Below are positions 1 through 64,000 of a DNA stretch of 64,000 nt, one piece after another. Numbering within the stretch: the stretch's first letter is position 1; each line of letters begins with the position of its first letter. The position numbers were made by a program, and so were the translations under genes. The DNA comes from Prototheca cutis (lineage: Eukaryota > Chlorophyta > Trebouxiophyceae > Chlorellales > Chlorellaceae): NCBI GenBank assembly GCA_002897115.2, contig BCIH01000002.1:577400-641399 (forward strand), written 5' to 3'. The notes beneath the pieces were generated by a model that had not been told where the DNA came from, searched no databases, and worked only from the letters and a program-made list of their open reading frames with translations.

Positions 1-222
1 AAGGGGCTGCTGCACGGGAGGACTTGGGAGGGATTCTTGCCGATCGTGGCATTCAACCCCGTGGGACAGACAATCTGACTTCAAAAAAATATGTGACACG
101 CGACATGGCCCGCCCGAATGATAAACTCGATCAGGAGTCGGATCTCGCCATATCTCTTCTTTTCCAAGCTCCCACACGTCCCAGGTTTACATAAAACAAG
201 GATTTATTGTGCATCGTGGGCC

Positions 223-1424
223 ATGCAGACGACGGAGCCCGAGACGTTGCGCGAGGAGATTTTGAAGCACAGGTGAGCTGTCCGTGCCTGGGGCCGAGGG
301 GCCCGGAGAGGTTCTTCCAACAGCTGCAGTGGCCATGAAAGCAGAGCAATGACTGTTTGGATGCATCCATCTTACAGATCGAGCATCACGGAGGCCACTC
401 GCAGCTTTTCCATTCCGGCGTATGGCGGCGACGACGAAGGGACGACGCCCCAGCCGGGTGCTCGGACCCTGCGTTTCTCCAGCGCTGACGCCGAGACCCC
501 GGGCCCAGCCCCAGATGACCTCTCTCCCACCCTGGAGGACGTGATACTGTACCGCAATCCCTTGCTTAGCGGTGTGGTCTTCCTGTCGGGCATGCTGATT
601 TTAAGTCTGGGCCATTTCCTCCTGTCGGGCGGGCACGGCTGGAAGCTGCTGCCCACCGTGTCACAGGCCGCGATGTGCCTGCTGGGCATCAATTTCATCC
701 GCGGTCTCCTCATCCGGGGCTGGACCGGCAACCTGGCAGGCGGTGCGGGCGCGGCAGCGGTGGCCGCTGCCGCGGCTGCGGGGGTCCGCTGGCTGGCTGC
801 CGCCCATGACGCCTACCTCACAGGTCAAGACCCGGCCCGCAGCCTGCGTGTCGTCATCCTGCTCGCGGGCCTCACCTGGGCAGGCCAGGTGCTGAGGTGA
901 GGAATTCACTCTGGTAACATCGCAGTGATGAGAGCGACATCCACATAGTCCTCTAACAAATAAACAAAGCATGAAGCTCACCCCCTCTCCCTAAAATGTC
1001 CTCCCGCAGCATTTGGACAACAATCACGGTGGCCTTTGTGGCGGCATTCACGGTTCCTGTTGCGTGGGTGGCATATGAGTCGACCCTTGTTAGCATGGCG
1101 GCCACCGTGCACGATGCCGTGGCGTCCCGGTGGCGGGGCCTGGGCCTGAACCGCCGGGCGCGGGCCGTGGGCGTGTTGGTCGTGCTTGGCGCGCTGTGGG
1201 CACTGACGGGCTGGGCTAGCCGGGCCGTGGGGCTGCTCGCCGGTGCGCTGGCCGTCAAGTCGCAGCTGCGCCCGGCCGAGCTGGAGGCCCTCGCTGCCCG
1301 CGCCGAGCCGTACACCCAATCGGTCCGCAAACAGGCGGCCAGGTTCAGTCGCGCTGCAGCCGGGTTTGCCAGCTCCCGCCTCGGCGTGCCCAGCGCCATG
1401 AAGCCCCCACGCGCCGTCAACTGA
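223..1424 (+). CDS. Reticulon-like ER membrane-shaping protein
   Basis: Three exons (223-272, 378-896, 1010-1424) join in matching phases to give 327 residues. Exon 1 starts at ATG 223, ends at an AG/GTGAGC donor and supplies an MQTTEPETLREEILKH start. The in-frame TGA at 898-900 lies inside the second donor (GTGAGG), so it is intronic. Around residue 69 the motif LEDVILYRNPLLSGVVF resembles the start of a reticulon homology domain (usually 'W/YRNxxxS'). It is followed by two long hydrophobic hairpins separated by a polar loop, and then a charged tail. Reticulons insert as wedges into the tubular endoplasmic reticulum and curve it. Family assignment rests on the motif and hydrophobic pattern only. 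No neighbour suggests a more specific role. Confidence 0.72.
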
Positions 1425-1884
1425 TTGAGAAAAAATGATGGCGTTCGCTGTTTAGAGGGCCGAAAATCTCGGCCACCACCGTTGCTGTTGCCGGGTGTTT
1501 GCTGTCGTCGTGCTATGGCCCGTCCGGACCTCGCATTGCCTGCGTTTGTGTTTGCTGCTCCGGGATGATACTGTATGCTAGCGTCAATCCAATCCACGAG
1601 GGAAGCAGAGTGGTGGTGATCCAGGGGGTTGACCGGCAATCAGTCCGGTTATTCTTGGTGTTACGCACTAGAAACCCACTCCGTTCAGTGCTGCTGGTCT
1701 GAGCGCCACTAACGCCAGTCATTGGCAACAGCAACGGCTGTCATCGGGATGCAGCGCACCTGATGCGCTGAGCATTTCTGCAGTCCAGGTCAACCGCGGT
1801 CAGCCACAGGCACCCACTGGTGCATTTGCTTTGTGCTGCTTTTAGCAATCAATCTTACACATCTGGAACTGACCAACCAGCCAT
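1425..1884. other. Intergenic, convergent 3' ends
   Basis: Gap between the 3' end of the reticulon-like gene and the 3' end of CWC15, which run towards each other. I see no coding exon or structured RNA here. Both 3' UTRs should lie in it. Confidence 0.6.
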
Positions 1885-3330
1885 TCACCNGACGTATTTT
1901 TCGAGGAAGCGGCGGTGGAAATCGCTGCGGATGGTGTCGTTGATGAAGCGGCGCTGCGCCTTGGGCTCGCCACGGGTCTGGTTCCGGAACACGACGTCAT
2001 CATCCCATGAACGCTTCATGGCGAACGACCCATCTGCTCCCTGTGTGTGTGTGTGAATTGGGTGGTGGGGGGGGAGAGGTTGAAGAGTGTGCAGGTCCTC
2101 CAGACGCCAATGATGCCAGGGCCCAGACAGGCTGGTTCGCCCGGTAGATGGTCACCCGATTTCCTGTGCGTCTCCCATATACACCCCCCCCCCCCCCCCC
2201 CAACACACACACACACAAGTCACCTGCAGTTTTTCCTTGAGCAGGGGGTTCCCCCGCAGCAGTTCCTCCTGCGCCGCAGCAGCCTCGGTGGCTGCGGCAG
2301 CCGCCGCTGCCCGCGCTGCCTCCTCGGCCCGCTCCGCCTTTATCCGGGCCAGTTCCGCAAGCAGCTCCGCCTCCTCATCCTGAAAACAGGAGGCAATAGT
2401 CTTTATGTGAGAATCTGGAAGGAGAATTCCTCTGTTGAATATCCAGGTGGGTCTCTCGCTTCCCTAAACGACCCCCTAGCCTACCCCATGCTCAGGCCAA
2501 CAAGCAGCTCACCTCATCGTCATCGTCGTCGTCACTGGATGAAGCTGCATCAGAGTCATCTTCATCATCGGCGTCGGCTGCCGACGGGATCAACGCTCGA
2601 GGCGGCTCGTCTCGAGCATGGGATGAATCTTCCAACAGTCGCAAATCCTCCTGCTGCTCATCTGCAAGCAGAATGGTGTTTGAACTATGTGATCTACCAC
2701 TTTGGATGCCGCACAACCTCGCGTGCGGCCAAAATGGGCGCCGTGCAAGCCGTCGCCCGCCTGCATGTAATGAACGCAGGCCCCGCGCCGCCCCCCCCCC
2801 CCCCCCAAAAAAAAAAATAAAAATAAAAATAAAAATAAATAAATAAACGGGTCGTGCCTTCAAAGCTGTGTCCCTTGGCCTTCAGGAAGTGTTTCCGCTC
2901 CTTCTCCTCCAACTCAGCTCGCAGATCCTTCTTGGCCAAGTCCTCCGCCTTGTTCTGGCCTTCTTGCCTGTTATGTTGTAGGTGCAGTGCCAGTGAGTAC
3001 GGGGAAGGGGGCCCATCTGCGGCACCCGCACGGCCGCTTGGCCCAGGCCTGGACAGAGCATGCAACGTTTCTATCCAGTCCATGCAGCGTCTCTTACAGT
3101 CACTCTGGTACCTGAACTTGAGCTTGGTTTGCGATGGCAAGTCCTTGACCGACTGCTGCTTGCTAGGGGCGAAGATACGCATCCCTCCTTGCTCCTCCCC
3201 GCCCTGCGCAGCGCGTGAGGGTTCCGTGAGCAGGTACAGCTGGCAAAATGCAAAGCTATGGACACAAATATCCTGCGAAAATTCCTCCTACCTTGGCGGG
3301 GGCCCACGTGGGCCTGTGTGCCGTTGTCAT
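1885..3330 (-). CDS. CWC15: CWC15 spliceosome (NineTeen/Prp19-associated) protein
   Basis: Six exons on the minus strand (3292-3330, 3112-3203, 2849-2967, 2513-2661, 2224-2379, 1885-2040), all phases consistent, 236 residues. The N-terminus MTTAHRPTWAPAK matches the CWC15 start. KQQSVKDLPSQTKLKFR follows, then a charged helix, an acidic Asp-rich run (about 115-133), an Ala/Glu-rich helix, and the diagnostic C-terminus WDDDVVFRNQ...RFINDTIRSDFHRRFLEKY. CWC15 is a small, largely disordered core component of the activated spliceosome and acts in the nucleus. The last sense codon contains an N (position 1890). The exon 3 donor (GTTTAT) is weak, but its phase is the one that works. Two introns hold long sense G-runs. 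Confidence 0.93.
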
Positions 3331-3658
3331 GGTGTGCCCGGAGCTTCACGACCGCGCTTGCTGAGCAGCTAGTTCCCTTTGAGACCGCGGTGCCGAGTGA
3401 AATATGATATATAAAATGAATAAGGAGTACAACACGCTCACGATGCCTCTTTCAAGAGAGCGTGCTCGCTCACAATTGTTGTGATGGCCCCAGGGAGCCA
3501 TCTCCAGGGAACCATGTGGATCACGGCTCCAGAGGCCCAAATGCTGATGCGACCGCTAACAATGACAGATGGGGGGGCCCCCCGAGACACAGGCCTTGCT
3601 CCCTCAAGGTTCCGGGCCACGCACAGAAACCCGCACATTTGTTCAGATATGTAGTGCA

Positions 3659-6600
3659 ATGCCTGGAACGTACGGAAGACTGCTCATCGTGGGCAAGGAG
3701 GGGGCTCCGGAAGTGGAGTTCCCTCTCGACAAGCGGACTGTCCTCATCGGACGGTGCGCGAGGGGCGCAGGCTCGCCTGGAAACGCGGTACTCTGCTCTA
3801 TTGCGCTTTGTCCAACCACATTTCAACCCGATATATGCGCTCGGTTGCTGCAGGGACCAGTCGTGTGACATTTGGATTCGAAATCGGACCATCTCTCGCA
3901 AGCACGCCGAGGTCTTCGTCGACGATGCTGGCTCGGTGCGGCCCCTCAATTGGACTGCTTCTTCTTTTCATGGCATGCCTCATGTGTTTACAGCGTGTTA
4001 TGTACGCGGATCATGAGACGATGGCACACCTGGCCCCCTGGACATGCAGGTGTTCATCAACAGCCTGGGCCAGGACCCCATTACTCTCAACTCCAGGCCA
4101 GTGAACAGCCCCCAGGAGCTATTCACGGGGGACCGCATCGAGGTCAGGCTGGATGACCGCGTGCGCACCTTTTTCTTCCAGGGCGACGAGGAGACCATCA
4201 AAATCCAGGGGGCATTCAGGCCTTTGCAGGACAGCAATGTGCCACGCCCCAGCCCCGCCAAGCCGGCCTCTGCCCGCAAGCGGGGCCGTCAATCCATTGG
4301 CAAAGAGGACGTGGCGCCCTCGCCGGCAAAGCCTGCCGCAAAAAAAGGTGGAACAGGTCCGCCGCCACCACCGCCGCCGCCACCACCCCGTGGGCTGCCG
4401 GGCCCCCAGCGCAAGGTGCTGACGGTGCCACCAAAGCCACAGCAGCAGCAGGTGGGAGCCAGTCGGACGGTGACATCAGCGCCGGCGCACTCGGGCCGGT
4501 TTGTTCCCAGCGTGGAGCAGCTGCAGGCTCTGAAAGCCGGTCTGCGCAGATCGGCGGGAGCTGCGCCAGCGGGGGATGACTCTGCTCAGGAGACCCCCAA
4601 GAAGAGAAACAAGGCTCCCAGTCCCCCCAGCACCTCGCGCAGGGCTTCTGGGGGCAGCCCCAACGCCCAGCAGCACCAGCCGAGCAGTTCGGCTGTTGCA
4701 TCCCGAAAGATGACTCCAAGCCGTGGCGGATCGTCGCCAAAGACCGTGGCGGCGGAAGCATCGCGGCCGAGCTCCGGTCAGCCGATTCCAGCGGCCGGGA
4801 GCCCGCCGGGCACCGGCAAGGGCAGCCGGCGCAAGAGCGTGCGGTTCCAGCACGCAGTCGCGGCTCCTTCTGTGACCTGGGCATCGCCAGAGCGCGGCGG
4901 TCGTCCTCATGCGGGAACGCCCGAGGGCGCAGGGCTGATGGAGCCAACCATGACGCTGCGCCTGCGCCGGGCGGCGATGCACGGGGAGCTGCAGGTAGAG
5001 GTTGGCGGGGACACGGTGGCCCTTCGAGACTGGGGATTTGCCAGCATGCCGGCTGCGGTGTATGTCGGGGGGGCTGGCGGCGGCCGTCCTGAGAGTCATG
5101 TCGAGGGTGCTCCTGTGGTCGACTCATCGGAGGGTCCCGCTGCAGCGGCAGCTGTGCCACCACTTGCCCTGACCTACGGGTCTACAACTGGCGGGGAGGC
5201 GATGATGGTGGTGGCACCATTGGCCATCGAACCGACGGCCGCCCAAGAAGAAGCTGCTATCGAAGATGCTGCGGTAACCAATGAAGAAGCAGCTGTGGAG
5301 GAGGACGAAACGGCTCCGGAGACTGCCACCATCGATGTGACGATGGGCATGTGGCCGACCCCAGTGGATCATCAAACAGCACCTGCCCACCCTTGGACGG
5401 GTGGCACGGTGGAGGGCCTGGGTTCGCCCAGCGTGCCCGTGCATTTTGCCACGCCCACGCCCGTCCGGCTGTCGGGGGGGGGCGGGGAGAACCCCCACGC
5501 TTCGCTCGATTCTGGGGTCACGGCCGGGACGGTCAGACCCGGAACCGTTGCCGGTGGCGGCACTCCTGCTGGGGTCACGAGCTTCCCGCCTGGGACACCC
5601 CTCACTGTTATCGCTGGAGCGACGATGACGCCGGCCACCGGGCGCAGTCGTGCTGCAGTGCCGGGTTCTGTGGGCCGTGGGACAGTGCAGACACCCGCCG
5701 CGCCGGGGTCTGCGCTCCGTGTCCCCGCGCCCACGCCGATCGGGGGGCTGAGCCTCGCAGTGGCCACCTCCCCGGTGCCACAGCGCATGCCGCTGGACGT
5801 GGCGGCTCTGGCTGCCATGCTGGAGGGCATGGTGGATTCGGCAGGCGGCGAATTGACGGTGCAGTTGACAGCCCGGCAGCTGACTGCTGACGGCGTTCTT
5901 GCGACCACGCCTGCGTCGGTCGCCAGCCGTCGGCGCTCGACTGCGACGACAGCTGCAGGGAANGTGACCGGCTCAGCAGTGCCAACGCCCGGGTCGCAGT
6001 CGGCGACGCCCCGTGTGCTCATCGTGGGCACGCCAGGTGGCATGCGCTCGGGTCGCAGCCGTCGCAGTAGCGTGACCGCAAGTCGAATGGCTGCTGCCGT
6101 GACGGCGGCTGTGGCCGAGGCTGTCGAGCAGAATACTTCTCCAGCCGTTGCTGTCTCGCCCAACACGGTTGCGACCACGGATGCCCCTGTTGACGACAGC
6201 CCACTGGCAAGTTCAATGTCCCCCGTCGAAGCGGCTGCGCCGGCTGTGCCTGCTGGCTCCGACACCCCNGCTGCTCCTGCAGCAGACACAGCGCTGTTGC
6301 CATCCACGAGCCTGGCGTCCAGCGACTCATCGGCTTCTTCCTCGTCCGGCGAAGTCATCGCGGCACTGCGGTGGGAGCTGCGACAGGCCCAGGCGGCTCG
6401 GCGCATGGCGCTGACGCGGCTCGGCCGCACTCGCACCGCACTGGCGGCCGTCCAGGCAGCACTGGTCCGTGAACGGCGCCGGCGGGCCCAACTGGAACGT
6501 GTGGTTCGCGCTGCGCTTGAGACAGAGGAGAATGCCGAGGAAGGCGAGGGAGAGCGACCTGGTGAGGCGATGGACGTCGTCGAGCACGAGCGCCACGAGT

Positions 6601-8468
6601 CGTCCTCGTCCATGGAGGCGATTGATGCGGCTCAGCGGGTCGTCGCTGCGGTCGAACGTGATGCTGGTGCTGTTGTCGATGAAGAAGTCCGGGCGCACAG
6701 GACGACGACGTCCCGGGAGGTTGTGGTGGTCCGGCCAGGCACAGGTGGGATTAATCCTCCCCTGGCCAATGGCATGGGCGCTGGCCGGGTGATGGTGGTG
6801 CGGCCCTCTGGTGCGCCAGCAGCTTCGCTTCCCGCAGCCACGGCCGTGGTCGTGGTTCGACCGAGTGCCGCTGTCAGTGCACCGTCGGTTACTGAGAGCG
6901 GCGTGCAGTCGCCGCGGTCTGTCGTGGTCGTGCGGCCCGGGGAGCTACTGTCGCCTGCTCCTCCGCTGGCGGGCGAGCGTGTGGTCGTGCTCCGCAGGCC
7001 AGCAAGCCCGCATGCGGCCGCCGAGCGTGTGACGACCGCCACAGAGCCTGGTGTCCCGACTCGCTCCTCTCCTCGCCGGCACCGCTCGTTGGCGCGTGCT
7101 TCACTGGCAGGCGTCCCGCTGCCGGACTGGCTTCACAACGAGGGTGATGCGCAGTACTACTCCCAGCTGGCGGCCCGAGTCGCCGAGCTGGCCTCCGACG
7201 ACGAGGTGGAGGCTGAGAGCGGTGGCGTGGTGCTTTCGCCGCGGGAGACTTACTTTGCCGAGCAAGCGGGGAATACGACAGTGGCGCGTCTCGCCGCTGC
7301 TTCACAGGGAGAAGGAGCTGGCGTCACCGCTCACGGGCCATCGCCGCCGCGGGCCGACGGGACAGCGACTGAGGCCACTGTCGGCGGCGTCCTCGCCGTC
7401 GACTCGTCAAGCAGCAGCGACGACAGCGACAGTGATTCAGAAGCGGAGGAGATTTGTGCGGTGTGCGGCACGGCGCAAGAGGGCGATGTGTTGCTGCTCT
7501 GCGACGGCTGCGACGTTGGCTGCCACTTGTCCTGTGCGCGGCCGCGCCTGCGGGCCATCCCAACCGGTGATTGGTTCTGCGGCGACTGCCGTGTGTCGAG
7601 GTCTGGGGCTCAGGGCGCTGCTGCGGCCGCGGCTGCTGAGGCGAGCGGCGNGGCCGCGGTTGCCAAGTCTGGAATGCAAAGGGCCAAGGGCAACAAGAAG
7701 GCATCCGCCGGGGGTGGTCATCCCCAAAGCGGCCGTGTTGGCGGCCGCAACAAAGAGGATGCCAGGGCGACGACCCGCCGCCGCAATAGACGTGCGGGCG
7801 AGGAGGCCGAGGCGACCACACATGCTCCTGCAGCCGACAGCCGTGAACCGAGCGATGCATCAAAGGCAACCGCCAAGCGGTCGCGCTGCGCCGCGACTAC
7901 CTCTGTCCCACAGACGCGGCGAGCGCCAGACAGCCCCGCCGCGCCCCAGGTATGTTTGCGTCGAGTTCATTTGTATTTCCGGCCCTGTACATCATGACCG
8001 GAATCCCCAGCGCGNACACACGCACATACACACACNTTTTTATGTCNACTGCCAATCGAATGCGTGCAGAAGAAGCGGGGGAGAGCCGCTGCACAGGCGA
8101 GTGCCGTGCGGAGCAAGGACGACGCCGGTGACGCAGTGGCCCCCACGGTTTCCCAGGCCACCACCACGCGTGGGAAACGGTCGGGGGCCGGGTCTGGTAC
8201 GGCCACAACAGCTGAGAGCGCGCCGACGACGCACGGAGGTCCCAAGGGCCGTGCCTCGGCGCGCCGGGGGGGTACGACGACGAAGGCAGAGCCTGAGCCC
8301 GCCCAAACGGAAGCCAAGGCGGCCACCTCTTCAAAGGCGCGCTTCGGAAAGAAGGCTACGTCCGCAGCGACTGCCGAACCGGAGAGCGGCCATGGAAAGA
8401 CCAGGAGCGCCGTTGCCGCGGCTGGCGTCGCGAGCCCGCCCGGTCGGCGGACTCGTTCCAGGCGCTGA
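3659..8468 (+). CDS. Large FHA-PHD protein (TCF19-like domain order)
   Basis: Four exons (3659-3753, 3854-3935, 4050-7949, 8070-8468) give about 1491 residues. The FHA domain (residues 1 to about 115) is spread over the first three exons: RTVLIGR, then DQSCDIWIRNRTISRKHAE, then VFINS. FHA domains bind phosphothreonine. A long low-complexity linker carries a ten-Pro run and many Ser/Thr-Pro sites. A predicted coiled coil (about 828-887, ELRQAQAARRMALTRL) follows. Next come five VVVVRP-type repeats (about 949-1040). A PHD finger (about 1191-1240, CAVCG...LLLCDGCDVGCH...WFCGDC) should read histone H3 tails. The tail is basic and Ala-rich. Human TCF19 has the same FHA...PHD order but only about 345 residues. 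Three N bases fall in coding sequence. The function, chromatin reading coupled to phospho-signalling, is inferred. Confidence 0.85.
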
Positions 8469-9251
8469 GGGCATGTGATGGATTGCCTGGCGCTTATTTG
8501 GACGGGGCATTGCTGCTGCTGGGCCTTTTTAGGGCAGAGATCAGAGCATTGCGTGATGCACGTCGCCGATATGATTGCTGACGGCCGGGCAACCGAGGGT
8601 ATTCACTGCTGATTCTGGCTGCCTAGGGCCGGTTTGCACAGCCAAGCTTTTTGATGCACCACCCAGCCATCAACCATCCATTTTTAAAAGGCAGCATATT
8701 TTTTGGAACCTTTCTATTGTTCCAACACGCAAGAGCACAGGCGCATGGATCGTGGTTAGGAAGGGGGTTTATGCTGGCAATATTTTCAAGGCCGGCGAGC
8801 TGTGCGTGTCCTGCAGTGGCAAAACACACTCTGCTGTTGCCATGTCGAATCACCCAGCACACAAAGGGGCCCTCGGTGCTGCGCAAGCGATGCAAAGTGC
8901 CCGTGCGCGGCTGAGTGCTGTTATCACTCGTGAGCTGCCTTCGCTCCGCCCGCTGCAATGTACCACGTGGCAAGCTACCTTCCCTGTGCAACCAACCGAT
9001 CACATGCTGCTGCTACTGTATCGATCACAGTTCTGGCAACACCCACTAAAAATTTCAGAGCGAGGTTGCCAAGGCAAGAGGGGAAAAGACAAAGAGGTAC
9101 TATCATTCTCACTCTAACCAACAGGGAAAAGGAAACTGCACCTCTGGCCTGAGAGATTGCCGGGGTCATCACAAGCATGTCGTCACGGCTGGCCATTTCT
9201 TCTGGGCGCAGCAGCTTTAAAATGGACACATGAGGGTCTGCTGCTCCTTTG
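8469..9251. other. Intergenic between convergent genes
   Basis: No exon with family similarity or consistent codon use was found on either strand between the FHA-PHD gene and the thioesterase gene. It presumably holds both 3' UTRs. Confidence 0.5.
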
Positions 9252-11153
9252 CTACTCGTGAACCGTGGCTTCTCGAGCTGTCACAGCGGCAGGAGCACCG
9301 GCCAAATCGTCCCCCAGCGTGCCATCATTGTCGAGGGCGCCGTCAGAGGCGGACCTGTGGCGGAGGCGCTTGCGGTCTGGATCGTCGGCCGCGCGGGGAC
9401 TGTCGTCGGCGCCGCTGCCCGTGTGCAGAGCGGTGGAGAGGATGTCATCACTCGACCCAAACCGATCCGACACGCCATCCAGCGCCTTGCGCTTGTGGTT
9501 GTTCAGGCGCATGGCCTCGCGCATGTGCAAGCGCTCGCTGCGGCGGCGGATGGCCCCCGCGTAGCGGGTGTGGTCTTCGACCGTCTCCGGGACCAACTCA
9601 AAGGGGATGTCCTGCGGCGCGCCGTTGGCGTTCATGGACACGATGGTCGCGTATGCATCACCGCACTCCGACAGACCCCCAACCTCGGGGGTCTCGGCCC
9701 AGACGCTGATCATGACCTCCACGCTGGACCCAAAGATGGCCGTGACTTGCGCCTCAATGTACATGATGTCTCCCACGCGCGTCGGCGCGGCAAACGCGAT
9801 GCTGTCCATCGCCGCAGTGAGGAGGTACGCTCCCCGAGCCACCCGCGCAGCTGCCACAAATGCGCACTGCTCCATCCACCGCATCACCCCGCCGCCAAAG
9901 GCGATGCCCAGCGAATTGGCGTGCTGTGGCATGATCAGCTGCGTCATGTGGGCGGCGGCGAGTGCGGGGCGGATCGTCGCCCGCGGCGCGGGCAGCGGCG
10001 TCGGAGGCGGCATCGTGGTCACGGTGCTGTTGCCGCCGCAGGGCGTTGCCGGGCGGGGGGACGGTGGCGCCGACCGCGAAGCGGTATTCGTCGCCGTATG
10101 AATGCCTGTTCCATTGCCACTGCCCCGCCCAGCCTCGGCCGCTGCACTCGCCGCGTCGGCCAAGCGGGCGGCAGAGGCGGTGCGGAACATGCGCGTGGGC
10201 GGGGGCCGCACCACGGCAGCCGCCGCCGCGTGCAGCGCCGGCTGAGGCTGCCCATGCGTCCGAGCATGACACGGCATGACGACGACCGGCGGCTCGAGCG
10301 TCGCCCGAGCGGGTCGGTGGGCGATCGGGAGGAGCCGGCACGCGGCTTCCGCGGCCTCGGCCTCCGGGTCGGCCTTGAGCCTCTTGCGCGCGGCAAGGCG
10401 TGCTTCCCGCCGCGCGGCCGCTGCGTCGTAAATCTCCTGGTAATACCCGTCGGTGGGCACGACTTTCGGGGGCAGCTTTTTCGCTGGAGGGGGGGCGCCG
10501 TCGCCGACAGCCCTTCGCGACAACGCGACAAACGTCAGGTACGCAGAGCAACAGTGGTGCCGGACGCCCGTGGCGGGGTCCTCTTCCTCCACCTGCACGC
10601 CCACTTCCATGCTCGAGGCAAACACGCGGTTTACCATCGCCGCGATGGTCACAATGCTCTGGAGCCGGCACGGCCGCAGGAAGTGCACCGTGTCAAGGCT
10701 GGCCGTCACCACGGGCGCACGGGCCAGGGTTTTCGCTGCCAGTCCCGCCGCAATGTCGATCCAGCACAGCACCGTGCCGCCCGTGCAAATGCCCGCCCCA
10801 ATCGTGTCGGCCGGGGCCACGATCTGCGTCATCACCACCCGCGTCGCTGGCATGGGAATCTCCACGTGCGACAGGTTGGTGTAAGACGCCGGGCGCGGCA
10901 GCCCAGGGGAGGGACCAGAGGCTTCGCCGGCCCCGGCCCCCGCCGCGCCGCGATCGCTGGCCGCCACGGCCTTGGACAGACCCCCCAGGCTCTGGGCGCT
11001 GAGCGGCCGCCTTAGGCTCAGGCCCTCGTGCCGCTGCAGAAAGTCCATGCTGGAGCCGTTGGTGTGCTTTTGAGCCTCCAGGGCCGCCACGCGGGAGTTC
11101 AGTGACTCCAGGCGGTCCAGCAACGCCACCATGGAGGCAGGGTCACCGGCCAT
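9252..11153 (-). CDS. Double-HotDog acyl-CoA thioesterase (ACOT family)
   Basis: A single uninterrupted exon of 633 residues, unusual among the intron-rich neighbours. After a short leucine-heptad helix (about 8-28) come two ACOT-type HotDog domains. Domain 1 (about 100-212) has MTQIVAPADTIGAGICTGG and SLDTVHFLRP. Domain 2 (about 395-510) has MTQLIMPQHANSLGIAFGG and AAMDSIAFAAPTRVGD. The paired 'T/N...G...GG' entry and 'D...F' strand are the usual hotdog helix and active-site signatures. Such enzymes hydrolyse acyl-CoA to fatty acid and CoA. The two domains flank a Pro/Ala-rich linker with basic stretches (KKLPPKV, AARKRLK). The C-terminal tail after the second domain is basic (KRLRHR), so the cell compartment is uncertain. 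Some algal and plant homologues use two HotDog domains in the same way. Confidence 0.85.
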   Translation of the reverse strand: MAGDPASMVALLDRLESLNSRVAALEAQKHTNGSSMDFLQRHEGLSLRRPLSAQSLGGLSKAVAASDRGAAGAGAGEASGPSPGLPRPASYTNLSHVEIPMPATRVVMTQIVAPADTIGAGICTGGTVLCWIDIAAGLAAKTLARAPVVTASLDTVHFLRPCRLQSIVTIAAMVNRVFASSMEVGVQVEEEDPATGVRHHCCSAYLTFVALSRRAVGDGAPPPAKKLPPKVVPTDGYYQEIYDAAAARREARLAARKRLKADPEAEAAEAACRLLPIAHRPARATLEPPVVVMPCHARTHGQPQPALHAAAAAVVRPPPTRMFRTASAARLADAASAAAEAGRGSGNGTGIHTATNTASRSAPPSPRPATPCGGNSTVTTMPPPTPLPAPRATIRPALAAAHMTQLIMPQHANSLGIAFGGGVMRWMEQCAFVAAARVARGAYLLTAAMDSIAFAAPTRVGDIMYIEAQVTAIFGSSVEVMISVWAETPEVGGLSECGDAYATIVSMNANGAPQDIPFELVPETVEDHTRYAGAIRRRSERLHMREAMRLNNHKRKALDGVSDRFGSSDDILSTALHTGSGADDSPRAADDPDRKRLRHRSASDGALDNDGTLGDDLAGAPAAVTAREATVHE

Positions 11154-11892
11154 TGCGAATCCGCCACGCGGGCTGCTCGGCCAGGCCCTGCGACCAGGCA
11201 GAAAAATGGGGTCGGAGGGTGCAATCCCGCGCGTTGGGGTGCTTCTTCAGCTCTCCGAGCCAATACGAAGAAGGGTCGATGGGATGCTCCCGCTGTGAGA
11301 GCCCCAGGCGTTCACCCACGCCGTGGCTCGCGGTGCAAGGCGGCCCTGGATACGCAGAAACCCTCCTGCATCACCCCCGCACTCGGCACCTGTCAAGAGG
11401 GCCCGTGCTGCCTGTCATACGCTTTTTGCCGCTCGAAGCTCACATTCTGGCAGGGCAATGGCTGATGCCTGTTCTCGCTTCTTTATTGGGGGCGCATGGC
11501 GCTGCGTGGCAGCGCAGATCTCAGAATTACGCGACACTTGGTTGCCTGGGCAAGGATAAATAAATCCGGATCCACGGGCCGGTTAGTAAGGCGCCTCAAG
11601 GGCCGACTCAGCATCGACAGCAGACATCTCTTTTTTTCGCATCTGGCACCAGGACGTCTTGATGACAAATGATTCCAACCAGAATTCGACCAGGTTGCAA
11701 ATTCCTATTCATCAAGGCATTTGCACGACCTTCCAGAGCTCAAAGTATGGAGCTGATGGGGGGCCGCCGCGCTGGGCCCACGAGGCCCCAGTCCTCTCAA
11801 CTGGCAGGATGGTGACGGCGTCTCGCCTGAGATTCCTTTGATCTGACAGGGATGCCCTTTTCATTGCCAGTGCTGAGGTGGGGGGCCTTGTT
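11154..11892. other. Non-coding stretch 5' of the thioesterase gene
   Basis: Lies between the start of the thioesterase gene and the 3' end of URM1, both on the minus strand. No exon could be supported. It should hold the thioesterase promoter. Confidence 0.5.
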
Positions 11893-12710
11893 TCACCCCC
11901 CATGCAGCGTGGAAATGAAGGTTATCCGGTCCTTCTCAGCAAGCACAGTGTCCAGCGTCCCGCTGCATAGGGGGAGAATGATTGGAGTTCATCACCAAGG
12001 GGTGCCAGGGATTGCTCACACATATCACGGCAATCCTTTCTTTCCAAACGCACCTCAGCTCCCAGTCAGTATCGTTGACCAGCACCAGGATGCCCGGCCT
12101 CCTGTAGTCAAGGGTTGAGTGATGATAGTGGTTGGTTTGCTGTATGGACGTGTTTTTCGAGAGAAAGGGAGGTTGGGTGTGCGGATAAACAACGGCTTCC
12201 AATATGTGAGGGTTGCAAAAGAACAGCCTGCAAGCCGGTGGGGACACTGAACCCTGCACCTGCCACCCCACGCACACAGAGTTGCCTTGGACAAAGAGTT
12301 CAGGTCTGGAGGACAGGAGGTTGTCCCGGGCCCAAAAGATGAGCTTTCCTAGCGTCAACTGTTTTGTGGGAAAATAGGGTGAATGGAGCTTGGTACTGGG
12401 AGATGCTCTCTCTCTCAATCATCAGCCCACAGCGGCCGGTCCTCTGGCAGCAGCCAGGGGAACGACAGCTGACAGCTGTCAGCACTCAGAGAATGGGTGC
12501 TCTAACAAACACACTGACCTCGCCATCCTCTGTGGGAATGTCTGCATCAATGGTCTTCCGGTTGTCAAAGAGCAGGTCCAGGCCGCCGCTGCAGTCAGGG
12601 GGCACGGCCAAAGCTCTTCAAAGCTATGCACGTTACCCGGCATGAAGACATCTGCAAGAGCATGCACGTCGTTTGAAAGTATACCTGAACTCCAGGGTGA
12701 CGTGGACCAT
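11893..12710 (-). CDS. URM1: URM1 ubiquitin-related modifier / sulfur carrier
   Basis: Five small exons (12685-12710, 12519-12588, 12276-12358, 12054-12101, 11893-11962) splice in phase to 98 residues, the normal URM1 length. Landmarks in order: MVHVTLEFSGGLDLLFD, LTLGKLIFWARDNLL, SSRPELFVQGNSVRPGILVL, VNDTDWELSG, and the C-terminal ITFISTLHGG. The terminal diglycine is adenylated and thiocarboxylated by the UBA4/MOCS3 enzyme. The thiocarboxylate then feeds sulfur to wobble-uridine thiolation of tRNA in the cytosol, and URM1 can also be conjugated to lysines. The stop codon directly follows GG, so no processing protease is needed, unlike UFM1 at 20.8 kb. Introns are about 90-175 bases. Confidence 0.96.
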
Positions 12711-13205
12711 CGCAGTAGGGCCCAGGCTTCGGAGCCCCTGCAAAGTCCGGCCGCCCCTCTTCAGGTCCGCGCCAGGCCGCTGGCTGCGCCCACACAGCAG
12801 ACACCGTCTGCCTCTCAACTGCAGTTTTATGGAACAATGTAAATGCAAGTACAACTTGCTGGTACTGGCCTTGGATTTTCCTGTGCGTTGGCACGTCGCG
12901 GTGGATTGGCGTGCATGGGCTTGGCCGTCGCTCGGAAATAAAGTGATCGGCGAATCCCACCTACGCAGCGTTATATCACGTGGAAAACGGTTGCATACAG
13001 CCATTCCACTGCTGAACCATGTCAGCATCGTTGCTTGCAAAACATTGACCAAGCCGCAGCCAAGCTGGAAGCAAGCTGCAGCACGAGGTCCCTTGGTCGT
13101 TCCCTGCCGCCGGTTGCAAGGCTGCCCGGGTTGGCTGCTGCCCAGCGCCACTGCGCTGCCCGGGCAGCTGCAAGCGGCCGGCGTTCCTGGGCACAATGTA
13201 GATCG

Positions 13206-14581
13206 ATGTGTAATGGGGTGGTGCTCCAGGATGTAGCGAAGACTACGCACGAGGCCTTCGACGGCACCCTCCAGACCGGCACCGTCCACCTGCACCTCCT
13301 GGGCAAGGACAAGGTGAGGATGCGGGGCTGCATGCATGCATTCTTGATTGAGTGCTGTTCTCATGTGTCTCGCAGGATGTGAAATCTGCCACATGCACCC
13401 ACACGAAGGTGCACACGCCTGACAACAACTTCTTCTACAGGTGCACGAGCCCGAGACGGTCGAGCACTATGCCTCCCTGCTTCCCACTGCCGAGCTCGCA
13501 GCGTGTGGGTCTGCTCAGGATCGTGCCGTTCAGGAGCACCGCATCGTTTCGCGGGGCCTCCTGCGAGAGACGCTGGCACTGTATGCACCGGGCCGCCCGG
13601 CGGCCAGGGAGCTTGCTCTGGTCCGAGGGCCGCACGGCAAGCCGGCCCTGGCGCCCGAGGCGAACTCCACACGCATCTGTTTCAATGTCAGCAACACAGG
13701 CGACTGCATAGGTGCGGGCCCGCTGTTGGGAGTGGTGCGTTCACAGCAGGGTTCCTGGGTGACAGCCCCTGTCTTGCGTTGTGCAGCCGAACTGGATGGG
13801 CAAAGACGCCTCCGGATTGCCACTGCAGGCGTAGCTGTAGGCGCGGGCGAGCTGCTGCTGGGGCTGGACTTGGAAGCGAGCGACAGACCGCTGCGCAATG
13901 CCGCACTTTCTTTTGCGCGGCGACGCTTTTCCAAGCTCGAGGCGGAGGCCGTGGCAGGTGGGTGGGTGGGTGTCACGTGGGTTGGAACAGGGCGCCCTGT
14001 GTCTGGGAGCCACGCCTGGGTGCAGTGGCCTTCTGCCCAGCACGACGTGTGTGGACAGGCACTTCAGAACCCTGAGACCTACCCACAAACCCGAGACACG
14101 ACTCGCAGCCTGTGCAAGTGAAAGGGATCAGGCGCAGCTGTTCCTGCGGTTCTGGGTGCTCAAGGAGGCATACCTCAAAGCCCTGGGCATCGGCATCGCC
14201 GGGTCTGGAGGCCTGCGTGGCTTTGGGTTCCAATTCAAGGCCTGGGGGTGCGGCGGCCAAGGAAGTTCCAACGCAACAGCTGAAGCCGCAGCAGGATCCA
14301 TCACCCTGCACCATCGAGACGACAACTGGCCGATGGGCCCCAGAGACAATCCAGACGACCCATCGCTGGCGTGGTGGTTTTGGTTGCTCAGACCCCGGCC
14401 GGGCATGCTGGGTGCGGTGTGTCTCCAGGGCCGCGACCCCAGTGCTCCTCGAGCGCTGCGCTGCTTTGACGTCCTCGCACCGGGGTCAAAAGGCCGTGCC
14501 CCGGCTGAGGCGTTCCTAGTAGAGGCCACAGGCATGCAGCTTGCTGGTTTGAGGATGCCCATGGCCAATGCAAGACTCTGA
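13206..14581 (+). CDS. 4'-phosphopantetheinyl transferase (Sfp/LYS5 type)
   Basis: Four exons (13206-13313, 13441-13711, 13787-13957, 14109-14581), 340 residues. Sfp-type signatures are in order: VHLHLLGKDKV, RGPHGKPAL, FNVSN (117-121, usually FNxSH), GLDLE (152-156, the Mg2+-binding acidic pair) and WVLKEAYLKA (199-208, the 'W-KEA-K' motif). The enzyme moves phosphopantetheine from CoA to a serine of carrier proteins. The mitochondrial ACP at 49.35 kb is a candidate substrate. The second intron (75 bases) keeps the frame open, so a retained form would add 25 residues. The start at 13206 is the first ATG in frame; an upstream targeting exon cannot be excluded. The Asn in place of the FNxSH histidine is odd. 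Confidence 0.85.
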
Positions 14582-14944
14582 CTGTACTCCTTTCGCCGAC
14601 CGCTCTCTTCCCCCACCCTGGGAGCCCCTCACCCTGGATTCTCCTCAGCACCACATAACGGAACCCAAGCTTGACTCTGAAAAAAGGGCAAACAGCACCC
14701 CAGAGGGGGAAAAAGATGCAGGCATCACAAGGAAATTGTTCATACTTCAGAGGTACAAGAGTCGCAAAGGGATAACGCCCGGGTAGAGCGTGTTCTTGGC
14801 GGGCACAGGGGCCTCCCAGGGCCAGAGATGAGCCGGAGTCGGCCCCAGCCATGCAATGGCAGAGCACTCGCATGTCTCAAGCATCCGTCGCCCCGGCACC
14901 GAGGTCGTCGGCCCATGCGCTCGCGAAATCGTCGGTCCATGTGC
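14582..14944. other. Convergent intergenic stretch
   Basis: 3' sides of the PPTase and PRA1 genes. I see nothing coding here. Confidence 0.5.
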
Positions 14945-16094
14945 TCACACGACCGTGGCCACTGGCGGCCGCAGCGGCGGCAGCGCCGAGCCGGCTCCGC
15001 CTGTGAACAGCGACAGCAGTCCCGGTGCTTGCGTCTGCACAGTTGTTGTCGGTGTGGATGGTGCGGTGTACAAGACATTCACTTCCTGGCTTGGATTGCG
15101 TTGTGTCGGGTTGAATTCAACGTGCACGGAGGGAGGCATTTCCAGCACTCCCCCTTTCCTTCACCACCGCCATCATCATGGCAACAACAATCCCTGCAAT
15201 CTCAAAGTTCCACAAAATTCCACAAAATCTACCTCGGGCATTTCGTCGAGGAAGAGGTCGTCGGGGACATGAAAGGCGCCGTGGAGGCCGATGACCAGCG
15301 CGGACAGGCCCAGGGCGTAGAAGAGCACGGTCCCCACGCTGGTGAGGAGGAAGACGACGACGAGGGATCCGACGGCGAGGCCCAGGAACTTTTCGCGCTC
15401 GCTGACCTCGCGGCCATTGAATGAAAAGGGCGAGGAGCGGATGAGGTAGGCGTAAAACCAAACCATGGCCAGCACCGCCAGCACGATGATGGACCAGGGG
15501 TGGAACAGCATGACCAGCGCCGTCGTGCCAACGCCCACGATGCCGTAGTTCACACGGAAGTAGGCAAAATTCTTGCGCAGCCGGCCAACGGCCTGTGTGC
15601 GTCGAAGTTTGTTTTGGGGCTCAAGGTGGGTGGGATTTCTGGGCACCCTGTTGCAGGCACCTAGAATGATGTAGGGAGCAAGGGCACGGCCGCACTTGAA
15701 TCCCTCTTCCCAAGACCCCCCCTCTCAACCAGCCACCCTCACCTCGCTGGAGCTAGCTGGCTTGGCAAAGCTGTTCTTGTCAAAGACCTCGCCCCAGGGC
15801 TTGGCCTGCAGCAGGGACACCCGGCATGCGCTCTGGGGACACCAAACAATGTGTCTGCAGGCAGGACGAGGGCGATCACCCACGCGCCCGAGCCGTGTCT
15901 AGGCCCACCGGTGCCTCCATGGGCCTCACCTCGCGGAAGGAGGCCGCAGCGTTCTCCTTCAGCGTCGTCACCACATTGGTCAGCATGCCACCAACACGAG
16001 CATGTTGTTGAATCTGGAGCTCGGTGCCCACCACCGGCGGGGCCTCCGCAACCTCTGCCTGGGCTCCAGACTCCGGGCCCACTTGTGGTGCCAT
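14945..16094 (-). CDS. PRA1-family (prenylated Rab acceptor) membrane protein
   Basis: Four exons (15930-16094, 15743-15805, 15233-15592, 14945-15085), all phase 0, 242 residues. The PRA1 signature WGEVFDKNSFAKPAS, then AVGRLRKNFAYFRVNYGIVG, spans two exons. It is followed by two hydrophobic hairpins (ALVMLFHPWSIIVLAVLAM and LGLAVGSLVVVFLLTSVG) and HVPDDLFLDE. PRA1 proteins sit in ER/Golgi membranes and bind prenylated Rab GTPases during vesicle traffic. The last exon adds a Thr/Pro/Gly-rich tail (NVLYTAPSTPTTTVQ...) that is not part of the core family. It is read only if the GAG/GTAGAT donor is used; without splicing the protein ends about 18 residues after the donor. Confidence 0.88.
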
Positions 16095-16386
16095 CAGTTC
16101 AGGCTGGACAACGGGTGCCGCGGTGCCTCAGTAGAGACCAGAAGCACGCCAAATGCCTGTAGATGAAAACTCCTTGTTGTTACAAAGCCCGCATGGCCAG
16201 ATCAGGGGCATTCCTGTCCACCCCCTGTGCCTCGGCGCTCGACGCGGTTTCTTGGCGGACTCGGCTCAGCTCAATCCCAGATCTCATCGAGTGCTCGCCT
16301 GATCCCAGTCTCGCGACCACAGGCAGCTCAGCGCCCATCGCACAACACATCTGCTCTTAAAATACGATAGTGCCACTAATAACTGA

Positions 16387-17285
16387 ATGGTTGGGAGCCT
16401 GTCAACGGTGGTTGGTCGCCCTCCAGGTCGCACGAGCACTGCGAACTGGTTTGGAAGCCAGAAGCCTGGTACACATGGCCCCGGCGCCAGGAGGTCCAGG
16501 GGCCTCCTGCTGCGTCCGAGCACAGTGCCCGTGGACTGGCATGCGCACCCTTCACTGGTATGCCTTCCCTTTGGTGGCTCATATTTTGGCTACTGACTCT
16601 TTGGGGCCAAACCCGCTGGCCGGCAGACTGGATCAGTGGGCTGGGTGAAGTTTTTCTCATTCGCACATGTGATTCTCTTTGGTTGCAGCACACATGCTGT
16701 GCGAAATCCGCTGACCAACATGGGAATGGACCTGGGGGAGAGGCATCTACGGCTGAGACTCCAGGGCGCATGGAGCGGCTGGCGTGGGACCGGCTGGCAG
16801 AACTGCAGGAGGCCACGATGCAAGCATTGAAACAGGAACGGGAGCAGTTGCTGGCGGAGCGTGCCGATCACTGCAACCAGATAACTGCCCTGCATGAGGA
16901 GATCCAGCTCCTGCACAAGGCCCTGCGATCGTCGCCCATTCCAGCGGCCAGGACAGGCGGTAGGGCGACACGTCCTCTGGCCTTGCCCATTGAAGATCAA
17001 GGGCCAGTCATGCCACCAGGATCCCCAAACCGTGTGCCTGCATCATCTTCCCAGCCACCTCGCCGTGCACGGGCAGGGCATGTCCCCACGCCGGCATCCT
17101 CCTGGCAGGATGATTTCCGAGCGACAATGCAGCTCGCAGCGGCGGGTGAGGACATCCTCCGCATCCCCGCAGACGAGTTTGGACAGTTTCTGAGCCGACA
17201 GCTCGAGGACGCCGGCAACGGTGTCACGGAGAAGCACACGGTTGTTGTTGAGACAGAGACAATCTGCGGGGAGCAGGGGTCGTGA
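16387..17285 (+). CDS. Coiled-coil protein of unknown function
   Basis: Two exons (16387-16557 and 16689-17285) join in phase 0 across a GTATGC...TTGCAG intron to give 255 residues. The N-terminal quarter is basic and Gly/Pro/Ser-rich (VVGRPPGRTSTANWFGSQK). The centre has a clear coiled coil starting at MERLAWDRLAELQEATM and running through EREQLLAERADHCNQI and ALHEEIQLLHKAL. A Pro/Ser-rich linker follows, and a C-terminal acidic helix (LRIPADEFGQFLSRQLEDAG). No catalytic family is recognised. The head-to-head position with the PRA1 gene (about 290 bases apart) suggests a shared promoter region. Confidence 0.55.
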
Positions 17286-17880
17286 CCCGGCAGGCGCTTG
17301 GTCCGTCGAACCTTGCCACCAGTTCTTCTTCTTGCATGACTCACAAGTACCTCCCCATTTCATTTCATTTCGCACCCAGCGTTCAATGCGCTGGATTTTC
17401 TGCCGAATTGCATAGAACGGCCTCACGCTTGCATCAATTCGTTTGTTCTGGGGTCCAGACGAACTGAAACCAACTCCTGTGGGACAGGTGAGGGGGGCCC
17501 CCTCTAGCAAATACTGCGACCGCTCACACGCAAGAGAGCACCTTTGTCATGACAGAGGCATTGTGGTGCAAATATTCTTACTAGGTAATGTTGTAGGTGG
17601 CGATGCGTGAAGCAGCATGATAGAGTTTCCCATCGAGCACCAGAACCTGGAGGCCACCCAAGGGCCCCACTGTGCCAGCAGATGCTGGGAACGGCAGGCC
17701 CCCTCGCCCGACATGTTTCTCCCCAAGATGTGTCTCGAGTTCTCATCCCACATCGATGCGTACCTTCATCATATAATGAACGCAACATAACAGAAGCAAG
17801 GAACCCGCAAGATATCGTAATAGGGAGTTTGTTGGGGCCCGCATTAATTGGCAAGAGGGCTTCTTGGCCTCGAGGGCGGC
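17286..17880. other. Intergenic, no gene seen
   Basis: About 600 bases between the coiled-coil gene and the sulfate-binding-protein gene on the same strand. Short open frames show no family motif. The downstream gene's promoter should be here. Confidence 0.45.
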
Positions 17881-20455
17881 ATGGCTGCCGCTCGGGGCAG
17901 CGCAAACCTCAATACGCAGCTTGCCTGCAGCCCAGACAGCAGGTATGCTGTCGTTGGATGCTCGCATTTTCCCGTGTGGCACTTGGTGGTGCACAGGCAT
18001 CGCCTTGCATGGTTGGTCCCGCACCTGAGGCCCTTAACCTGTTCCTATCCACAGCCCCCCGTGCTTCCCTCGAAACCTGCAGCTGCCAAGTTCACCTTGG
18101 CGAGCGGCGCCAGAGATCAGGCATCTCTGGCAATGGGCATGGGAATTCTGCAAAGGACAAGGTCCACGCGGTGCTGAAACTGATCAGGTGGCTGAAGGGG
18201 ATGGGGTGGCATTGGTCTTTGCAGGGTTGCCTTTGGGGAGACGTTTCCAGTCCCTCATGCTGTCGCACAATGATGGCTGATTGACTGACCCAAGTCCTCC
18301 TTTCCACACCACCCCCTGAACCGTGCAGTCGACATGCTGCATGGATTGGGCTCTCCGTTCCGCTGACTGTCGCGATCCCAGCCGCAGGAGCAGCGCCCTG
18401 CACTGGCCACGGCGGCCCAGGGCCGTTGCCGCCGGGGGGTGGGGGGGGCGACGGGGGCGGTCCGCCCCCCTCTGGGTCCCAGGGCCCGCAGGAGGTGTTT
18501 AGCCTCGCGGCCGGCAATTCCCTGATGCTCACCCTGACCTCGTTTGCCGTGACCAGACGGGCATATTCCAAGGTGCGCTGTTGGGCTTGGCGTGGGAGTC
18601 TGTCTCTGGATGCACCTGGGCATAAGAGTTGAACTGGGAGCAGCCTGCGTTCACCAAGCACACAGGCACATGGTTCATTTCCTGTCCTGGAACATGCCTT
18701 TGTTCTGTCATGCCTCTCTCGATGGCCTTTCTGCAGATTACGCAGCAATTTACGAGGATGTACAAGGCCAAGACGGGGGTGGACGTGCGATTTCGGATGA
18801 CGTTTGGTGGCTCTGGGACGCAGGCCCGTGCGGTGATCGAGGGCCTGCCCGCTGAAATCGTGGCGCTGGCCCTGCCCCTGGACATCATCAAGATTGTGGA
18901 GGCCGGTCTCATGTCCCCCGACTGGGCCTCCCGCTTTCCCTTGAACTCTGTGGTCGTGGAATCCGTCGTCAGTATCGTCACTCGCAAGGGCAACCCTTTA
19001 CGAGTCACGGGTTGGGACGACCTCATCCGGTGAGATATTGTTCTTAGGGTTTGTTTTGTTGTGCTTCTATGGGGGCTAGGCATTGTGGACAGGGAGGACA
19101 GCTGTCATGCCCTGATTTGAAGTTGTGAAGCCAACACGGTGTTGCCAGCCGTGTTCCCCTCCCCCCCCCTCCTTCTTCCCCCAACACACACACACACACA
19201 CACGCGCGCGCGCTGCCCACCCCGACAATGCAACACCCAATAGGGATGACATAAGAATCATCGTGGCCAACCCTCGGACTGCGGGCGTGGCGCGCTGGAT
19301 CTTCCTGGCGCTCTGGGGCGTACACTTGGACAGGGGCGAACAAGCCGCCATGGATTATGTGACCAAGGTTTGTTTGACCCAAGGCTTTGTGTCGGTTTTT
19401 TTTTCAGTTTTTTCCCCCTCCTTCTCGAATGACCCTGGGGCGACCATCCAACCAAGCAGTCTTGCCCACGCCGATCCCTGTCATCACCTGCCAGGTGTTT
19501 GAGAGGGTGATCATCCAGCCCCGAGATGCCCGCGAGGCGAGCGATGTGTTTTACAAGCAGGAACGGGGGGATGTGCTACTTACCTATGAGAACGAGGCCG
19601 TCTTCTCCAACCAGATTGTTTCCCCCGACGATCCACTCCCGGTCATCTCCCCCGAAAACAACGTCCGGGTCAGCTGGAGATCGGGGGTTGTTCTCGTGGT
19701 TGATTGATGGGTTGATGCATGGATGGCAGCATGCTGTTCAAAGAAACCAATGCCGGGTGTACTCTATTACAGGACACTGCAAAGCCCTGTGGTGTTGCAG
19801 TCCACCAACAAAAAATAAAAATGCACACCCCGCATAGCCCCCTTCTTGAACGACGACAGATCCAGTGCCCGGTTGCGCTGGTTGATCGAAATGTGGAAGA
19901 AAGCGGGCCCGTGGCCAAGGAGGCTGCCACGGCGTTTGTCAACTACCTCTACACCCCAGAGGCCCAGCAGCACTTTGCCGAATGCGGGTTCAGGTGAAAG
20001 GGGTGCCCCCGGCGGGGTTTGAGGGTGTGCGGCTGCTGGAGCAACTGCAAGCAAAGCGTCCGTCCACCGGCAGTACACCCTCACTGGAACACTCCCCATC
20101 TCGACAGGTCGCATGTTGGCGAGGTGTTTGAACAAACGAAGCTTCCCGTGATCAAAGACACGTGGACAGTCGAGCAGCGGCTTGGCACCTGGCAGCACGT
20201 GACCAAGCGCTTCTTTGGAGATTCGGTGAGCTCCTGGCAGTGGTGACGTGTGTGGGAAGGAGCAGCGATAAAGCTGATGAGACCGGTGTCGTCTTGGCGG
20301 CGCAGACTCAATCGCCGGCAGCATGTCCCAATGTATATTCTCAAAGTCAGACCTCCAAACATCCATTCATCCTGCAGGGGATTCTGGACAAGATGCAGAG
20401 GGATGTCTCCAAGCGCATCATGGAGGCCCGCAGGGCTGGGAAAAGTCTGTTTTAA
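17881..20455 (+). CDS. SBP1: Chloroplast sulfate-transport substrate-binding protein
   Basis: Nine exons (17881-17942, 18083-18187, 18329-18572, 18737-19029, 19244-19367, 19495-19668, 19860-19993, 20108-20225, 20378-20455), 443 residues, all phases consistent. Bacterial Sbp/CysP signatures appear: LTLTSFAVTRRAYSK, MTFGGSGTQARAVIEGL, IVALALPLDIIKIVEAG, VANPRTAGVARWIFLALWG and LVDRNVEESGPVAKEA. In Chlamydomonas, Sbp works with SulP, SulP2 and Sabc to import sulfate into the plastid. The first about 60 residues look like a transit peptide, followed by a hydrophobic stretch (WIGLSVPLTVAIPAAGAA) and a Gly/Pro linker before the mature domain. Placement of the first two exons is inferred from phase. 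The rest rests on family similarity. Confidence 0.88.
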
Positions 20456-20773
20456 GGGCTGACCTGAGATTGCACAGCAGCCGATCCAATAATGGCGGCC
20501 GGCTGGAAGGAAAATTCGGTGGCCAGTTCCGCAGGAATGGTCAGATCGTTTCAGGATGTAAACGCGGTGCGCTAGAGACCAATACTGAAGTTCTGGCTAC
20601 GCGACCAGCAGACAATGCATTCATTCTAGGTTCAAAGCACTGATCTGTGGAGGCGAGTGGGCCCTCGTATCCGAGCGCGTTCGCTTCGGAAGGTTGCGCT
20701 GCGCTCGGCTCACCTCCCATTTCCCAGTTCCAGCGAGGAGTGCGACTGTGCACCGGCGCTCCGGATAGCAGCA
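20456..20773. other. Spacer between SBP and UFM1 genes
   Basis: About 320 bases holding the 3' UTR of the sulfate-binding gene and the UFM1 promoter and 5' UTR. No exon is seen. Confidence 0.5.
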
Positions 20774-21014
20774 ATGTGAGAAGCGACACGTCGATCATGA
20801 GCTGTCTTGTGACAGGATCATTCCGCACGCTTCGACATGAAGGAACCTTCTGCACCCCACTGGACCCATACAGGAGCAAGGTCACGTTCAAGGTGGTGCT
20901 CACCTCCGATCCCAAGCTTCCTTACCGCGTGTTCAGTGTGCCGGAGGAGGCTCCCTTCACAGCAGTGCTCAGATTTGCAGCAGAGGAGGTGGGCTTTGGT
21001 GGGTGGGTGTGTGT

Positions 21015-21071
<57 letters not shown>

Positions 21072-21570
21072 CGGGGCATTGCAGCGCAGTAGCCATCACA
21101 CCTCACAGGCCGCTCGTTGCCGGCAGCCAAATGTCGCTCCCCCAGGATTGCCTTGTTTTCTCCTATGTGTCGAGCCTGAGCATGATCTGATGACTGTCCC
21201 GTCCCAACGCCGGTGCAGTTCAAGGTTCCTGCGGCGACGAGCGCAATCATCACCAATGGTGTGGCGCCGGTGTTGAGGGCGGTGGGTGCTGCATTGATGC
21301 GTGATTGGGAGCAGAATGTGGAATAAACTGTTCTCCAGCTGTGGGTTCATGGATGGTGTGCCCATCAAGGCCATGTGCAAATGTTGATGGGTCTAAGTCC
21401 CGGGATCCCATGAGGTGCACCAATGCCAAACCCCCGCCCCCTGTCCCCCCGCCACCCAACTAGATGGCGTGGGCATCAACCCTTCTCAGTCTGCTGGCGA
21501 TGTGTTCCTGAAGCATGGCAGCGAGCTCCGGCTCATCCCACGGGACCGTGTCGGCTGCAGTGTCCTGTAG
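20774..21570 (+). CDS. UFM1: UFM1 ubiquitin-fold modifier precursor
   Basis: Four coding pieces (20774-20775, 20874-20988, 21219-21258, 21464-21570) give 87 residues. The protein is unmistakable: [79 protein letters not shown]. The mature protein ends at Gly83, as in human UFM1. The extension after it is CSVL, to be removed by a UFSP protease. UFM1 is conjugated to ribosomal protein uL24 (RPL26) at the ER during ribosome quality control. No ATG precedes SKV in the main exon. The start codon appears to be split AT/G across an intron (GTGAGA donor, ATACAG acceptor). Intron 2 contains a run of about 57 G. Confidence 0.95.
21015..21071 (+). repeat. 57-base poly-G run in UFM1 intron 2
   Basis: Uninterrupted G run preceded by GT dinucleotides, just inside the intron that follows the FAAEE exon. 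The length may be affected by sequencing or assembly. Confidence 0.85.
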
Positions 21571-21616
21571 CATCATTGATATGCACCCATTCGTCCAATA
21601 AAGGCGTTGTAAGGAA

Positions 21617-21657
21617 CCTCCCTCCCTCCCTCCCTCCCTCCCTCCCTCCCTCCCTCC
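21617..21657. repeat. (CCTC)n microsatellite 3' of UFM1
   Basis: About ten tandem CCTC/CCCT units between the convergent UFM1 and lysyl-tRNA synthetase genes. Confidence 0.9.
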
Positions 21658-21764
21658 GAGGAAGAAAGGGGGAGGGTGCGTAGTGGCCATCCTTACAGGA
21701 CAAACCGCCAAAACCTCATGTGCAGACGGTGCATTGGAAACCAAGCAAACCCTTGCATTCCCCA

Positions 21765-24008
21765 TCAGGCGGTGGTGGTGCTGAGTAGCTTTTTGAGGAG
21801 GGGGAAGGCAATGACGTCACGGATGGAAGCCGAGTCCGTGAGCAACATGACCAGGCGGTCGATGCCCATGCCCATTCCCCCCGTGGGCGGCAGTCCAATC
21901 TCCAGTGCCGTCAGGAAATCCTCGTCTAGCTCTACTTCGTAATCCAGCTCCTCATGCTTTGCCACGCTGGACTGAGGCACTGAGGAGGTGGTGGACGACT
22001 TGGGCTGCTCTTCGGTACCCGATGCCACCCGCTGCACCGACTGGGCGGCAGCAGCTGCGGCGGCTCTGGCCCGGCCGTGCTGCTTGACTTGGGCTTCGAG
22101 GCGCTGGCGCTGCTCGACGGGATCAGTTAATTCGCTAAAGGCGTTGGCCAGTTCCCGGCCCGCAACATAGAGCTCAAAGCGCTCCGTCAGCCCCGGCTTG
22201 GTTCGGTGGCGCTTGGCCAGCGGGCTCACTTCCACCGGAAGATCCGTCACGAATGTGGGCTGAATCAGCGTCTTCTCCACCAGCTCCTCAAACAATGCAT
22301 TCACCACCACGCCCGGTGAGGGTGCGGCCTCCAGCTCGGCCGCCAGCGCCGGGGTCAAACGCCCTGCCCGCTCCAGCGCGTCCTTGGCCTGCCCAATTGA
22401 GTCGGCGGTGCCATTGTCATCGTTGCTAGAATTTGTGCTACTGGCCTCAGAAAACCTGGAAAAGTCCACGCCCGTGGCTTCAGCAACGAGGTCATGCATG
22501 CTGGCGCGAAGGAAGGGCGACTCCAAGTCGATCTCCGTGCCCTGGTACGACACACGCAGCGTGCCGCGCACCGCGCGGGCGCAGGCGCGGACGACGTCCT
22601 GGGTCAAGTCCATCATGCCCTGGTAGTCCGTATAGGCCTGGTACACCTCGACACTCGTGAACTCGGGATTGTGCCGTGTGGACACGCCCTCGTTCCGGAA
22701 GATGCGCCCGATCTCAAACACGCGCTCAAAGCCCCCCACCACCATGCGCTTGAGGTGGAGCTCGGTGGCGATGCGAAGGGACAGGCGCTGCTGCAGCGTG
22801 TTGTGATACGTGAGGAACGGCCGCGCATCGGCACCACCGGCTGTAGACTCCAGGACGGGCGTCTCCACTTCCAAGAACCCCCTGCCCTCCAGCTCGCGCC
22901 GCAGCGCGCTGATGGCCACCGACCTCGCCCGCAGCGTGTCCCGGACGCCTGGGGTCACGATCATGTCGATGTAGCGCCGGCGGTACCGCGCCTCGACATC
23001 CGTCAGGCCATGCCACTTGTCGGGCAGGGGGAGCAGCGACTTGGTCAGCACCTCCCAGTCCTGAACCACCACGCTCAGCTCGCCCTTCTCCGTCCGCTTC
23101 ATATAGCCTATGAGAATTGTCCTGACTCAATAGCTCCTTTTTGTGTTTTTAGTCAAGGAGCGAGCAGGATGGCATGCAGCCATGCCCCTCGCGTCTAAAA
23201 TTTGAACAGGGCACACGCCGCATCAGCAGCGGCTGCCCTTGCCGTCGACGGGCTGGGCGTTCTCCTTGGCACCCTGCTCTGGTCCCGGCCCAAAACCCAC
23301 CCAACTCCAAAGCAATGGACGACCCCTATCGTCAAACAACCGAACCCTAAGGCCAACGGACCTTGGGCACCGATGATGTCACCGATGTCCAGCGCTTCTT
23401 TCATGCGGGCCCAGGCCCCGGGGTCAAGCGTGCTGCGGTCAAAGTACAGCTGTACCGCACCGCTGGAATCTTCCAGTCGGGCAAAGGCCAGCCGACCCAT
23501 CACCCGCCGCAGCATGACACGCCCCGCCACGCGCACGCAGGCCGCCTCATCGGCCTGCCCCGGGGCAAGCCCCTCGTGGGCGGCATGCAGCTCTGCTGCA
23601 GAGGCAGTGCGATCATAGGCGTAGGCATAGGGTTCCATCCCAGCCTCACGCAGCGCATCGGCTTTTCCCAGGCGCAGTCGTCGGATGTCGGCGTCGGAAG
23701 AAGTGCGCTCCTTGTGCTGAGCGGCTCGCTTGGCGGCGGGGGCAGGGCCGGCCACATCGCCCTCCTGGGCCCGGCAGGTGGCACGCGCTGTCACAGGCCT
23801 GCAGGGTTTCGACGTGAAATGTGGCCTGCAGGCGACTTGTATTTGGATTACACCAACAGTATTCAACACAATACATCATGAAGAGGTATGCGCACCTGTC
23901 AAATGCGGCAAGGCACGGCGGAGGTGGTCGCCGGGGTGTGAAGAATGGTGCCCTCATGCCGACGACTCTCATGGCCGAGCTCAGAGCTTGTCGCTGCAGG
24001 AGCCACAT
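21765..24008 (-). CDS. Lysyl-tRNA synthetase, class II, organelle-targeted
   Basis: Three exons (23896-24008, 23362-23798, 21765-23107), 630 residues. Exon 1 ([17 protein letters not shown]..., Arg-rich, no acidic residues) is a transit peptide. Exon 2 has the OB-fold anticodon-binding domain ([19 protein letters not shown]). Exon 3 carries motif 1 (RRRYIDMIV), motif 2 ([18 protein letters not shown], about 320) and motif 3 ([12 protein letters not shown], about 606-617). The enzyme charges tRNA-Lys using ATP, probably in plastid and/or mitochondrion. Two low-complexity insertions are odd. One follows SRFSEA (Ser/Asn/Asp-rich) and one follows [10 protein letters not shown] (Ala-rich then Ser/Thr-rich), just before DEDFLTALE. 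Both sit at surface loops in known structures, so activity is probably kept. Confidence 0.93.
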
Positions 24009-24344
24009 CTTCCGTAATCCATTCAATGCTGTGGCAACATCAAGCACACCACAATGCTCGAGTCAGATCGTTTGGCTTGTGAACAAGCCGTTTTTCCATG
24101 TTGTCGGTGGCATGCTTGGGGGCATGCATGAAAAGTGATGGCGATTGGAACTGCAATCCCGAGGACGAGCTCGGGAGGTGCCAGGAAGATTGCGATGCCT
24201 GCGTTCGTGGCATGACGACCTCCGCCCAGTCTCATCGTCACAGCCAAAATTCGACGTTTGCACAAGTGGGCAGACCTTGGAGGAACCCGGTGACAGCCCA
24301 ACTCCTCGTAAAGTGATCCCCAAGCGCGTTCCCTTCCGACAGCC
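24009..24344. other. Divergent promoter region
   Basis: Between the lysyl-tRNA synthetase start (minus) and the UBA-protein start (plus). No exon is seen. It is probably a shared bidirectional promoter. Confidence 0.5.
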
Positions 24345-25366
24345 ATGTACCCGACCGTGTCGTTCAGCGCCCCCACATATGCGGCGGAGGACTACTCCTG
24401 GATAACATCTCCAACGTCCACGGCAAGCCCAAGTTCCGCTTCGACGTCCAGGCCCGCAGCGGAGGGTGGCGCTTCCACATCCACGCCCACGCTGCGCGTC
24501 GTGATTGCCGAGCCCTACCGGACAGCTCCACCGGTGCGCAGGGCGTGCTTTCGCATGAGAGTGTGGTTGTGGTTGATAGCGGCTGCCATAGGCCCTGATG
24601 CGCATGTGTGTGATCGCTCCTGGCGGCACAGCACCACCACCCTGCCTGAGCCTGGTGTAGGTCCGTGTCTCTGCCCGGCTGCAAAAGGTGCTAGACTCCC
24701 CAGGCCTGCCGCCAGTCCAGCGGGGGAGCAGCTGGAAGGACAGCTTTGAGATGGAGGAACGGGTGCTCAAGCAATCCGAAGAAGCACTGGCTGCACTGGT
24801 GGGTGCACACGGGGATGTGACAGGGCAAGTTTGCTGCTTGTTCCTGCAAATGCTCGTGTGATGGAGGGATGGATCCATACTTCAGTGGCCAAATTTGCAA
24901 CTGATGTACTAGGGTGCATGCATGCACATGTGCAACGTCTGGCACGCATTTGGATGGACAGTCAGACCGGCAGCCCATAGGTGGTAGTGAAGTCAGAACC
25001 ATGCACTTCTTCTGCGTTCCGGGTACCTGACCATCATTCACCCCATCTCCCAACCAGGCAACAGCAAACGCCGCCCAAGGACCTTCTGAGAGCACTCGGC
25101 GTCATGCTGCAGAGGTCTGGCAACGAGAGGCGGGCAGCGTGCCTGGCCGCGATCCCACCGACCTCGCCCTGGCCCGAGTCGTCGCCAGCGGGCGGAGCGC
25201 CGCGGCCGGGGGCGACAGTCTGCGCGCCGCCTGCGACGCCGTGACTGATTTGAGGAGCATGGGATTTGACCCCGTCCACGTAGTGGGGGCGCTGCTGGCT
25301 TGCGGCGGGGATGCCACGGCGGCGGCAGATGCCTGCCTGACCGCCAGCAGCGGGGCTGGAGTGTGA
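24345..25366 (+). CDS. UBA-domain protein
   Basis: Three phase-0 exons (24345-24533, 24661-24798, 25058-25366), 211 residues. The N-terminus is Ser/Thr/Pro-rich (MYPTVSFSAPTYAAEDYSW). A conserved-looking block follows: VVIAEPYRTAPPV, then RLQKVLDSPGLPPVQRG and SWKDSFEMEERVLKQ, and a helix of alternating charge. The C-terminus carries a ubiquitin-associated domain, AVTDLRSMGFDPVHVVGALL, then ACGGDATAAADACL. MGF and the A-L pair are the ubiquitin-binding surface. It may act as a ubiquitin receptor or an ESCRT/UBAP-like adaptor, but I cannot name the orthologue. Confidence 0.68.
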
Positions 25367-25380
25367 CAGCCTTTGATCGA

Positions 25381-25431
25381 CTGGTGGCTACGGCCGCCTG
25401 GTGGCTACGGCCGCCTGGTGGCTACGGCCGC
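25381..25431 (+). repeat. 17-bp tandem repeat, three copies
   Basis: Three perfect copies of CTGGTGGCTACGGCCGC, starting 15 bases after the UBA-protein stop codon. Confidence 0.95.
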
Positions 25432-25606
25432 CTGGAGCACTTGCGCTTCTGCCGCCATGCCACGGTGTTTGCAAGCGTGTGCATCATCTGTTTAATATGA
25501 TGCTGTGCCACATCAGCACTCTGATGTCTGCTGAGATTGCCAGTTCAGAGCTCTCCTGTGAGGCCACACTCGGACCCATTGTCAACAGCCATGTTTTGGT
25601 CTCGCC

Positions 25607-27768
25607 ATGTCCCCTTCAACAGTTTGACCTTTGACCTTCGTGTATTTGCAATTTTCAACATAACAGGATTTTCCGGATCATAGGAATGAGCGAGACATAG
25701 CTGGCACAGCGCAGCTCAATGTGAATGTTCAGCAGGTCGGGCCCGCTGGGGCCCAGCATGACACGTACAAATTCCGCCACGATGCGATCGATAGTTTCCT
25801 CCTCCCCGAATCGTCAGTCAAGAGCGACATTCAGTACCAGGCGCGGCGCCAGGCTTATGTCCTGAAATATTATAAGAAAAAGGGTCTCACTGATGCAGGG
25901 CGCTATTCCATAAGAGCCCAGCCTGGCAGGAGTGCCTCGGGTGCGCCACGAACGTGGCCCGAAACCTCATGGCCTCCCCATCCGGCCCTCGGGCGAGCTG
26001 TAAGATCGCGCTGTGCTGCGCAAACTGGAGCGATCCCGCCAATGTCTTGGCTTGGACTTGGACGAAGCAGTATCTACTCAAGGTTGGTGGCCCACACGGA
26101 ACCTGGCCAATGGGGACGAGGACCCCGTTGAAGGGTGTTCCACCCTGCGACCTCCCTCCTGTCCGCCTCCCCACACCTCGGTCATGCCCCGTCCCCCCTC
26201 ACATCCTGAGCTCTCCCGCAGTACGACCCCGGGTTTGGCAACGCCAGCGGTCAGCCAGGGGACCACATCACGGTGGTGCACGTGGGCAAGGGCGGTCAAT
26301 CCGGACGATGGCAGATCGGTGGCCCTCTGATTGGGGACCTGGAGTCGTGCGTTGAGCGGTACCCACATGCTGTTGTTGACCTGGAAGGCAGCATCCAGGG
26401 AAACATCCGTGAGTTCCTGGAAAAGGACAAGATTGACATCGTCGTGTTTGGGAGCCGCTACCCACAGTCGTTCGCAAAGGCACTGTCTCTCATTCCCGTG
26501 CGGGAGTGGGTCAAGAACAACATCAACACACCCTATGCTATCGTCCGACCAGAGGTGCAGGGCTGGTGTGCGTGTGTGTGGGTGGGAGTAGTGGTAAGGA
26601 GAGAAGGGGTCAGCATGTCCCCACCCTGCAGACCCATATTGAAACATTCCTGCGGAACCTTCCACCCATGCTCATCGACATCCACACCCACACCGCCATT
26701 TCAGGCAGTGCGGAATGTTCGGATGCGGTTTGGTACCGGGGCGGAGATGAGCGGCGAGTCGGTGGCGTCGCCGACACTGCCGCGGCAGGGCCGCCGCATC
26801 GCCATTTCGTACCCCAATTTCCTGGTGGGTCGTGCGCTGATTGGGTTTGTAAAGTCCAAGCTGCTGCACCCGTCAGACACGGTGGACCTGGTGCACGTGT
26901 TCCCCGCGGCGAGGGAGGCTGGCGAGGTCAACCCGATGAAGGAGGTCATGCGTGGCACGCTCAAGCTGATGCGGGTGATGACGCTGCAGAAGCAAGAGTC
27001 CACCGACATTTCCGAGGCCGACACCGTCAACTTTGGCGCCGCCGAACTGGAGGGCTACAACGTCAACCTCAACGTCATCCTGCGCGGCGAGGCCAAGTCC
27101 CAGCTGGTCAAGTACGTGGAGGATGAGCGGGTGGACATCCTGGTCATTGGGGCGCGGTCGCTCAACGTGGTGCAGACCACGCTCACGGGCGTGTCCATTT
27201 CCAGCCACCTCATCGACCACGCCGACTGCCCCGTGCTCGTCGTGCCCTATTCGTTCCTGGGAATTGAGGTCGACGACGAAGCCCAAGAGTCGGCCCTGAG
27301 CATGAGTCCTGCCAGTCCCACCATGGCCTCCCTGTCAGGCCGCCAGCCACCCATGCTCACGTGAGCTTCTAGGACGTTTTTGGGGGGATTTGAAGTGTAA
27401 ATACCGCGTTTGGACCTTTCTGTTTCTGCTGTTTGATTGGTTGGAATCTGGGGCGGTGAATGGATTACAATTGGGGTTGGNGTTACCCGTGCAACCTCAT
27501 TTCCACAAGGACAACCCCCTGCTTCACTCTTCCTGAACAANCATCCATCTAACAATAGTTGACAAGAAAATCCAACCATCACAGGGGGGAGGGCGGGGTT
27601 GCGAGTGTCCCGCCCAGCTTCTCGGCGCAGCAGGCCGCGGTCAGCGATGTGGTGGCGTCCCTCCAGACGCAGCTGGTGGAGCGGGACCGCCTGATCGCGG
27701 AACTGCGGGTGCAGATTGCCTCGCTTCAGAAGGAAAATGAGGATCTCCTCCGCGACCGGGGAGCCTGA
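25607..27768 (+). CDS. Tandem universal-stress-protein (USP) with coiled-coil tail
   Basis: Core exons 26222-26554, 26705-27360 and 27585-27768 are well supported. The preceding exon is 25899-26082, or it starts at ATG 25969. Exon 25667-25833 and a tiny ATG exon 25607-25621 fit by phase, giving 512 residues; the shorter model gives 428. Two USP (UspA-fold) domains are seen. The first has KIALCCANWS, HITVVHVGKGG and DIVVFGSRYPQ. The second has RRIAISYPNFLVGRALIGF, VDLVHVFP, VDILVIGARSL and ADCPVLVVPY. USPs bind ATP or AMP and respond to stress. The TGA after PPMLT is inside a GTGAGC donor. Splicing adds a coiled coil (VERDRLIAELRVQIASLQKE) that could mediate dimerisation. The 5' end is uncertain, and exon 25667-25833 matches no family I recognise. 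Confidence 0.82.
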
Positions 27769-28221
27769 ACCGGTGGTGAGGAGCGGTACGGTGCACACAT
27801 GGGGAGAGCCGAGCCCCGTAGGTAGCCGACTGCACGCGCTTGCATCGCCAGGTACGTCCCGTTCCCGGTTGTTTGCCCCCCTTCCTGGCAAGTGTTCACC
27901 AGACGACAGCACAGCCCCCTGGAGCACCTGTCCTNCCAGCGCCGTGGTTTGACCCCCTGTCCAACCCACACACAAAGCTTGCACGCATGCGGCGGAATCG
28001 GGCCGGAATCCCCGACCTTGTCTTTGTTCCTTGGGATATCCTGGCNNGGCGTGTGGTCGCATGCCACCATTGCCACAAATGTGATGTACTGCTCTGTTTT
28101 ATTCTCCGAGGACCCGCTTGATCGTTGTGATCCCTGGCAGGACCTGCCCGGAACAAATCCATGTACACACCAGCCATGTGCATGCAGTCGTTGCCAACCA
28201 ATGCCATGCTTTCCATCCAAG
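27769..28221. other. Convergent intergenic stretch
   Basis: Between the USP and actin-like genes. It contains three ambiguous bases and no supportable exon. Confidence 0.5.
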
Positions 28222-30188
28222 CTAGATCTCTACGGCCAGTGCTCTGCCGTGGAACAGGGAGGGGCCCGACTCCTCGTAGGCTTGTCGTGTGACAGCCATG
28301 GCCCCAAATGCTGCAGTGTTCAAAGGATGGTGGTGGTGGCTGTCGGGAGAGCATTTTTCTATTTTACTCTTGAGGTATGGATGTGTTATACAAACATGCA
28401 TGCATGCGTGCATGCATGCACAGATAGAGGAAAAGCAGCCCTTACCGTCGCTTGCGGCGAGGATGGAGCCTCCCAGCCAGACTGCCTGCTTTCGGCCGGG
28501 TCTGGCAGTGACATGCACGTCCTTCACTGCACCAGTCATGTTGCGAGCGTGCAGACACGCGTGGACCTCGCTTTCCAGCCGCTGGGCAAAGCCCTTGAAC
28601 ATGGTGTTTCCGCCCTGTGTGTGTGTGTTTTTAGTGGGGGAGGTCCTGGCTTGGTGTGTGGGCTGGAGACAGCTGCTGTGCAAGGAATCCAGCGTCGTGG
28701 GCTCATTCCTGGGACATCCAACCACCGTTCATCGCCGGGCCCCACAGATAACAATGCCGTCTCACGCTGAGGATGATGTTGGACAGCAGGGCTCGTCGTG
28801 TGTCGATGGGGCATGCCTGCACTGCATCGACCACCAGATCTGTGGCAGGAGGGAGAATTCGGGGATGGGCAAGGTCTTAAGGTTGAAGAGCATGCATGCA
28901 TGCATGCATGATCAGCAGCATCCACCCATCCAGCCCAGCTCCGCCCACTAGGGCAACACAAACACACATGCCTTGAAGAGTTGACGTGCCGGTGAACATG
29001 ACCTCGGGTCCTTGCCATGCCTCGGGTCCAATCCCGGCTTCCTTCGGGGTTTGCTTATCCCTGGCGATGGGGAGGGGGGGGCAGCTGGAGGTCAGCAGGC
29101 AGAGACAAAAACCAGCACAAGCTGCTGGCATGCACAGACATCAGTGTGTGCATTCACACAGGTTTTTGGTCAAACATGCGCATGATACTCATCCATTCTA
29201 CAGAAAGCCCTCATCGATCACAGCAACGCACTTGGAGCAGGATTCTTGGCCTAAGTCTGGTTTCACCACAGCTTCCCCCGCCGGGTGAACGGAGACGTAG
29301 CAGTGCCGATGTTTTATGTCGGCGGCTGCCTGGAGCGTCACGGCCCGGAAGAAACCCCCCATGCCTGACTTTCCACGTAGGAGCTGCTGCACACGGGCCG
29401 TCACGAGGGCACCCCCTGTGGGCAGGGTCCGGCACCCCGGGGTCAAGAGGTACCCATCCACGAGCGGCGTGATGTGGGTCGGGCCGTCCCCGCTTTCCAC
29501 CACCAGCCCCGTCAGCGCGCCGCCACCGGCCTCGCCCTGCCGCAGCGCGTAGTCGGCGTACAGCGCCAGCTGCGGTTGCTGCGCAATGTGCAGCCGGGGG
29601 ACATCCAGGGACTCAAACAGAATCTCGGCGGCGTGCTCACGGGTTTCAGGGGTCGTCAGTGCCTGCTCTGTCAGCAGCACAGCCTGGTCCTCTGGGTACA
29701 CGCGCATCCTCCTAGCATGGGTATTTTTTGTGTGAAATATGAAATTCGTTGAAGGCATGTGCACATGTGTGTAATTCCCCTTGCCTGAGTGCAGCTGTTC
29801 AAGCCTGAGCGGCAGAGCTCAACCACGCGCCTGGAGCATTCCCAGCACCTTCATGCACACCAGTGCCAGATACATTCATTCATTCCTTTCAACACCCCTG
29901 ATTCTCTCTTGTTCCACAAAAAAATGCGCTGTGGTGATCCACAGTGCCGCCGCCAGCTCACTTGTAAAACACTTCCAGCCACAGGCATTCCATGGCATCC
30001 CAGTTCTGCACGATGCCGTCCTTGGTGGGCCAGGTGGGACCAGCCTGGCCTCCTGGGTCAATCCCATCGTCCAAGACCACACTGGAGGGGATGTCCACGG
30101 CAGGCCGGACCTCCCCCGCGAACCCGGCCTTTGTGCGGGCCGATCCCACATCCAGCACCACCGCCGGCCTCTCGCTCACGCCCACCAT
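28222..30188 (-). CDS. Divergent actin-family protein (novel actin-like / ARP)
   Basis: Six exons (29962-30188, 29232-29711, 28966-29060, 28766-28839, 28446-28614, 28222-28310), 377 residues, the exact size class of actin. Landmarks: VVLDVGSARTKAGFAGE (phosphate loop 1), GIVQNWDAMECLW, LLTEQALTTPETREHAAEI, LFESLDVPRLHIAQQ, VVESGDGPTHITPLVDGY (phosphate loop 2), CPIDTRRALLSNIILS, GGNTMFKGFAQRLE, VWLGGSILAAS and AYEESGPSLFH. It has no actin-type VGDEAQ segment between the first two blocks, and IAVQ has become IAQQ. Chlamydomonas has a divergent actin, NAP, alongside conventional actin; this could be the counterpart, or an ARP3-like form (CPID-RR and TPE-RE agree with ARP3). The donor of exon 3 is uncertain. 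Introns contain CATG/TGCA microsatellites. Confidence 0.8.
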
Positions 30189-30577
30189 CACGTCACGCTA
30201 TGTCCTATTGCAGACTCATTAAAGAATAGCATAATGTCGATATCAATGAATGAAAAGGAATTGGTGGGACGAGGAGTGTATGGGTGGGCATCCATCCAAC
30301 TCCAGGGTTGCCTGTCAGGGTTGCCATTCAAAAAGGAGTGGGGCCTGTGCGCAATCCAGCTCGGCCAGGGGCCATGGCAATCACTGCGTCGAGGGAAGCT
30401 GCACAAGAACGGAGCGGGCCGGCGCGGACAATTGCTTCACGACTGTGTTTGTATAATCCTACAGCGAATTCATGATGGTTGCCGGCTGTGGCAAGGACAC
30501 GTAGGCCCCGCGGACGGTCGGGTCGGTAATCCCTCTCGTGCCAGCTCCCCCCGAGCGGCTTGGCCGCTGTCGGCGCC
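30189..30577. other. Divergent promoter region
   Basis: 389 bases between the actin-like gene (minus) and the LMBR1-like gene (plus), both transcribed outward. No exon is seen. Confidence 0.5.
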
Positions 30578-33109
30578 ATGGAGAACTGGTTTCTCATCAT
30601 CATCATGGTGGTGGTGGGCCTGCTGACGATAGGCGCGTCGGTGTACATCCTGATCGCCTTCCAGCACCCCGAGGACCGGAACCAGGCATGGATGCCCAAG
30701 ATCGTGACGTGCTTTGGCATCTGCATCGCCGTGTGGACAGTGCTCCTGTTCCCGTTAGATGTGGCCAATGTGAACGCGTGTTCCGCCAGCATACCGCTGG
30801 CCAACTGCTCCACCACGCTGCCCATGAAGACGTTGTGGTACATCGACTACATCATCATCGTGGTCCTGGCCTTTGCCATCATCCCCTTTGCCATGTTCTA
30901 CTACGAGGGCGACAGCGAGTGGTGCGTGAGCGAGGGATGAGCTACTGCCCTTTTTCTCATGTGTGTTTGGGGGGGTCGTTGGGGGAGCCCACCATGCTCA
31001 GGGTGGGCGGGAGGGCTGCCGCGGTCAGGAAGCCGCAAGAGAGGGGCCCTGCTGACCGGACCGAAAGAGGAGCAATTACGGACGGGGCCCCCACAACAAC
31101 ACGTCATCGATTCTGCAGGACGATGGGCCGACGCATCCTGAGCGGTTTCCTGTGGGCTCTGGGCATCTTCATCTGCATCGTGCTGATCATTGCCATTCCA
31201 TACGGTGAGGCCAAACGGTGGTGGTGGACAGCCATGCTGATGGTGGTCCCTCCCCTGGCAGGGGGACCTCTCACTGCATGACCTTTTAGCCGCAAGAGCT
31301 TGCCACTGTGATTGCTGCTCCGTCCAGGGGCCCCTTTGTTGTTTGATGCTGGTGATCCTACTTTGCACGGGACCAGGCTGGTCAAACAGGTGACCACGGC
31401 CCCCTTGACGTATCCCCCAAACACTATCTCGGCTGCAGCGACTTCGGGGTATGTGAAGTACACCCTTCAGGCGGCCTGGTCCGGCATGCTTCCCGTCAGC
31501 TACCTGTCCACGAACAACTTTACCACGTGTGTGGGCCTGTTTGCGGATTACAACGTCAATGCACCCAACGGCCCGCCCTCGGTCAACAGCAGCATCGCCC
31601 TCGTCGGCACAAACGTGAGTGATTGTGTTGGTTGTTCTTGGGTGGTGGTGCTTGAGATTGTGTGGGAGCTGTTCTTTGCCCAAGTTTTGATGGGATATGT
31701 GTTTCCTGTTTCTGTTCCCTTTATTTTGTTTGGGGGAGGGGGGGGGCACCCACACATGTGCCTTCCATTACCAGCCTAACCCTAGGATACATGTCATTCA
31801 ACGAGCCGGCCCCTGCGCAGTGCGACACCCTGCAAAATGGATTGACTGAGACGTGGACGTTCCGGACCAGTTTCATCATGTACCTCATGGCGATCGTGTC
31901 CACTGTGGGCTGGTTTCTGTTTATGATTTTTGGCGCGGTGGGCATGGTGGCGCTGCCACTGGACTGCTTCCGTGCTTTCCTTGGACGGCCCAAGGCCGTC
32001 ATATCCCGCTCCGCCTACATCGAGCGCGCTGCTGACCTCGGGGCCAGAGCCCAGGAGATCAAGTGAGCAGGGTTGGTTGAGGAGTGGGCTGGGTTGGAGG
32101 TGCGTGTGGTGGATGCCTGGCGTGCCAGGCACCTTAAGACGGAACCGAGCCCACCACCTGCAATGTCCATGTGTGAAAGAAAGAAAGAAGGGCCCATTGC
32201 AACGAAGCAAACAGCGCTGTCCATCAATAAAACCACTCATTCCCAACAACAAACCTGTCCAGACTCATCGCCGAGGCGATGCAAAAGGAGGAGCGCGAGC
32301 GCGGGCGCAGCTGGAAATGGCGGCGCAACCAGCGCGCGCTGGGCAACCAGATGCTGGCCCTGGAAGAAGACGCGGTGCAGCTCGAGCTCCTGTACCCCCA
32401 GGTCTGCCGGGTTTTTTTTTCGGGAGAGAAAAGCGGGCTTGGGCTCTTACTTGCTTTGGCTGGTTTCTGTGGACGGTGGGGATTTGACAATGTATGCAGA
32501 GCGTGTGTCGGAATCCTCTTTTGCTTGTCTTGCGTCGTAGCCGCGTCTCGATCATGCTCCATGGGAATGCAAAAGTTGACCCCACCCCAACACCCCACAC
32601 TCACCCACACAGGGCGAGGACCCCGAGTACAAGTGGGTGCTGATGGTGATGAAATACTGGGGCCTGCTGGTCCTGGGCATCATCTGCATGGGCATCAGCA
32701 TCACCTGGATCCTGCAGATCATCCTCTACATCCTCATCAGCCCTCCGGTGTCCCCATTCCTGAACGACATGTTCATCAAGTGGGTGGCCTTTTGTTGTGT
32801 GTGGGGGGGTTTTGGGGTGTGTGTGTGCGGGGGGGATATCGGTTGCGAACCTGGATCCCCCGCCCACATCCCTCGCCTGGATCCCTCGCCTGCATCCCTT
32901 GCCTGGATCTCTCTCACGGCAATCCTCCCGAAATGAATCAACCAAAAAAACCCTGTCCGCAATCCCGATCTCCCAACAGGGCGGATGCCGTGTTCCCACT
33001 GTTTGGGACCCTGCTGTTTGCCATTTGGTGTGGCTACCTCCAGTTTGCCGTGATCAAGGGCAACTTTAAGTTTGGACTCAACCTCCTCCTGTTCAGGGTG
33101 AGTGGGCCC

Positions 33110-33150
<41 letters not shown>

Positions 33151-33570
33151 CGCTGTCAGGGCTCCCCATACTCAATGGTTGTGGCCATTTTTACTGACTG
33201 AGCAAGCATGACATTGTGCCAGCACAATTGTACCCTTTACCACGATATCCCCCAAAAATAGGTTCACCCCATGCGGCTGGGCGCGACCTTCATGTCCAGT
33301 TTCCTGTTCAACATTGCGCTGCTGTTGCTGGCCTCTACGGCATCCATCCAGTTTTGCTCCGAGGCCTTTGCGCTGTACGCCCAGAACTCGGCCATCCTGG
33401 ACATTTTTGGTGCGGAGCTGACGAGCCTGCAGGGCCTGCAGTGGTTGTACAACCAGAACTTTTTCATCTACATCTTCCTGGGCATGACTGGTCTGACCCT
33501 GATCTACCTCGTCATCCGTGGACCCGACCGCTGGAAGCGCGAAAAGCCCGAAGATGTCTATGCGATGTGA
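30578..33570 (+). CDS. LMBR1/LIMR-type polytopic membrane protein
   Basis: Eight exons (30578-30921, 31119-31204, 31328-31614, 31821-32062, 32263-32401, 32613-32779, 32980-33097, 33262-33570) give 563 residues and about nine membrane segments. Typical family blocks: FQHPEDRNQAWMPKIVTC, LPMKTLWYIDYIIIVVLAF, AIIPFAMFYYEGD, FLGRPKAVISRSAYIERA, SPPVSPFLNDMFIK and HPMRLGATFMSSFLFN. LMBR1/LIMR proteins include the lipocalin receptor and LMBD1; plant members are of unknown function. The cytosolic loop between segments 5 and 6 is strongly charged (EERERGRSWKWRRN). The exon 4 start (TGCGCAG/TGC) was chosen because it alone keeps phase with the strong AAC/GTGAGT donor. Intron 7 has a T-run followed by 31 G. 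Confidence 0.92.
33120..33150 (+). repeat. T-run plus 31-base G-run in LMBR1 intron 7
   Basis: Ten T followed by 31 G, starting about 20 bases after the GTGAGT donor. Confidence 0.9.
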
Positions 33571-33917
33571 TGATGGGTCACCATCCGAAACCCCGGTCTG
33601 CTGTTGGAGAATGACTGCAGTGCTGTGGTGCAGAGGCCCATACCTCCTCAAGGGGCCCGACCCCCCCCCCCCTTTGGATGGCCAGCGCGAGACAAGGATG
33701 CCCNCCCCGCCTGCATCGGTCAGCGCACGAGCCGCCAACTTTCTTCTCTTGCACGACCACAATCCAGCAAATCTCTCTCTCCGTCTTGGCTGTGCAAACT
33801 GTGTGTGACTTGGGATATGTACGTAATCGCACGCTGTCACACGGTGCTGGAGGGATGGGGGGAAAAAAAGAATAATGCGAGCAGAAGATCGGTCATGTAT
33901 CAAGGGACACAAATCTG
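33571..33917. other. Convergent intergenic stretch
   Basis: 3' sides of the LMBR1-like gene and the unknown gene that ends at 33918. Nothing coding is seen. Confidence 0.5.
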
Positions 33918-34794
33918 TTATCTCAGCGCATGCTGCAACGGGGAGTACGCTTGAACGTCAATAGCCGAAGGCTCGTGAGAAGCGGGGCCCTTGGAGCGAC
34001 GCCTCGCTGGCGCTGCTTGGGGTGCGGGCACACGATGCTCCATCGCTCGCTGTGCGTATGGCACCAGGGCTTGAGGCATCTGTTTTGTTCGCTGTGGAAA
34101 CACTTGGCACTCCTGGGGCGTGGGTTGCACGGTGCAGACGGACCGCGACTGGGGCAGGGGCTGTGGCAATTCCACGCGGTGTGGCCGACTGGGGTTCTCC
34201 CCCCGGCCAGAAGATGCGAGGAAGGCAGTGGACTTGACGGCCACCCTGCTGGACATGCAGCCCGTGGAATGCATGAGCTCCAGGGAGCGCCTGGGCCCAT
34301 TCTGCATCATGTTCCATGCATAGTCGTACCGAGCCAGCATCTCGCTCTCCGCGACCACTGCCTTGGTCTCCGTTTTCTGCAGCGGCAGGGACGCGAGTTG
34401 TGAGAGAGTGTGTGCATGTGAGATGAGATCAGCACTGCTTTGGTTAGGGCCATCTATGTGGCTGACATCTAGCAAGACCCCTGGCCTCCTCAGGGCACAG
34501 CGTTCACCACACGTCGTGGCAGCTCCGCGACGAACCCCCCCCACCCAACATCCCCCAAAACGTACAAAGTATTTGATGCGGCGCATCACCAAATACGAGT
34601 GCTGGACGGCAGACTGCAGCAGGCCTGCAATGTGGGACGAGCCACCGGCGTGGCTGGCCTGCCGCCGCTGCATGTTCACGGCGCGCCCGACGTACCATGC
34701 AGGGCAAAAATAATGCAACCAGCTCAGCCAGCAACAGCGCCACATCACCCCGGGGGTTGCTGGGCATCACGGATGGCCCGAAAATTTTCACACT
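33918..34794 (-). CDS. 3' exons of an unrecognised gene next to the Fanzor
   Basis: Three phase-0 exons (34720-34794, 34566-34667, 33918-34376) are joined by good splice sites (CTGCAG/AGT; TTT/GTACGT...CTGCAG/AAA). Codon use is GC3-rich in the first two. The protein reads SVKIFGPSVMPSNPRGDVAL, then a helix with LLQSAVQHSYLVMRRIKYF, then KTETKAVVAESEMLARYDY and AWNMMQNGPRRSLELMHSTG, followed by a Pro/Gln/Arg-rich tail to TAA. I do not recognise the family. No ATG exon is visible: upstream in the sense direction lie the hairpins and the Fanzor. Either the 5' exons are beyond the element, or the gene was truncated. Confidence 0.5.
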
Positions 34795-34841
34795 CTGCAG
34801 GGCAATAGGAAGGTGGACCACCGCAATGATGGACCACCTCC

Positions 34842-34957
34842 GGGGCTGTTTTCCCTTCCCGGGGCAACGAGCCCAGGGTTCCTTGCCCCAGAAAGGGAGC
34901 CCCCAGGGTTTCGACCCCCGGGGCTGCTTTCCCTTNCCGGGGAAGGGAAGGAGCCCC
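34842..34957 (-). ncRNA. Candidate Fanzor guide-RNA scaffold (tandem hairpins)
   Basis: In the sense direction of the Fanzor, two related stem-loops follow the TAA stop. The first (34957 to 34920) pairs GGGGCT with AGCCCC and TTCCCTT with AAGGGAA around a 7-base loop. The second (34903 to 34842) pairs GGGGCT/AGCCCC, CCCTT/AAGGG and GGGGCAA/TTGCCCC. Both end with almost the same 3' arm (AAGGGAA, two bases, CAGCCCC), so one is probably a duplicate of the other. TnpB and Fanzor guide RNAs are transcribed from the 3' side of the nuclease gene and are structured, which fits. Direct proof is absent. A transcription or mRNA-stability element is the main alternative. Confidence 0.38.
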
Positions 34958-35004
34958 AGGAGTTCCCACCCCCGTTGGAAGGCTATAACCTCCCAGGATG
35001 GATT

Positions 35005-35651
35005 TTACTGCGGCGCTGGGCGCTGGAAGCGCTCCGGCCGCTTGCCGGTCTTCCGCAGGTGCTNCACGATGTGCCTCATGTTCAGACACGCCATCAAGTC
35101 TCTGTTCCAGAGACGATGCTCGCCGTTCGGGGGGCGGCACTTCTCGTTGGTGCAGCGCAGCAGCCCGTGGCACACCACNTCGGGCGTCTGCTCCCTGCGG
35201 TACGGGCGTGGGTTGGGCACGCGGAGGAACGTCTCCACCGTGCACTCCTCGTGTTTGCAGGCCGGGCAGCGCTTGGAGGTGCGGAACTCGTCGATGAGCA
35301 CGACGTTGAACCCCGCCTTGACCAGCGCCCGCAGCAGCCCCACGTGTGGCATCGGCTCGTGGNAGCGTGCCGNGCCCGGCGAGCAGTCGCCGACGACCAG
35401 CGTCGCGCCGTTCGCAAACTTGCGCAGGCGCGCGATGACCNCNGCGTAGGCCTTTTGCCGGTAAATGTACGCCCAAAGACGGAGCTTCCGGAAGATGGGC
35501 TTGGCATAGTGCTTGCTGAGCGTCGCCTCGACTTGGCCGAACACGCACAGGTACGCCAAGAAGTCCGCCACAGTGCAGGCCTTGTTCCCGTTGGGCGCCT
35601 CGGCGGCCAGGCGCTGCAGGGCCTTCCGCACGCCCTTGGTCATGAGCCTCT
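35005..35651 (-). CDS. Fanzor (eukaryotic TnpB-like RNA-guided nuclease), C-terminal part
   Basis: About 215 residues from the gap edge to TAA at 35005-35007. Order of motifs: KLRLWAYIYRQKAY helix; LVVGDCSPG at the RuvC-II strand (the usual Glu is Gly); GLLRALVKAGFNVVLIDEFR with the alternative Glu; TSKRCPAC...LLRCTNEKC zinc finger; LWNRDLMACLNMRHI with the RuvC-III Asp; then RPERFQR. DEFRTS followed by CxxC, then a cysteine pair and NRD, is diagnostic of Fanzors, the eukaryotic relatives of TnpB that cut DNA guided by an RNA made next to the gene. The N-terminal half, including the RuvC-I Asp, lies in or beyond the assembly gap. Six N bases fall in the frame, with no stop or frameshift seen. 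High GC3 agrees with the host genome, so this is not a recent bacterial contaminant. Confidence 0.9.
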
Positions 35652-36475
35652 NNNNNNNNNNNNNNNNNNNNNNNNNNNNNNNNNNNNNNNNNNNNNNNNN
35701 NNNNNNNNNNNNNNNNNNNNNNNNNNNNNNNNNNNNNNNNNNNNNNNNNNNNNNNNNNNNNNNNNNNNNNNNNNNNNNNNNNNNNNNNNNNNNNNNNNNN
35801 NNNNNNNNNNNNNNNNNNNNNNNNNNNNNNNNNNNNNNNNNNNNNNNNNNNNNNNNNNNNNNNNNNNNNNNNNNNNNNNNNNNNNNNNNNNNNNNNNNNN
35901 NNNNNNNNNNNNNNNNNNNNNNNNNNNNNNNNNNNNNNNNNNNNNNNNNNNNNNNNNNNNNNNNNNNNNNNNNNNNNNNNNNNNNNNNNNNNNNNNNNNN
36001 NNNNNNNNNNNNNNNNNNNNNNNNNNNNNNNNNNNNNNNNNNNNNNNNNNNNNNNNNNNNNNNNNNNNNNNNNNNNNNNNNNNNNNNNNNNNNNNNNNNN
36101 NNNNNNNNNNNNNNNNNNNNNNNNNNNNNNNNNNNNNNNNNNNNNNNNNNNNNNNNNNNNNNNNNNNNNNNNNNNNNNNNNNNNNNNNNNNNNNNNNNNN
36201 NNNNNNNNNNNNNNNNNNNNNNNNNNNNNNNNNNNNNNNNNNNNNNNNNNNNNNNNNNNNNNNNNNNNNNNNNNNNNNNNNNNNNNNNNNNNNNNNNNNN
36301 NNNNNNNNNNNNNNNNNNNNNNNNNNNNNNNNNNNNNNNNNNNNNNNNNNNNNNNNNNNNNNNNNNNNNNNNNNNNNNNNNNNNNNNNNNNNNNNNNNNN
36401 NNNNNNNNNNNNNNNNNNNNNNNNNNNNNNNNNNNNNNNNNNNNNNNNNNNNNNNNNNNNNNNNNNNNNNNNNNN
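35652..36475. other. Assembly gap (824 N)
   Basis: Run of N inside the Fanzor gene. The true length is unknown, so continuity of reading frames across it means nothing. Confidence 0.99.
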
Positions 36476-36533
36476 CGGCCGTAAAGACGCCCTTGAGCAC
36501 CTCCCGCCCGCGGCCCCAAAAGTCGCGGTCCAT
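36476..36533 (-). other. Probable N-terminal Fanzor-side fragment
   Basis: Directly upstream of the gap in the sense direction, an open frame from ATG 36533 reads MDRDFWGRGREVLKGVFTA and runs into the N stretch. Its frame relation to the C-terminal half cannot be judged. It resembles the module at 36703-36837, so both are probably copies of the same element segment. Confidence 0.4.
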
Positions 36534-36702
36534 CGACCTTGCAATCCTGCCTGCTGTAATAATGGGCGATGGATTGGGCAGGCCGGCGTGAGGTCTCCCA
36601 CCTTCGGCACCTTCTGTTGGGGGGCCGTTAGAATGCCAACGCGCACGGGACAGCACCGCCTTCCAGAACGGGAACTCACGAGTTGATGTCGACCTGGCTC
36701 TC

Positions 36703-36837
36703 CTATTCGTCCAGAAGACCGTGGAACCTGCGCTGCCAGATCGCACGCACCGACGCCTTGACGGTCGTCATGGCGTTTTGGTGCGCCTCCCGCCCGCTAC
36801 CCCAAAAGTTGCGGGCCATTCGCTTTGCACCCGTCAT
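36703..36837 (-). pseudogene. Second, truncated copy of the upstream module
   Basis: A 44-codon frame (ATG 36837 to TAG 36703) reads MTGAKRMARNFWGSGREAHQ, then KASVRAIWQRRFHG, then stop. Its first half matches the fragment at 36476-36533 (FWGxGRE, with similar bases on both sides of it). About 50 bases at 36783-36837 align with 36494-36550 at roughly 80% by eye. It is likely a decayed tandem duplicate of the element's 5' part. Confidence 0.4.
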
Positions 36838-37241
36838 TGTAATGGGTGCATGAAATAGATAGGTCAGCGGGGAGTCCCCGTGTGTTGTACCGACTTCCCA
36901 CTGGCCGACCCGCCTCGGGAAACCTGGTGTCGTGCCAGGGTCAATTTCCAGGATTTTCTAAAGCCTCCTTGCACGACCTGTCCTGCTGCCAAGAAGGAGC
37001 CCAGCCCATTCTCTGAGCGATGTGGCCAGGGAATGCGGTCCAACAGGCATTTTGGGAGACAGGCCCTTGCTGTGCAGATGGGAGGCAACGAATCTCGAGA
37101 AGGTTTCATCATTTTCTGCCTTTACTGTAAACCTTGAATCTGTACGAGACGTGATTGGGTTATGTCGGGCCGGGAGCGCGTGGGCATTGGATGTTGCTAC
37201 AGATGCACTTTCAAATACCCCCAAAAATGGGATCTGCGGGA
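36838..37241. other. No gene seen between Fanzor modules and the GIY exon
   Basis: About 400 bases. No splice-consistent exon was found. If an intron links the GIY-type exon to downstream exons, its 5' part would be here. Confidence 0.4.
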
Positions 37242-37541
37242 TCACCTCTTCTTGGGGTACTCGGGCAGACTGATGGCGAACTCGTAGATCCCAGGCCGGG
37301 CTTCGACCTTGCCCCGCTGAGGAGTCTCCGCTACCATCCCCCCGCGCCCATCGGGGACGCCGCGCAGGAAGACGTGCCAATCGCATCGCCTCCAGGTCTT
37401 ACGATACCAGGAGAAAAATCCGGGGCTGCATTTCTCGCGCTGTGGCCTGGACCCACCGCCCATGCCGTTGGCGGTCAGTTGCCGTGCCTCGACCCGCGCC
37501 CGATGCCAACCCACGAGGTAAACCTCCCGCGCGGCGCTCAA
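37242..37541 (-). CDS. Orphan exon with GIY-type motif
   Basis: Open frame of about 99 codons, minus strand. It reads EVYLVGWHRARVEARQ, a Gly-rich piece, FFSWYRKTWRRCDWHVFL and EARPGIYEFAISLPEYPKK. It then meets an AG/GTGATC donor. PGIYEFAI resembles the GIY half of GIY-YIG domains (for example plant Effector-of-Transcription proteins, PGLYELGV), in which a YIG strand should follow on the next exon. No such exon is evident before the Fanzor modules. A start codon is not identified (the frame opens with TTG). It is a partial or broken gene; identity is tentative. Confidence 0.3.
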   Translation of the reverse strand: MSAAREVYLVGWHRARVEARQLTANGMGGGSRPQREKCSPGFFSWYRKTWRRCDWHVFLRGVPDGRGGMVAETPQRGKVEARPGIYEFAISLPEYPKKR

Positions 37542-38168
37542 ATCAATGCTGGATCTAATTTATAATGCATCAGAAGGATTTAGGAAAATATGGGTGGTGC
37601 GTTGTTTGGACGCCCGAGAGTGATGCGCGGTGTGCGGCGAGTAATCTTGCCGAACGCGTGGGCGCGCAAATCTGCAGATGCTGCATTTCCCGATCCTGGT
37701 GGCTCGCCTCTTGAGGCGGCGGCCGGGAGTTTGGGACCCACTGCTCGTGAAGCCAGTGCATCCCCATCTGGAACTGCTTTGCAGAACATCATTTCAAGAG
37801 AATCACGGCCCATGTGCAATGGGAAATGCTCCGTGGACACTGCAAGGGAGTCTTTGCAATGGGAAAAGGAAACAAAAGCAGGTCAGCAAGCCACGTCCGG
37901 TGCTGCCTCCAAGAAGCGCACACACGAGTGCAAGGGTTCTGTTGTTGTTCTACTGACGAGGAATGCAAGCACCAGTCCCTGCATAAACAGAACATACCCC
38001 ATGAGCTCAGAAAGAGTTTGGTGGCTTGTTGTGTGTGTGCGTGAGTGCGTGTGGTGTGGGGGGGTCCATTGAGCAGCGCTTGGGCAGCAGGAGGTGGAAG
38101 TGCCGCCCGCATAGTACTTCCAGCGCCGCGCAATCTTGCACATCCCCTTCCCCCGGAAAAAAAATTGC
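37542..38168. other. Non-coding stretch 3' of BTAF1
   Basis: Open frames exist on both strands, but none has splice partners or family motifs. It probably contains the BTAF1 3' UTR. Confidence 0.4.
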
Positions 38169-41100
38169 TCATTCCTGGGCAAATTCGGCTTCGTACTGCG
38201 CGACAGTCTCCTCGACGTCTGGCAGCTCGGCCAGCAGCCCCGCCAGGCCCGTGGGCTTGCGGCCCTTCGGCGCCCCGGCTGCCGCCTGGCCTTGCGCGGC
38301 AGAGCCCATGAGGTCCAGGGCACGCCCCGCATCCATGCCGCGCAGTGAGGCGTTGTCGGCGTTGACCAGCGCCCCCGCCACGTCCAGCTTGAAGCGCTGC
38401 AGCGACAGCACCTCCTCCTCGATTGTCCCGGACATGAGAAGGCGATAGACATTCACCGTCCGTCGCTGCCCCAGCCGGTGCGCCCGATCCATCGCCTGGT
38501 GGCAGTTTAGTATTTTTGGTGTCGTTGTTGTAAGCAATTCATTTTGATCCCATGCACTATGTATTGTCTCCCCCCTCCCCTCCCAACCACCCCTCAACTG
38601 CCACCACCAACCACCACGCAGCTACCCGTACCTGGAGGTCTTTCATGGGGTTCCAATCGTGCTCTAGGAACACCACGGTGTCGGCGGCGGTAAGATTGAG
38701 CCCCAACCCGCCAACGCTGGTGGTCAGGAGCATGACACCAATGCTGGGATCGGCATTGAAGCGCTGCACCAGGTCAAACCGTCGAGCAGGGTCGACCGAA
38801 CCGTCCAGCCGCAGACTGGCCACGCCTGCGGGCGCCAGCACCGCCCGTTCCACCAAGTCCAGCGTCGCACGAACCTGTGCAAACACCAGGAACCGGTGCC
38901 CGGCGTCCTCGGCCTGCGACATTGCCAGGTCGGTGGCAGATGGCGCTGATTGCTCGGGCCCTTTCCGTCGAGAGTGTCCCGACGCCGGCGGCGCCCCCGG
39001 ACCATTACTCTCGTCATCGTTGTCTTCAGCGAAAGAACCATCACCTGCAGTGCCAGAACCTCCAGTGGCACCACCCAGCACTTCGGCACCGTAGCCGTTG
39101 CCCAAGCCGGCGGCCGAGAGGAGCAACGCCAGCGCCGCCAGCTTTGGCGAAGCCGACAGATCCGTTCCCAGCTGCTGGAGTACCTGCGTTGCAGCGGCCG
39201 CGTCCGGGCATGGGGTGCCAGTTTCGCGAGCCAAGAGCTCGCGATGCGATGAATCGTTGGCATCCAGCGCCAGCGCCGGGTGCGTGCACGCCTTACGCAA
39301 TGCAAACAGGCCCCCCACCGCGCCAGCAGTCGACGGCCTGTTGTCTGTTGGCGCAGTGGTGGTCGACGTGGCACCGGCATCGGCCGTGGCTTCTGGATCG
39401 TCGCCTTGGTCGTCACCACCAACAGCATCAGCTTCTCCCTTGACCTCCTGCTGCGGCTTCAACAGCACGCCTGCCAGGCCATCACCCATAATCAAGCTGA
39501 TGACGGCGCGCTGCAGCCGGGTCGGAGCGCAGGGCATGTCTTGGAGAATCTTGGGCGGCAGGTCTGCCAGCACCGCGCCCTTGGTCCGACGTAGGACAAA
39601 GGGCGTCACCGCGCGGTGCAGGGCGTCCAGAGCTAGCACACCCGATTCGGAGCCCGCCAGCGCCGCGGCCCCTCGAGCACGGGCCGACCTCGCCGCCACT
39701 GCCAGCGCGCGGCCGTATCGCTCGTTAAACGCGCGGCGGCTCCCCAGGAACCCGGGCATCAGCCAGTCGAACAGTGCCCACAACTCACGCACGCTGTTCT
39801 GCACGGGCGTGCCTGTGAGGACCAGGCGGTGCGCGGCGCGGAGGTCCCGCGCCGCCCGAGCCGCGCGCCCCGTCGCCCCCGCCAGCACGTGGCCCTCGTC
39901 CGCCACGGCGTACAACCACTCCACCGCCGCCAGCCGGCTCCGCTCGCTGCGCAGCACGTCGTATGATGCAACGACGACGTCGTATGGCGGTGTCTCATTA
40001 TGTAAGCAGGCTGCCAGTTCAGCCACGACGTCGACACGTGCCGACGACACCGCCAGCACGCGTAAGCCTCTTGCCGTCGGGGGGCGCTGTGTTGTCGTTG
40101 CTGATGTCGTTGTCGTACAAGCAGGAGAGGCGTCGTTGTCGCCCGCCCTCACCTCGGTCTTCACCAGAGCCTTGGAGCCTTCCTCCGGGCGTCCTTCCTC
40201 CGGTGCCATGCCACCACCATCGCCCTGGTCGCTGGGTTCGCGCTTGACCTTGATCCCCGGCTCGGTTGTTGCTCCCTCGACGGCGTCCTTGCAGCTCGGC
40301 TCACATTTGATGGCGCTGTCATCCGCACCACCTTCATCACCTCCAGCGGCACCATCATCAGGGCAGTACTCGCCCAGGGCCTTGTCGATCTCGTGGGGCC
40401 AGTGGCCGACGAGCGTGGCCGGGCAGAGCACGAGCGACGGCCGCGGCGGGCGGTGTTCCCGCGCAGCCGAGGCCCGCTCCTCGCGGGCAGCGGCAGCCAC
40501 CACGGCAATCGTCTGCATCGTCTTGCCCAGGCCCATGTCATCGGCCAGGATGCCGTGCAGCCCGGCCTCGCGCAGGAAAGACAGCCACGCCACGCCCTCC
40601 CGCTGGTACGGCCGCAGTGGTACCAGCAGATGCTCTGCTGCAGTGGAGTCTGGTCGTTCTTCGGCCTTGTCACCAACGTTGTGCGCATGTTGGCGGTTGG
40701 ACAGCAGGCGCACAAGGAAGCGGCGTTCCGACGCGAGGACTTTGATATCTTCAATATCCAGTCCCGGCGGCTCCCGGGCGGTGTCATCCAACCCGCCGAG
40801 CGCGAGGGGCAGCGTGGCCATGACCCCGGCAAAACCCGCGGCAGCCAGGGCCCGGAGCCCCGCGTCCGGGTCGCTCATGCGGCCCAGTAAGAGTCGCGCT
40901 ATAAGGGGCGCCCAGGGCACAAACCGTACACCCAGGCGGGCGACGAGCAGGCGGACCAGCGCCACGGCGCCGCGACAGACTTGCACCGGCGCTGCACTGG
41001 TCAGACCCGCCCTCGCGTGCCGCAGGCATGGACCCAATACAGTAGCAGGGTCCCTGCTCGCCAGTGCCGCCAGCGCCCTTGCTGTCGCGAGCACCACTGC

Positions 41101-44100
41101 ACCATTGGCATCGCCCAGTGCCCTGCACAGCAAGTCGAGCCCGCCGGCGGTGGCCAGTGCTGCCAACGCCCCAGGCGACAGCGCGGGAGCCAGGCACTCG
41201 ACCGTCCGCGCCGCTGCCACCGACGCCGTGCGGGCCGCCAGGAGTGCTGCATTGTCGACGGCCTTTTGTTGGTGATTACTACTGCTGCTGTCACCACCAC
41301 TGGCACCAGCAAGGCCAGCTTCTGTGTTATCCACCAGCGCCCGCAGCGGCGACAGCACGGCGCCCTCGAGCAAAAAGGGCAGCCGGTCAAACAGCGCATC
41401 GCCCAGGCTGTCAGCCAAAGCTTCCAGCGCGGCCTCGCCGCCACGCCGGGTGATTGACTCAGCCGAGGCTCCCGTCGGTGCAGCAGCGCTGCCTGTGCCA
41501 GAAACGCCGGGTGGCATCGCCAGCGAAGCCGGTGCTCCTCGCACAGCCCCCTCGCCGGCATCCAGCGCTGCCACGGCCTCGGGATCCCCCAGGTCTGGCG
41601 GCGCAGCGGCACTGGGTGTGGCCGTCGTATCTCCGCACACAAAGCCCACCAGATTCTTCAGAATCCTGCATGCCGGGCTTGGTATTGGATGCTGGTATCG
41701 ACGGTGGCAGTGGAAGCGGGTTGTTGTGGGCAGGCAGTCAGTCGATGGGTTCCCAGCAAGTCACCTTCCCAAACAGATACGCACAGGCTTGCACACCTAT
41801 CCACCGGGCTGGAGGGCCGGTGAGCGAGGGCGTTCAAGAGTGCTGCGATCCCTTGGGCCGCCACGACACGGTACGAGGCGTTCTCTTCGCGGCGAAGCGC
41901 CGCCATGAGGGGCTGGATATACGGGTTGAGCTTGGGTGCCAGGTGGTCTGACCCAGCCACCACCGCGGCTGCCACCAGCGCAGCGGCCACCGGCAGCGGC
42001 ACGGGGGGTGGAGTGCCACGATCCGGAGTACCACCGCTCGCAGCCGGTCCCGCTGCGGCGGAAGCAGACATGGCCGTGGTCGCAAGCTCCGCCAGCGCGC
42101 CCCGCACGGCCTCCGGGCAACGGAGCGGTGTCGTCGTCGTTCCGGTCCCACCAACGCCACCGTCACCGCCGCCAGCACCAGCGGCCGCCGCCCAACCGCC
42201 ACCTACACCAACAGCCAGCTCGGCCCAGCGCTTGAGTGCCAGCGCTGCCACGAGGCGGTGTGTTGCCCAAGAACCGGTGCAACAGGCCAGCTCCGATGTG
42301 AGGCACGCCACGCAGGCACTCAAGCAGGCGCCGTCCCCGGGCAAGGTTTCAACCAGGACCTCTGGCACTGGTGTGCTCACACCGCCAGCACACTCAACCC
42401 CAAGGCCACAGCGCGTGATCCGGGCAAATGCCGCTCCCAGCGCCACACCGGCCGCACACCGCGCCGCGCCCAGCGCATCGGCGTCGCCGATCGGCACCTG
42501 GGACAAAGGCCCCACACCCAGCCGTACGCCCGGCGCGGCCGTCGCCATGCGCACGAGCTCACTCAGCATTCCCTTTCTTATTCTCGTTGCGCTGAGTGGT
42601 GGCGGCGTCGTCGTCAGAGCCTCAGTACCAGCGTCTGATCGCAGCAGTCCTTCTTCAACACCGCCCTTCTGCCCCACAGCCTCACCGCCCAACAACGCCT
42701 GGCGGACGTCGGCCACGCTCCCGGCGGTCAGGACCTGCACCCACAGAGCCTGCACGCGTGCGGCCAGCGCCGGCGCACGCTCCAACATCAGTCGCGGCGC
42801 CAGCGCCGCCAGCGTGGGAGCGGGATCGGCCGCAGCAGCATCGATCAGCGCGGCAATGCACCGCAGCGCCGAGCCCCGCACGCTCTCCAGCGCATGCGAC
42901 AGAAAGGGCAGTGCTAAAGGAAGCACTGATGATGGGGATGCATTGTCGATTCCTGGTTGTCGTTTGCCATCGCCTGATTGTGATTGCACTGCCGCCACAG
43001 CTGCAGTCCTCCCCATCGCGATTCCACTGACTGACACGACATGCAGTGCGCGGAGCAGGCGCAGTAGGGGCCCCGCCGCGGGGCTCAGTGCATCCAGCCC
43101 ACTTAACAAGTGGGCCGCCAGTGCATAGGCCTCCCGTAGCTGGGCCTCGTCGAGGTCGCTCACCAGCAGCTCCAACACGCCTGCCGCCACGCCCTTGACA
43201 TCATCGTCGCGATCCTACATAGAATATTGTTGGGGTGTGTGTGTGCGCGCGTGCGCGTGCGCGTGCGAGAGAGAGGGGGGAGAGTAGAATACTTTTGCAT
43301 GTGGGGGGGGGGGGCACTGCTGGGTTAAGATCGTTCGATGTATAGTGACGGAATCAATTTCCTGCACACATACCCTTTCAAACCCTGCCTTCCACGCACG
43401 AATGCACCAGAAACAGGCGATCACACCAAACAACCCTCTCTCACCACCACACCCAAATCACCCACCTGCATCCCCGAAAGCACGGCCGGCAGCACCTCGA
43501 CGCACAGTTTCCGCTTGGCTTCCGCGCTCAGGCAGCACTCTGCCGTCCACAGCGCGGCAGATGCACTGGCCGACGACGTGGTGTCTGCAAACTTGGACTG
43601 CTCTGTTGTGATGGTGCCACCTGTGGCATCATCGACTGTCGCCTCCTCACCATCATCGCCAGCTGCGTCAATCAGAGTCCGAGGACCTCCATCACCCTGC
43701 TCGACCACCACCGTCATTGTCTCCCCTCTTAAAATGCCGGCAAGGACGCAGCGCATGCCCAGCAGCCCTCCGTGCCTAGCTTGCCAGACGCCGCACCCCG
43801 CCAGCCCGGCGAGTGCACGGAGCAGGTCTTCGCGCTGGCGAGAACCCAGCGCCGGCGATAAAGCCCCGAGAGCCTGGGCTGCCGTCTCGCGTGTAGGACC
43901 GACCGCGCCGTCTCCGACAAAATCGGAAAATCTGTCCAGGGCCAGCAACGCCACAAGACCGCAAGCCGCGCCGTCCAGCCAGGCCCGACGCTGACTCAGC
44001 GCCGCCGCCGCATCGGATCGATTCAGATCCCGACGCAGAGGCGGGGGTGTGGCCGCGCCACCGCCCGGCGCTGCCCAGCCTGCGGGGCCGGACACGGGCG

Positions 44101-45458
44101 CGGCGACGCCCGCGCAGCGCGCGCCGGCGCGCAGGATCTCGCGCAGGGCTGCCGCGGCGCCGTGCCGCTCCTCCCACCGCGTCGCCATGAGCGACGGTAG
44201 GAGAGAATCAGCCACACGCTGCAGCGCCCATTCCCCACCGAGTACTGCCGCCCAGGCCTCCTCGGAATCCTGCAAGTGCTGCAGCGGTACCGCAGACGCA
44301 TCCGACCGGGCCAGCACTGCTGTTGTCGTGGCGCCAGAAGAAGCCCCGCCTGCAGCAGTCGCTGTGCCACCTGCAGCAGCTTCACTACTGTGCCCCTCCA
44401 ACAACCGCGGTTGCTTGCCCGCGCGCGGCGACGTCAGTGACCCGCCGAGGTCCAGCGCGCCACGCTTCTGGCCGCCCTTGAGCTTGCGAGACAACACCAG
44501 GCGCTGCCGGGCCGACAGCTGCCGCGGCAGCACGCCGCCCTCGCCGTCGTCCGCGGGCGCTGCCGTGCCATCTGTTGCCATGCCCTCCGCTCCTAGTGCC
44601 ACTCCACTGCCACCAACAGCACCTTCCNCCCCCACNCCCCCTCCACCGCCAGTGCTACTCCCCGCGGCAAGGTCGGCGTCGGCAAACAGCTCGGCGTCGT
44701 CCATGAATCCGCCGGCGGCGCCACCAAGCCCAAGGCGCTGACGCAGCGCGGCTCGCTGCGCCGCCAGGCCTGATGCCGCAGCAACGACGTACTCCTGCAC
44801 CAGGTTTTAGGCGATTTTTCACAATTTTTGATGTCAGAGATGGCATATATGATGAGAAATTTGCCCGGAGTCTTTCGTGCCTGGCTCCGTCCACCAAGCA
44901 CAACAACTCCCCCCCACACAAACAACGCACAGCCAATGAATCAACGGGCCCACCTCGCCGCCAGAGGCCAGCAGGGGAGCTCCGTGGCACAAGACCTCTT
45001 CCACATGAAAGGTTGCCAGACACAGTTCCTCGGAATCGGCATCGGGGCCACTGCCGCCGCCGCCGCCGCCACTGGCTGCATCAGCCGCCTCGACCTCGGT
45101 CTCCAGGAGTCGAAAATCATCGGGCCCGATACCAGTAGCGGCGGCGACATCCTCGGGTGCCGCGCCGGCAAAATGCACCGCGGCGGCGCCCAGGCACCGC
45201 GCCGCTGCCACCCGCGCGTCCCAGGCCGGGTCGGAGAGCAGGGCCCGCACCGCCACCAGCACGCCGGGCAGCTGCTCGGGGTGGCCCCGCAGGATGCCCA
45301 CGATCTGATCGCCGGCCTGCTGCCGTGCCTCCATGCAGGAGCCGCCTGGGGGAGTGATGCGAGGAGGGTGGAGGTGAGTTGCAAGGTCCGTCACCCATGC
45401 CGCCATCCGCTATTCCTGTGGTTTCCCAGCGCAGTACCAGCAGGAACGCATTCAGCAA
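38169..45458 (-). CDS. BTAF1: BTAF1/MOT1 Swi2/Snf2 ATPase that removes TBP from DNA
   Basis: Minus-strand exons: 45395 to about 45458 (5' end open), 44954-45345, 43466-44794, 41797-43214, 38632-41665 and 38169-38495; about 2190 residues. The N-terminus [14 protein letters not shown], then [17 protein letters not shown], and [16 protein letters not shown] are the first HEAT repeats that grip [35 protein letters not shown] (motif I), ADEGHVL (motif II), [17 protein letters not shown] (motif V) and [16 protein letters not shown] (motif VI) form the ATPase. The C-terminus is [15 protein letters not shown]. The protein uses ATP to strip TBP from promoters. A long acidic insertion lies between motifs I and II. 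No ATG is seen in the first exon, so another 5' exon must exist. Confidence 0.93.
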
Positions 45459-46066
45459 GCATGGGTCAGTCCCGGGGATTGTCGAGAGGCACGCCAGCTA
45501 AGCACCGCAGGACTGCAATCCATGCTCCGCGCTGGCAGGGCAATGGGTGGTGCGGTCTCTCCTGTGCCGCGCACGACACACAAAGAACCTCACCCCCACA
45601 GAGCCCCCCCATGCAATGAGCAGGATGCAGTTCATTCTATCGTACGAACATTTTAGAATTTCCAGAAGTTTTTCCAGGCGGGTCGTGGATCCCTTGGTCG
45701 TCATGGCTGAGCGGGTGCACTCGCCAGGCGATCACCCCACGCTCAGCACACAACTCCTTGACATGACGGCAGGTGCTGGCTGGCATGCAATGCCACCAGC
45801 ATAATCATGAGAGTGTAAATGCGCAATGCCTTCGAAATGGGGTTGTTCGAATGATGGGCTGGGATCAGCCATGGCTCTGCAGGGTTCGCTTCTGCTCCAC
45901 GCTTGGCATTTGGCGCATCGCGCCACGACAGATCCCCCCAAGACCTCCCGAGCAAGTGGTCCGCCAAGCATTCCATGCATGCATGCATGCATGGCATTGC
46001 TCTGTCATGGTGCAATTTCAAATATCAAACGTGTAATTCTAAGTGTGCAATTGATATTCTGCGAGC
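45459..46066. other. Divergent region between BTAF1 and RRP36
   Basis: About 600 bases. It must hold the missing first BTAF1 exon and both promoters. A (CATG)n run near 45975-46000 is visible, and no supportable exon. Confidence 0.5.
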
Positions 46067-47331
46067 ATGCGGGCCGACATGCAGGCTCGGAGGTGGCAGG
46101 GCGACGCCAGCGACACCAGCGGGGACGAGGACTCTGGTCCAGAGGAGGTCGAAGCTGTGCCCCGTGGCAAGCGCCCTCGGGAGCCAGAGGACAGTGTGGC
46201 GAGTTCGGATGATGACCAGGAAAGCGAGCAAGAGTCTGACGCCGAGGTGCGGTTGTTGCTGGGGGATGGGGGGTTCTGGGCTGGGTCCTTCAGTCAGTCT
46301 GAATGACGCTTTGCTTGGCGTCTGGGAGAGCAGGGCAGGGAAAGAATGATATTTGCGCGGCTGAGAAACATGCTTCTGCCATGTCCCTTGGTATTTCGTG
46401 GATACGGCATAAGAGACAGATGGACACCTCCAGCGATCGAACCCCTCTCGCCATGCAGTCTGATGACGAGGAGGAAGGCGGTGCCGGGGAGCTGCCACTG
46501 GGTGAGCGGCGGGCTCTGATGGCCGACGGCTCCACTGGACGTGCAGCCATGCTGGCTCGCGCACGTGCCGCGGGGCGGGCCGCCGGCTCGGGGAAGCGTG
46601 CGAGCCGGCACCAGCCTGCGGAGATGAGCAGCAAGCGACCCGTGCCCGTACTGCGGCAGAGCATCGACGTCATCGCGCCCAAGGCACGCGACCCGCGCTT
46701 CGAGTCGCTGTCGGGCGGCGTGTACAATGAGGACCGGTTCAAGCGCCAGTACGCGTTCCTGTACGACGAGAAGCTTCCCGAGGAAAAACGGGCGCTGCGC
46801 GAGGCGATCAAGCACGCCAAGTCGGCGGGCCGGCGGGCAGAACTGCAAGCGCAACTCACCCGCGTGGAGCAGGGCATCCGCGACGAGGAGCGCCGGCGCT
46901 GGAAGGCCGATTTTAAGACCAAAATCAAGGTGTGCTGATGGGTACTCAGTGTGATGTGTGCGTCGGAGTTGGTGGGAGTGCCCACGAGAGGGATTGCCGG
47001 ATTGGGCGGGCAGCCTGCACAGCTGTCGAGGCGGTCCTTGACTGGACCAGTGGAAGAAGCTGAGCAGCAGCAACCCAGCACGACGCCTCCACCCTGCACC
47101 ACTATCGCTACCAAAATCAATGCGCAGGAAAAGGAAAAGGCGGCGGTCAAGGCAGGCAAGGGTCTGTACCACCTCAAGAAGTCGGAGACCCGGCGGCTGG
47201 AACTCGTGGCCAAGTACGAGGAGCTCAAGTCCACCGGCCGGTTGGACAAGTTTATGGAGAAGCGACGCAAGAAGAACGCCGCCAAAGAGCACAAGCACCT
47301 GGTGGCGCGCCGGCCCGATGCGGGGGCGTGA
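46067..47331 (+). CDS. RRP36: RRP36 small-subunit rRNA processing factor
   Basis: Three phase-0 exons (46067-46246, 46459-46929, 47128-47331), 284 residues. Acidic serine-rich N-terminus, then the RRP36 core: HQPAEMSSKRPVPVLRQ, KARDPRFESLSGG, FKRQYAFLYDEKLPEEKRAL, RRRWKADFKTKIK, and after the last intron AVKAGKGLYHLKKSETRRLE, LVAKYEELKSTGRLDKFMEK and RRKKNAAKEHKHL. RRP36 is a nucleolar protein of the 90S pre-ribosome, needed for early cleavages that yield 18S rRNA. The start is the first of two nearby ATGs. Confidence 0.95.
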
Positions 47332-47757
47332 GCGATGCCAGGGTTGGCTGGGGTGGGCCAGCAGGGCGCTCTCAAAACCAGGTTCCAGTGCACTTGTTCT
47401 AAAGAGCACTTGAGCTGCGTTTGCTTTCCAGGCATTCTTGTGAGCAATGTAGACTCCGTGAACAAGTCTGGGGTGGTAATTAGCATGGTCAGCTGACACA
47501 GAAACGGTAGCAATGGTGTCCTGGGAGGCAGGGCACGCCAACCGTGGCAATCACACATCACGCGGTCGGCATGCAGAGGCACCGGCGCGCATATGCACCG
47601 GCCTGAGCAGCGCTGAGCGCCATTCACCGCTCTGATATATTTTATTTTTCTGGAGTCCGGGTATTTGATTATCGCTTCCAACCGTGTGGCCTGCTGAGCG
47701 GGGAGCTGCGGGTTCGCCGGCCTGGCCAGTGGAGCACCGCGACGGCGTGGCTAGGCC
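47332..47757. other. Spacer between RRP36 and uL24m genes
   Basis: About 430 bases, same-strand neighbours. No exon is seen. It should hold the uL24m promoter. Confidence 0.5.
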
Positions 47758-48902
47758 ATGGGGCGGTACAGGAAGGGCTACAAGCCCATGTTCCAGACCA
47801 ACCTCTGGAAGATTGTGACTGGAGACAAGGTGCAAGTCATGTCTGGCCGCGACAAGGGCCGCATTGGCGTGGTCAGGGAGGTCATCCGTGACCGTCAGTG
47901 GCCACGGGTGGTCGTCGAGGGCGTCAACATGGTGCGCGGCCGGGGTGGCGCCCGGTTTGCATGGGGCACTTTTGTGTGTATGAGGGTGTGTGTGCACATG
48001 GTATGTGTCTGAATCAGCCTAGGTAGAGCCCGTGGAATATGGAACAATCCCAGCCACCCACCTGGCTGGCACGACCGGGCCAAAGAGTTCTGTCTTGGAT
48101 CCCCAGGTGCGTGGACCCCAGTCGCCCTGGCAGCAATGAAGTACCCCACCCATCCCCACCTGCTGCAGGTTAAGCGCTACGTCAAGGCCACCAAGGAAAC
48201 GCCGGCCGGCAGCATCAGCCTGGAGGGCCCCATCCACTACAGCAACGTGCAGCTGGTGGACCCCCAGACCCACGCCGCCGTTCGTGTTCGCTGGAGGTTC
48301 ACCGAGACTGGCGAGCGGGTGAGCTTTATTACTGCGCTGTTTTTATTTCTTTCTTTTTAGTGGGATCCGTGGGGAAGGGTGGGGTCTCTGACGGTTGCTC
48401 TTGACCGCATGCTCCCTTGAAATGCACAATAATGACTTGCAGGCCTGTCGCCGGGAAGTCCAGTCGCTGAGAGAATGGCTGGAACCCCTGGTCGGGCAGG
48501 CCCAGAGGAGCCCAGCTCCCATGCCAGATGTCCTCTGCCTCTGCACCATAGCAAGCTTACAACAACATCATTACCAAACACTGAGTTTCAAACCCTAAAC
48601 CACAGCCTCCACACCCATACCCGCTGCAGGTCCGACAGCTGTGCGGTGGGCTGGCATCTGGCATGATCCTGCCCAAGCCCGCCTTCTCGCGCCGGCGGCC
48701 GCGCCTTCCGTCCAACAGTCCCATGGATACGGCGGAGGACCTTGCCAAGACGGCGACTCATTCGCCCGGCGACCTGCCCAGCATGTTGGACCACATGGTC
48801 CCCAAGGAGTTTGTGGCCCGGACGAGGATGGTGGAGCAGAGGAAAGCGCGGCATGCCCAGCAGCAGCAGCGCAGCTTTGCGGCCGATGCCCTCAACCTCT
48901 GA
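47758..48902 (+). CDS. MRPL24: Mitochondrial-type ribosomal protein uL24
   Basis: Three phase-0 exons (47758-47931, 48169-48318, 48630-48902), 198 residues. The KOW motif is near residues 20-39 (IVTGDKVQVMSGRDKGRIGV), followed by VVREVIRDRQWPRVVVEGVN, SLEGPIHYSNVQLVDP and VRQLCGGLASGMILPKP. uL24 is an early-assembling protein of the large ribosomal subunit. The length, the lack of a plastid transit peptide and the Arg/Gln-rich C-terminal extension fit a mitochondrial form better than a plastid one, but targeting is not proven. Confidence 0.85.
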
Positions 48903-49350
48903 GCCCTGGGACGAAAGGAGGGGTTGTGTGCATTGTTGACGTGTGCCGGTGATGGTCGGGGGAAGTCGCCAAATCATGCAGCGATGGGGGTACTCCCCTG
49001 GAGACGACGACCACCAGCGAATAGCTCTGCAACAATCCGTCTCAGCCGCAGCGCAATGTGGCTGGTTCTTATACTTGTGTAACATGCCTCTTGTTGCAAG
49101 GCTTGGATTTGCGGCAGAATTTATTGCATTGGGTGTATTGATCATTTTTGGGAGCTCCCGGTGGCCTAGGCAGTTGACAAATCTCCCCCCGAGCGATGAA
49201 TCATGGGAAAAAGAAAGCGTGCGGCATCGGCCAAGCCATGCCCACCCTCCCATGATGAGAGGCTTTTTGTGTGAGCACGCGACGAGAGGTGCCGCTCTAA
49301 CGACGGACTTTCCAACGTAGCCTCGCACCCCGGCTGACGCACGGTTTGCA
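48903..49350. other. Spacer 5' of the ACP gene
   Basis: About 450 bases with no supportable exon. It probably holds the ACP promoter. Confidence 0.5.
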
Positions 49351-49982
<632 letters not shown>

Positions 49983-50117
49983 GCTTCCACCCCGTTGAAT
50001 CTGTGCCCCTCCTCATGCCTCGTCCCCGGTCAATCTGATCACATGAGCCAAGGCCACGGAACCATCACGGACTCTAGCCCGGGTGTGAATGTGTAAAACC
50101 GGTGGAAAGGCGCCTGG

Positions 50118-50168
50118 AATGCCGGGCAAAGTGCCACGCAATGCCGGGCAAAGTGCCACGCAATGCCG
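50118..50168 (+). repeat. 22-bp tandem repeat, 2.3 copies
   Basis: Two perfect 22-base units beginning AATGCCGGGCAAAGTGCC plus 7 bases of a third, about 135 bases after the ACP stop. Confidence 0.95.
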
Positions 50169-51099
50169 TCCAGTTGGGACAGACACTCGCTCATGTTACA
50201 CGAACAAAATAAGGCGATTCATCGCTCAGACAGAGTTGTCAAGGAGATCAAGGTCATTCGTATTGGGGGGNGGGGGGGAGCGCACATGCATCGCCCGCTT
50301 TCGGCAGTAGCCCTCGCAACAGCACCGACGCCAACAATAACCACAGCAGGACACAGTGCAGTGGTTCTCAAGTCTGCACTGCCGGCAGTCACGCAAAAAT
50401 GGACATCAGCAGGCCCGGCTGATTCGGTGCGAAAGCAGGGTAACAGCCTACACCCACACAAACAGCCACGTGAAAAACCTGGAAGTCATTATCCCAAAGG
50501 GCTGCAGCGTTCCAACAGTGACAGTCCACGCAAGTATCTTGTGGAATAAAAAGGGTGTTCCTCCGTCGACTCAGAAATGATGTGTGGATAGGGAAAATCG
50601 CTCGCTTGTAGAAATCCCTCCGTCTTGGACAGGACAGAGAGTTGTGTTCGGGCGCCATACTTGGCGGGCGGCCGGTGTGCCGCCCTCAAGACATTTCAAT
50701 ATCAGCTGCTGCAAGGAGGGAAGGGGTGCGAGGTTGATCATTGCCGGCTGTTTTTGATGCGGCGGCAAGCATTTGTTGAACCCTGGCAGGCAAGGCAAGG
50801 CAAAGGCAGGCACCGCCATCGGAAGCGGTACATGTGAAGGATGACTTGGCCCGAAGCACTCGCTGTGCTTTCTTTTGCCTGTGCATTGTGTGAAGGCCGG
50901 TTGCAATGAGGAGAGCAGGTGATTTCCCACTCCTGCTGTGTCTCCAAGCGATTGTGTTCCACGTCCCCGTGCCCAAGGTGTTTTTAGCCACCTACTTCCG
51001 GGCTATCCACGATCCCCCAAACGGGCCGCCCTAGCATGTTTGGCCCCTCGGAAACCCACCAAATTCGCAAACAGACAAAAAAAAAAAACAAAGCTCTAC
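50169..51099. other. Convergent intergenic stretch
   Basis: Between the ACP repeat and the first transporter gene. It may hold the last small exon of that transporter, but I could not place it. Confidence 0.4.
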
Positions 51100-52430
51100 C
51101 TGGCATGTCCAGCGAGGGNGACGATGACAGTGGATGCGACGACGACTGCCCCGCCGAGGTAAGTGGGCAGCGCAGGCGGCGGCACCAGTCCCAGTGCATA
51201 CCCCGCAGCGGTGCCCATCAGCGGCTCTGCGCTGCCTGCCAGTGTGATGATGAGCGGGTCCATGACTTTGATCAGGGCGTTAAACCCGGTGTGGCCGAGG
51301 ATGCCCGGAAACACAGCCAGCCACAGGATCTTGGGAAGATAGGTCGCTGCAGTCCACCCCGCCATGGAGCGCGCGGACTGCTCGGCGCCCGGGGTCGCGC
51401 CTTCAATGACCCCACTCGCCAGGGTCAGCAGCATTGCACCGACCCCTGTCACAAGTGTCGCGTATGTGAACAGGGGCATCCAGGCCCGCAGGCGCTGGCC
51501 AATTGTCAGGTAGACCACAAACAGCGTGGCAGCGGCTAGCGTGCAGAGATCGCCCTGCCACGAGGCCACGCCTGGGGTGGCGGTGCCTCCCGTCTCCGCG
51601 CCCGCCGCGGACCCCAGTGCCAGCACCGCCCCCCCGGCGACACCCAGGCCGGTGCCGGCCAGCTCGCCCCAGTGCAGGGGCAGGCGCCGGATCAGCATGC
51701 CCAGCACGATGATGGCAGGGTTTGTGTTGATCAGCAGCAGCGCGTGAGGCAGCGACGTCAGCTTGATCGACTGCACCCACAGCCCAAAGTGCGCCGCAAG
51801 CACCGCCCCGTTCAGGGCCAGCGTCCAGCCGGCACCCAGCAAACGCAGGCGCTCGGCAGAGGTCATGCGCCAGACCTCCACCCCCGCAGCAGGGACCATC
51901 AGCAGGGTCGTGGCCTGAAGCCTCCAGGAAGCCAGGGTGAGCGGAGGGACATCCGGCATCATGCTAAACACGATGCCAGAGGATGAAAAGGCAGCCACCT
52001 GCCGAGATGGGGGGGGATATCCATGCATTTCTACAACCTCCAGAACGCACGCAAATGGGCATTGCTGTACACGATCATTCCATCAAAGGAATGTGGTCGT
52101 CATCTGTCATGTTCATTCGGGCCGACCCAAAAGTTTCTGGTCCCAGTACTCCCTCCCCAGTCAGCCACACCGAAGCTCCGCCGGACGGGAGCGCACCGGC
52201 GGGCCGGGGAGGCCGCGGGGAGAGAAAAACCCAGCGCCCAATGCAGATCTGGCCCATCCATGACGTACCGCCGTGAAGAGGACAAACCATGACCACAGCG
52301 GGGCCCGGCCAGGTGGCCCGTCCGGCTGGGCATTGACCGCCTCCGCCGGCTCAGTGGTCGTCACTGCAGGGCCTCGGTCGGGCAGGAGTCGCGCCTGCTC
52401 ACACGCCCATTGCTCATCCGCTCGACTCAT
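51100..52430 (-). CDS. EamA/DMT-family transporter, paralog 1
   Basis: Exons 52269-52430 and 51100-51998 join in phase 0; about 353 residues before a final unplaced exon (phase 2 donor AG/GTAGAG). About ten membrane segments in two EamA repeats. The first segment is split by intron 1 (LWSWFVLFTA, then VAAFSSSGIVFSMM). Shared blocks with paralogs 2 and 3: PPLTLASWRLQ, LTSLPHALLLINTNP, SWQGDL, IGQRLRAWMPLFTYATLVTG, ILGHTGFNALIKVMDPLIIT. The DMT superfamily exports or imports small metabolites; the substrate is unknown. The cytosolic N-terminus has EQARLLP, conserved in all three copies. One N at 51119 gives an ambiguous residue. Confidence 0.85.
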
Positions 52431-52844
52431 GGTGCCGCATAGAGTCTGCGGGCCAGCCCTGGTGCAAAATGTGGGGACTCGCCTTGTGGGAATAGCAGCA
52501 AGGTCCACTGGCTTTTCTTTTCAAACCAAAGTTCATCTCCTGGGATTGTGCATATTCAGAGGTCAACACCCCACTTCACACCCAATGTGACAGTCATCTC
52601 ATGTGGGTACTTACATGGCTCTGGCACGCTGTAGAAAAACGTGCACCGAATTTCATTCAACAATCTGTCAAGACGCCAGGGCGTGTTGCGTTGGGCCGCA
52701 TGGAAAACAAACGGATATTGACAGCCCGTCCTGAGGTCACAGCAACGGGGACACCTCTGGGGGGTCAACACAGACGCATCTGCTCTGCAGCTCCTGCAAG
52801 GTTCCATTCATTCATTCTTTCCAAAACTCGATTCTTCTGAGACA
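52431..52844. other. Spacer between transporter paralogs 1 and 2
   Basis: About 410 bases. Promoter of paralog 1 and 3' UTR of paralog 2. No exon is seen. Confidence 0.5.
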
Positions 52845-54410
52845 TCAGGTCATCTCCAGGCTCCCTGCGGGGACATGCATCGGATGCACAGTCGGTCAGC
52901 TGTCCAGGCACACACAGACTCCACAACGCCACAGCTATTTTCAATCCCAGTGCGCAGACATGCACACACGCACCGTGTGATTTCGCAGACTCCATTTCGA
53001 AAATTGCAGCGGCGGCTTGCTCCCGTTTCTTCCTGCGGTGGCTCGCGAGCGTCACGATGACGGTGGATCCGATGACAACCAGGCCGCCGGCATAGGTAAA
53101 GGCTGGCGGCGGTGGCACGACACCGATGAGGTAACCCCCCAGCGTGCCGATCACGGGGTCAAAGCTGAGCATGAGGGTGATGATGAGAGGGTCCATGACC
53201 TTGATCAGGGCGTTAAACCCGGTGTGGCCCAGCAGGCCGGGGAACACTGCGAGCCACAGGATCTTGGGGCCGTAGGCGAGGCCGGCCCAGCCAAACAGGC
53301 CATGTGCCTGGGGCGGACCGACGGTGCCCTGGTGACCACGCGGCGTTGAACCCTCCACCACGGCGCCCGCCAGTATGAGACATACCGCGCCGACGCCCGT
53401 CACGAGCGTGGCATAGGTGAACAGTGGCATCCAGCTTCGGAGTCGCTGGCCGACATTGAGATAGCACACAAACAGTGCCGCTGCGACGACAGAGGCTAGA
53501 TCCCCCTGCCAGGAGGCGGCACCAGCCTGGGAGCTGTCGTGCCCACCGATTGCCGAGCCCAGCGCGAGGGCGGCTGCCCCCCCGGTACCCAGGCACGTGC
53601 CGGCCAGCTCGGCGCAGGACAGCGGCTGCCGTGCCATCATGCTGCCCGCCGCCACCATGATGGGGCTCAAGCTCACAAACAGCATGGCATGCGCCAGCGA
53701 CGTCGTCTGCAGCGATACGACCCACAGCCCAAAATGGCAGCCGATGACTGCGCCGTTCAGCGCCAGCGTCCAGCCGGCGCCCAGCACGCGCCAGCGTGTG
53801 ACCGAGGGCATGCGCCAAATCTCCACCGCCGACGGCGGGATCATCAGCAGTGTTGTGGTCTGAAGCCGCCAGGAAGCCAGGGTCAGGGGAGGGACCTCGG
53901 GCATCATGCTGAACACGATGCCAGAGGATGCCACTGCAAACACCTGCACACATTTGGGCGGTCGGAATGAGGTTCTGACTGGACAAACAAGTAACTACAC
54001 CACGGAACACAATCCCAGCTGGGCTATCTTTCTATAAAGCAGCGATGATAATGAATATGCAATGTGAATACGAGATATCCGAGGGCCAGCTCCCTGGATT
54101 CTGTCTCTGCCATGTGTGGAAGCAAGCGTCGAGCCAGGAGCAAGGAGCACAAAAACCCTAGTGGCCGCCTGTGGCTCCGTGAGGGGGCCAGGGACAATCC
54201 TCGCCCCAGAGAACAACGAGCGCCGCTCTATCACTTCCCACACACCGCTGCGGTGAGCAGCATCCATGCCCAGAGTGGAGGCTTATTGGGTGGAAGATGG
54301 GAGGAGGCCTTGTCCGGGAAGGCCCGACCCGCTCCATGACGCCGCGGGTCATTCTCCACGGGAAGCAATCGTGCAGTCTCTATCTCCCTCGCCGCATCTC
54401 CGTTATCCAT
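52845..54410 (-). CDS. EamA/DMT-family transporter, paralog 2
   Basis: Exons 54246-54410, 52974-53943 and 52845-52864 give 384 residues with matching phases. The start MDNGDAAREIETARLLP aligns with the other paralogs. Then PPLWAWMLLTAA, an intron at the same place as paralog 1, VFAVASSGIVFSMMPEVPPL, SLAHAMLFVSLSPIMVA, NVGQRLRSWMPLFTYATLV and GLLGHTGFNALIKVMDP. The C-terminal cytosolic helix is SHRRKKREQAAAAIFEMES. The last 20-base exon (to a TGA at 52845) is tentative. Without splicing the frame runs 69 codons further. The intact copy of the trio. Confidence 0.85.
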
Positions 54411-55365
54411 TTAATGCCCAACCCAGCACATGACGCGTTTCTGCGGAATGCGTTGTCAATGCTCGCAGTACGTACATTTATCTCACTGGCCAACTTGGCT
54501 CAGCTGGGTGGTGCCCGTGATATTCTTTTGCCCGCTCTTGGATCCATGCGAGTCCACTCTCATGGATGGCACCCTACGTGTACCAACCCATGATCCATGC
54601 CCCGCCTAGGTCCGTAGAGAACATGCATGACTCGGAACGACTTGTATGTCTCAGGCAGCAGCATGGACGGACAACTGCAGCACTACTCCATGCATCGCAT
54701 GGCCAGCTCAGTGCACCGCTCTCCTCGCAATGTTACACCAGTGATGTACAAATGGGTTCACTTCTACAAGTAGGGCAGAATGAATGGCGAGTGCAGGCTT
54801 GACAGGGTCTACATATGTCTCTCCACAGGTCAGAGTGTGCCTGCACCCAGAAAACCAATCTCACAGGGCCAGGGCACGCTCTCCTGTCCACAGGATGCAT
54901 GGCAAGGAGGTTTGATTGCAGTTTCCTCAGCAGGGTTGGTTGGTCCCACTGGACCGAGAAAAATGTGGCTGAATCAGCGTTCCTGTGTCGAAAACACACG
55001 ATGAGGTCACATGGCAGAGCTGATGACATCGACATGAGCTTCGTACCGGAAAAGACTCGGTTGGGCAGGGCCGGCACGTCCCTATGTCAGTTCAATGGCC
55101 CCTGCGAACGACCAGATTGGACAGGCGGGGTTGGCAAATGGCAGGTGCAAGAATGTTGCTGTGCTAGTGGGAGTGATGTGCTTGCATGCAGGGGGTCTTT
55201 TCATCATTTGTGCAGAGTGGCATGGCATGGCGTCAGTCAAACAGCTCGCACAGCTGCTGCCTACCTCACTCCTGCCATTCCCAGCAGCCATCCACCTCAC
55301 TATTTCCCCCCTCCCCCAGACCCCTGGCGGGCCCCCCCCGGTCCCCCCATCCCAAACATACTCAC
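54411..55365. other. Spacer between transporter paralogs 2 and 3
   Basis: About 950 bases. Promoter of paralog 2 and 3' region (possibly a small last exon) of paralog 3. No gene is seen. Confidence 0.45.
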
Positions 55366-56826
55366 GGTGCGACTTATTGGACAGCTGTACAACCAGCAGC
55401 GCGTGCCTCTTCTGCCTGCGATGCCCAGCCAGCACGACAAGGACGGTGGAGCAGAGGACGATGCCGCCGCCAATGTAAGTGTACACCCCGGGGGGGGGGC
55501 ACCATCCCTGCCAGATAGCCCATGATGGTGCCAATGACGGGCTCAAGCGTGACAGTGAGGGTGATGATGAGCGGGTCGAGGACCTTGATGAGGGCATTAA
55601 ACCCCGTGTGGCCCAGCAGGCCTGGGAAGAGCGCGAGAAATCCGATCTTGACGATGTACTTGCCGCTTGCCCAGCCCACCATGGACAGGGTGACCGCCCC
55701 TGTGACGGCGTCCCAGTGGCTGACGGGCCTGGCGCCTTCGACGACCCCCCCTGCCAGGGTCAGCACCACCGCTCCCATGCCCGTCACGAGCGTGGCGTAC
55801 GTGAACAGCGGCATCCATGCTCTCAGCCGCTGGCCGATGTTGAGGTAGACAACAAAAAATGCCGATGCAATAAATGCGATGAGGTCGCCCCGCCACGAGG
55901 CATGGCCCATGACGCTGGGATCATGTCCTCCGACCAGGGACCCCAAAGAAAGCACGGCACCGCCGGCCACGCCCACAACCGTGAACCCAATCTCGCCGCA
56001 GGAGATGGGCTGGCGCAGGATGACCTTGCTCGCCACTGCCATGAGCGGGCACATGCACACGAAGAGCATGGCGTGCGGCAGTGACGTCAGCTTCAGGGAC
56101 AGCACCCACAAGCCAAAGTGGCAGCCGATGATAACGCCGTTCAGTGCCAGCGTCCAGCCTGCGGCCAGCAGGCGTCAGCGCTCGCCGGGGGTCATCCGCC
56201 AAATCTCCACCGCAGTCGGCACCACCATCAGCAGCGTCGTCACTTGCAGCCGCCACGCGCCCAGGGTCAGTGGGGGAACCTCTGGCATCATGACGAACAC
56301 CACACCTGATGAAGAGACCGCCAAGAGCTGCAGTACACAGGGCAGATTGGGTGGGGGCGATCCGACCTGGTACCGAGCTCGACGCTGACCATCCAACGGG
56401 ATTCATCATGGGGGCATGTTGAATTCAAAATAACTACATTACTTGGAACGGATGAGCCACAATCCGCAAGATACGGGTGTGGAATGTGTGACCAAGCTGG
56501 ATCTCATTGACCAGGGACAAATTGGCCCCTTTCGGGCCATGTGGTGTCGTGCAAAGGCTCTGCACCAATCAAGCCCGGTGATGCCGCGGGCAGAAACCCT
56601 GGTACGGCAAGGGCATTGCAATATACTCGACAGAAACCCCAGAACTCAGAACACGACGTACGGATGCCGTCAGGAGGAACCATGCCCACAGGGGAGGGCG
56701 GCCGGCGACCACCCCCTGCGCCGGACTAGTGCCGACACCATGGGCCGGGCACCCGAGGTCCACATCCGCCCGCCCGGGCAGCAGCTGCTGTGTCTCTATC
56801 TCATCCTGGACACCATCAGCAGCCAT
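55366..56826 (-). pseudogene. EamA/DMT-family transporter, paralog 3, disrupted
   Basis: Exons 56662-56826 and 55366-56327 align with the intact paralogs end to end (MAADGVQDEIETQQLLPG, PPLWAWFLLTAS, VSSSGVVFVMMPEVPPL, GLLGHTGFNALIKVLDP). Two lesions are seen. An in-frame TGA lies in MTPGER-stop-RLLAAGW, where paralog 2 has TGG (TRWRVL). A ten-C run (sense) at 55490-55499 shifts the frame before GVYTYIGGG. The exon length (962) is one base too long for the shared phase-1 donor after KSH, which fits a single-base insertion. Either a young pseudogene or two sequencing errors; the homopolymer one is the more suspect. Confidence 0.78.
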
Positions 56827-57232
56827 CCCGATCCAAAACAACAGACGCTCGTGCAAGTGGGCGTGTGGTGGGTGCGATCGCAGGTTAAATGAGCCATGAC
56901 GTCAACCCATTTCCTTTCCAGAAGCCCCCCAAGTTCGAATTGCCACGTGATCGATCTCACCGGCAAAGGGGCGCATTGCCTGCAACGAGCCAGGACTCCA
57001 GTTCATTGCATCGTTGATGGCATCGGCATACTCAGCGCATGGCTTGTAATGGGTCGCGCCAAGAAGGGACCCACGAGCACCGACCCCTTCCTCCGGGCGG
57101 TGGAAGGTGTGGTTCCGTTCGCATGGCATGGTTGGCGGGGACTATTGCTCTTTGCGTTGCTCTCCTAACAGCGTTTGTGATATCGCAAAGAGATCCCATT
57201 ATGGCGATGGCCCCATCGATGCACGTACGCAG
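56827..57232. other. Divergent region 5' of paralog 3 and TPR gene
   Basis: About 400 bases. A frame reading MAWLAGTIALCVALLTAFVI at 57123 could be a membrane-anchor first exon of the TPR gene, but I could not place its splice. Confidence 0.4.
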
Positions 57233-58831
57233 AAGCGGAGGTGCTGCAGCAGAGGGCTGAACGGAGGAGGGGCCTCAAGGCACTCCCATCGTATGAACTG
57301 GCCGTTGTAAGCACCTTTGCTTGTATTCAATGGAGTCGGGTTTGTTTTGTATTCGTGGACGCAGTGGGGGTTTGACTGGTCGTCTAGCTGCTGGCGGGGG
57401 TTGATCAGCCTGCAATGTAGCACTGGCATCAGCGAACATGACAGTACAAAACCACCTGTCCGCTCCTGCCATGCTGCCCCTGCTGCAGGCTCAATATGAA
57501 AAGGCCCTGCAGCATGTCAAGGACCCCGGCGACCCAGCTGTGTTGGAGACATGGATCAACATGGTAATTCTTGTGGTCCTGGGTACAGGGGTGCTAGGAA
57601 GACGTGTCTCCTCCCCTGCACAGGGGAAGGGACAGACTGCTGCACTCAGTTCTTCCTCGCCGTTTTCCATTCCTTGAAAGAAAACTCTTAAAACGCTCTT
57701 TAGAAACTCTCAAGAGCCAACAAAACACAGGGTGACTGCCTGCAAGGCTGGGCAGGAGAGGTGCTGGCGGCCACAGAGGCCTTGCCCGACGATTTGCTGA
57801 CCCGGGAGCTGGAAAGCGAGGCGCAGGCTCGAGCTCGGCACTTGTTGGGCCGCGCCTGCGAGGCCTACGGCCAGGGTCAAACCCCTGGCAGCCCGCCGAG
57901 GCCCGACCTTCAAGTCAATCTCGCCAACGCGCTGACGTCATGGGCCGAAGCCGCCGCGAATGCAACCGAGGAGCGCCAACTTTTGTCCCGGGCACTGGCG
58001 ACATATCGAGAGGCACTCGCTTCCGAGCCCGACGCGCTGACCTGGAGCAACCTGGCTGATGCTACGGTGGCTGCATGCCGCTCGGCGGTGGAAGGAGGCG
58101 ACAGAGCTGCAGCAAGCCAGCTCGCGGTCCAGGGGCGCGAGGGCTATGCCAAGGCATGCGAGCTTTCTTCCACAGAAAACGGCGACGATCTGCCGGGCCT
58201 CCTGGCCAATTGGGGCCGGGGCCTGCTGACCATTGCGACCGTGCCTTCCCAGCCACCAGACTCGGCCCGGGCCCTGGTCGCAGAGGCTATCCAGCGGCTG
58301 GAGGAAAGTGCGGCGTTTGCACGTGGGGACGCCGCGCCGCTGTGCGCGCTGGGCGATGCTTACGTCACCGCCGCCGAGCTGGCGGCGCCCAAGGGGTCGC
58401 CGCCGACTGCCGAATCGGTGAGCTTTCAACGTGCCGCGATCGACAAGGGCTACGGCGCGGCACTGAGCATCGATGCCAAGAGCGGTGAGGCGCTGGCCGG
58501 CGCGGCTGACGCCCGGCTGGCGCTCGCCCGGGCGCTCATGGCCCTAGGTCAACCGGCCGAGGCGGCCGCCGAGCTGGAAAGCGCGGCACGGACCTATGAC
58601 GCAGCACTGGCCACACCCGAGGCGCTGGGAGGGTGGCAGGACCGGGCGGACGTGCGGTACAACCGCGCGTGCTGCCTGGCTCTGGCAGGCGATGCCGCCG
58701 GCGCGCTGGGCATGCTGCGCCAGCTGGCAGCCGCGGGAGCGCTGGACGAAGCGGCTGCGCGCAACGACCCAGACCTGGCGCCTGCGTTTGCCCTGGCAGC
58801 CGCGCATGAAGCCATCCAAGGAGGTCCTTGA
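57233..58831 (+). CDS. TPR-repeat protein
   Basis: Exons 57233-57306, 57489-57563 and 57731-58831 (phases consistent) encode at least 417 residues; the 5' exon is unresolved. Helical repeats with TPR spacing: EVLQQRAERRRGLKALP, AQYEKALQHVKDPGDPAV, DCLQGWAGEV, DLQVNLANALTSWAEAAAN, ALTWSNLADATVAACRSA, LPGLLANWGRGLLTIATV, ALAGAADARLALARALMAL, DVRYNRACCLALAGDAAGA. The arrangement resembles plastid or thylakoid TPR proteins of plants and algae. A possible upstream hydrophobic anchor near 57123 would fit a membrane-attached form. The exact role is unknown. Confidence 0.68.
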
Positions 58832-59078
58832 CTGGGTGTCTGGTAGTTTTGTGGTGAGAACTGTGGTGCTGGTACTAGGCCGTCACGTTCTGCGATGTGT
58901 TCCCTCAGTTATTCCTGCTTCTCCAAGTTTGCCCGTCTCCCCTCCCCCAATTTCATTGTTGCCTTTCATGCCGCGATGGATGTCGTTCATATGCATTCTC
59001 TCTCTGACAGCAGAGCAAGAGATCGTGCCAAAGAGAAGGATTCCCGACACAAAGAAAGAAGCAGCAACCCCCCAAAAC
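58832..59078. other. Convergent intergenic stretch
   Basis: 3' sides of the TPR and karyopherin genes; nothing coding seen. Confidence 0.5.
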
Positions 59079-61714
59079 TCATGCCCGGCGCATAGCGTCT
59101 GCGATTGTCCGGACCACGCGCTGCATGCCCCTGGATGCAGCCAGTCGTGCCGCAGGCTCGGTGGCATCGAGGTCTGGCGCCACGAGCACAGTGGCCTTGC
59201 GCCGCCCGGCCGCCGCAAATGGGCCCCAGTCCCAGGCTGCCGCCAGCACTGCATTGGTCGGCTCGGTCATCGCGCCACGTTGCCTGGCTAGCGTCATGCC
59301 ACCTTCCGTCCATAGCCTCAGCAGCTCGAGCTGGTGTGTGCCGGGATCGGCACTCCCCGTCTGCAAGCTGACCAGTGCCGCCATAAAAGCCACCAGCTCC
59401 AGAATCCGTGCCAGCTGGCGGTTGGGTGGTAGTTGGTAGTTGGTTGTGTTGGGGTGGGGGTGGGGGAAGGGGGGGTCGTCAAGGCATGAGGGCGGTGCTG
59501 AGGGTAGTTGTGGGATTGTGATCCCCTACATATATATATATATATATATATATCAACAGGAAAAGGAACACATGCACACACCGCATGCAAGGAATCTGGG
59601 GTTACCTCGTTTTAATCATCACCGCAATCCCTCCCCACTCCCTTGGCATACGTACCTTGGGCAGTCGGGTGGAAAGCGGGTGGGCTGTGAAAGAGGTGGC
59701 TATTGCACAGAGGAGCAGGGTGCCCTGTTCCCGGAGGGCCCCCAGGCAGGGTCCCCTGCCCTCCTCCGTCTCCAGTGGCAGCAGCACAGAAGACAGGAGA
59801 TCCAGGGCCCTGGCCGACACCTCTGGCACCCGGCACTCGGCACACAGCACGGCACACCGCACGCTCGCGACTGCCAGCTGACCCCCAAGCGCCAACGGCT
59901 CCGATCGCAGCGTTCGGAGCGCCTGAAGCAGCACCGAGCCCACCGCGGTGAGCATTTCTATTGGAAGAAGTGGTGGCGATGACGATGCAAGGGCCATACC
60001 AGGCCAATGAACATCGTGCCCCATGCCGTTGGCAGCCAGCCCATCGCCGGCAATATCGCCAACTGCAAACGATTCGTGCCCCAACAGACAAGCCAAGGCC
60101 GGTGCTTGGAGCAGCAACGCGAGCGCGACCATGCAGGCCTGGCGCAGTGCTGTGCTGGTCGTCGCTGCCACCGGTGCAGTCTCTGCCAATTCTCCAGCTC
60201 TGGCCAGCTCCAGCGCAGCAGTCAGCACCCGAGCAGCCGGGGCACCACCAGGCTTGGCCAGGCACGCCACCACCCAACGGAAGAGCTGGGGGTAGCAGGG
60301 CCGGATGGCGGTGCTGGAAGCGGTGTCCAACATCAGGCACGCTGCCAGACACTGGCATGTCAGCTCTATCGGGCTGTCCTCGACGCAAGTGGGCGGCAAT
60401 TCCGCGGCATTGGCAAGCTCCGCAGCTGCGTATTTAATGCGGTGATTTGGGAGGCTGGACGCTTGACCACGGAGAGTGAAGAGCCAGCAAGTCCGCATGG
60501 GCCACGACAACATGGGTCCATGCACCAGCCAACCACACCACCACCACAGCGGGCCCCCCCCCCAAAAAAAAATAAATAGAAAATTAAAAAAATAAAATAA
60601 AAAAAAATGTACAGTCTCCCTCACCGGCATTGGACCACCATGCCAGGACGGCCGAAGAGAGATGGGCGGCAAGCTGCCGCCTCCTGCCACGCATTCCGAC
60701 TGCACCATCTCCAACCGCATCAGCACTTTCGTCGTCGTCTTCGCTGGCCATTTGCAGCTCCAGCTCATGCAACATGGCCCGGGTGCGACGGAGCATTGGT
60801 CTGCTCATGCCTAGACCGCTGTGGTTGCTCGCACCCGCTGGGCCCGCTTCGAGAATCAGCCCCACCAACAGAGACCACCAGCCGCCGTCGGCGCCGGCAG
60901 TGCGAGCATCGATAGCAGTGAAATCGGCGTGTACCAATGCCTGTTGCTGCTGGCGTCGGTTACCAACCGAGTGCAGCAGGCGGACCGCTGCTACAGCAAG
61001 AATCTCCGTTGCATGCTCGCTGGTACTTGTAGCAGTCAAGGCCCGTTGCAGCACGTCCACGAGCTGACCCACGGGGGTGGCCGGCTGCGCCGCCGCCGTG
61101 ACCACCAGGGCAGACAGCGCCTTGGCCGCCGTATCTTCCAGCCTCGCATCCTGCGACTGGGTGGAATCTCTAGCTGTTGCTGACAGCCGGGAAGCTGCAC
61201 AGATTTCAAGCGTCGTCGCCGCGACCGCCGCCAGCTGACCTGCGACGTCAGCATACTGCAGTGGAATTGGGAGGGGAAAAGGAAAGACTGTTATTTCCCC
61301 CTGTCGGCACGATCAATCCCGCATCATCATCAACAAACTGCGGGCCACTGCAAAAGGCTTCAAATCGCAGCGCCGCGGCATCCAGAGCAAGCCGACGCAC
61401 CAGCGCTGCATCTCGGGAAGCCAGGAATGGGATCAGCGATTCCACGAGCACCGTGGCTGTGTGCAGGAGCTGGAATCGGAGCAGCATCCTCCCCGGATGC
61501 TCCTGGATGGCCGCAATGGCTACCTGAAGCAGCCTCAGGATGCCTGGAGCATTCCAGGTGGAATTCTTGTTTGAGCAGGTCCCGATGGTTTCTTTTGGAG
61601 CGGTCTGGTCCTTTGTACAGGAGAATGCTTCTCTCATTGCATTGCATTGCATCAGAGATCAGCACCAGCATCACAGTGACAAGGTCCTATGGATATTTGC
61701 GCCCGCCCCCCGCG

Positions 61715-61753
<39 letters not shown>

Positions 61754-63944
61754 CACACAAAAAAACACGCCTTGTTGGACGGGGTGGGAGATGTCAGAAG
61801 CAGCGTTGCTGCCACCTTCCAAGCAATAAAACTCTGCCGGGTCCTTTTCTGAGATCCCCAGCATGTACAGGGCCATCTGCAACGAGTGATGCAGCAATGG
61901 ATGGAGGAATCGACGTATGGGTTCAGAAGCTCATTGCCCTGCTCAAAAGAATAAGGGTGGGGTAAAGATGGACGCCAGAGCATCCCCTTTCAACCCAAAG
62001 GTATTTCCAATAACCGCCAGCCACAGAAAGCCAACGGACCTCGATCGCCTGTTGTGCGGCAGGAGCAGTCTGCCGATGTGCCGCCTCCACGGCATCGCAC
62101 AGTAGGATGAGGAATCTCTGTGGTCCCAGGGCTTCTCCTGCCAGGCCAATCGTGGTACTCGACCACTGCCGCAAGTCTTCTGGGACGCCATGTTCAAAAC
62201 CCTCGCTTTCTTCGTCTTGGGCAGGCCACAAGGGCAAGGGAGCGTTCCCGCTGGCTGCTGCTAGCTGCCGGTCGGCAAATGCGGTGGGAGCCGGCTGTAG
62301 CACTCGAAACAGACAGCGCAGGGTGTCTGCAGCAAACTGGGCTTCCATAGCGGCGTCCTGGAAGGCCAAACCCTCCGCAGACTCCATGTCGCGTCTCCGT
62401 AGGGCCGGCAGGCGTCTACTGCAGGACGATGCCTCAAACAGGGTCTCCAACGCGGCGATGATACTCTCCGCAACAACTGACTCCAGTTCTATACACATGC
62501 CTTGACACGTCCGTGCCCCATCCAGCACCACGATCAGTGCCTGACATGGTTTGATCGTGATAATGATGATGAGAATGTGTCGCGGGACTCGTTCTTTTCT
62601 GTATCACTACAAAGCCCTAACCGATCCATGCTGTGTTCATGCTCCCAGCCTTGGATCCCACACGCCCTGGCTGCTTGTCCACAAGCCAGCCCTGTCCTAC
62701 TTGGCGGAGCGTGCTCCCAACAGGCCCCGCCCCGCCCACCAGGCGGGCATTCTCTGGGCCAGCGCAGTAAAGGCCCAGAAAGCACCGAGCCGGCACGGGC
62801 AGTGTCCGGCCCTCCAGCGCCAGTCGGCCAAGCATCAACGAAACATCACGCAGAAAGTCCCCGCAACTGTCCTGACGGTTTCCATGCTCCAACACCTCCA
62901 CAAGTACGCTGGAACCTACGGCTGGAGGGAGGGGGTTGTCATGTTTGAGCAGGTGCCAGTGTCACAGCGTCCTGGCCCCATGTGCCTGTTGCGGTTGCTG
63001 CTCAAGGGAATGACTCCCTGCGGCACCACCTCCGCCCGGCCAAGCACCATCCGCATCCAGACCCGTCCTTGCCTGTTTCAACAGTGTCACCTTGCAGCAG
63101 CTGCTCAGCAGCTGCCGCGACAAAACGCCCTGCGGTTTCCCGACCCATCACATCAAGGCAGCCGCGGGGCACCCATGCTCCAAACGCCGACAACGCCGCG
63201 CTTTCTTCGGCGGTCTGTTGCCCCGCCGCTCGTGCGTGCTCCAGCAGCGACTGCAGCGCTGACGTGGCGGTCGGGCACCATTCCCGGACACGCTGCGTCA
63301 GCGCTGCGAGCGGGTCGTCTGACGGCCGGATGGCCGCCGCTCGCAGTGCGTCCCCGGCCTCTTGCGGCAGCACAGTCAGGAACTGCAGCTGGTGAGCCGG
63401 CGCCAGGTGTCCTGCGATTTGGGGATGATGCAGGGTGCGATGATACTTTGATACCATGGCCTCTCAAAACCCGTTTGAACAAACAAGAACCTCCCCCCCT
63501 GCAGAGGTGGTTGTCCCACGCAGCAGAGTATCTTTCATCTTTCCATCCGATCCACTCACCAAGGACCGACAGGGGCTGTTCCCAGGCGGGCACGGCCACG
63601 GCCACGGCTGCCAAGGCTAGGCAGCATGCCGTGGTCAGGGCTCCACTGCCAGGCTGATCTCCCAGCTGACCCAGCACAGCTACAAGGTCTTGCACCAGAA
63701 CCGGCCAGGTGGCTGGACCGAGCTGGGAACCCTGGTGCCGACACTTCCAGACCAGCACCTGAGCAGCCTGGAGAGCCACGTCCAGTCCAGCAGCGGACGG
63801 ATTTTTGATCAGGGGCAGAGTCGTGGCCCATGCCGCGTCGCTCTCCCTAAACTGCCTCAGCCAGGAGTCGGCTGCAGCCCTGTCCGCCGGCAGCGTCAGG
63901 GGCGAGCCCAGGGCCCGAGACTGAGCCACAAAAATCCCGTCCAT
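59079..63944 (-). CDS. Importin-beta family karyopherin (transportin-3/importin-13-like)
   Basis: A long minus-strand gene of HEAT-type helices. Exons placed with confidence: 63560-63944 (ATG 63944), one starting at 63411, 60625-61255, 59656-60425 and 59079-59414 (stop). The exons between about 61260 and 63000 are visible as coding blocks but not fully joined. The N-terminus fits the importin-N region (AADSWLRQFRESDAAWATTL, LDVALQAAQVLVWKC, LALAAVAVAVPAWEQ). The next exon has QLQFLTVLPQEAGDALR, which matches the 'LTVLPEE' block of transportin-3/importin-13. Such receptors carry cargo (for example SR proteins) through nuclear pores with RanGTP. The C-terminus ends RGMQRVVRTIADAMRRA. Subfamily is inferred. 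Confidence 0.72.
59530..59553. repeat. (AT)12 microsatellite in karyopherin intron
   Basis: Uninterrupted AT dinucleotides within the intron between the last two exons. Confidence 0.95.
61715..61751 (-). repeat. 37-base G-run (sense) in the karyopherin gene
   Basis: C-run on the plus strand, hence G in the sense direction. It is preceded in the sense direction by a T/GT stretch, as in the other G-run introns of this window. Confidence 0.85.
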
Positions 63945-64000
63945 CGCTGCTCTCTACGCGCAGGTGCGTCATTCCATTCGTGGAATCACAGCATTGGTAA

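Follow-up and report, generated by a model that had tools for sequence, protein, structure and literature searches.

The window, by which we mean the whole stretch of 64,000 nucleotides analysed, carries on its minus strand a reading frame that by sequence is the C-terminal half of a Fanzor1 protein, lying next to an assembly gap within a copy of a DNA transposon (Table 1). A lysyl-tRNA synthetase frame in the same window is closest to Auxenochlorella (67%) and then to other green algae. An exon-by-exon search of the genome for a chlorophyll a/b-binding protein returned none (the only control matched was a cyanobacterium), an absence that hints at a non-photosynthetic relative, Prototheca for example, without proving one.

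Table 1. Position and basis of the features of the Fanzor locus
Feature	Positions	Strand	Basis or remark
Flank outside left end; TT before TA, no TS-TA	37130..37149	-	window sequence
Fanzor transposon copy in full, left end at 37129 and right end at 34693; 2437 bases, 824 of them N	34693..37129	-	boundaries aligned with those of other copies
Left terminal inverted repeat, imperfect, begins TACAGTAAAGGCAG	37102..37129	-	copy comparison
Assembly gap, 824 N	35652..36475	.	about 1.8 kb in sister copy L038, including the RuvC-I Asp codon
Fanzor1 protein, C-terminal half	35005..35651	-	stop TAA 35007-35005
RuvC-II strand VVGDCS; Glu absent at canonical TnpB position	35380..35397	-	alignments
Candidate alternative catalytic Glu, E of DEFRTS (motif start 35292)	35287..35289	-	alignments
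Zinc ribbon Cys pair 1, CPAC	35257..35268	-	window sequence
Cys pair 2, CTNEKC	35137..35154	-	window sequence
RuvC-III Asp, D of WNRD (motif start 35109); aligns with SpuFz1 D606	35098..35100	-	phmmer alignment
Terminal 152 bases at the right end, putative omega-RNA scaffold	34693..34844	-	strong predicted fold, 44-copy consensus
Right terminal inverted repeat, imperfect, finishes TTTTTGCCCTGCATGGTA	34693..34720	-	copy comparison
Flank outside right end; guide if the element works like Spu-1	34673..34692	-	role inferred, PMC10432273

The Fanzor Frame and Its Active Site

The frame translates into 214 residues, and every X among them reflects an N in the assembly. In a phmmer search against solved structures its top three relatives by sequence were PpFz1 (5.6e-33), SpuFz1 (1.2e-22) and, weakly, GtFz1 of Guillardia (0.007), in agreement with the Fanzor identity proposed in the initial annotation, and every motif quoted there is present in the minus-strand frame at the coordinates given. 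NRD and RPERF, which it had counted as Fanzor hallmarks, are indeed found but are ordinary family motifs. Pfam and NCBIfam searches with the frame gave weak matches to the Cas12f1-like_TNB and guided_TnpB models, as would be expected if the protein were a TnpB or a Cas12-type RuvC protein rather than a Fanzor; both matches, however, fall under the curated cut-offs, Fanzor1 structures are the best matches by sequence and by fold, and the Ealt arrangement, the eukaryotic host and the inverted-repeat transposon argue against such an assignment, which we regard as highly improbable. The nearest proteins of solved structure are Fanzor1 proteins and the carrier is an inverted-repeat eukaryotic transposon rather than IS607, which places the frame with Fanzor1 over Fanzor2 on sequence grounds.

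The Fanzor signature has been described as Ealt six residues ahead of the zinc finger together with DPG (Yoon et al., PMC10711439). In the window, DEFRTSKRCPAC places a Glu six residues upstream of CxxC, and the canonical RuvC-II Glu is absent, VVGDCS having none at the TnpB position, as first annotated; the zinc ribbon and RuvC-III Asp of Fanzor are present (CPAC, CTNEKC and WNRD). A search with the region of a sister copy corresponding to the window frame found 30 homologues (E <= 0.001), and in an alignment of 24 hand-picked from these, from which the window protein was excluded, the DEFRTS Glu is invariant (24/24). The same alignment also shows as invariant the G of the GDCS/GNWS segment, the T and S of DEFRTS and both Cys of the first pair, with the RuvC-I and RuvC-III Asp at least 90% conserved; a separate alignment that does include the window protein has the DEFRTS Glu in 9/9 rows. 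The phmmer alignment sets the window DEFRTS Glu on SpuFz1 chain residue 935 and the WNRD Asp on 1000, which, with a tag offset of 394 anchored at D606, correspond to E541 and D606, residues described as helping to hold magnesium in SpuFz1 (PMC10432273). Because it lies six residues before CxxC, in keeping with the Ealt rule, and aligns with SpuFz1 E541, the DEFRTS Glu is very probably the replacement catalytic residue, as proposed earlier by analogy with Fanzors in general. Its invariance and its match to both E541 and the published signature mean that, judged by alignment, the "rearranged" RuvC follows the family rule, the norm among Fanzors, and that the active site itself is nothing new.

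P0003, the closest homologue (72% identical, on a short contig), reads WGRN where the window has WNRD, which makes its third catalytic residue Asn; Asn is likewise the third catalytic residue given for GtFz1 (PMC11423790). The predicted fold of P0003, of modest confidence (mean pLDDT 70.2), has PpFz1 and SpuFz1 as its best matches, though the overall rmsd is high (17-21 Å). P0003 shares a glycine/arginine-rich linker with the frame of L038, a gap-free sister copy of about 3.4 kb that reads through RuvC-I; seven other aligned homologues are without the linker. An N-terminal exon appeared likely by eye, and tblastn gave no confirmation of it. No viral relatives were confirmed in viral contigs with P0003 as query, and a search of a phage collection with P0001 found none.

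The RuvC-I Asp, present in sister copies, falls within the assembly gap in the window copy. A RuvC-I scan of 20 loci found IDPG in 8, IDPS in 1 and neither in 11 (gap or no pattern match), these 11 including the locus in the window and three that belong to other Fanzor families. The earlier statement that the frame has no lesion apart from N bases therefore stands for the visible half only, since the RuvC-I region and the part upstream lie in the gap. The gap spans 824 N against about 1.8 kb in the gap-free sister, which may mean that the window copy has lost part of its interior or that the gap was given an arbitrary length. That this copy is a dead, internally deleted relic, whose visible frame is intact only through recency, comes just short of an even chance in our estimate. 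The short gap, the TT-TA left flank and the fact that most of the protein matches listed in the genome belong to shortened copies point in that direction; against it, the visible half is free of stops and frameshifts, the frame is 94% identical to its best sister match in a protein search of the genome, and gap length is a poor guide because N-gap sizes in sister copies deviate from the expected length both ways.

A TA-Bounded Transposon and Its Deletion Derivatives

Comparison of copies shows that the Fanzor frame is carried by a TA-bounded DNA transposon with imperfect inverted repeats. The ends are sharp: the left end mostly starts with TAC, with two variants, the right end finishes with TTTTTGCCCTGCATGGTA, and TA bounds 34/36 left and 33/40 right ends. 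The inverted repeats speak against membership of IS200/IS605 or IS607, which are defined as being without them (PMC3627910). The transposase families DDE_3 and DDE_1 gave no match in the genome, a search in which introns can hide a gene and whose control detected DDE_3 in only 3, and DDE_1 in only 1, of the 14 named genomes.

The initial annotation had called for a count of copies. The 19.9 Mb genome contains at least 152 protein matches (E <= 10), a lower bound given that 150 of 287 candidates were scored; those listed have E <= 3.5e-18, and most of them are confined to the final 45-90 residues. A right-end pattern of 35 bases (up to 3 mismatches) occurs at 279 places, with 0 in a reversed control. 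The left-end pattern occurs at 105 places, with 0 in its control, at least 4 of the listed places being right ends read backwards; a DNA search with the left end, in which common words were skipped, had given no match.

We mapped 25 short or partial copies, 20 hand-picked from the protein matches together with loci L026-L030, a sample that favours copies retaining the protein's tail as it was found via the protein. Of the 25, 21 are about 640 bp long and fuse some 160 bases of the left end to the terminal 500-535 bases; in L038 coordinates, 14 of them break on the right near position 5470 and 7 near 5495. The remaining 4 retain more of the interior. Another class, about 365 bp long, has 200 bases of the left end fused to the last 146 bases in 8/8 copies fetched for that spacing, and at least 18 such end pairs were counted by eye among the listed places. 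Three elements of 112-122 bp (L147, L148 and L149) are each built from two right ends inverted relative to each other, and suggest that mobility needs less than the whole right-end segment. The idea, taken from the copies found via the protein, that no derivative can do without the last 500 bases was refuted both by the 365-bp copies, with their 146 right-end bases, and by these two-right-end copies. The right end itself is kept in the short copies examined, whether of about 640, 365 or 115 bp, and the last 152 bases are kept in 8/8 365-bp and 20/21 640-bp copies, L066 having a partial match only.

Mean dN / mean dS over the last 214 codons is 0.38 for 10 copies including the window copy, which shows that the Fanzor family is under purifying selection; the ratio is 0.47 once the more diverged L041 is added. 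The tail of the frame does not look coding in the short copies: across the 21 short derivatives the deviations at the first, second and third codon positions are 0.103, 0.074 and 0.095, without a third-position excess, and the stop codon is missing from their consensus. We therefore rejected the idea that the tail is kept there as coding sequence. Of the six tail blocks, the one containing the greater part of the inverted repeat GTCTCTGGAACAGAGAC (L038 5578-5613, window ~35078-35113) varies least in these short non-coding copies (0.027 vs 0.058-0.197).

The right-end consensus (last 150 bases, 44 copies) has a predicted folding energy of -65.0 kcal/mol, whereas shuffled sequences average -47.8 (sd 3.8), giving z -4.5, and part of the pairing involves the terminal repeat. 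The consensus pairing is maintained in 95.6% of cells vs 95.4% in column shuffles, and 3 cells are compensatory vs a shuffle mean of 0.9 (maximum 5). The right end is thus strongly folded in prediction, with covariation not decisive as to conservation of the structure. A search of known RNA families gave two matches, both far below threshold.

Biased Flanks at Insertion Sites

The dinucleotide preceding TA was compared between the two sides of the element, with repeated flanks counted once. Left-end samples of 36, 40 and 28 (22 new) gave 96 flanks, and right-end samples of 40, 36 and 28 (26 new, of which two were misread and dropped) gave 100. TS (TG or TC) precedes TA in 62/96 left and 34/100 right flanks (p=3e-5), S in 88/96 and 65/100 (p=5e-6) and TG in 53/96 and 24/100 (p=1e-5). 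The third sample alone gives 17/22 left vs 6/24 right for TG (p=9e-4) and 18/22 vs 11/24 for TS (p=0.016). The sites are not fully independent, on account of nested insertions (L028, L053, L059 and L110); L053, L059 and L110 share one flank, which was counted once.

As background, TS precedes 16.6% of the 967 TA sites in the window, and the right flanks, at 34/100, also exceed it (p=2e-5); part of the bias is therefore symmetric. A symmetric target preference, probably that of the transposase, underlies the left-side excess. A purely one-sided flank motif, which we had also considered, was weakened by the second right-end sample (C 19/36, A 17/36).

The left bias for TG or TC before TA may perhaps be the genomic footprint of a target-adjacent motif (TAM). 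The whole of it could instead be a preference of the transposase holding the left end and say nothing about the Fanzor TAM, an explanation to which we would give somewhat lower than even odds. The same letters are favoured on both sides (TG ahead of TA at the left end and CA following TA at the right, where the effect is weaker), the end sequences differ, so that a transposase could treat left and right unequally, and all left-end samples carried the putative omega-RNA region. With near-symmetric repeats, however, a pure target preference should give equal sides, contrary to the TS counts above, and in Spu-1 the left-flank dinucleotide plus TA is the measured TAM.

The nested copies L028, L053, L059 and L110 are each inserted exactly at another copy's left-end TA, head to head, and the left end that they hit reads outwards ACTGTA or AATGTA.

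Comparison with Known Fanzors and a Proposed Model of Homing

Fanzor1-only elements with inverted repeats and TA duplications have been described (Bao and Jurka, PMC3627910), and the closest likeness is to Spu-1, which carries SpuFz1, of Spizellomyces punctatus (PMC10432273, PMC3627910). In the account given of Spu-1, 42 Fanzor loci and 134 ghost loci both have CA before the left repeat, the TAM is CATA, and the omega-RNA comes from the right end, its 3′ part being flank (Saito et al., PMC10432273). Spu-1 and the algal element alike are Fanzor1-only, with inverted repeats, TA ends, many protein-less copies retaining the right end and a biased dinucleotide ahead of the left-end TA. Unlike Spu-1 with its CA, the algal family has TG/TC, at least three derivative size classes and a green-algal host, and SpuFz1 is 26% identical to P0003 in structural alignment. 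PpFz1 of Parasitella parasitica (9cf0-9cf3; PMC11423790), the closest solved structure both by sequence and by Foldseek, shares Ealt and NRD; in contrast, its host is a fungus and its measured TAM is ATN, as reported in the same source. Going by their descriptions, Tc1/mariner Fanzor1 elements such as PUl-4 (PMC3627910) are also Fanzor-only, with inverted repeats and TA duplications, but the transposase families searched for, DDE_3 and DDE_1, are without a match in the algal genome. Literature searches brought up no description that we recognised of this algal Fanzor family; there is mention of an uncharacterised Fanzor-encoding repeat of Auxenochlorella, by its description the most abundant repeat of that related green alga (PMC12633428). 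In its ends, size classes and flank bias, the family as we read it is a further instance of the Spu-1 type, with a testable TAM prediction.

Direct observation covers the protein family and its Ealt-type RuvC, both ends of the element, the minimum copy numbers and the derivatives formed by deletion; the rest of the model is drawn from studied Fanzors. We consider it likely that the window holds the 3′ half of a Fanzor1 gene in an abundant TA-bounded inverted-repeat transposon whose right end would give rise to an omega-RNA guiding from the element's own flank, in a homing cycle. By this model the right end would be transcribed into an omega-RNA running beyond the element into the flank, each copy's guide being the sequence adjoining its own right end. 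The Fanzor-RNA complex would then cut the unoccupied version of the site where a target-adjacent motif precedes it, the predicted motif being T-G/C-T-A with the insertion-site TA as its last two bases, and repair from the occupied copy would restore or spread the element. Short derivatives that lack the protein but retain the right end could be served in trans, and cut-and-paste movement would presumably depend on a transposase acting in trans, for which the DDE_3 and DDE_1 searches found no candidate. The window copy, with TT rather than TS before TA, runs counter to the model.

A bolder version, which we advance tentatively, is that copies survive or spread mainly at T-S-T-A left ends, since only at such sites could a shared Fanzor, using the flank of each copy as guide, recut the empty site; protein-less copies would retain the right end through being driven in trans by copies still producing protein, and the whole would amount to a genome-wide guide library. 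With its high copy number, sharp ends, several protein-less classes and a flank bias that is stronger on one side, the family would be a system for testing Fanzor homing. What Fanzors do for their host transposons is a question to which it offers both a comparison and a TAM prediction.

Two further Fanzor families occur in the genome, and their right ends (L044-L046) could not be lined up with those of the main family. The second, at L044 and L045 (C4:1441500-1456500; ~68-71% protein identity), has three copies within ~8 kb, two in one orientation and one in the opposite. The third and more distant Fanzor, at L046 (C2:1185800-1193600), is 45-62% identical depending on the alignment, and a short main-family copy lies downstream of it in reverse orientation.
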